From Saprospiraceae bacterium (GTDB lineage: Bacteria; Bacteroidota; Bacteroidia; Chitinophagales; Saprospiraceae): a stretch of 32,485 bases of DNA. The position numbers and the translations under genes are program-made. The notes under the pieces were generated by a model. It was not told the origin of the DNA. It saw nothing but the letters and a program-made list of their open reading frames with translations, and ran no database searches. Below are positions 1 to 32,485 of the stretch, piece after piece. Position 1 is the first letter of the stretch. Each line of letters starts with the position of its first letter. Location of the stretch: the NCBI GenBank assembly GCA_021298575.1, contig JAJTFM010000027.1:1-32485 (forward strand), given 5' to 3'.

Positions 1-1
1 G

Positions 2-2521
2 ATTATTTACCGGCCCGGCATCCTGCCAGCTCCGGAAGAAACGGTACTGAGATGGCGAACATGGTGCGCAGATAACGGCGTTGGTGATATTTTTGTATCC
101 GGAACACTTTCATTCGATCAGCCCAATCCGCATTTACACGGCCTGGATGCAATGATTGAGTTTCCTCCCAACAACATGGGCACCAATGATGTGCTTCACC
201 CGGGGGAGGAATCAGATAGTTTTTCCGGCAGGATACTGGAGTGGAGACACCTCTGGCAGCGCAGTAAATACTACGATAATCCCGGCAGTATGATTTTCAG
301 GGGTGTATGTCCCGCCTGGGACAATACCGCCCGGAGAAAAAACCGGGCGACTGTTTTCTTGAACAACTCCCCCGAACAATACAGAGAGTGGCTCGAAAAT
401 GCTGTCCGCGATACGCTGAGCCGGTTCGCCGAGCGCGACAAGCGCCTCGTTTTCGTAAACGCATGGAATGAATGGGCAGAAGGAGCCTATCTGGAACCGG
501 ATGCGAAACACGGCTATGCCTGGCTTCAGGCAACATACGACGCACTCAGAAATACACAAAGGCTGGCACATCAGGCAAACCACAAAATGATAGTGGTATC
601 GCATGATGCATACCCGCATGGCGCACAGTTTATAGCACTCGAACTAACCAGAATGCTCGTCAGGGACCTCGGAATCGGCGTACAGGTCATCCTGCTCGGA
701 AACGGAGAACTAAGAGAACGGTTCGAAGCCGTTACGGAAGTACACTCCACCGACCCTCAGCATCCTGTGGAGTCAATTCGGCATATCCTCCACGACCTGC
801 GGGCTCAGGGATACACGCGGGCCATCGTAAACACTACTGTTTCCGGATGGGTGATTCCGGCAATGAAGCAACTGGGTATGCAGTGTGTGAGCCTGGTACA
901 CGAATTGCCACAACTCATCAGAGAACACGGCATTGAAAATTGCGTCCGTGATATTGCAGCTTCGGCAGACTGTATTGTGTTTCCTTCGGAAGTGGTTAAT
1001 AATGGCTTCCTGGAATTCTGCACCTTGAATGAAAACAAGGCACGTATCCGTCCGCAGGGACTCATCCGTATGAATAAATGGAGATACCATCGGGAAGAGG
1101 CAAGAGCGAGGATACTGGAATCTCTCGGCGTGGATCCTGATGTCAGTCTGGTGCTGAACGTCGCCTATGCCGATAAGAGGAAGGGCGTGGATTTATTCGT
1201 CGAAATTGCCCGTCAGGTAGTGGCACGAGACCCAAATACCGTATTTTTATGGGTTGGAAATATTGATTTCAGAATTGAAAATGAAATTAAAGCATCGGTT
1301 GCAAAATATGGACTGGAAAACGTCATCAGGTTCATTCCATTCACCCATGAGATTACATTATGGTTTTCAGCTGCCGATATTTTTGCTCTGACATCAAGGG
1401 AAGATCCCTTCCCCAATGTTGTCATCGAGTCATTCAATACCGGTGTTCCGGTAATAGCGTTTGAAAATAGCGGGGGTGCAGGCACCTTGCTCAAAACAAC
1501 AGGAGGTGTGGCAGTACCTGATAACGATACTACTACCTTTGCTGAATCCATACTGAATCTGACCCAAAACTCATCACTCCGGTCAGCGCTCGGTCGTGCA
1601 GCGCAGGAATACGCTGATACAAACTGGTCATTCAGGCAGTACAGTTTTTTTGTTTGTGAGGAGGCCGGACTGAAATTGCCGAAAATCTCCGTTGTAATTC
1701 CCAATTTTAACTACGGTCACTACCTGAAAGGCCGACTGGAATCCATCATTTTTCAAACAAGGGCAGTTTTCGAAATAATTCTGCTGGATGATGCATCAAC
1801 TGACAACAGTCTTGAGGTTTTATACGACTGGATGGAGCACCAGAATGTCGAAATCAGGATTATCAACAATGAAATGAATTCGGGCTCTGTGTTTGCCCAG
1901 TGGAAAAAGGGAGTTGAGGCAGCCTCAGGTGAGTATGTATGGATAGCAGAGGCCGACGACCTGTGTGAGCCTGATTTTCTGGAAACTGTACTCACTCCAA
2001 TGCTCGCTGACCAGTCAGTCGTGCTCAGTTACTGCGAGAGTAAACAGACCGACAGAGCAGGAGCGTTACTGGCACTGGACTATGACTATTATCTCAGGAA
2101 TGTATCTGATACACGCTGGGAAAAAGACAGGGTGACCAATGGAACCGACGAGATTACAGAGGCGCTTGCCGTACTAAATTCCATACCCAATGTGAGTGCG
2201 GTCCTTTTCAGAAGAGAAGACCTCCTTGAGGTGATTTCTCATCATTCGGAAGAAATTGGCGCCTTTAAAATGGCTGCCGACTATGCACTCTATGTTCGTT
2301 TGCTGGGAAGAGGGAAACTGGCTTACAGCCGTAAAAGCGCGAACATACACAGAAGACATCAGGGTAGTGTGACAGCCACAAATCAGGGCCGGGCGCTATT
2401 CGATGAAATAGTCAGCATACAGGACTGGGTGGCCGAGAGGTATCCGGTTAGCAGATCAACCCGAAACAAAATAAATGACTACAGGAATCAGCTCAGAAAT
2501 ACCATGATGGCGATTCCCTGA
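2..2521 (+). CDS. Multidomain glycan enzyme: WbsX/GH99-like + GT4 + GT2 (5' partial)
   Basis: The reading frame is open from the second base of the window, so the start lies upstream; 839 residues are visible. Residues ~1-185 are the C-terminal part of a WbsX (glycoside hydrolase 99-like) domain, recognised by the signature WNEWAEGAYLEPD near residue 155. Residues ~195-555 form a GT4-type glycosyltransferase with an N-terminal start strand (VVSHDAYPHGAQ) and the donor-site motif EDPFPNVVIE near 467. Residues ~558-839 form a GT2 domain, starting KISVVIPNFNYG and carrying an EADD metal-site motif near 650. Such fusions occur in O-antigen and exopolysaccharide clusters. The protein probably adds two sugars in sequence to a lipid-linked glycan at the inner membrane; the WbsX role is poorly understood. 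It heads a + strand gene series, with the next gene 30 bases downstream. Family calls are firm; substrates cannot be read from sequence. Confidence 0.88.
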   Translation: MIYRPGILPAPEETVLRWRTWCADNGVGDIFVSGTLSFDQPNPHLHGLDAMIEFPPNNMGTNDVLHPGEESDSFSGRILEWRHLWQRSKYYDNPGSMIFRGVCPAWDNTARRKNRATVFLNNSPEQYREWLENAVRDTLSRFAERDKRLVFVNAWNEWAEGAYLEPDAKHGYAWLQATYDALRNTQRLAHQANHKMIVVSHDAYPHGAQFIALELTRMLVRDLGIGVQVILLGNGELRERFEAVTEVHSTDPQHPVESIRHILHDLRAQGYTRAIVNTTVSGWVIPAMKQLGMQCVSLVHELPQLIREHGIENCVRDIAASADCIVFPSEVVNNGFLEFCTLNENKARIRPQGLIRMNKWRYHREEARARILESLGVDPDVSLVLNVAYADKRKGVDLFVEIARQVVARDPNTVFLWVGNIDFRIENEIKASVAKYGLENVIRFIPFTHEITLWFSAADIFALTSREDPFPNVVIESFNTGVPVIAFENSGGAGTLLKTTGGVAVPDNDTTTFAESILNLTQNSSLRSALGRAAQEYADTNWSFRQYSFFVCEEAGLKLPKISVVIPNFNYGHYLKGRLESIIFQTRAVFEIILLDDASTDNSLEVLYDWMEHQNVEIRIINNEMNSGSVFAQWKKGVEAASGEYVWIAEADDLCEPDFLETVLTPMLADQSVVLSYCESKQTDRAGALLALDYDYYLRNVSDTRWEKDRVTNGTDEITEALAVLNSIPNVSAVLFRREDLLEVISHHSEEIGAFKMAADYALYVRLLGRGKLAYSRKSANIHRRHQGSVTATNQGRALFDEIVSIQDWVAERYPVSRSTRNKINDYRNQLRNTMMAIP

Positions 2522-2550
2522 TTGTTTGACAACAAATCCTAACCTCTTTT

Positions 2551-3819
2551 ATGCACGTCAACATAGCTGAAACAAGAGAGCAGGCACTCGAATTTCTGAA
2601 CAGGATTACGAGGCTTTCAAAAACCGAGATTGTCAGAATACCCATGGAGGAGCAGCGGGACTGGCAAATCAGAGATGGTGTGCTGTCACACCGTACAAAC
2701 GGTTTTTTTAGTGTCGCCGGGCTGACAAACTCACAAACGGGGGAAGAGCGCCTGATGTTGCTACAACCTCAAAGTGCTATCACAGGTATCCTGTTTTGCC
2801 GGAAAAACTCAAAAATATATGTACTGCTACAGGCAAGGGTGGAACCGGGCAACGTCGGTGTGGGGCAATATGGTCCCACTATCCAGTCTACCCCGGCAAA
2901 CTACCTGCGCTGGCATGGCGGGAATGCAACGCCATATGTAGAATACTTTAATACATACAATGGTGTAGGAGAACCCGTATCTGTCAGTTCACAACTAGAT
3001 ATTGGCAGAAGATACTACCAAAAAATCAAGACACTCCTGTATGTCGAGGCTCCTCACCTGCTTGAATGTACCCAACAGATGATCTGGGTTTCACTCGATG
3101 CACTTTCTGAACTGGCCTCCATTGATCACGTACTGAATACAGACCTGAGATCCATGTCAGCAGTCATGAACTGGGATAATACTGTTTTCCTGAATCAGCC
3201 CGTACCTCCTGTACCTGACTCAGGCATCTTGAACTATTACTTCAACAGTATAAAAACAGGACAAAGCCACTGGCACATCACACCGCTTGACAAGCTGACC
3301 GGCTGGGAGATTGCCGAAGGAGGAATCATACCCAAACATAATCAGCCCGTGTCCGTACAGTTTTATCGGACAACCTGCCTGACCAGAGAGGTAGGTTCGT
3401 GGGTACAGCCTCTCATGGTTGCACCGGGCAGAGGAGCCGTTTCTTTGTTCTTTCGGGAAACACCTTCAGGGAAAGAGTATCTGTTGAGTATACTTTCTGA
3501 GGAGGGCATTTCAGGCGGTGCTCTCATCGGTCCGACAATTCAGCAATATCAGGAAGACCGCCAAAAATCGCTACCCGGTGAAACAATCATCAGTTTCGAA
3601 CAGTCTGATGAAGGTGGCCGGTTTATACATCACACCTCTGTATTCAGTATTGTCCGGGTAGAAAACGACTATCCTGCAGCGGAAAATCAGTTTTGGGTTT
3701 CTGACTTACTGTTAAAAAAACTGATTTCTTTGTCTAACATAACCAGCATTCAACTGAGAGCTGTATGTTCGTTGTTAATACGAGATTTTAACGTGCAGTA
3801 TTTTGAATGGCAATCGTAA
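2551..3819 (+). CDS. NDP-hexose 2,3-dehydratase family protein
   Basis: A 422-residue protein matching the NDP-hexose 2,3-dehydratase family (TylX3/EvaA type), which removes the C2 hydroxyl of NDP-4-keto-6-deoxyhexoses on the route to 2-deoxysugars. The family's internal duplication is visible. The N-half motif GPTIQSTPANY (near residue 108) is followed by WHGG and PYVEYFN, and the C-half repeats GPTIQQYQEDR (near 326). Preceding segments (FFSVAGLT, ILFCRKNSKIYVLLQARVEPGN) also fit the family. Length is slightly shorter than the usual 450-480. The partner 3-ketoreductase and the 4,6-dehydratase are not in the window, although the broken epimerase at the 3' end of the cluster belongs to the broad enzyme class that includes such reductases. 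The following gene begins just after or overlaps the stop. Confidence 0.85.
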   Translation: MHVNIAETREQALEFLNRITRLSKTEIVRIPMEEQRDWQIRDGVLSHRTNGFFSVAGLTNSQTGEERLMLLQPQSAITGILFCRKNSKIYVLLQARVEPGNVGVGQYGPTIQSTPANYLRWHGGNATPYVEYFNTYNGVGEPVSVSSQLDIGRRYYQKIKTLLYVEAPHLLECTQQMIWVSLDALSELASIDHVLNTDLRSMSAVMNWDNTVFLNQPVPPVPDSGILNYYFNSIKTGQSHWHITPLDKLTGWEIAEGGIIPKHNQPVSVQFYRTTCLTREVGSWVQPLMVAPGRGAVSLFFRETPSGKEYLLSILSEEGISGGALIGPTIQQYQEDRQKSLPGETIISFEQSDEGGRFIHHTSVFSIVRVENDYPAAENQFWVSDLLLKKLISLSNITSIQLRAVCSLLIRDFNVQYFEWQS

Positions 3820-3865
3820 CCCTGGATTATTCACCATTATAAGCAGGCAAAAGAGTGTAACGAAA

Positions 3866-4759
3866 ATGCGAATCACGCTATTATTCGAGCGATCAGACAA
3901 ACAGAATTCGGGCTGGCGAGAACACTTTTTCCATTTTATGTGGGGTTATTTGTTTCCCTCTATCAGGGAGATATTGCGACTCGGAGTTTCTGATAGTGAA
4001 AAAATTATATTTGAGGTGGAAACCTGTGGTCCGGTTATGGATAACATCACCCTGGAAGCAGCATCAATTCTGAATCTGAATATCAGAATTGTTGAAGTCC
4101 GGGAAACAGAACCAAACTCCTGGGTTAATATTCCACGATGGGATAAAATTCTCAGAAAATGTACAGACTGGTATATCCGGAATCAAAAACCATTGCCCGA
4201 TTACGACACAGAAACGGTACTGCCACCGGAAGTAAGATCCGATGGAGAACAATTCATATCCGACATATACACTGTCAGAAATGCGTTTCTGAGCACTACA
4301 AATACAGAGGGAGAATCTTCCGGGTTTCTGATTATGAAAAGATCGGATGAACCAGCGTATTACAAACCAGACGGGGGAGCAATCCGGCCAACGTACGGCA
4401 ATTCACGCAGAGCCCTTACAGGAGTTGAAGATACAGTTCAGGAACTCCAAAAGCGGGGGTTACGGGTTCAGTCATTCGAACCGGGAAAGGCATTACTGGC
4501 AGATCAGATAAATGTTTTTCACAGATCTGAAGGAATTATTGGGATACGTGGTGCAGAATTTTCCAATTTAATATGGGCCAACCCCGGGACAAAGGTACTT
4601 ATGATTGAACCAACAGGAATGCCCGCCCACGGAGTACAACATATGCTCGCCGCCATACTGAAGCAGCCTTTCATTTGCCTTAAATCAGATGAACACACAA
4701 GTTTTCCGAAACTGACATCTGACATGATAGCTCCATACCTCCCCGTTAACCCCTCATGA
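3866..4759 (+). CDS. Glycosyltransferase family 61 (DUF563-like) protein
   Basis: A protein of about 297 residues from the ATG at 3866; an upstream in-frame ATG at 3803 would overlap the dehydratase by 17 bases and add residues without obvious family character, so I prefer 3866. The C-terminal half fits GT61/DUF563: a strand with KRSD near residue 155, then a region ending in QINVFHRSEGIIGIRGAEFSNLIWANPGTKVL (positions ~4507-4600). That is the GT61 pattern of a conserved (H/R)GA followed by N and G that lines the donor site. GT61 enzymes transfer pentoses or other sugars to surface glycans. Its stop overlaps the next start by four bases (ATGA), indicating translational coupling. The acceptor is unknown, and the assignment rests on the C-terminal motif only. 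Confidence 0.68.
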   Translation: MRITLLFERSDKQNSGWREHFFHFMWGYLFPSIREILRLGVSDSEKIIFEVETCGPVMDNITLEAASILNLNIRIVEVRETEPNSWVNIPRWDKILRKCTDWYIRNQKPLPDYDTETVLPPEVRSDGEQFISDIYTVRNAFLSTTNTEGESSGFLIMKRSDEPAYYKPDGGAIRPTYGNSRRALTGVEDTVQELQKRGLRVQSFEPGKALLADQINVFHRSEGIIGIRGAEFSNLIWANPGTKVLMIEPTGMPAHGVQHMLAAILKQPFICLKSDEHTSFPKLTSDMIAPYLPVNPS

Positions 4760-5895
4760 GGCATCAACCAAAAATCATTTTTATTTCAGGTAGTGCCAAC
4801 TCCGTGAGCCACCGCTTCAGAGTTACGCATACGGCAGATGCGCTGGAGAAAAACGGATACCGGACCGAACAGTATGACCTGAACGATATTACCGACCGTT
4901 TCTCGTTACGCGAATGCGAGATGCTGGTCATCTTCAGGGCAGAGTGGAATCTACATCTTGAACGACTTGTACAAGGATGCAGAATAAATAATACCCCTGT
5001 TGTTTTCGATATTGATGACCTGATTTTTGATGTTCATGTATTACTTGAGGGCCACTGGGCTTACTATGGATATATCACTGAAAATGAACAGAGGATGTGG
5101 CAGCAAAAGGTACTGGGTTACAGAAAAACCATGGAACAGTGTGACGCGGCGATTCTTTCAACAGCTCCTCTCCAGACAGCCGCAGCAACGCTCTGTCCTC
5201 GTACGTACCTTCTGCCCAATACGCTGGATGATCAGCTCATACAATCGGCAAAGCAGGCATTAAAAAGAGAAAAACCTTCAAAATCAGACGGAAAAATCAG
5301 GATAGGGTTTGCAAGCGGCACACCAACACATAAAAAAGACTTTGAAGTGGCCGTTGCGGGTATCTGCAGGATTCTGCAGGAAAATCCAAATGTGACACTC
5401 ACAATAATTGGTGCTCTTGACCCCGCCCAATACCCTGAGCTAAAGAGCTATCCTGATCAAATTGAAAAGCGGCCTCTGGTTGATATTACCAGTCTGGCAT
5501 CCGAAATACACCGTTTTGATATACATCTTTCACCTCTGGAATCGGGTAACCCGTTCTGTGAGTCTAAAAGTGCCCTGCGCTGCATTATGGCGGGTACCGT
5601 TGAAACGCCATCCATTGTAAGCCCTACCCAGCCGCTGCTTGAAGCAGTCGGCGACGGAAAGTATGGACTGGTCGCACGCAATGATGAAGAATGGTACCCG
5701 TGTATCCGTACATTGATTTCAAATGTGGTATTGAGAAAGAAGTTTGGCACAGAATCGAATGCCTATATCCTCCAAAATTTTGGTCCTGAATCAGGGGCAT
5801 CCTTGAGCCGGCTGGTTTTCAAGGACATCATCCGCGATCATCGATCCCGGAAAAGTGGCCTCCTGACCAGAATATTCAGAGGTATAATCCGATAA
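4756..5895 (+). CDS. GT4-type glycosyltransferase
   Basis: 379 residues. The N-terminal half opens with IIFISGSANSVSHRFRVTHTADALEKNG, where the R-x-R/H context is the acceptor-side start of a group-1 glycosyltransferase, and contains VVFDIDDLIFD near residue 80. The C-terminal half carries IRIGFASGTPTHKKDFEVA (near 183), the usual first strand of the nucleotide-sugar domain, then LSPLESGNPFCESKSALRCIMAGTVETPSIVS, which replaces the classical E-x7-E helix with E-x7-E-S-K. This matches a GT4 subfamily common in Bacteroidota and cyanobacterial polysaccharide clusters. The start overlaps the preceding stop by four bases. The cytoplasmic C-terminus ends in a basic stretch. The sugar specificity cannot be predicted. 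Confidence 0.85.
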   Translation: MRHQPKIIFISGSANSVSHRFRVTHTADALEKNGYRTEQYDLNDITDRFSLRECEMLVIFRAEWNLHLERLVQGCRINNTPVVFDIDDLIFDVHVLLEGHWAYYGYITENEQRMWQQKVLGYRKTMEQCDAAILSTAPLQTAAATLCPRTYLLPNTLDDQLIQSAKQALKREKPSKSDGKIRIGFASGTPTHKKDFEVAVAGICRILQENPNVTLTIIGALDPAQYPELKSYPDQIEKRPLVDITSLASEIHRFDIHLSPLESGNPFCESKSALRCIMAGTVETPSIVSPTQPLLEAVGDGKYGLVARNDEEWYPCIRTLISNVVLRKKFGTESNAYILQNFGPESGASLSRLVFKDIIRDHRSRKSGLLTRIFRGIIR

Positions 5896-5929
5896 AGTGC
5901 TAGAACAAACTTACATATAGTGTCATAGT

Positions 5930-7210
5930 ATGAAGCAAAAACCCCTTATCTCTGTAATAGTTATCTTCTTTAATATGGCCAGAGAGGCACCCCGAACGCT
6001 TTTCAGCCTGTCGTCCGGGTATCAAAAAGGTTCCAATCCCGAAGATTATGAGGTCATAGCCGTTGATTGTGGTTCCGAAATTCCGCTGATCCAGGACCAG
6101 ATCAGCCGGTACGGGTCCAATTTTCGTCTTGTGCGGACGGACCCGGCTCCTTCCCCGGCCCGGGCAATCAATAGCGCTGCCAAAGAGGCTCGCGGACAGT
6201 ACCTGACCATTTGCATAGACGGAGCCCGGATATGGTCTCCCGGAATTATGGCAGAAACCTGTGCCATACTGAAGGAAAAACCTGATGCTGTTATTGCCAC
6301 ACCAGCCTTTCACATCGGCCATGAAATGCAGAACATTTCTGTTTCCAAAGGTTATAGTCAGGAAGTTGAAGACAGGCTTCTTCAGGAAAGTGGGTGGGAA
6401 ACGGATGGATATCGCCTTTTTCAAATTTCGTCCCTGGACGGATCCAGTCAAAATGGATGGTTTCTGCCACTGCATGAAAGTAATTGTATTACCGTGTCCG
6501 CAAAATTGTTTGACAAAATAGGGGGCTATAATGAACGATTTTCTTCTCCGGGGGGCGGCCTCGTGAACCTCGACTTTTTTAAAAATGTATGCTCTGAAAA
6601 CAAGCTTATACACATTCTTGCAAGCGAAGGAACCTTCCACCAATTTCACGGAGGGGTCTCTACCAATACTCCCCAGGAACAGCACCCCTGGAAAATATTC
6701 TGTGAGGAATATGAGCAGTTATTCAACCAATCGTATGCTGTACCGGACTATGACCCTGTATTTTGGGGGCTGCCTCGCGCAGAATCAGGCTGGATGCTGC
6801 AGTATTCCTTCGATAAGGTACATAACCTGCTCCGGGAAAGGGGGAACAATATTAAAGCCCTGGAACGAATTATCTCGGAAGTTCAGGAAGTGGTAAATGT
6901 GCTTCAGAACGAGAATGCACACAGGGACAATTTGGTCAGCGAGGCCAATGTAACTATCCGTACATTGGCAGCCGAATTTGAAAAAAAACAAAACGAGGCC
7001 AATGTAACCATCAGTGCAGCGATGGCAGAATCTGAAAAAAAACAACAAACCATAGAGTCTCTGAACAGGCAATTGGCTGATGCCAGACATGAATTATATG
7101 TAATGATTCAATCAAAGTCGTGGAGATTGACACGCCCGCTGCGTATGATGGCTACACTGATTCAAACAGTCTCGGTTTGGACCAAATTCAGGAATAACCA
7201 GGGCCAATAA
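5930..7210 (+). CDS. GT2 glycosyltransferase with C-terminal coiled coil (tandem copy 1)
   Basis: 426 residues. The N-terminal ~290 form a GT2 domain, opening PLISVIVIFFNMAREAPRTL and containing EVIAVDCGSEIPL. The usual DxD triad position reads ICIDGAR, so only one of the metal-site aspartates is present. After residue ~300 the sequence becomes a charged helical region with an 18-residue tandem repeat starting EANVTI, best read as coiled coil. It closes with SKSWRLTRPLRMM, a motif often found at the C-terminus of polysaccharide glycosyltransferases. The next gene is a clear paralogue of the GT2 part, so the pair arose by tandem duplication and this copy carries the extra helical tail. Catalytic competence is less certain than usual because of the altered DxD. 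Confidence 0.85.
   Translation: MKQKPLISVIVIFFNMAREAPRTLFSLSSGYQKGSNPEDYEVIAVDCGSEIPLIQDQISRYGSNFRLVRTDPAPSPARAINSAAKEARGQYLTICIDGARIWSPGIMAETCAILKEKPDAVIATPAFHIGHEMQNISVSKGYSQEVEDRLLQESGWETDGYRLFQISSLDGSSQNGWFLPLHESNCITVSAKLFDKIGGYNERFSSPGGGLVNLDFFKNVCSENKLIHILASEGTFHQFHGGVSTNTPQEQHPWKIFCEEYEQLFNQSYAVPDYDPVFWGLPRAESGWMLQYSFDKVHNLLRERGNNIKALERIISEVQEVVNVLQNENAHRDNLVSEANVTIRTLAAEFEKKQNEANVTISAAMAESEKKQQTIESLNRQLADARHELYVMIQSKSWRLTRPLRMMATLIQTVSVWTKFRNNQGQ
6941..7048 (+). repeat. Two tandem 54-bp units inside the coiled-coil tail
   Basis: Units start at 6941 and 6995, each with GAGGCCAATGTAAC followed by diverged sequence and an A-rich end encoding EKKQ. The translation gives two 18-residue units beginning EANVTI and ending EKKQN or EKKQQ. 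The period keeps frame, so the array can expand or contract and change the length of the helical linker between the GT2 domain and the C-terminal SWRLTRPLR motif. Confidence 0.8.
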
Positions 7211-7231
7211 ACTCCGAAAAAAGTCTTTAGT

Positions 7232-8164
7232 ATGTTTGGAAAGAAGAAAAAGCCCATCCTTTCCGTGATAGTTGCCTTCTATAACATGGAAAGAGAGGCT
7301 CCCAGGACGCTTTATACGTTATCATCTACCTATCAGCGGGGGGTAAGCGAATCTGACTACGAAGTGATTGCCGTTGATTGCGGTTCGGATACTCCTCTGG
7401 ATGAGGCGATGGTCAGAAGCTTTGGGAAACAGTTTAGGCTCGTTCGCATGCCACCCAATCCCTCTCCTGCAGCGTCCATCAATCGGGCGGCATTATCTTC
7501 CCGCGGAGAGCTCATCACAATCTGTATTGATGGAGCCAGAATGCTGAGCCCGGGAATTTTAAGGCTTACGTTGGCCTCTTTTCGTGCATTCGAAAATCCT
7601 GTCACAGCAACGGCTTCTATGCACCTGGGGCCCGGTATTCAAAGAAAAACAATACTTGAAGGCTATGACAGTAAGGTAGAGGATCAGCTGCTCGAGTCGA
7701 TAGACTGGAGAAGTAACGGATACAAACTCTTCAGAATATCAGTATTGGCAGGATCGAGCAATAATGGCTGTTTCTGCCATATTCATGAAAGCAATTGCCT
7801 GACTGTACGAAGAGATACATTCAGGAAGCTGGGCGGGCTGGATGAGCGGTTCAGATCTGCAGGTGGTGGACTGGTTAATCTTGATTACTACAAGAGGGCT
7901 ATTCAGTATTGTAATGATAGTATCTTACTACTCGGAGAATGTACCTTCCATCAGATACATGGCGGAGTAGTCACTAATTCTACAAATCTGGGTGTAGTTC
8001 TCCCGTTTTTAGAAGAATATCAAGATATCAGAAACGAGCCATTTTGTTCAACTGAAAAACAGCCCTTGCTATTCGGATCTGTCACACCGGAGTTCAGTAA
8101 AATTTTGTCCGAGTCGGCAGAAAAATTCTACGAAATGTATCAATCCATCAGTACCAATGAGTAA
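7232..8164 (+). CDS. GT2 glycosyltransferase (tandem copy 2)
   Basis: 310 residues, aligning along its whole length with the GT2 domain of the preceding gene: PILSVIVAFYNMEREAPRTL, DYEVIAVDCGSDTPL, FRLVR, TICIDGARMLSPGI, HESNCLTV, RFRSAGGGLVNLDYYK and FHQIHGGV all recur. It lacks the coiled-coil and SWRLTRPLR tail of its neighbour. As in the paralogue, the metal-site position reads IDGAR rather than DxD. The histidine of FHQIHGGV may serve in metal binding, as the late histidine does in GT-A folds. Its last eight bases overlap the sulfotransferase start. The two copies may add successive similar sugars; that is inference. Confidence 0.85.
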   Translation: MFGKKKKPILSVIVAFYNMEREAPRTLYTLSSTYQRGVSESDYEVIAVDCGSDTPLDEAMVRSFGKQFRLVRMPPNPSPAASINRAALSSRGELITICIDGARMLSPGILRLTLASFRAFENPVTATASMHLGPGIQRKTILEGYDSKVEDQLLESIDWRSNGYKLFRISVLAGSSNNGCFCHIHESNCLTVRRDTFRKLGGLDERFRSAGGGLVNLDYYKRAIQYCNDSILLLGECTFHQIHGGVVTNSTNLGVVLPFLEEYQDIRNEPFCSTEKQPLLFGSVTPEFSKILSESAEKFYEMYQSISTNE

Positions 8165-9104
8165 AAAAGTCATTTTAGTCCTTGGAATGCATCGCTCCGG
8201 CACGTCTCTGTTAACAAGGATACTGAGTTTGCTGGGTGCAGAACCTCCCAGAAATCTGCTCCCTCCCACATCGGAAAATCCGGGTGGATACTGGGAGTCT
8301 GAATCCGTAATGAAGTTCAACAATGAACTGCTGTCTGTCTCGGGTAACAGTTGGAAAACATACTTCCCTATCCGGGAGTTCCGGTTTGATGAACTTTATA
8401 GCGGCCGGTTTCACCATCTGGCAACAGATATATTACATCAGGAGTTTGGAGAATCCGGACTGATTGTATTAAAGTGCCCCAGGATTTGCCGCCTAGTTCC
8501 TTTCTGGGAGGCTGTCCTCCGTAATGCCGGTTATGATATCGCCACTGTGATGATTATCCGTGACCCCGAGGATGTATTTCGATCTCTTGCTGCGCGGTCG
8601 GCAAGACCCGAGTTCAGACCAGCAGCCATTACGCAGCCCGAACACAGCGCTTTGTTGTGGCTCAGATATGTACTCGACGCAGAATATCACTCGCGGAAGC
8701 ATAATCGCGCTACCATTGGGTACACAGATATTGTCAGTGACTGGAACAAGATAGCAGAGCGGCTTCTCGAATCGACAGGCTGGGACATTCCATATATCTC
8801 CGGGGATATCAAAAATCAGATAGACGGATTGTTCGCACCTGAAATGCGGCGCCAGCGAAGTCAGGATGAACCAGCATTCAGTACCCATAGCTCGGTATTT
8901 GATCCCTACCGCCGAATTGAAACCGCCCTGCAAACACCGGGAAAATGGAGTAACGAACTGGCGGATACACTCAGACATGATTTTGACAGGACTTGCGAGC
9001 ATGTAATGCCTGTTAATGACGGTGAAAAACCACCTGAAATATCCGAACAAACTCATTTCACAATGAGTCAGCGGATAAGCCGTCTTCTATATGAATTTAC
9101 CTGA
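8157..9104 (+). CDS. Sulfotransferase family protein (1 of 4)
   Basis: 315 residues. A P-loop-like 5'-phosphosulfate-binding motif, LGMHRSGTSLL, sits at residues 9-19, and a 3'-phosphate site IIRDPEDVFRSLAARS near 132. These are the two PAPS-binding signatures of the sulfotransferase superfamily. N-terminal features GGYWES and NNELL resemble a bacterial sulfotransferase subfamily found in polysaccharide clusters. It would transfer sulfate from PAPS to a hydroxyl of the glycan in the cytoplasm. The start overlaps the upstream GT2 stop by eight bases, so translation is probably coupled. The residue that would select acceptor specificity cannot be read. Confidence 0.85.
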   Translation: MSKKVILVLGMHRSGTSLLTRILSLLGAEPPRNLLPPTSENPGGYWESESVMKFNNELLSVSGNSWKTYFPIREFRFDELYSGRFHHLATDILHQEFGESGLIVLKCPRICRLVPFWEAVLRNAGYDIATVMIIRDPEDVFRSLAARSARPEFRPAAITQPEHSALLWLRYVLDAEYHSRKHNRATIGYTDIVSDWNKIAERLLESTGWDIPYISGDIKNQIDGLFAPEMRRQRSQDEPAFSTHSSVFDPYRRIETALQTPGKWSNELADTLRHDFDRTCEHVMPVNDGEKPPEISEQTHFTMSQRISRLLYEFT

Positions 9105-9166
9105 CAACCTGGTGTCTGTCCAGGACTCTCTCGTATGACCCGAAAACCAGTCAAACCAGGAGCACC

Positions 9167-10027
9167 GTGACAAATAATTACACTTACGATAACGCACCCA
9201 TCGCCATTGGTGCTATTGGAGGAAGCGGCACCCGGGTTATAGCCAGAATAATGTCAGAAATGAATGTATTCATGGGCTCAACAATCAATGAAGAGTTCGA
9301 CAACCTGTTCTTTACCTATTTCTTCAAGTACCGCCAGCTGCTGAAACTCGGCGAGGACGAGATGTGGATGTTACTTGATTTGTTTGTCAGAGCCAATATA
9401 GGCGCAGCAACAGCACTTTCAGTCAAAGAAAAGGAGATTTTCAACGGTATTTTGATGAATCAGCTACATAGCTACCCCGATAGTGAGCTGGCAACTACAT
9501 TGCACAGCCATATCTCCAGTGCATTTGAATCCAACAAACCGGTTCCGGTGAGATGGGGCTGGAAAGAGCCCAACACCCACTTTATCATCCCCGCTTTGAT
9601 GAGATATATACCTCAAACAAGATATATTCATGTTGTCAGGAACGGACTGGATATGGCATACAGTAAAAATCAGAATCAGCCCAGACTTTGGGGCGCCGAT
9701 ATACTTGGTCAACCTTACGACTCTTCACCGTCTTTCTCTCTGTCGTACTGGTGTGCCGTACACCGCAGAATATTACACTGCAAAGAAATCTATCCCGATA
9801 ATATACTGATTGTCCAATTTGAGTCGCTCTGTGCCAGTCCAATAGCAGAAATAGCCAGAATACTGGATTTTTGCCGGATACCTTATGAAGAAGAAACGCT
9901 GGAAAAACTATCAACTCTGGTGTCAGCACCCCCCACTATCGGCCGCCACCAGAGTTATCAGTCAGACATATTTGCTCCTGAAGACATTTGTTTCATACAG
10001 GAAAAATGGGCTTCAGTGCTCAATTAA
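9167..10027 (+). CDS. Sulfotransferase-like protein (2 of 4)
   Basis: 286 residues from a GTG start; no in-frame ATG lies between the upstream stop and this codon, and the PAPS loop AIGAIGGSGTR begins only 13 residues in, as expected for an intact N-terminus. The 3'-phosphate-binding signature VVRNGLDMAYSKNQ lies near residue 156, preceded by RWGWKEPNTHFIIP, a lysine-glutamate-proline segment typical of this branch. The loop is GGSGTR instead of the commoner RSGTS/T. It is separated from the first sulfotransferase by 62 non-coding bases and is only distantly similar to it, so the two are unlikely to be a recent duplication. Confidence 0.78.
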   Translation: MTNNYTYDNAPIAIGAIGGSGTRVIARIMSEMNVFMGSTINEEFDNLFFTYFFKYRQLLKLGEDEMWMLLDLFVRANIGAATALSVKEKEIFNGILMNQLHSYPDSELATTLHSHISSAFESNKPVPVRWGWKEPNTHFIIPALMRYIPQTRYIHVVRNGLDMAYSKNQNQPRLWGADILGQPYDSSPSFSLSYWCAVHRRILHCKEIYPDNILIVQFESLCASPIAEIARILDFCRIPYEEETLEKLSTLVSAPPTIGRHQSYQSDIFAPEDICFIQEKWASVLN

Positions 10028-10037
10028 CAACTTGGCA

Positions 10038-12047
10038 ATGAAAATTGACTTTTCAGATAAAGTATGGTTACAGATAACCTTCTATCTGCTCATTACGGGA
10101 CTCTGCGTTTCTTTTCCTCACATATTCACGTATGAATTGGGGCGGAATATGAGTCTTGTCACAGTAATGACAATACTGATACTTGATCATTACAATAACC
10201 TTTTCCCGTTGGTCGCAGCAAAAACAACATGGGTGAAGGATTTAGTTCACCGGTATCTGACACTGATCATACTGTCTTCTGTCACGCTGTTTGCAATCGG
10301 AGCGCTGAATGAGAAGTTATTCGATGTTTTACCGGCAGAACACAATACACTGGACGGAGCAGCAACCAATGCGGGCTTTATCCCCAACGGAGACGGAGCC
10401 TTGTACTTGCTGGGTATTCAATCATTTCTCAAGTACGGTATACTCATACAAAACACCCTCTATCGTCCCGTCGCTCACACGCTGAACGCGGTACTATTCA
10501 AAATATCAGGAGAAGATATGATTTACTTCTTTTACCTGACCACCTTTCTCCTTGTAACTGCAACAACCTTACTCAGTAGAGTCATAGCTACGCTGGTTTC
10601 TCCCGGGCTGGGAGCTCTGTGTTCATTTTTTATCCTGTTGTTTTTTTCAAGGTTTCAGGCGACTTTTATGACAGAGCTGTCCGGCGGAATCATTGCTCTG
10701 TTTTCCATTGCCGCACTGATACAGGGCTTTTTCAGGAAAAATATCCTGGTTTTTGGACTGGGATTGGCCGTCTTTGCCTTGTCCATGCAGATTCGGATGG
10801 GGGCTGTTTTCGCAGCACCGGTACTGATTATCGCCGGAACATACCGCATGGGTGGTACCGGCTGGAAAAGGATGACCGGAAATGCCGCGCTATTCACCAT
10901 ACTCTTTGTATCGGGAATGGCTCTGCAGTCGGTGCAAATGAATCTGTTCAAAAAACCGTCTGTAGTACAAAGCAACGCAGGTTACTTTTTATACCAGATT
11001 CAAACAGGCAGCTCGACCTGGCGACAGGTCATAATTGATCACCCGGATGAATTTCTACCTTCCCTTACCTATCAGGAAAGAGCACTCACGGCTCTCCGAT
11101 ATGCCAGACAGAAATTCTCCGAATCTCCTGCCGATTTTTTCATCAACTATTGCAACATGATGATGAAGACAGCGGGAAAGCCGGGGGATTTTTTATTCCA
11201 TTTCTGGGGAATGGGCGAAGGAATAACCGGTATTCTGCTATTCATATTGCTGGCACTCACCCCGTGGGTACATGCGCACAATTCAAAGGTGAAAGTTTTA
11301 TTCTGGTTTCTTGCAGCAATGGTCATTGGTGCACTCTTGTCCAGCCCGATGCTCGAAGAGGTAAAAAGACGAACGTACGCCACTACCGTCTCCATTAATG
11401 CTTTGTGTCTCTCCCTGGCAACCGTTAATGCACTGGTACTGGCCGGCCACCTGAAGACCTTGATATTCCAAAAGCAATTTCTCAATTACGTCAGGACAAA
11501 GATGGTTCGATCGCCCGGTTTCTTAATATCTGATCTGGCATCGGAAACCCCTGTAAAAACAGGTGATAGAACCCTTGCATGGCTGAGTATTGCCATAATC
11601 GGCCTTGTATTTACAGGGCCGGTAATAATTGACCAGCTTCGTGATCCGGTGCTGCCAATCACGCCAGTCTCTGATCTGAATATTACAGACACATCACTTC
11701 AAAGGTTTCTGATCGCACCCAACCACTCTCAGGGTATTTTTGTTGATACGGCACGTCACTTTCCGGTGGAAGATCCAAGGGTAACCTCAAGGGCCAAATT
11801 TGACAATAACAACCTCCTCTGTGATACCCTGACAGGAGGGTTCTATGTCTACAGTGCACTGAATCTCCTCTCTCCTCCTGATTATCCGACCGGACTGCCA
11901 TTTATCATTATTCCTCAACGACTTGTTGGAGAAACAGACATGAAGAATGTTTCCTCGATGCTGCTGGAAGGAAAAATTATCAAGCCTAAAAGGAATCTGC
12001 TGTTTATTACCAAAAATATAATCCAGACCTCACCAACAAGCAAATGA
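10038..12047 (+). CDS. Polytopic membrane protein, possibly a GT-C type glycosyltransferase
   Basis: 669 residues from the ATG at 10038 (MKIDFSDKVWLQ). The frame is open further upstream to 9885, but that part overlaps the sulfotransferase and is not membrane-like. I count roughly ten hydrophobic segments in the first ~560 residues (for example 11-31, 38-58, 75-95, 167-190, 197-215), followed by a soluble C-terminal part of ~110 residues. Between the third and fourth segments lies NAGFIPNGDGALYLLGIQSFLKYG, an acidic loop reminiscent of GT39/GT83-like GT-C enzymes that use polyprenyl-phosphate sugars. I do not recognise it as a Wzx flippase or a Wzy polymerase. Its stop overlaps the FkbM start (ATGATG). 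The function is inferred from topology and context only. Confidence 0.6.
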   Translation: MKIDFSDKVWLQITFYLLITGLCVSFPHIFTYELGRNMSLVTVMTILILDHYNNLFPLVAAKTTWVKDLVHRYLTLIILSSVTLFAIGALNEKLFDVLPAEHNTLDGAATNAGFIPNGDGALYLLGIQSFLKYGILIQNTLYRPVAHTLNAVLFKISGEDMIYFFYLTTFLLVTATTLLSRVIATLVSPGLGALCSFFILLFFSRFQATFMTELSGGIIALFSIAALIQGFFRKNILVFGLGLAVFALSMQIRMGAVFAAPVLIIAGTYRMGGTGWKRMTGNAALFTILFVSGMALQSVQMNLFKKPSVVQSNAGYFLYQIQTGSSTWRQVIIDHPDEFLPSLTYQERALTALRYARQKFSESPADFFINYCNMMMKTAGKPGDFLFHFWGMGEGITGILLFILLALTPWVHAHNSKVKVLFWFLAAMVIGALLSSPMLEEVKRRTYATTVSINALCLSLATVNALVLAGHLKTLIFQKQFLNYVRTKMVRSPGFLISDLASETPVKTGDRTLAWLSIAIIGLVFTGPVIIDQLRDPVLPITPVSDLNITDTSLQRFLIAPNHSQGIFVDTARHFPVEDPRVTSRAKFDNNNLLCDTLTGGFYVYSALNLLSPPDYPTGLPFIIIPQRLVGETDMKNVSSMLLEGKIIKPKRNLLFITKNIIQTSPTSK

Positions 12048-12808
12048 TGTCATTCTCTGTAAGACTGGGCAATTTATTATACAACAAAGCATTTCCACTG
12101 TATAAACCCCTGTATTTTGCCTATAAGTTCCGCAAGGACAAACAGGAAATATCTTTGCTTGGACAAAAAATAAAACCCGGATCCACTATTCTGGATATTG
12201 GCGCCAATATCGGCTTTTATACCACTTTATTCTCACGGTTAACCGGACCCGGCGGTAGAGTCGTCAGTATTGAACCCGACATCACCAACTTCAGCTACCT
12301 GGCTCTGCAGACAGGTAATCTTGACAATGTTGAATTAATCCACGGTGCAGCGGGACCTGTCACAGGTACAACCAATATCTATCTGTCCAATATGCTCAAT
12401 GTTGACCATCGGACATACGAGCCGGAGGCCTACACAAGCATCCAACAAGTAAGTATGTATCGTCCGGATGACCTGATCGAGCAAGGACAACCTGTTGATT
12501 TTGTTAAAATGGATATACAGGGGTTCGAAGTACAGGCTTTGCAGGGAATGCAACAAATACTGCGGGACAATGATGATATTAACCTGCTGTCGGAATACTG
12601 GCCATACGGACTGAAGATGGCGGGAAATTCCGGTAGTGAGCTTGTGGAGTTCCTGACAAAACTGGGATTTCACATCAGAATTCTGATAAATAACCGATGG
12701 GTACCGTTCAACAGTTCAGTCGGTAGAATATCAGACAGTACACCTGAAAATATTTATTATAACATTTACGCCTCCAGAAATGCCCAAGCGGATATTATGT
12801 ACCCCTGA
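12044..12808 (+). CDS. FkbM family SAM-dependent methyltransferase
   Basis: 254 residues. The SAM-binding motif I reads ILDIGANIGFYTTLFS near residue 49, followed by VVSIEPD. The FkbM signature appears as VDFVKMDIQGFEVQALQGM near 150. FkbM enzymes O-methylate sugars or polyketides, and in this setting a glycan hydroxyl is the likely substrate. Two adjacent ATGs (12044 and 12047) are both possible starts; the first overlaps the stop of the membrane protein. The last 29 bases overlap the next gene in another frame. Confidence 0.87.
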   Translation: MMSFSVRLGNLLYNKAFPLYKPLYFAYKFRKDKQEISLLGQKIKPGSTILDIGANIGFYTTLFSRLTGPGGRVVSIEPDITNFSYLALQTGNLDNVELIHGAAGPVTGTTNIYLSNMLNVDHRTYEPEAYTSIQQVSMYRPDDLIEQGQPVDFVKMDIQGFEVQALQGMQQILRDNDDINLLSEYWPYGLKMAGNSGSELVEFLTKLGFHIRILINNRWVPFNSSVGRISDSTPENIYYNIYASRNAQADIMYP

Positions 12809-13559
12809 TCTGACCAGCCCTGAATCGGCAGAAAAACACCATAGTGCGTTTTTCAGGAAAGCGTATGTCCAGCGTCTTTACGGAGAATGGTATAACAGTT
12901 TTGCAGCAGAAATACAGTCTGTTTCCCGGGGCAAGTATCTCGAAATAGGCTCGGGCGGAGGATTCCTGAAATCTGTTTTTCCCGAGGTCATTACTTCTGA
13001 TATACTGCCATTCCCGAAGATGGATATGGTATTCAATGCAGAACAAATCCCGTTCAGGAACGAAGAGCTCGCTTGTATTATGATGCTTAATGTCTTTCAT
13101 CACATACACAGGCCCTACTTGTTTCTCAAGGAAGCAGAGAGAACACTTGTTCCGGGAGGAAAAATTCTCATGATTGAGCCCGCCAATTCAATATTCAGCA
13201 GGTTTATTTACAAGAATTTCCATCACGAACCATTTCAGGAAGACGCCGGCAGGGAATTAGCGGAGCAGGAAAATGCCAATCAGGCTCTCCCGTATATTTA
13301 TTTTCAGAGAGACCGTGACTGGCTGGAAAATGAATTTCAGGGACTGCAGATAGAGGAAATCAGATACCATACCCCGTTCAGGTATCTGATAAGCGGAGGC
13401 ATGGCCACTGTACAGCTGCTGCCAGCATTCACATTTGACCTCATTACAAAGCTGGAACAACTGGTCGAACCACTGCACAAGCATCTGGGATTGTTCTGCT
13501 CAATTACAATAAGCAAGAAACCCGGCAAATCCGAAAGAGGGATTCAGGATAATCAATAA
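12780..13559 (+). CDS. Class I SAM-dependent methyltransferase (methyltransferase 11 type)
   Basis: 259 residues. Motif I is YLEIGSGGGFLK near residue 53, then SDILPFPKMDMVFNAEQIPFRNEELACIMMLNVFHHIHRP (a type-11 core, positions ~12996-13113) and VPGGKILMIEPA near 125. The start overlaps the preceding FkbM gene by 29 bases; the N-terminal HHSAFFRKAYVQRLYGEWYN segment matches what precedes motif I in this subfamily, supporting the early start. Target probably a sugar of the cluster's product; it could also act on a lipid carrier intermediate. Confidence 0.82.
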   Translation: MPKRILCTPDLTSPESAEKHHSAFFRKAYVQRLYGEWYNSFAAEIQSVSRGKYLEIGSGGGFLKSVFPEVITSDILPFPKMDMVFNAEQIPFRNEELACIMMLNVFHHIHRPYLFLKEAERTLVPGGKILMIEPANSIFSRFIYKNFHHEPFQEDAGRELAEQENANQALPYIYFQRDRDWLENEFQGLQIEEIRYHTPFRYLISGGMATVQLLPAFTFDLITKLEQLVEPLHKHLGLFCSITISKKPGKSERGIQDNQ

Positions 13560-13594
13560 TATGACCAGGTGGTCAGTCAGTTCTTCAGTCAAAC

Positions 13595-14347
13595 ATGTCC
13601 TCAGGTAAAAGCTATTTCAACCAACTCGCAGCGTTACGCAAACCGCGCCGTATTAATGCCTATTACTGGCAGGAAATTTCTGATTATATCAGCTATTTCT
13701 CCCATGAAGACTCCAGTGTTCTTGAAATAGGCTGCGGTAACGGCGACCTCCTTGCCTCCATTCCTGCATCTGCCAAAACAGGTATAGATTTCAGTAACAC
13801 CTTCATTGAATGGGCAAAAGAGCGGCATCCCGATGCTAGTATAGAGTTTCTCGTGATGGACGCCAACCAGATCACACTCACTGCCAGATATGATCTCATT
13901 ATTGTTAGCAATCTGATTGGTTATGTTGATGATATACAGCATATTTTCAACCAGATCAGGAAATGCTGCCATGAAAGCACCAAAATCATTGTTCAATACT
14001 ACAACACACTCTGGGAGCCAGTCATCAGACTGGCAGAAAAGACTGGTTTGAAAAAACCGGTTCCTGCTCAAAACTGGCTTGGAACACGCGATATCAATAA
14101 TCTCTTGTATCTGTCGGGCTTTGACGTGTACCGAAATTCCAGGCGACTGATATTCCCGCTGTATATACCCGTTTTGTCCCGTGTACTCAATCAGTATGTT
14201 GCCAGGCTTCCCGTAATCAACTTGCTGGGGTTGAATATTTACAGCTTTGCCAGACCCTCGTTTTCCCGGTTCTCATGCCTGAATTCTCAAAAGAGACGGA
14301 AATCATTTTCATTGAGGGTAACAGTACGGATGATACCTGGGAGGTAA
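13595..14347 (+). pseudogene. Methyltransferase half of a disrupted methyltransferase-GT2 fusion
   Basis: The first ~220 residues form a complete class I SAM methyltransferase: motif I VLEIGCGNGDLLASIP near residue 42, TGIDFSNTFIEWAKERHP, then YDLIIVSNLIGYVDDIQ. In a family I know from polysaccharide clusters, this domain is fused through a short linker to a GT2 domain in one ~450-500 residue polypeptide. Here the frame leaves recognisable sequence just after NIYSFARP (about 14258) and ends after an out-of-frame tail at 14347, while the GT2 part resumes in another frame from about 14266. The expected linker and first GT2 strand are absent. The methyltransferase domain could still fold and act alone. 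Confidence 0.7.
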
Positions 14348-14928
14348 TTCAAAAGATGCAGCAGAAATATGCCGGCAAGTTCAACATCAGGATAGGGCAG
14401 CAGGAGGGAAAGGGAAAGGCAGATGCCGTAAGGAAGGGTTTCGACATGGCGAATGGAGATATCCTCATGATACTGGATGCCGATCTCACTGTGCCACCCG
14501 AGGATCTCGTCAAGTTTTACGATGCAATAGCCCTGGGGAAGGGCGATTTTATCAACGGAACACGACTCGTGTACCCGATGGAAAAAGGTGCCATGCGCTT
14601 CCTGAACTACCTTGGAAATCTCTTTTTCAGTCAGGCGTTTTCCTGGCTGCTCGACCAGCGATTCCGGGACACACTCTGCGGAACAAAGGTCATGTTCCGG
14701 TCCGACTACCGGAAGTTGATAAAAAACCGGTCCTATTTCGGCGATTTTGATCCTTTTGGTGATTTCGATCTGCTCTTCGGAGCACACAAGCTGAACCTGA
14801 AAATTTTGGAGGTGCCCATCAGATACGGGGAGCGAACTTACGGTACTACAAATATCTCCCGATTCAGACACGGACTGATTTTACTGAAAATGTGTCTGTT
14901 TGCCTGCAGGAAATGTAAGTTCATCTGA
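14275..14928 (+). pseudogene. GT2 glycosyltransferase fragment lacking its N-terminal strand
   Basis: 217 residues from the first ATG in this frame. It begins MPEFSKETEIIFIEGNSTDDTWEV, which in intact relatives follows a segment of roughly 30-40 residues with a SVVIPARNE-like nucleotide-binding strand. The rest is well preserved: GKGKADAVRKGFDMANGDILMILDADLTVPPEDL with the DAD metal motif, LCGTKVMFRSDY, and FGDFDPFGDFDLLFGAHKLNLKILEVPIRYGERTYGTTNISRFRHG (~14740-14873). This is a GT2 of the dolichyl-phosphate-sugar synthase-like group. It overlaps the methyltransferase tail by 73 bases in another frame. Without the first strand and UDP-contacting loop it is probably inactive. Sequencing or assembly error must be excluded. 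Confidence 0.68.
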
Positions 14929-14963
14929 CCAGACATAACCTGACACCCGGAAAATCAATAAAA

Positions 14964-15971
14964 ATGAACTCTGATTGCCCAGTTAAAAACACTCCCTTAA
15001 ACATAGTCTTTCACCGACATTTCACCGGATTCACCGGTGGTCACCTGAAGGTATTCAATTACTTTGAACACGTAAAAACTACGGATAATTACAGCCCAAC
15101 AATATACTTTACTCCAGAAAGCATTCTGGACTCTCAGAATCCGTGGAACCAATTGACAGAATTTCATGTAAAAAAATGGGAGCCCGAAAAATCCGACGTC
15201 CTGTTTCTCGCCGGGAATGACTGGGCAAGCCTCTCCCCGGATTTCAGGCAAAAAGGAACTATACCAGTCATCAATCTGATACAAGGCCTACGACATTCCG
15301 ACCCGGGACATCACCTGTATGATTATCTGACCCATCCGGCCATACGTATATTTGTCAGCCAGGAAACTGCAGACGCAGTGCGAAATACCGGGCGCATCAA
15401 CGGCCCCTCTTTCGTAATACCAAATGGAACCGACCTTGGCGAACTTCGGAAGTATCATAAAAAAAGGGAGAAACGGGAGATCGAACTACTGATTGTCGGG
15501 GTGAAGAGCCCTGAAATGGCTCGATATTTTGCGTCTTTCTCCGAGAGCAGGCAAATACGTGTCACCTGTCTGGACAATAAGGTACCACGCCAGGAATTAT
15601 TACGCCTGATAGGCAATAGCCTCACCGTGTTGTGCTTGCCCTTTGAAAAAGAAGGATTCTACCTTCCCGGGCTGGAAGGTATGGCCCTCGAAACACTGGT
15701 AATTTGTCCGCGTTTTGAAGGCAATAAAGTGTTGTACCAACACAGAAAAAACTGTCTTGTTCCCGAATATAATCCCGAATCAATAGCTGAAGCCATTGAC
15801 ACATCACGCAAAATGTCTGTCATCGAATTAAATATGATAATCGCAGAAGCAGCCCGAAGTGCTCTTAAACATGAGCTAAGTCGGGAACGAACTGATTTCC
15901 TGGAAATTTTGAATAATGTCAGACAACTTTGGAATAATCGGGCAGCATTCAGCAATGAATTTTCGAAGTAG
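14964..15971 (+). CDS. GT4-type glycosyltransferase
   Basis: 335 residues. The N-terminal acceptor domain starts NIVFHRHFTGFTGGHLKVFNYFEH with the glycine pair expected for group-1 transferases. The mid-region VIPNGTDLGELRKY (near residue 151) marks the hinge, and LPFEKEGFYLPGLEGMALETLVICP (near 225-250) is the donor-site helix with an E-x7-E arrangement (EGFYLPGLE). The C-terminal helix is complete. It follows the damaged GT2 by 35 non-coding bases and precedes a truncated methyltransferase. The N-terminal SxxTGGHxK pattern is like that of transferases often found beside sulfotransferases, but that link is an impression only. Confidence 0.82.
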   Translation: MNSDCPVKNTPLNIVFHRHFTGFTGGHLKVFNYFEHVKTTDNYSPTIYFTPESILDSQNPWNQLTEFHVKKWEPEKSDVLFLAGNDWASLSPDFRQKGTIPVINLIQGLRHSDPGHHLYDYLTHPAIRIFVSQETADAVRNTGRINGPSFVIPNGTDLGELRKYHKKREKREIELLIVGVKSPEMARYFASFSESRQIRVTCLDNKVPRQELLRLIGNSLTVLCLPFEKEGFYLPGLEGMALETLVICPRFEGNKVLYQHRKNCLVPEYNPESIAEAIDTSRKMSVIELNMIIAEAARSALKHELSRERTDFLEILNNVRQLWNNRAAFSNEFSK

Positions 15972-16048
15972 TTCCGACGTACCGGAGCGCAAATATTTTT
16001 CAAAAATGAATTCAAACACCTTCATTACAGACAGAGATATATTGATGA

Positions 16049-16378
16049 GTCATTATGCACAATCTCTGGCCAATACCGTACATTTCAGCACACCATCTGA
16101 AAGACAATATTCTCAGGGAAGTTTTAGATTTCGTCAGCCGTCACCTGAGCGAAAAGGGTGTATTCTATGCGAATGTAAATATCAGCACTCAACCGGACGG
16201 ATCATGGCAGGGATTCCCTGTGGTTTATCGCAATTTCGATTTTTATAAAGCCGCTTTTGAAAGAAACAACATGACTGTGTCTGACCTTGGACATCTGCAG
16301 GAATTCGGTCACTTCCATCCCAGACTATCCCAAGAAGCACAGGAATGTCAGAGAATGCTGTGTGCTGTCAGGGTTTAA
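16049..16378 (+). pseudogene. C-terminal remnant of a class I SAM methyltransferase
   Basis: The frame is open from just after a TGA at 16046-16048; its first ATG is at 16055. The ~107 residues read like the second half of a small SAM methyltransferase: ISAHHLKDNILREVLDFVSRHLSEKGVFYANVNI, then GFPVVYRNFDFYKAAFERNNMTVSDLG, and a closing EFGHFHPRLSQEAQECQRML (positions 16076-16368). No motif I (a glycine-rich E/DxGxGxG) exists upstream in any frame; the ~75 bases between the GT4 stop and this fragment are too short to hold it. It therefore lacks the SAM-binding half. It could be a relic of recombination in the cluster, or an assembly collapse. Confidence 0.62.
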
Positions 16379-16419
16379 TTCCTGTTCTTGTATACCGTAA
16401 ACACTTCAACTAGTATTCT

Positions 16420-17253
16420 ATGAATAGCCTCGCACTAATCACCGGAATTCCTCGATCAGGAACAACCCTGGTGACAAAGTTACTGAACGGCATCCCGGAT
16501 GTGGTGGCATTAAACGAACCTATGCCTGTGATGCAGATAGCCGGAAAGTCTGATTATGAGTTATACCACTGGATTGATTCAAATGTGGAAAGTTATCGCT
16601 CTGGTTTAATACGCGACGGGAGGGTAATGACCAATCATGTTAATCAAAACTTTGTTGATAACTCCTTCAGTGAGTCGATAAACTCGCGCGGCCTTAGACC
16701 TTCTCTCTTAACGCTGGGCCTGCTGGATGTTAAAAAAAATCTGACTGATCAGTTTTTGCTTGCCATCAAACACAATGGTGCATTCACCGCTGTTGCCCAT
16801 CACCTCGTTCATCAGTACAGGTGTTTTGCCGTGATAAGAAATCCACTGCCGGTTCTTCTTTCATGGCAGACAGTAGATATCCCTCTCAATCGCGGCAGGA
16901 TGCCCGTAGCAGAGGCAATAGACACTGAACTACACAGAAATCTGAACCGCCTGACTGATCATCTCGACAGACAGATTTTTATTTTAAACTGGTTTTTCGA
17001 GAGGTACTACCAGTTTTTCAGTGAAAAAAATATAATCAGATACGAAGATCTTGTAAAAGAGGGTAGTACGTACCTGACAAAAATAACCCCCGGTGCCTGT
17101 TTATCGTCCGGACAACTCAGTTCCCGAAATACCAGCTCTCTTTATACCAGAGAACTGGTTCCCGAAATTACAGCGCGTCTGAAAAACACTGGTGGCCACT
17201 TCACTCATTTTTACAGTATTTCAGAAATCGAATCGGTATTGTCCGAGAGTTAA
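16420..17253 (+). CDS. Sulfotransferase family protein (3 of 4)
   Basis: 277 residues. The PAPS 5'-phosphosulfate loop is LITGIPRSGTTLVTKLL at residues 6-22 and the 3'-phosphate-binding segment FAVIRNPLPVLLSWQTVDIP lies near residue 137. A late segment NIIRYEDLV near 203 is also typical of the superfamily. It probably sulfates a sugar in the cluster's product. It starts 41 bases after the methyltransferase remnant and is followed by another sulfotransferase after 17 bases, so the two likely form a co-transcribed pair. Both termini look intact. Confidence 0.84.
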   Translation: MNSLALITGIPRSGTTLVTKLLNGIPDVVALNEPMPVMQIAGKSDYELYHWIDSNVESYRSGLIRDGRVMTNHVNQNFVDNSFSESINSRGLRPSLLTLGLLDVKKNLTDQFLLAIKHNGAFTAVAHHLVHQYRCFAVIRNPLPVLLSWQTVDIPLNRGRMPVAEAIDTELHRNLNRLTDHLDRQIFILNWFFERYYQFFSEKNIIRYEDLVKEGSTYLTKITPGACLSSGQLSSRNTSSLYTRELVPEITARLKNTGGHFTHFYSISEIESVLSES

Positions 17254-17270
17254 TCAATCACTATTACTAC

Positions 17271-18035
17271 ATGTCAATAAACAGGCTCAAACCGTCTTTT
17301 CTTATAATTGGAGCTCAAAAGGCAGGTACCAGTTCGCTGTTTAACTATTTGGGCCAACATCCTGATATCACTTTACCGTCAAAAAAGGAGTTACACTTTT
17401 TCGATCTCCGATACGACAAGGGAATTGAATGGTATGAGAGCCTGTTTCCTGAAGGTATTAACTACGAAAATCAGATTACCGGTGAAGCCTCTCCCTACTA
17501 TCTGTTCCATCCGCTCGTCCCGGAATACGTCCGGTATCACTACCCGGGAATAAAATTGATTATTCTGCTCAGAGATCCGGTTGACAGAGCTTATTCACAC
17601 TTTCAGATGGAGCGAAAAAGAGGCACTGAACCCCTGGCATCGTTCGTGCACGCTGTTGAGTTGGAAGTTGAACGTATTTACGAGGAAGAGCAAAAGATTC
17701 TGCGAGGTGAAATTCAATCGGGAACCAGATTCCAAAACTGGAGTTATATGAAACGAGGCCTGTACGGGCAACAACTCCAGCGTTGGCTCGGATTTTTCCC
17801 GAGAGAGCAATTCCTAATCATCCGGAGTGAAGACTTTTTTTCTTCAACGCTGCTATGGATGCAACAGATTCATACATTTCTGGGTATCCGGGATATACCG
17901 CCAGCCAATCTCTCTCCTGTAAACTCAAACAAATACCCGGAACTCCCGGTTTCAGTCAAGGATAAACTGAAGGATTACTTCCATGATGACGGTCTGTTGC
18001 TGCAGAAACTGGCCGGGAACAATTTTGTATGGTGA
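17271..18035 (+). CDS. Sulfotransferase family protein (4 of 4; heparan N-sulfotransferase-like)
   Basis: 254 residues. It has the strongest match of the four to the Sulfotransfer_1 / heparan N-deacetylase-sulfotransferase type: PAPS loop FLIIGAQKAGTSSLFNYLGQHP at residues 10-31, KELHFFD near 43, GEASPYYLFHP near 71, the 3'-phosphate site LLRDPVDRAYSHFQMERKRG near 99, and a C-terminal SEDFFSS-type segment. This group acts on glycan amino or hydroxyl groups. The C-terminus LQKLAGNNFVW ends as family members normally do, so the gene is complete even though the adjacent downstream epimerase is truncated almost at its stop codon. Confidence 0.87.
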   Translation: MSINRLKPSFLIIGAQKAGTSSLFNYLGQHPDITLPSKKELHFFDLRYDKGIEWYESLFPEGINYENQITGEASPYYLFHPLVPEYVRYHYPGIKLIILLRDPVDRAYSHFQMERKRGTEPLASFVHAVELEVERIYEEEQKILRGEIQSGTRFQNWSYMKRGLYGQQLQRWLGFFPREQFLIIRSEDFFSSTLLWMQQIHTFLGIRDIPPANLSPVNSNKYPELPVSVKDKLKDYFHDDGLLLQKLAGNNFVW

Positions 18036-18038
18036 TAA

Positions 18039-18691
18039 CCAATACGGAAACCGTGGTATTGCACCAAAAATATGAAGAATAATTCCCCGGAAATGGGTAA
18101 AGTCGTCATCTCTTCCGGAGGAGCTGTTTACGGCACCCCCCAATATCTGCCCCTGGATGAGTCTCACCCTGCCAACCCCATCGTCCCTTATGGTATCACT
18201 AAACTGAGCGCAGAAAAGTATATCCAGATGTTTGAGCACCTGTATGGAATCACAGGGATTATACTCCGGGTTTCCAACCCCTACGGAGCCCGACAACGCC
18301 CGGAATCGGGGCAGGGTGCTATAAGTACTTTTATTCACCGCGCTCTTAAAAATAAAGAACTGGAAATCTGGGGTGATGGAAATGTCGTCCGGATTACCTG
18401 TTCATTGACGATGTCGCAACAGCTTTCGAAAGGGCAGTTCGTTACGAAGGCCCCGAACGGATCTTTAATATCGGGTCCGGACAAGGTAAATCACTGAACG
18501 AAATTATTTCAATCCTGGAAATATTACTCGGTCAACCCCTGAAAAAGAACTATATGAACAGCAGGCCATACGATGTACCTGTCAATATTCTGAATACCTC
18601 CCGTGTATCCCGGGAACTCGGCTGGTCACCATCTGTTTCTCTCAATGATGGTCTCAAGAGAACGATACTCGCCCTGACCAACTCTCTCTGA
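18039..18691 (+). pseudogene. NAD-dependent epimerase/dehydratase, N-terminally truncated and frameshifted
   Basis: The recognisable part starts KVVISSGGAVYGTPQYLPLDE and includes the catalytic YGITKLSAEKY (Y-x3-K) of extended short-chain dehydrogenases (UDP-glucose 4-epimerase-like). The ~100-residue N-terminal Rossmann part with the GxxGxxG NAD site is missing; the frame is closed by a stop at 18036-18038, right at the end of the sulfotransferase. Inside, one G is lacking at 18391-18392. Restoring it joins EIWGDGNVVR to DYLFIDDVATAFERAV and the frame then runs to a TGA at 18689-18691 with GSGQGKSLNEII and SRELGWSPSVSLNDGL, the usual C-terminus. First-frame ATG is at 18072. Doubly broken, so non-functional if the sequence is right. 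Confidence 0.8.
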
Positions 18692-18713
18692 ACAAGAATT
18701 AATCCCTCCCCCC

Positions 18714-18744
18714 TTGACACTACCCTCCATTCCCTGTACCTTTA
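18714..18744 (+). promoter_or_regulatory. Bacteroidota-type promoter for the lamin-tail gene
   Basis: TTG at 18714-18716 is followed by exactly 20 bases and then TACCTTTA at 18737-18744, one base off the TAnnTTTG -7 consensus of Bacteroidota primary sigma. It stands 37 bases before the ATG at 18781 and just after the dead epimerase, at the boundary where the polysaccharide cluster ends. Confidence 0.5.
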
Positions 18745-18780
18745 TATAAAATTGCCTCTATGTTCTAAACGCTGAAAACC

Positions 18781-21315
18781 ATGCCCCTCAAACCATCTCT
18801 CCTGATTGCCGGTCTTCTGGCGATCCTGCCTGCCGTGCAGGCTCAAACAACCGCCGAATTCGATGTCCTCATCAACGAAATCATGGCCGACCCGACGCCT
18901 CCGCAGGGTCTTCCGGCCGTTGAGTGGCTCGAACTGTTCAACCGGTCTTCTGCCCCGGTCGAGCTCTCTTCTCTCCGGCTGAAAGATGCCACCGGCGCTT
19001 TTTTCCCGCTTCCCGCCTTTTCCCTGTCTCCCGGCGCACTCGTCACGCTCACCGCAAATACCAGCGCAGCCTCGCTTCAGGGCACAGTATCCGGAACGGT
19101 ACTCGGTATTCCGGTTTCTTCCACTTTCCTCAACAACGACGGCGACGAACTCACGCTCGCCGATTCAACTGGCACTGTCATTGACCGGGTCAGTTACTCT
19201 TCTTCCTGGCATACCAGCGCCGCAAAGCGCGATGGCGGCTGGTCACTCGAAAGGATTAATCCCGGACTGCCGTGCCTGGGTTCTTCCAACTGGAATTCCT
19301 GCAACGCACCCGGCGGCGGCACGCCCGGCACCCCCAATTCTCTGCTCTCTCTCACACCCGACGATATAGCCCCTGAATTTTCCGGCATCACCGTCATGTC
19401 GCCCGAATCGCTGAAAGTTTTTTTCTCCGAAGGCATGGCGAAGGACAACCTGACTGACCCGGATGCCTATTTTCTTTACCCACCGGTCACGGTCATTTCT
19501 GCCTCTGTCTCCTCCGACGACAGGTCTTCCGTGTCACTGGAGTTGTCAGAAAGTCTGAAAACCGGTATCATGTACTCACTCGTAGCACCCGATCTTTCGG
19601 ATTGTAGCGGAAACAGTATGCCGGTTACTGATACGCTTCGCTTCGGACGCGCCGAAATACCGGAGCCGGGCGATGTCATCCTCAATGAAATAATGTCCGA
19701 TGCTTTCCCCTCTGCCGGACTGCCCGTCGCAGAATGGCTGGAACTGTATAACCGCTCAGCCAGGGTCGTAAATCTGTCGGCACTGCAAATTCAGGACAAA
19801 ACGGGCTCTCCGGTATCTCTACCCGAATACCTGCTCGGTCCCGGAGAATTCGTCGTTATCTCGGCACTGTCAAATGCAGGCCTGATTAAATCAGTTACTC
19901 ATAATTCCACAGGAGCCCCCCTGAGTACAGTCATGATGAACGACGATGGCGACGCAATCCTGCTCTCCCGCACCGACGGAACCGCTGTTGACAGACTGGA
20001 ATACAGCGCCGACTGGCATAAAACACCCGGAAAATCGGACGGAGGCTGGTCTCTGGAAAGGATTGATCCCGATTTCCCCTGTCCGGGCGCTGTCAACTGG
20101 CAATCGTGCCCGGTACTTCCCGGTGGTACACCAGGCAAACGAAACGCCTCCTTCGGGCGTATCGCCGACTATTCAGCGCCTGCGCTCCTGCGCGCGTACC
20201 CCGAATCCGACCAGGTCATTACGCTGACATTTTCTAAAGCCATGTCGCCGGAATCAGCGACGAATACTGCCAATTATTTCTCTTACCCGACTCTGTTGAT
20301 TGATGAAATAAAACTCACAGTTGATCCGGCCATTGTACAATTGATACTCAGTGAACCAATGGATGAAGTATTCGTCTATCAACTGATACCGGATTCCGGA
20401 TTGTCTGACTGCGCAGGAAACACACTGATTCAACAGGATACAATCCGGTTCGGAATACCTAGTTCACCGGAAAAAAATGACCTGATAATCAACGAAATCA
20501 TGTTCAACCCCAAAACCGGTGAACCCCGCTACGTGGAAATATTTAACGCTGGAAACAAGGTTATTGACTGGAACAAGTGTTTTATCGCCAATCTGTCGGG
20601 CAATATTTCTATCAAACAGGTTATTGCAGAAAGGTTATCACTCCCGGGCGAATATGTAGCCATTACCACAGACACGGGCAGCCTCGCTACCATCTATCAG
20701 GGCATACCAAGGGATAAGCTGCTGAAAAACGACCTTCCTTCCATATATGACTCCGGTGGCAATCTGACTCTGTACTGGGTGTCGGGTACCGATACCACTG
20801 TCCTCGACGAGGTTAATTATGATGAGGACTGGCACAATGCGCTGCTTTCTTATGAAGAGCGCGAAGGGGTCGCGCTGGAGCGCCTGCGCATACGGGGATT
20901 TTCAAATGACCCGCCAAACTGGACTTCAGCCTCGGCAAACAGAACAGGGGCACACGGAACGCCCGCATTGCCCAACACTCAACGAGTTGCCGACAGCCCC
21001 GGCACAGGAAGTGTAGTCCTGATCACTCCTTCAGTTATTTCACCCGATGGCGACGGGCGCGATGATTTTCTTGAAATATTCTACGAGCTGCCCGGAGCAG
21101 GCTATTTTTCCAGTATCACTATTTATGATTCTGACGGTATTCCTGTAAAAAGACTGATGAAAACAGAAATACCCGGAACCACCGGAACGCTTCGCTGGGA
21201 TGGTGACAACGGAAGCGGTTCACGGGTAGCGCCGGGTATTTATATCGCAGCCGTTGAACTTTTTCATCCGGACGGTAAAACTGACCGGATAAAAAAGACT
21301 GCGGCAGTGTATTAG
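18781..21315 (+). CDS. Secreted lamin-tail-domain protein with FlgD/CHU_C-like C-terminus
   Basis: 844 residues with a signal peptide (PSLLIAGLLAILPAVQAQ, cleavage near 22). Three lamin-tail domains start at ~28, ~298 and ~568, each opening with a variant of (D)xxINEIM and the first two ending with DGGWSLERI(N/D)P and GGTPG. Between them lie two bacterial Ig-like domains (~194-293 and ~461-559), each with a (K/Q)-V-x-F-S-(E/K)-(G/A)-M motif and a closing SDCxGN. The C-terminus (~744-844) has SPDGDGRDDF, LRWDGDNGSG and APGIY, as in FlgD-like Ig folds and gliding-associated C-terminal domains, so export by T9SS is likely but not certain. These proteins are cell-surface or extracellular and their binding partners are unknown. 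Its TAG stop lies at the left edge of the foldback element. Confidence 0.85.
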   Translation: MPLKPSLLIAGLLAILPAVQAQTTAEFDVLINEIMADPTPPQGLPAVEWLELFNRSSAPVELSSLRLKDATGAFFPLPAFSLSPGALVTLTANTSAASLQGTVSGTVLGIPVSSTFLNNDGDELTLADSTGTVIDRVSYSSSWHTSAAKRDGGWSLERINPGLPCLGSSNWNSCNAPGGGTPGTPNSLLSLTPDDIAPEFSGITVMSPESLKVFFSEGMAKDNLTDPDAYFLYPPVTVISASVSSDDRSSVSLELSESLKTGIMYSLVAPDLSDCSGNSMPVTDTLRFGRAEIPEPGDVILNEIMSDAFPSAGLPVAEWLELYNRSARVVNLSALQIQDKTGSPVSLPEYLLGPGEFVVISALSNAGLIKSVTHNSTGAPLSTVMMNDDGDAILLSRTDGTAVDRLEYSADWHKTPGKSDGGWSLERIDPDFPCPGAVNWQSCPVLPGGTPGKRNASFGRIADYSAPALLRAYPESDQVITLTFSKAMSPESATNTANYFSYPTLLIDEIKLTVDPAIVQLILSEPMDEVFVYQLIPDSGLSDCAGNTLIQQDTIRFGIPSSPEKNDLIINEIMFNPKTGEPRYVEIFNAGNKVIDWNKCFIANLSGNISIKQVIAERLSLPGEYVAITTDTGSLATIYQGIPRDKLLKNDLPSIYDSGGNLTLYWVSGTDTTVLDEVNYDEDWHNALLSYEEREGVALERLRIRGFSNDPPNWTSASANRTGAHGTPALPNTQRVADSPGTGSVVLITPSVISPDGDGRDDFLEIFYELPGAGYFSSITIYDSDGIPVKRLMKTEIPGTTGTLRWDGDNGSGSRVAPGIYIAAVELFHPDGKTDRIKKTAAVY

Positions 21316-21478
21316 AGCTTGTTCAGGATTCTCTGCCGGTGGCAAAAACAGGCTGATTTTTTGTCAGTTTTTGCTTTTTTGAAGGCGCATAGCCGGAGCT
21401 ACGTAACTGAAAAAAGGTGAAAAATGGCGAAAAATGAGCCGTTTTTGACTCGGTGAGAGAATCCTGAACAAGCTCTTA
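21312..21478. mobile_element. 161-bp foldback (MITE-like) element flanked by TTA direct repeats
   Basis: The element spans 21315-21475. Its ends are perfect 20-bp inverted repeats (GAGCTTGTTC...GATTCTCT at 21315-21334, complement at 21456-21475). TTA stands immediately outside both ends (21312-21314 and 21476-21478), as a target duplication would. The inverted symmetry continues inward: CAAAAAC recurs at offset 29-35 in both arms, with further A/T blocks, and ends at TAGC-CGGA-GCTA (21390-21401), exactly the centre of the element. It encodes no protein. GAG ends and a TNA target are like the IS1031 group of the IS5 family, so it may be a non-autonomous derivative; that origin is inference. 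The RNA would form one very long hairpin on either strand. Confidence 0.75.
21342..21380 (+). terminator. Stem-loop with T-tract inside the foldback element
   Basis: GCAAAAAC (21342-21349) pairs with GTTTTTGC (21367-21374), with an inner TGA/TCA pairing and a run of six T at 21375-21380. It lies 27 bases past the lamin-tail gene stop and can end its transcription. It competes with the whole-element fold, which would itself act on both strands. Confidence 0.45.
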
Positions 21479-23863
21479 GTTCCTGATGAGCTTGCTCACA
21501 CGGCTCTGACCACCTTTACTGCTTTTCAGCACAGCAAAGTACAGTCCGGGCGCCCAGTCAGCTCCAACCTGCACCACGCCTGTGCGCGATTCGAGTTGCC
21601 GGTTCAGAATAACCTGACCCAGGATATTGCGCACCTCCAGAACGGGTGCCTCAGTCACCGTTTCCCAGGCGTACTGCAGGGAGAACGATGATGATGACGG
21701 ATTCGGAGCAGCTGTTAATACAGCATTGACATCGGGCTCAACAACCGGGCTGACTGCTGTCGGCACGACCCTGAAGACATCCACGGCAGCCTCCACGAGG
21801 TGACCGGGCTGATCATCGGAAGCCACGAACTGAATACGCACATCATCGCTGAGTGGCACATAGTTGCTGAGTTCGATTTCTCCGGAATAGCGCCACTGAC
21901 TGGATGAAACGGTTTCGGTAAATATGGTAACCGTCTGTCCGCTGCTGATCACGCTTACTGTGAACTTGTCGTTGGGGCTGGTACCTTGTCCACCGTTGTT
22001 AAAGAACCAGTAATAAAAGGAGAGTTTGGCTTTGCCTCCAGACAGTTTCATGGCCGGGGTGGTGAGGGTAACCGAGCCATTGTCCACATCGTCGGAGCCG
22101 GCATCGCCGCCGCCATTGCCGGTGACATAGCACTGGTCGTTATTGTCAGAATTTAGGTCAAAATCAGTATTTGCAGGACTTCCCTGATACTGGGTTCCTG
22201 CAGGTTCTCCAAGTTCCCACAGACCCGTTGGAGAGACAGCAGAGGTTGTCCAGCCGAGATCGAGCTGGAAGTCGTCGTAATAGCCGCGCTCCAGCGCAAT
22301 ACTGTAAGTACCATTACTGTTTGGCTGTGCAGATTTTGGCAGATAGCCCCAGGCACCAGCCGTAGCAGTATAGTTGGCAGCCGCTATGCAATTCAGCGTA
22401 AACTGACCACTGGCATCTGTAACCGCGCTGAAATTCTGGGACGGAGATGTCAGAATGACCGTTGCACTGGGTATCGGATTTCCAGTTTCAGCATCCGTGA
22501 CAACACCGGTAACATCGGCAGTACTTTCGGGAGCAAGCGTTACATTTATTTCTGTTGCTACCGCACGGGTAAAGGTGAAAGGTATGGTCTGTGTGACAAA
22601 CCCGGGCTTGCTGATGGTCACAACGTAGTCGCCCGGATTTACATACCCCGTTTTGAAAGTGCCTGTTGCATCAGTCGTGGTGTTCACCCGGTCATCGGGT
22701 GTGTTCACCGTGATAGTTGCTCCGTTCATCGGATTGCCATCGCAGCCATTGGTGACCGAACCCACCAGATAACACGCGCGCTCGTACGTGGGCGTGAGTA
22801 CCGTCAGTTTTCCCGGATCAATATCAGAAGTGACTATCGTTCCGGAGGGGAAATACGGGAATGCTCCCCAACAGCCCTCAAACGGATCATTAGGGTTGGT
22901 AGCAGGTGCCCAGGTATCGTAGCGAGCTACTTCAACGAGAATATCGGGACGGTGCGCATCAACAATGGTCACACCATCGGTGTACCAGGATGTAATAGCC
23001 CAGTCGTTCAGTACGTGTGTATTGTGCCCGATAGTGGGCGTTCCCGATACCGTAGTGGCAACCCTGTCGAGTTCGCGGATGTCTTCCGGGTTACTGATGT
23101 CGTAGCTTGCGACAAATGAAGCTGTCTTCTCGTCAGTTGTCAGAATGTGTTTGTGATCGTCGAGCAGCCAGGCGTTGTGGGTAAATTTTGCCGGGGTGAG
23201 TACCGTGCCAAGCAGGGCCGGTGCACTCTTGTTCGACATGTCCACGATAGAAAGCTGTCCGGTGTAGATGTGTGCCGCATACAGCGTATCATTGTCAGCG
23301 TAACCATCGTGGATGTAGCCGAGCTGATCAAATTTTCCGGCATAAGTCGGATTGTACGGATTGGCAAGACTGAGTACTACCGCACCTCCGCTGAAAAGGT
23401 TGCTGCCGTAAGCATACAAATACCCTTTTTTCACGTCAATGTGTAATGCGTGAATGGTGTTGAGTTGTCCGTCAATCGCTCCGTCTCCCTTGTAATTCTT
23501 GTGGGGGAGATCCGGCGATGGAAGAGGGCTCATGTCCACAATCTGAACACCTTGTCCGCCCTCTGACGTGACATAAGCGTAGTGACCATACACCTTGATT
23601 TCCTTCCAGAGGTTATCGGGGCCCGGTATCTGAACAATCTGCTGTGGAGCATCGGGATTGGTGATATCCACAATAATAAGCCCCTTTGAACCGCCAAGCA
23701 GGGCATATTCGCGCCCGTCCTGGGTATAGCCGCAGATGTTGGCGAGCGTCTGCCCGGGGAATGTCATGGTTGAACGCAACTGAAAATTGTAGTCCTGCGC
23801 AAAAACCGGCCAGGAAATGGCCGTTAAAGCCAGGTACAGAAAGTAATGAGTAAGTTTCTTCAT
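21476..23863 (-). CDS. Choice-of-anchor B family protein with T9SS sorting domain
   Basis: 795 residues from the ATG at 23863; an in-frame ATG 48 bases upstream would place non-signal residues ahead of the signal peptide (KKLTHYFLYLALTAISWPVFAQ), so it is not chosen. Residues ~20-365 hold LVIVD-type repeats of the choice-of-anchor B family (GLIIVDITNPDAPQQI, GVQIVDMS, AWLLDDHKHILTTDE, GCWGAFPYFPSGTIVTSDID). Two carboxypeptidase-regulatory-like beta domains follow (~365-445 and ~447-525), then a jelly-roll-like region beginning YYDDFQLDLGW (~526-700) with a QCYVTGNGGGDAGSDDVD calcium-like loop. A type A T9SS sorting domain (~714-795) has AAPNPSSSSFSL, LEVRNILGQVI, LAPGLYF-like WAPGLYFAVL and a terminal KLIRN. 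Exported and probably anchored or released at the cell surface. Its TAA stop is the right-hand TTA of the foldback element. Confidence 0.88.
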   Translation of the reverse strand: MKKLTHYFLYLALTAISWPVFAQDYNFQLRSTMTFPGQTLANICGYTQDGREYALLGGSKGLIIVDITNPDAPQQIVQIPGPDNLWKEIKVYGHYAYVTSEGGQGVQIVDMSPLPSPDLPHKNYKGDGAIDGQLNTIHALHIDVKKGYLYAYGSNLFSGGAVVLSLANPYNPTYAGKFDQLGYIHDGYADNDTLYAAHIYTGQLSIVDMSNKSAPALLGTVLTPAKFTHNAWLLDDHKHILTTDEKTASFVASYDISNPEDIRELDRVATTVSGTPTIGHNTHVLNDWAITSWYTDGVTIVDAHRPDILVEVARYDTWAPATNPNDPFEGCWGAFPYFPSGTIVTSDIDPGKLTVLTPTYERACYLVGSVTNGCDGNPMNGATITVNTPDDRVNTTTDATGTFKTGYVNPGDYVVTISKPGFVTQTIPFTFTRAVATEINVTLAPESTADVTGVVTDAETGNPIPSATVILTSPSQNFSAVTDASGQFTLNCIAAANYTATAGAWGYLPKSAQPNSNGTYSIALERGYYDDFQLDLGWTTSAVSPTGLWELGEPAGTQYQGSPANTDFDLNSDNNDQCYVTGNGGGDAGSDDVDNGSVTLTTPAMKLSGGKAKLSFYYWFFNNGGQGTSPNDKFTVSVISSGQTVTIFTETVSSSQWRYSGEIELSNYVPLSDDVRIQFVASDDQPGHLVEAAVDVFRVVPTAVSPVVEPDVNAVLTAAPNPSSSSFSLQYAWETVTEAPVLEVRNILGQVILNRQLESRTGVVQVGADWAPGLYFAVLKSSKGGQSRVSKLIRN

Positions 23864-23868
23864 CGAAT

Positions 23869-23876
23869 CAAAAGTA
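23869..23876 (-). promoter_or_regulatory. TACTTTTG -7 element before the choice-of-anchor B gene
   Basis: On the minus strand TACTTTTG, a perfect TAnnTTTG match, ends only five bases before the ATG. If used, transcription would begin at or within a base or two of the start codon, giving an almost leaderless mRNA. I find no TTG at the expected -33 position, so this may be a chance match. Confidence 0.3.
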
Positions 23877-23920
23877 AGTGTGTGCTGTGTTTGTTCGGGT
23901 AGGGGGTGCAAAAATAGGTT

Positions 23921-23952
23921 GAGCGGCAGGAACAGAAACGTTCCTGCCGCTC
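23921..23952 (-). terminator. Strong 13-bp stem-loop terminator of the metalloprotease gene
   Basis: GAGCGGCAGGAAC (23921-23933) and its perfect complement (23940-23952) enclose a six-base loop. On the minus strand the hairpin is 55 bases beyond the metalloprotease stop and is followed by AACCTATTTTTG. It separates that gene from the choice-of-anchor B gene, indicating two separate transcription units. Confidence 0.72.
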
Positions 23953-24006
23953 ATTTGGGAAAAAAGTGTGCCATCCTGCGACAAAAGCGACAGAATAGGC
24001 GATTTA

Positions 24007-26526
24007 TCAGTTCTTCTCAAACACAGAATCAATCCTGTCCAGGCAATCTTCCAGATGATAGCGTGTCATGCTGTCCGAAGTGCCGAGGATGGCCCTCGAA
24101 ATATCTGCCTTCAGCTGGAGCAGGGTTGCGCGGGCCAGCGACGATACGTCCGACATCTGCGGATCTATACTTGCACCGGGCGGCTGCGACACCTTGTACA
24201 GATTGGTCAACTGTTTGATAAATTCCTTTTGCAGGTTGCGTCTGTGTACACTGACGGGTTTGCTCTGGGCCAATTCAGACCAGATGCCTGTGCGAAGGTC
24301 ATCAAACAGGTTGTTCAGGGTGTAGGCGTTCGGATCAACGGCTGTGTTCTCTATGATTCTGCGCATTCTGTCGGATGAGAAAAGACTGTTCAGGGTTCCC
24401 TCCTGCAACTTGTACAGAGTTACCACGCCATTGTAGGGTGTTACAAGTTTGAGTACAGACTGGTCGAGAAGCCACTCCGGTGTCTGAAAAAGTTCCCGGT
24501 TCAGGAAGGCGACGGCATCGCGTTGCATAGCGGCCGGAGCTGCTTCATAAACTGCGCCTGCCTGATCGGAGGTTTTGGGTGTTTCAAACACACCACCCAC
24601 CCATTTGGTGACGTGGCCGATATACCGGCGATACTGTCCGCTGATATTATTGTAAAGTTCATTCACCTCGTCGTAGTCTTCCGCTTCCTCCTTCGTCCAT
24701 TGAGCTATGTTGGGCAGAATACGCTTCAGGTTTCTGATTCCGTAGTCGGAGGCAATCATGGAGTTGTCACCCAGATCCTCGCTTTGCGCGCGCGGGTCTT
24801 GCGGGTTCGACTCGGTGAGGAACCACAGACGACGATTTCCGTAAGCCTTGTCCAGGTAAAGCTTGTTCAGGAGTTTTTTGTCTTCCTCAGCACTTGACGT
24901 ACCATAAAATGGCTTGTAACCCCATTCTATAGCCCATTTATCGTAATCGCCTACCCGGGGAAACAAATCGGTGATACCGTCTTCGGGCTGGGCCACGTAG
25001 TTGAAACGCGCATAATCCATGATAGAGGAGGTATGCCCGTTCTGTTCCATATATTTTTTGTCGCGGAGCTTTTCAACCGGCGTAGCACTGCTTGCACCAA
25101 AGTTGTGGCGAAGACCCAGCGTGTGACCGACCTCGTGTGCCGATACAAAACGAATCAGTTTACCCATAAGCGCTTCATCCAGTTCGTTCTTTCGTGCACG
25201 GGGATCAACGGCTGCCGTCTGCACGGTGTACCACATCTTGAGCAGACGCATAACATTGTGGAACCAGCCGATATGGCTCTCGATGATTTCACCGGAACGG
25301 GGGTCACTCACATTGGGTCCGTATGCATTCTGTACGTCTGACGCAAAATATCGGATAACCGAGAAGCGGGCGTCCTCGAGGCTCATCGTGGTGTCGTTCT
25401 CCGGCCAGTCGCGGGCGATGATGGCATTTTTCCAGCCGGCCTGCTCGAATGCAGGTTTCCAGTCTTCCACACCCTGCTTCAGGTATTGACGCCATTTTAC
25501 AGGAGTGGCCGGATCAATGTAATATACAATGGGCTTTGCCGGTTCTATCAGCTGACCCTGCTGCTGCTTTTTGGTATCTGCCTCATTTTTGGGTTCCAGC
25601 CTCCAGCGCACAGCAAAAGTTTCATCCTCCGCTTTTTGTGAATCATCGGTGTAAACCGTGTAACCGGTCGCGAAGAAGCCGACGCGCGGGTCGAACAGTC
25701 GCTTGCGCATCGGGACTTTCGGCAGCATGATGATAGACGTATTTAACTCGAAAGTAACGGCTCCGGCTGCGACACCGCCGGGCAGACCGGGCGGATCGGA
25801 CGGCTCTCTCTTCAATGAAGGCGGAGAGACATTGAACGTCTTGACGCTCCTGATTTCCAGGTTGATGGGGTAGGCCCGGATACTTGAAATATAGCTGCGG
25901 TCTTTCTGTAATTCCGTCAGTTTATACTGCTGTTTGGATCTCGGTGGAATCGAGAAAACCTGATTGGCCTCCTTGAAAAAATCGGTCACTTCAATCACTA
26001 CGGAAGTATCTTTCCGTACAGATTTGATATCAAAGGCAGCAATAATAGGATCCACATTGGAGTTTCTGACGGCTTTGTAGATCGGCTGGGATGTATCGGC
26101 GCTTACGTTCAGATAATCCACGGCGCGAATAAAAATCTTGTCAGAAGGTCCGCGCTCAAACCGGATAACCTGTTCGTTGGCCTCTTCACCTCCGTAACCG
26201 GCACCGGTGGGCACCTTGGCCAGTCGGGTAATGGCCATCATTTCACGGCCGAATACCGAATCGGGTATCTCCATGAAATACTTGTCTTCGATCTTGTGAA
26301 TCCACACCATACCCTTTGAACTGACGGCTTTGGCGGTGATGATATCCACATAGGGTTTGGGCCCCTTCTTTTTTTCCTTGCCGGTGCTGTCGGCTGCCGC
26401 CGAAGCCGGTTTGGGATTTACCTTTGTGCTGTCAGACTTTGCGGGATTCGTCTGGGCCGCTGCGACTCCGGTTATCCAGAGTGCCGCCAGCATCAAAACA
26501 CACCTCGTAAGCAGTTTTTTTGTCAT
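24007..26526 (-). CDS. Exported zinc-dependent metalloprotease (DUF5117/DUF5118 type)
   Basis: 839 residues from the ATG at 26526, which places a signal peptide (KKLLTRCVLMLAALWITGVAAAQ) first; the longer frame to 26607 adds non-signal residues. After a low-complexity linker rich in K, S and P, the DUF5118-like segment PYVDIITAKAVSSKGMVWIHKIEDKYFMEIPDSVFGREM begins near residue 50, followed by the DUF5117-like domain. The zinc site HEVGHTLGLRHNF lies near residue 463 (HExxHxxGxxH), with a downstream Met-turn-like SSIMDYARFNYVAQPEDG. This is a large family abundant in Bacteroidota; physiological substrates are unknown. The C-terminus ends without a T9SS sorting domain, so it is probably periplasmic or outer-membrane associated. 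Confidence 0.88.
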   Translation of the reverse strand: MTKKLLTRCVLMLAALWITGVAAAQTNPAKSDSTKVNPKPASAAADSTGKEKKKGPKPYVDIITAKAVSSKGMVWIHKIEDKYFMEIPDSVFGREMMAITRLAKVPTGAGYGGEEANEQVIRFERGPSDKIFIRAVDYLNVSADTSQPIYKAVRNSNVDPIIAAFDIKSVRKDTSVVIEVTDFFKEANQVFSIPPRSKQQYKLTELQKDRSYISSIRAYPINLEIRSVKTFNVSPPSLKREPSDPPGLPGGVAAGAVTFELNTSIIMLPKVPMRKRLFDPRVGFFATGYTVYTDDSQKAEDETFAVRWRLEPKNEADTKKQQQGQLIEPAKPIVYYIDPATPVKWRQYLKQGVEDWKPAFEQAGWKNAIIARDWPENDTTMSLEDARFSVIRYFASDVQNAYGPNVSDPRSGEIIESHIGWFHNVMRLLKMWYTVQTAAVDPRARKNELDEALMGKLIRFVSAHEVGHTLGLRHNFGASSATPVEKLRDKKYMEQNGHTSSIMDYARFNYVAQPEDGITDLFPRVGDYDKWAIEWGYKPFYGTSSAEEDKKLLNKLYLDKAYGNRRLWFLTESNPQDPRAQSEDLGDNSMIASDYGIRNLKRILPNIAQWTKEEAEDYDEVNELYNNISGQYRRYIGHVTKWVGGVFETPKTSDQAGAVYEAAPAAMQRDAVAFLNRELFQTPEWLLDQSVLKLVTPYNGVVTLYKLQEGTLNSLFSSDRMRRIIENTAVDPNAYTLNNLFDDLRTGIWSELAQSKPVSVHRRNLQKEFIKQLTNLYKVSQPPGASIDPQMSDVSSLARATLLQLKADISRAILGTSDSMTRYHLEDCLDRIDSVFEKN

Positions 26527-26542
26527 GCCTGAAAATTTTAGA

Positions 26543-26573
26543 TTGCAAATAAAACAGCATTTCGGTGCTTTTG
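26543..26573 (+). promoter_or_regulatory. Possible promoter for apaG
   Basis: TTG at 26543-26545, 20 bases, then TGCTTTTG at 26566-26573, one base off the TAnnTTTG consensus. It would give a leader of about 90 bases before the apaG ATG. The region also has to contain the divergent metalloprotease promoter, for which I find no clear match. Confidence 0.38.
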
Positions 26574-26670
26574 TACCAAAAAGCCGCATTTCCTCGATTA
26601 ACAACATTTATATCGGCAAAATCGGCAGGTTTGTTCAACCAAATCCGCCTGTTTCAGTTAATTATGTCCG

Positions 26671-27057
26671 ATGAACACGCTGACAACAAACAGTATCACT
26701 ATCACGGTTGAAAACCGCTACCTGCCCGGCTTGTCGGCACCAAGGCTGAGCCGTTTCATATTCGGATATTACATCACTATTTTCAATGGTAGCAACCAGA
26801 CGGTACAGCTCATGCGCCGCCACTGGCTCATTTTTGATGCCAACGGAGTCATCCGGGAGGTGGAAGGCGAGGGCGTAGTCGGGATGCAGCCAATTCTGAA
26901 GCCTGGCGAATCACACCAGTATGCCTCCTACTGCGACCTCAATACCGACATGGGCAAGATGAAGGGCAAGTATCAGATGCTCTCGCACGACGAGGGTTCC
27001 CTGTTTTATATTCCTGTTCCTGAATTCAGGATGCACACCCCTTTCAAACTGAACTGA
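26671..27057 (+). CDS. apaG: ApaG (DUF525) family protein
   Basis: 128 residues, the normal length of ApaG. The whole sequence is the single ApaG fibronectin-III-like domain: ITVENRYLP near residue 10, FGYYITIFNGSNQTVQLMRRHWLIFDANGVIREVEGEGVVGMQPILKPGESHQYASYC (positions ~26760-26938), ending with FRMHTPFKLN. The GEGVVGxQPxLxPGE stretch is diagnostic. ApaG is often described in connection with divalent-cation efflux and binding of pyrophosphate-like ligands; its cellular role is not settled. It is divergent from the metalloprotease and convergent with the phosphatase, whose stop codon directly abuts its own. Confidence 0.93.
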   Translation: MNTLTTNSITITVENRYLPGLSAPRLSRFIFGYYITIFNGSNQTVQLMRRHWLIFDANGVIREVEGEGVVGMQPILKPGESHQYASYCDLNTDMGKMKGKYQMLSHDEGSLFYIPVPEFRMHTPFKLN

Positions 27058-28428
27058 TTACTTCCAGCTGTAATCAGGCTGTATCGCTTTGGTCCACATT
27101 TCCGTTCCCTGCGCATTGTAGCAGGTGATTGTAAGCGTGCGCGCGCGGAAGGGGCCGCTCATGCTCAGCAAACAGAAGTTGTTTTCCGGAACGACGGTAC
27201 CCGGCACCCGGTTGTCGTTGGAAGTTTTGGCAAGCGCATCTTTAAACGCACCGGCAGTCAGTGAAGAGGATGTCAGGTCGTACACTCTGTTTCCGGCCTT
27301 GTTCTGGTAAGAGCTCAGTTCGGTGAAGTGGCGGTCGCCGGTCAGAAAAACTACCCCTTTGATACCTTCTTCTTCGATTCGGCGCAGAAGCTCTTCCCGT
27401 TCCTGCGGAAAATCATAGAATGCTGTTTCGCTGTGGTTGTCGGTGGAGAGTACCTGTCCGCCTATGGCAACGAACTTGAACTGTGCTTTGCTGGCGGACA
27501 GGGATCCTATCAGCCATTCCATCTGTTCGTGTCCGAGGGCGGTACGTTCGCAGGTTTTACAGTTGTTGGGCGTACGGAAAAAACGGTTGTCGAGCAGGAA
27601 AAAATCGGCATCATTCCAGGAGAACATAGTGGTACATCCCTTTTTGCCGTCAACTCCGAAAGTGGGATTGCCCCAGAATTGTCGGAAGGTTTGCCAGGCC
27701 GTTTCCTTGTTAATCCAGGTGGCATCCGAGTTGTCGGGGCCGTAATCGTGGTCATCCCAGATAGCGTAATGCGCTGTGGAGGCAAGCAGCGGTTGCAGCT
27801 CGGGGAGTGAGCGAGTGTGCGTAAAGCGGTGTACCATACCGGTCTGCGTGAACCAGTCGGGTTCGCGGTAATAGGCATTATCGCCCAGCCAGACCATAAA
27901 ATCAGGCTTTTTTTCGTATATTTTGGAGCATATCTGATAATTGGATCCGTACGGTTTGGGGCGGTCATATTCTGCCTCGTTGATGAAAAAGCAGCTGCCC
28001 GCCACGAAAGAGAAGGGGGGCGGATCCGTACGCCACTGCCACTGGGTCTGCGTCCTGAAAGTAGTCGGGTAATTCAGTTCCACTTTTTTCTGATTGATAT
28101 AGACCTCATAGCTGTAGCTTTTCCCGGGCTGGGTCTTGTTGGCTATACATTTGGCCGTAAAAGCAGGCTTCATAGCCTTTACCGGGTCTGTTTTATACTT
28201 TGTTTCAGGCTTGTCCTGTTCCCAGTATTCGATATGAACGGTCGCATACCCTTTAGTTTGCACCCACACCAGTGCCTCAAACATATCCACGTAGCCAATC
28301 ATAGGGCCACTCTGTAGTCCGGCGGTACCGGGAGCAGCCATATTGCCGACATTCTTTTTTTTGTGATGCTGCGCGTGCGCGCTGAGAGTGAGCGTAAACA
28401 GGAAAAGCAGAGGAAGAATCCGGCGCAT
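27058..28428 (-). CDS. Secreted alkaline phosphatase D (PhoD)-like metallophosphatase
   Basis: 456 residues with signal peptide RRILPLLFLFTLTLSAHAQ. An N-terminal beta domain (GPMIGYVDMFEALVWVQTKGYATVHIEYW) matches the PhoD N-terminal domain, followed by a metallophosphatase core: FVAGSCFF near residue 140, MVWLGDNAYY near 182, AIWDDHDYGPDNSD near 222, VAIGGQVLS near 318 and FLTGDRHFTEL near 355, which supply the metal ligands. PhoD enzymes are phosphodiesterases/phosphomonoesterases of the cell envelope that release phosphate; the exact substrate is not readable. No intergenic space separates its stop from the apaG stop, so the two transcripts must overlap. A T9SS domain is not evident. Confidence 0.88.
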   Translation of the reverse strand: MRRILPLLFLFTLTLSAHAQHHKKKNVGNMAAPGTAGLQSGPMIGYVDMFEALVWVQTKGYATVHIEYWEQDKPETKYKTDPVKAMKPAFTAKCIANKTQPGKSYSYEVYINQKKVELNYPTTFRTQTQWQWRTDPPPFSFVAGSCFFINEAEYDRPKPYGSNYQICSKIYEKKPDFMVWLGDNAYYREPDWFTQTGMVHRFTHTRSLPELQPLLASTAHYAIWDDHDYGPDNSDATWINKETAWQTFRQFWGNPTFGVDGKKGCTTMFSWNDADFFLLDNRFFRTPNNCKTCERTALGHEQMEWLIGSLSASKAQFKFVAIGGQVLSTDNHSETAFYDFPQEREELLRRIEEEGIKGVVFLTGDRHFTELSSYQNKAGNRVYDLTSSSLTAGAFKDALAKTSNDNRVPGTVVPENNFCLLSMSGPFRARTLTITCYNAQGTEMWTKAIQPDYSWK

Positions 28429-28582
28429 AGGATAAAATTTGCCGCTAAGGTAAGTATCCGGTGCAAGTTGCAGTGTGATATCAATATGAAATAGAAATTC
28501 TCAGGTCGGAATAACATGACCGGGATATTTTCCTGTATTGAAAGCAACCCTCAAGCACTACGAAACTGAGTACGGCGTTATT

Positions 28583-28590
28583 TACTTTTG
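28583..28590 (+). promoter_or_regulatory. TACTTTTG -7 element for the 143-residue exported protein
   Basis: TACTTTTG is an exact TAnnTTTG match about 70 bases before the chosen ATG at 28660. No good TTG lies 19-21 bases upstream. The predicted leader contains the stem-loop at 28622-28639. Confidence 0.42.
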
Positions 28591-28621
28591 CAGCCTGACC
28601 GCTGCTCTGCGGATCCAAACA

Positions 28622-28639
28622 CCCCGGAATCATCCGGGG
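28622..28639 (+). promoter_or_regulatory. Seven-bp GC-rich stem-loop in the leader
   Basis: CCCCGGA (28622-28628) pairs with TCCGGGG (28633-28639) across a four-base loop, 20 bases before the ATG at 28660. No T-run follows, so it is more likely a stabilising or translation-modulating leader structure than a terminator. Confidence 0.4.
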
Positions 28640-28659
28640 CAAGGCAACAATCACAACGG

Positions 28660-29091
28660 ATGAGAAAAATACTGTTCACTGCCGCAATGGCCATGTTCTC
28701 CTTCACGGCAAATGCCCAGATGGAACGTACCACCTACCAGACGTTCGAGGTGGACTCGGCCCGCGTTATCAATCTTGATATCACAGGAGAATATGAAATC
28801 AAGAGCTGGGCTGGCAGTAATTTGCTGGTTGAAACAAACGTACAGATCTGGGACGCCTCCAAAGAAATTCTCAATTTTCTGATAAAAGAGGGCCGTTATG
28901 ACCTGACCACAGACTCAACTGCCGATCCGCACCCGAAAGACATCCGGATTTATACCAAATACACCGAACGCAAGCCTGTGAAGAAAAAAGATGGCGGCAA
29001 GTGCCTGGAAATAGCCACTACCAGGATTTTCATACCCGACACTTTTATGGTATCAGAAGACAAAAAGCGCCTGACCAGGAAAAATCCCTGA
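28660..29091 (+). CDS. Small exported protein of unknown function
   Basis: 143 residues from the ATG at 28660; an in-frame extension to 28588 carries no signal peptide. The mature part follows RKILFTAAMAMFSFTANAQ. The segment VDSARVINLDITGEYEIKSWAGSNLLVETNVQIWDAS recalls the start of DUF4097/DUF2807 (GIN-type) beta-helical adhesin-like domains, but the protein is far shorter than those. The C-terminal 40 residues are rich in lysine and no sorting domain is visible. Only the signal peptide and general fold resemblance can be supported. It converges on tonB with a shared stem-loop between them. Confidence 0.65.
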   Translation: MRKILFTAAMAMFSFTANAQMERTTYQTFEVDSARVINLDITGEYEIKSWAGSNLLVETNVQIWDASKEILNFLIKEGRYDLTTDSTADPHPKDIRIYTKYTERKPVKKKDGGKCLEIATTRIFIPDTFMVSEDKKRLTRKNP

Positions 29092-29096
29092 TCAGG
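29070..29096. terminator. Bidirectional stem-loop between the exported protein and tonB
   Basis: CCTGACCAGG (29070-29079) and CCTGATCAGG (29087-29096) form a ten-bp stem with one mismatch around a seven-base loop. On the minus strand it is followed by CGCTTTTTGTC, and it lies 26 bases past the tonB stop. On the plus strand it covers the stop codon of the upstream gene and is followed by T-richer sequence. Confidence 0.5.
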
Positions 29097-29122
29097 GGCC
29101 TCTGTTTTCGGGTGTTTTGTTA

Positions 29123-30019
29123 TCAGTTAGAACTACCTCCGTACCTGAAGTAGAAGGTAATGGTTCCGCAGGCTCTGTCCTGATCCGAACTCTGGAATTT
29201 ATATCCTCTGGCAGCATTGACAGCCTTGCTGATCAGGTTCGCATCATTCGTTGTGGAGCCACTTGCCTGACGCCTTGCTTCAACAACATTTCCATCGGCA
29301 TCAACACATACATAGACCACTACGTTGCCTTCGCCAGAAAGTTGTCCGTCCACCTTGCCCTTTCTCAGAACATTCCTGTTACCAATGCCACCACCGATGG
29401 AAGTGCCCGAACCGGTACCCTGACCACCGCCGGTACCACCACCCGAACCATTTTCTTTCCCAAAGGGGTTATTGCCGGTTCCGCCGGAGATACCGCCATT
29501 TCCGGGTTTTCCACCACCACCGGCGCCGGTGCCGGTGCCGGGCTTTCCGAACGGATTGGTTACCGGTTTCTTTGTCTCGGGTGCAGGTGTCGGATTGGTA
29601 TTAACGGGGTTGGTTGGTGTGTTGTTGGTTTTGGCAGGTTTTTTTGTTTCAGGTTTGGTGACGCCGGTGTTGGGGGCATCGGCATCGTCAGTTGTCAGGG
29701 TCGGATTGCTGTTTGGCACCGGTTTATTACTTTCTGCTGCATCCGGGGTTACAGCAGGAGGTGTTACTGTCGGCGTTGCCGCTGGCGATTCCTCACCTAC
29801 GGGTGCAGGTGCATCATTCATACCGCTTTCCGGGTCACCCTGGGCGGCATCAGTTCCTCCGCCTCCAAAACTGATTGGTATAACATCGGTAAATTCATCC
29901 GTGTCTGACTTCGGGATACGATAAACAAACAGCAGAATCAGTAACGCAGCATGGAAGAGCAGGCTCAGCAGCAGGCTCTGGGTTCTTTTTTCCGATTGAT
30001 TGGCAGATTCCATATTCAT
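29123..30019 (-). CDS. tonB: TonB family protein (energy transducer)
   Basis: 298 residues. A short cytoplasmic N-terminus is followed by one membrane segment (LLLSLLFHAALLILLFVY, residues ~17-34), then a long periplasmic linker rich in P, T and N (~75-150) that becomes glycine-rich (~155-205). The C-terminal ~85 residues form a TonB-like domain: GNVVVYVCVDADGNVVEARRQASGSTTNDANLISKAVNAARGYKF and TITFYFRY. It spans the periplasm and transmits the proton-motive force from ExbB-ExbD to TonB-dependent outer-membrane receptors. Last gene of an exbB-exbD-tonB set (23-base gap to exbD). Two ATGs (30019 and 30013) are possible. Confidence 0.87.
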   Translation of the reverse strand: MNMESANQSEKRTQSLLLSLLFHAALLILLFVYRIPKSDTDEFTDVIPISFGGGGTDAAQGDPESGMNDAPAPVGEESPAATPTVTPPAVTPDAAESNKPVPNSNPTLTTDDADAPNTGVTKPETKKPAKTNNTPTNPVNTNPTPAPETKKPVTNPFGKPGTGTGAGGGGKPGNGGISGGTGNNPFGKENGSGGGTGGGQGTGSGTSIGGGIGNRNVLRKGKVDGQLSGEGNVVVYVCVDADGNVVEARRQASGSTTNDANLISKAVNAARGYKFQSSDQDRACGTITFYFRYGGSSN

Positions 30020-30042
30020 TAATTTAGGGGATCGCCGGAGGG

Positions 30043-30468
30043 TTACTGCGCATCCACCTTTTCGGGCGGATTTGTAGCCAGAATGGTTTTAACCTTCAGG
30101 CGATTTGCAATATCGAGAATGAATACCACATTATCTATTACAGCAGCCTTGTCGGCAGAAACAGTTAATGTGACGCTTTTATCGTCTCCGACTGTTTTCT
30201 TCCTGATCATCGCTTTGATGGCATTTTCGAGTGCCTCTTTGGCAACAGGGTCGCGTTCCACATAGAACGTACCATCGGCCTTCACCGATACCGAAAACGT
30301 AGAAGATGCCATTGACTTGGAAGAGCTGGATGGCAGTTGAAGATTGAGCGCGTTGGGCGTCACAAAATTGGAAGTGAGCATGAAGAACATGAGCAACAGA
30401 AAGATCACGTCAATCATGGCGGCGAGGCTGAACTCTGGTTCAACCCGCTGGCGTCGTTTGAGTCCCAT
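30043..30468 (-). CDS. exbD: ExbD/TolR family biopolymer transport protein
   Basis: 141 residues. The single N-terminal membrane helix is LAAMIDVIFLLLMFFMLTSNFV with the key proton-carrying aspartate at residue 20, matching D25 of E. coli ExbD. The periplasmic remainder has LQLPSSSSKSM, VSVKADGTFYVERDPVAKEALENAI and VTLTVSADKAAVIDNVVFILDIANRLKVKTILAT, the normal ExbD/TolR fold. It works in a membrane complex with ExbB, powering TonB. The stop is 23 bases from tonB and the start 46 bases from the exbB stop, so one operon. Confidence 0.93.
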   Translation of the reverse strand: MGLKRRQRVEPEFSLAAMIDVIFLLLMFFMLTSNFVTPNALNLQLPSSSSKSMASSTFSVSVKADGTFYVERDPVAKEALENAIKAMIRKKTVGDDKSVTLTVSADKAAVIDNVVFILDIANRLKVKTILATNPPEKVDAQ

Positions 30469-30514
30469 TGGTGAATGAGTGCTTTTTTGAATGAACGATA
30501 AATCTCCGTTGCAA

Positions 30515-31225
30515 TTAACGGGATGGCTCCTGCAGCAGATCCATAAACTGCATGGCAGTATTCTCCATCTTGAAAATTACCTTGTCGAGGGTAGTAACCA
30601 GCAGGTTGAAACCGGCCATGGCAATGATAGACACAAACAGACCCGAAGCTGTAGCCGTGAGCGCGTGGTAGATACCGCTCGAAAGCGTCTTGGGACTCAC
30701 TACCTCGGCGGTAGTCATGTCCTGGAAGGCAACAATCAGACCAATTACCGTTCCGAGCAGGCCAATCATGGGTGCGATGCCGGAGATAGATGCCAGCGTC
30801 GAGAGGTTCTTCTCCAGCTTCAGCAGCTCGAGGTTACCCACGTTTTCGATAGCCTTGTTGATATCATCGAGGGGCTTGCCGATACGGTCGAGGCCTTTTT
30901 CCACCATACGGGCCATAGGCGCATCAACACTCTGACACAGCGCCTTGGCTGCCTGCAGATTGCCGCTTTCCACACTCATACGAATGCTGTTCATGAAGTT
31001 ATGGTCAACCTGACCGGCCTTCGAAATGGTGAGGTAGCGTTCCACGATGATATAGACCGCTACTACAGAGAGAATCAGGAGGATAATAAGTACAACCTGT
31101 CCGGAAAAAGAGCTGTTCATGATGATGTCAAGGATTGACTCATCTTTCTTTTCTGATGCAGAAGCAGCCGTCGTAGCCGAAGCCTGCAACAGGTAAAATG
31201 CGTTGAGAAGGGCGCTGGATAACAT
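30515..31225 (-). CDS. exbB: ExbB/MotA/TolQ family proton channel
   Basis: 236 residues. Three membrane helices can be placed: ~41-63 (SGQVVLIILLILSVVAVYIIVERY), ~145-172 (ISGIAPMIGLLGTVIGLIVAFQDM) and ~186-212 (TATASGLFVSIIAMAGFNLLVTTL). The conserved block APMIGLLGTVIGLI and the TAxGLFVSI segment identify the family. An N-terminal stretch rich in A, S and T precedes the first helix, as in many Bacteroidota ExbB proteins. It forms a pentameric inner-membrane channel around the ExbD helices. First gene of the exbB-exbD-tonB operon. Confidence 0.93.
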   Translation of the reverse strand: MLSSALLNAFYLLQASATTAASASEKKDESILDIIMNSSFSGQVVLIILLILSVVAVYIIVERYLTISKAGQVDHNFMNSIRMSVESGNLQAAKALCQSVDAPMARMVEKGLDRIGKPLDDINKAIENVGNLELLKLEKNLSTLASISGIAPMIGLLGTVIGLIVAFQDMTTAEVVSPKTLSSGIYHALTATASGLFVSIIAMAGFNLLVTTLDKVIFKMENTAMQFMDLLQEPSR

Positions 31226-31251
31226 AATAGTGCAAATGCTGTTTGATTGTT

Positions 31252-31301
31252 AGTGGATGTCAGGGATTTTATGCGGGTGGCAAAAATCCCTGACATCCAC
31301 T
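31252..31301 (-). promoter_or_regulatory. Perfect 19-bp hairpin in the exbB leader
   Basis: Arms 31252-31270 (AGTGGATGTCAGGGATTTT) and 31283-31301 are exact reverse complements around a 12-base loop. It lies 27 bases upstream of the exbB ATG and downstream of the putative -7 box, so it would be transcribed in the exbB leader. Neither strand has a proper T-run right after it. It could be a leader stem, an operator or a tiny mobile palindrome. Confidence 0.7.
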
Positions 31302-31337
31302 TTAACGGAGTGTTCCCCCTTTTTATGATGTAAGCGC

Positions 31338-31345
31338 CAAAAGTA
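31338..31345 (-). promoter_or_regulatory. TACTTTTG -7 element for the exbB-exbD-tonB operon
   Basis: An exact TAnnTTTG match on the minus strand, ~113 bases before the exbB start. No clear TTG is seen at -33. The predicted leader of ~105 bases includes the 19-bp hairpin. Confidence 0.42.
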
Positions 31346-31395
31346 TGTTATTTTGCGCCTCGTTATATGATTTAATTAACATTTTTACTTGCAAA

Positions 31396-31446
31396 CGGGG
31401 TGTATCGCTGAAAATCAGCGATTTTTTCAGCCGGCAATACACTCCG
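31396..31446 (+). promoter_or_regulatory. Nested stem-loop directly before mazG
   Basis: An inner hairpin ATCGCTGA/TCAGCGAT (31404-31411 and 31415-31422) with a three-base loop is followed by a run of six T (31422-31427), which is terminator-like. An outer stem CGGGGTGTAT (31396-31405) pairs with ATACACTCCG (31437-31446), with one G-U pair. The end is 15 bases before the mazG ATG. The inner and outer stems share bases 31404-31405, so they may be alternatives, as in an attenuator; this is inference. Confidence 0.5.
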
Positions 31447-31461
31447 GACAAATTCTGACTG

Positions 31462-32241
31462 ATGAACACGCAGGAAAAAAAACTGGAGGCATTCGCACGA
31501 CTGCTCAAAATAATGGATGAACTGAGGGAGCAATGTCCCTGGGACAGGAAGCAGACTTTCCTCTCTCTCCGCAATCTGACCATCGAAGAAACCTACGAAC
31601 TGGCAGACGCCCTGCTCGAAAATGACCTGAAAGGGATCAGGGAGGAGGTGGGTGATATCCTGCTACACATGGTTTTTTACGCCAAAATAGGCTCTGAAAC
31701 AGGCGACTTTGACATCGCCGATGCGCTCAACGGCATCTGCGACAAACTGATCGCGCGGCACCCGCACATTTACGGCGATATAAAGGTGAGCGGCGAGGAA
31801 GAGGTGAAGCGAAACTGGGAACAGCTTAAACTGAAGGAAGGGAAAAAATCACTGCTGGAAGGGGTGCCCGCCAGTCTGCCGGCTATGGTCAAAGCCTACA
31901 GGATGCAGGAAAAAACCAAACAGGTGGGCTTCGAGTGGGAAAACGCGGAGCAGGTCTGGGAAAAGGTGGAAGAGGAAATAGGCGAACTGAGAGAGAATAT
32001 CGCCGGGAACGCCCCCAAAGAAGATATCGAGGAAGAATTTGGCGATGTGCTCTTCTCTTTGGTCAATTACGCCCGATTCATAGGCGTTGACCCGGAGACA
32101 GCCCTCGAGCGGGTGAATAAAAAATTCAAATCGCGCTTTGAATACATTGAAAAAAACGCACCGCGACCGCTGGCCGAAATGACACTCGCCGAAATGGATG
32201 TATTGTGGAATGAAGCTAAAAAGCGCGGAAAAAACGGATAG
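31462..32241 (+). CDS. mazG: MazG nucleoside triphosphate pyrophosphohydrolase
   Basis: 259 residues, close to E. coli MazG (263). Two MazG domains are visible as a repeat: N-terminal LREQCPWDRKQTFLSLRNLTIEETYELADAL with EEVGDILLHMVFYAKIG near residue 60, and C-terminal EKVEEEIGELRENI with EEEFGDVLFSLVNYARFIGVDPETAL near 190. These supply the Mg2+-binding E-E-x-x-E and E-x-x-D sets. The central segment KSLLEGVPASLPAMVKAYRMQEKTKQVGFEW is characteristic of the full-length enzyme. It hydrolyses (d)NTPs to monophosphate and pyrophosphate and limits non-canonical nucleotides. It is transcribed away from exbB. Confidence 0.95.
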   Translation: MNTQEKKLEAFARLLKIMDELREQCPWDRKQTFLSLRNLTIEETYELADALLENDLKGIREEVGDILLHMVFYAKIGSETGDFDIADALNGICDKLIARHPHIYGDIKVSGEEEVKRNWEQLKLKEGKKSLLEGVPASLPAMVKAYRMQEKTKQVGFEWENAEQVWEKVEEEIGELRENIAGNAPKEDIEEEFGDVLFSLVNYARFIGVDPETALERVNKKFKSRFEYIEKNAPRPLAEMTLAEMDVLWNEAKKRGKNG

Positions 32242-32282
32242 AAACACACCCGGTATCTCTCACATAGCAAGAGATGATTCCA

Positions 32283-32382
32283 CCTGTTTTCGACACATTT
32301 TTTTAAAAATATAAGATATTGTATATCAGTTATTTGCGTCAAAAAACATGTTTATTTTGGGTGTCCCAGTATCGAAAACAGG
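32283..32382. repeat. AT-rich 100-bp stretch bounded by 11-bp inverted repeats
   Basis: CCTGTTTTCGA at 32283-32293 recurs as its complement at 32372-32382 and the match extends to 13 of 14 positions. The interior is AT-rich and non-coding. No clear target duplication flanks it. It may be a decayed mobile-element pair of ends or the mazG terminator region. Confidence 0.45.
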
Positions 32383-32412
32383 AGACGGGTGGGCCGGGTA
32401 AATGGTTTTTCG

Positions 32413-32443
32413 CGCAGATGTCACGCAGATGTTTTGCGCAGAT
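32413..32443. repeat. Three spaced copies of CGCAGAT
   Basis: CGCAGAT occurs at 32413, 32424 and 32437, followed by a degenerate CACAGA. Such short decayed repeats are common in non-coding DNA of Bacteroidota. No gene is visible between mazG and the window end (about 240 bases). Confidence 0.55.
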
Positions 32444-32485
32444 TTTACACAGAAAACTAGTAAATCTCATGGAAGCAAATGAAAT

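Follow-up and report, generated by a model that had tools for sequence, protein, structure and literature searches.

How does a 161-bp palindrome come to rest in two overlapping stop codons and leave both genes their ends, and is such a structure a mobile element or a terminator? The question is raised by the window, the whole stretch of 32,485 bp of Saprospiraceae DNA that was analysed, in which two convergent genes meet at such a palindrome. The features concerned are the following.

18781..21315, + strand: lamin-tail-domain gene (PF00932, E 1.6e-44)
21312..21314: left copy of the TTA target duplication
21313..21315, + strand: TAG stop of the lamin-tail gene, its last G being the first base of the element
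21315..21475, + strand: palindromic MITE of 161 bp (from sequence, genome searches and an empty site)
21315..21334, + strand: left terminal inverted repeat, 20 bp
21350..21441, + strand: approximate core conserved outside the genus, with soft limits (from the identity profile)
21388..21407, + strand: tip, CATAGC-CGGA-GCTACGTAAC, fitting the motif of the tip-only search
21436..21451, - strand: terminator-like stem-loop, then ATTTTT, within the element (consensus match only)
21456..21475, - strand: right terminal inverted repeat, 20 bp
21476..21478: right copy of the TTA target duplication, which read on the - strand is the TAA stop of the T9SS-domain gene
21476..23863, - strand: choice-of-anchor B gene with a T9SS sorting domain (TIGR04312, TIGR04183)

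The insertion site and its empty counterpart

The terminal inverted repeats of the window element are perfect over 20 bp (GAGCTTGTTCAGGATTCTCT) and TTA stands on both sides, at 21312-21478, just as the first-pass annotation had read them. Its description of the element as fully palindromic is too strong, the 80 pairs of the self-alignment comprising 60 Watson-Crick, 6 G-T, 3 A-C and 11 other pairs. The TAGC-CGGA-GCTA tip lies at the centre as described (21390-21401, half a base off the exact midpoint). The outermost arms are near background in the identity profile. The start of the choice-of-anchor B gene is uncertain, its open reading frame opening at 23911.

The orthologous gene pair without the element that the annotation had proposed to look for was found in a close relative, G001, with 77 and 81% identity on the two sides; its empty site reads ATATTAGTTTC, with a single TTA and both stops present. 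This bears out the idea that the insertion split two overlapping stops and preserved both: they were kept because the first G of the element rebuilds TAG and the right-hand TTA is TAA on the other strand.

A mobile, non-autonomous element

The window element is a mobile, non-autonomous element, present in many copies, flanked by a target duplication and missing from its site in a relative. In the host genome the end patterns matched 116 times in the forward and 95 times in the reverse direction, and in 112 fetched host loci BLAST locates at least 120 element places, namely 61 full copies (60 of them distinct) and 59 partial ones, de-duplication having been applied to full copies only; the copy numbers are lower bounds, since only part of the candidates per genome was scored (e.g. 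40 of 224). Tabulation of the flanks, also proposed earlier, gives identical triplets, TTA or TAA, in 43 of the 60 distinct full host copies and non-identical ones in 17. In seven partial copies a contig end cuts the element off after 109-113 bp; many of the partial copies are therefore likely to be assembly breaks, and one-ended transposition is not needed as the source of the 59. Matches occur in 14 of 40 genomes searched (host included), all 14 of the host's genus. A second empty site, for copy L003, proved unusable, as G001 has the orthologue of the right-hand gene with the left side rearranged; plasmid records gave no match to the window flanking gene or to one element locus of G214.

With 20-bp perfect ends, TNA duplication, many copies and an empty site in a relative, the element has the marks of a MITE, and at 161 bp it is too short for a transposase gene; the earlier reading of it as mobile thus stands, with at least 60 distinct full copies. 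Neither a single copy without similar ends nor a hairpin present in all relatives with no empty site was encountered. The position between convergent genes would suit an ancestral, immobile terminator, a reading to which the G001 empty site, the 60 distinct full copies and the target duplications leave next to no probability.

Seating at stop codons

The first-pass annotation had suggested a class of elements tied to convergent 3' ends. The counts rule out such a preference: with genes called by our own codon-score script instead of a standard gene finder, here and in all orientation and stop tests in the host genome and G020, the 60 full host copies, scored with the element in place, fall into 30 tandem, 14 divergent, 13 convergent and 3 unresolved gene pairs, and the stops of two genes are struck by only 2 of the 60, the window copy and L003. 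The recurring insertion site is the stop codon itself. After removal of the element and one triplet by script, a stop was found overlapped in 24 of 54 noncoding insertions (the 60 host copies less 4 coding and 2 at locus edges) versus 55 (7.9%) of the 699 other noncoding TTA/TAA sites of those loci (p 4e-13), a null that rules out stop seating by chance; the inserted triplet is the whole TAA stop in 19 of the 54. The same enrichment is seen in G020, a genome of the same genus (6 of 17 versus 26 of 370, p 0.0008), from 20 stretches round 21 listed places that hold 19 full copies, with the 2 coding copies excluded and partial ones dropped.

Since TTA/TAA contains TAA, and the terminal G and C rebuild TAG, insertion at a stop leaves the protein intact. 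No target motif beyond TNA is evident at the insertion sites. Divergent regions, holding 12 of the 30 non-stop insertions versus 172 of 644 sites, are not avoided, so mere tolerance may not suffice for the enrichment at stops. We infer that the seating is mainly harmless, perhaps with some target preference.

The alternative is a mobile terminator, the hairpin ending transcription after the stop and the insertions being kept by selection. It would account for the stop enrichment in both genomes and for the orientation of the whole-TAA insertions in the host genome, 17 to 2 (p 0.0007); non-stop triplets with identical flanks, two locus-edge copies included, number 11 TTA versus 10 TAA. A single weak terminator-like match, a stem-loop with a following U-run, also lies near the right end, one of 3 such sites in 1.2 kb, shuffles averaging 1.2. 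Against this, whole-TAA insertions in G020 divide 2 to 2 with no bias, the full hairpin in the window lacks a U-run after it, and local hairpin-plus-U signals fail to explain the orientation at stops, being mostly stronger at the other end, with the C end the stronger in only 3 of 38. We consider a terminator role possible but unlikely.

The palindrome and its folding

Folded as RNA, the 167 nt with both TTA reach -91.1 kcal/mol on the + strand (z -12.2) and -69.4 kcal/mol on the - strand (z -10.4), and 0 of 200 shuffles fold as well on either strand. An alignment of 38 sequences, 10 from the host and 28 from loci of relatives, several of the same species, has 161 columns and one gap. When the alignment is laid over the fold of the window element, 93.7% of its cells pair and 24 of 69 pairs show a compensatory double change; neither value is reached in any of 500 shuffles. 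Pairing and compensatory changes together argue that the palindrome is maintained inside the element and not at its ends alone, which may reflect selection or an arm-to-arm template switching that leaves the same pattern.

A related reading takes the transcribed + strand hairpin as the functional unit, under selection as RNA. The + strand gives the better fold in 60 of 60 host copies, in 33 of 33 distinct sequences of relatives and in 17 of the 19 tip-selected elements introduced below; added to this are the compensatory changes, the 254 G-U versus 117 A-C cells in self-alignments of the 38 sequences, and the rare changes in the 42 copies of exactly 161 bp, 20 to G-U and 6 to A-C. Across all 94 host copies of at least 60 bp, however, the rarest changes (in two copies or fewer) split 23 to 19, and a looser cut gives 32 to 20 (p 0.13); because this larger set shows no clear excess of G-U, no strand-specific RNA selection is claimed. 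Much of the asymmetry is carried by a few G-U pairs common to nearly all sequences, L286 and L295 fold better on the - strand, template switching between the arms would also yield compensatory changes, and the 12 Rfam matches obtained to E 1, in five loci (L001, L027, L031, L247, L249), are all below gathering score. Taken together, selection on the transcript appears improbable. A pure mirror pairing (201 G-U and 187 A-C cells) was set aside, the arms being out of strict register.

A candidate IS5-family partner

The annotation had also anticipated an IS5-family transposase with the same ends. IS5-family elements with ends of the same kind occur in relatives, identical over 19 bp in one case; the host genome has relics only. 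A search of the host assembly (250 contigs, 87% complete, breaking at repeats) gave 0 matches to PF01609 and turned up no intact transposase between GAGCTTGTTCAGGATTCTC ends. A profile built from four transposases picks up two fragments there, one of them the relic of an IS that has an internal deletion and ends resembling those of the element family. At E 1e-10 this profile has matches in 16 of the 42 genomes of the genus, in many cases to fragments. Four IS elements with GAGC.TGTT ends are present in relatives. They are 856-872 bp long, and each encodes a transposase (253-258 aa) that matches NCBIfam transpos_IS5_3, DUF4096 and DDE_Tnp_1. TTA stands on both sides of three; the fourth, L160, which a contig end truncates, is flanked by TTA on one side and TAA on the other, an unmatched pair. 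The 19-bp end of the G052 IS, GAGCGTGTTCGGGAATTTT, is identical to both ends of a G006 MITE, and in G016 a single mismatch in 19 bases separates an IS end from the left MITE end; within the end stretches compared, the likeness of the window element to an IS stops at the ends. These comparisons support an IS5-family kind for the ends of the window element, and they suggest mobilisation in trans by an IS5-family transposase, from IS elements with matching ends in relatives.

A core conserved beyond the genus

A covariance model built from the 38-sequence alignment, which contains the tip and rewards any palindrome, found full-length relatives in 36 of the 298 genomes searched in the order, which represent 24 of 140 genera and three families, with rough E-values and 9 candidates scored per genome. 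The ends vary among these relatives, the tip rather little. Since the tip is part of the model, a search was also made with it alone: CATAGC-N2..5-GCTACGYRAC gives 289 matches (209 of them outside the host genome) in 27 of 396 order genomes and 22 of 164 genera, whereas the reversed control pattern gives 15 matches in 14 genomes, and three or more matches occur in 13 genomes for the tip pattern and in none for the control. The pattern misses relatives, G020 with its at least 19 full copies having 0 matches. Of the 30 loci fetched by the tip, 19 have it at the middle of an inverted element of 153-170 bp (boundaries set by script), 3 are clipped by contig ends and 8 are without inverted ends; the 19 include two of the host genus, L291 and L292 (L292 from the host genome), and three also found by the model, L280, L281 and L297. 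A related tip is present in 26 stretches from MAGs titled Saprospiraceae, Saprospirales, Chitinophagales or Bacteroidota. The core is spread over genera and families of one order, yet in a minority of the sampled genomes.

Elements grow less alike with distance from the tip. Identity among 27 model-selected elements is 0.38-0.59 at 3-53 bp and 0.30-0.34 beyond; in 10 tip-selected elements it is 0.41-0.67 to 23 bp, a first stretch inflated by columns that the search pattern fixes, 0.29-0.32 at 23-33, 0.43-0.44 at 33-43 and 0.22-0.34 beyond. Could this likeness outside the genus be a convergence of palindrome centres caught by the structure model? The model does reward any palindrome and contains the tip, and single tip matches in three further families (L277-L279) have no inverted ends. 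The tip-only search with its 289 versus 15 matches and its 13 versus 0 genomes with at least three, the inverted elements at 19 of 27 unclipped tip loci versus 3 of 820 random positions, and a core identity between end classes of 0.49 versus 0.27 in shuffled cores make convergence very unlikely.

Exchangeable ends

The ends were classed in 48 entries for 47 distinct places (L248 being the same as L280), the window copy and two from its genus included. As assigned by a script, with element boundaries placed by best fit, they comprise 15 TNA, 9 ANT, 6 CTAG and 8 other short repeats, 2 entries with 8 bp, 1 with 6 bp and 7 with none; some AGAC-type ends land in TNA or in the other short repeats because the frame can shift by one base. 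In the CTAG class, CTAG is repeated outside the ends in 4 of 6 entries and is only part of the ends in 2, and the 6-bp entry, ACTAGT, is by eye of the CTAG type. The 8-bp duplications are ATAAATTG and TCTATTTT, with GTAACT ends. Different IS5 subgroups typically make TNA, ANT, CTAG and 8-bp duplications. An IS481 element, too, targets NCTAGN (PMC2516522).

Core identity averages 0.55 over the 129 pairs that share an end class, 0.49 over the 336 pairs from different classes and 0.27 for composition-shuffled cores, and G223 alone has ANT-type elements plus others with CTAG ends. Related cores thus sit in ends of different kinds: as the sequences compare, the ends are exchangeable, and conservation across this wider element group is greater in the central hairpin core. 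A core conserved above its ends probably serves the element's own propagation or stability. To find partners of the non-TNA classes, 14 genomes were searched with PF01609; 9 gave matches, and 30 of the loci, screened for matching ends, yielded no partner IS; an IS of G223 was not accepted, its ends being only loosely similar.

Proposed mechanism

We propose, with a probability of about 0.88 for the reading as a whole, that the window element is a MITE moved in trans by an IS5-family transposase, with TNA duplicated, the stops kept and the core conserved. The transposase would recognise the 20-bp ends, and each insertion duplicates one T-N-A triplet, as the flanks and the empty site show. Insertion into a stop codon spares the protein, TAA being contained in the triplet and TAG rebuilt by the terminal G and C. 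Insertions at stops are far above chance; they would for the most part be harmless, with a target preference perhaps contributing. The ends would be exchangeable, and the better conserved central hairpin core would probably act in the element's own propagation or stability.

A bolder extension, which we hold tentatively and at slightly less than even odds, is that an ancient core of ~60-100 bp spreads within one Bacteroidota order by swapping its ends. What is inherited as a unit would then be the core, parasitic on many insertion sequences and with a tip recognised by a host factor or a common one; its presence in at least three junction types (3-bp TNA/ANT, CTAG and 8-bp) would imply several unrelated transposases.

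The feature in the window is an ordinary, if unusually neat, act of a MITE; the surprise is the conserved core with changing ends. MITEs are usually viewed as leftovers of one insertion sequence and defined by its ends. In this group the middle is conserved above the ends, across genera, families and junction types, which makes a change of transposase by a non-autonomous element, and a role for the hairpin tip, directly testable. The seating at stop codons shows a way in which such an element can multiply in a compact genome while doing its genes little damage.

Comparison with known systems

No earlier description of the 161-bp family was found in titles and abstract starts of the openly licensed literature. 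Among the closest systems are MITEs linked to the IS5 family, with a TNA target. The window element has the GAG-type ends and the TTA/TAA duplication seen in IS1237, an IS of that family with ends GAGGTGGTTT.. and TTA (TAA) direct repeats (PMC2516522). Like those MITEs, the window element has many copies and no room for a transposase gene; unlike them, it is palindromic nearly throughout, has a fixed length of 161 bp and has a core in common with elements whose ends are of other kinds.

YPAL/RU-2 of Yersinia sits near stop codons. It is palindromic, intergenic and ~168 bp long, and resembles the window element in size, palindrome, mobility and the comparison of empty and filled sites between species; its inverted repeats are internal and its duplications 3 to 26 bp (PMC2229807), whereas the window element has 20-bp terminal repeats and 3-bp duplications. 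NEMIS/Correia, ERIC and RUP are likewise MITE-like repeats, theirs giving stem-loop transcripts; they differ in TA-type termini and other sizes, and the portion of the same source at hand (PMC2229807) describes no shared core with exchangeable ends. GTAG REPs and REPINs are also repeated palindromes near genes, and the ends of GTAG REPs often provide the TAG stop of flanking ORFs; according to PMC3733652 they are 20-40 bp long, carry the GTAG tag at one end and are tied to RAYT transposases of the IS200/IS605 family, whereas the window element has 161 bp, GAG..CTC ends, target duplications and the ends of a DDE-type IS.

Derivatives and partial copies of the element

Short derivatives of the element, 49-85 bp long, occur in the source genome with both ends present and the central hairpin core missing:

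L057 1995-2052, short derivative, ends without core
L075 1994-2052, short derivative, ends without core
L089 1983-2040, short derivative, ends without core
L091 3421-3469, short derivative, ends without core
L093 1996-2071, short derivative, ends without core
L087 5399-5483, short derivative, ends without core

Because their deletion endpoints mostly differ from one another (L057 and L089 have a common interior), these sequences look like in-place deletions. A 151-bp subfamily is also present, comprising 10 copies by a length count of the elements in this genome; copies of 149-151 bp are found at loci of this genome, as exemplified by L070, in which one arm is shorter by 10 bp:

L070 1895-2045, 149-151 bp element

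At seven loci (L067, L073, L086, L094, L101, L107 and L108) the contigs break off 109-113 bp inside an element; the assembly therefore seems to have been broken by the element itself, and many of the partial copies may be artefacts.

Neighbouring elements and related sequences

Element ends abut back to back at three loci, separated by a spacer of three bases, as if the elements had inserted into one another's target triplet:

L041 1488-1528, back-to-back element ends
L048 1655-1695, back-to-back element ends
L080 2007-2047, back-to-back element ends

In genome G139, an element is adjoined by a match to the Flavo-1 RNA family that scores below the gathering threshold (33 versus 42 bits):

L249 1696-1783, minus strand, sub-threshold Flavo-1 match

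For the probable IS5-family partner of the element, the transposase profile recovered one fragment (contig C169) and one internally deleted IS5-type relic in the source genome, the latter flanked on both sides by end-like sequences:

L209 about 590-975 (G000:C34), IS5-type relic with an internal deletion
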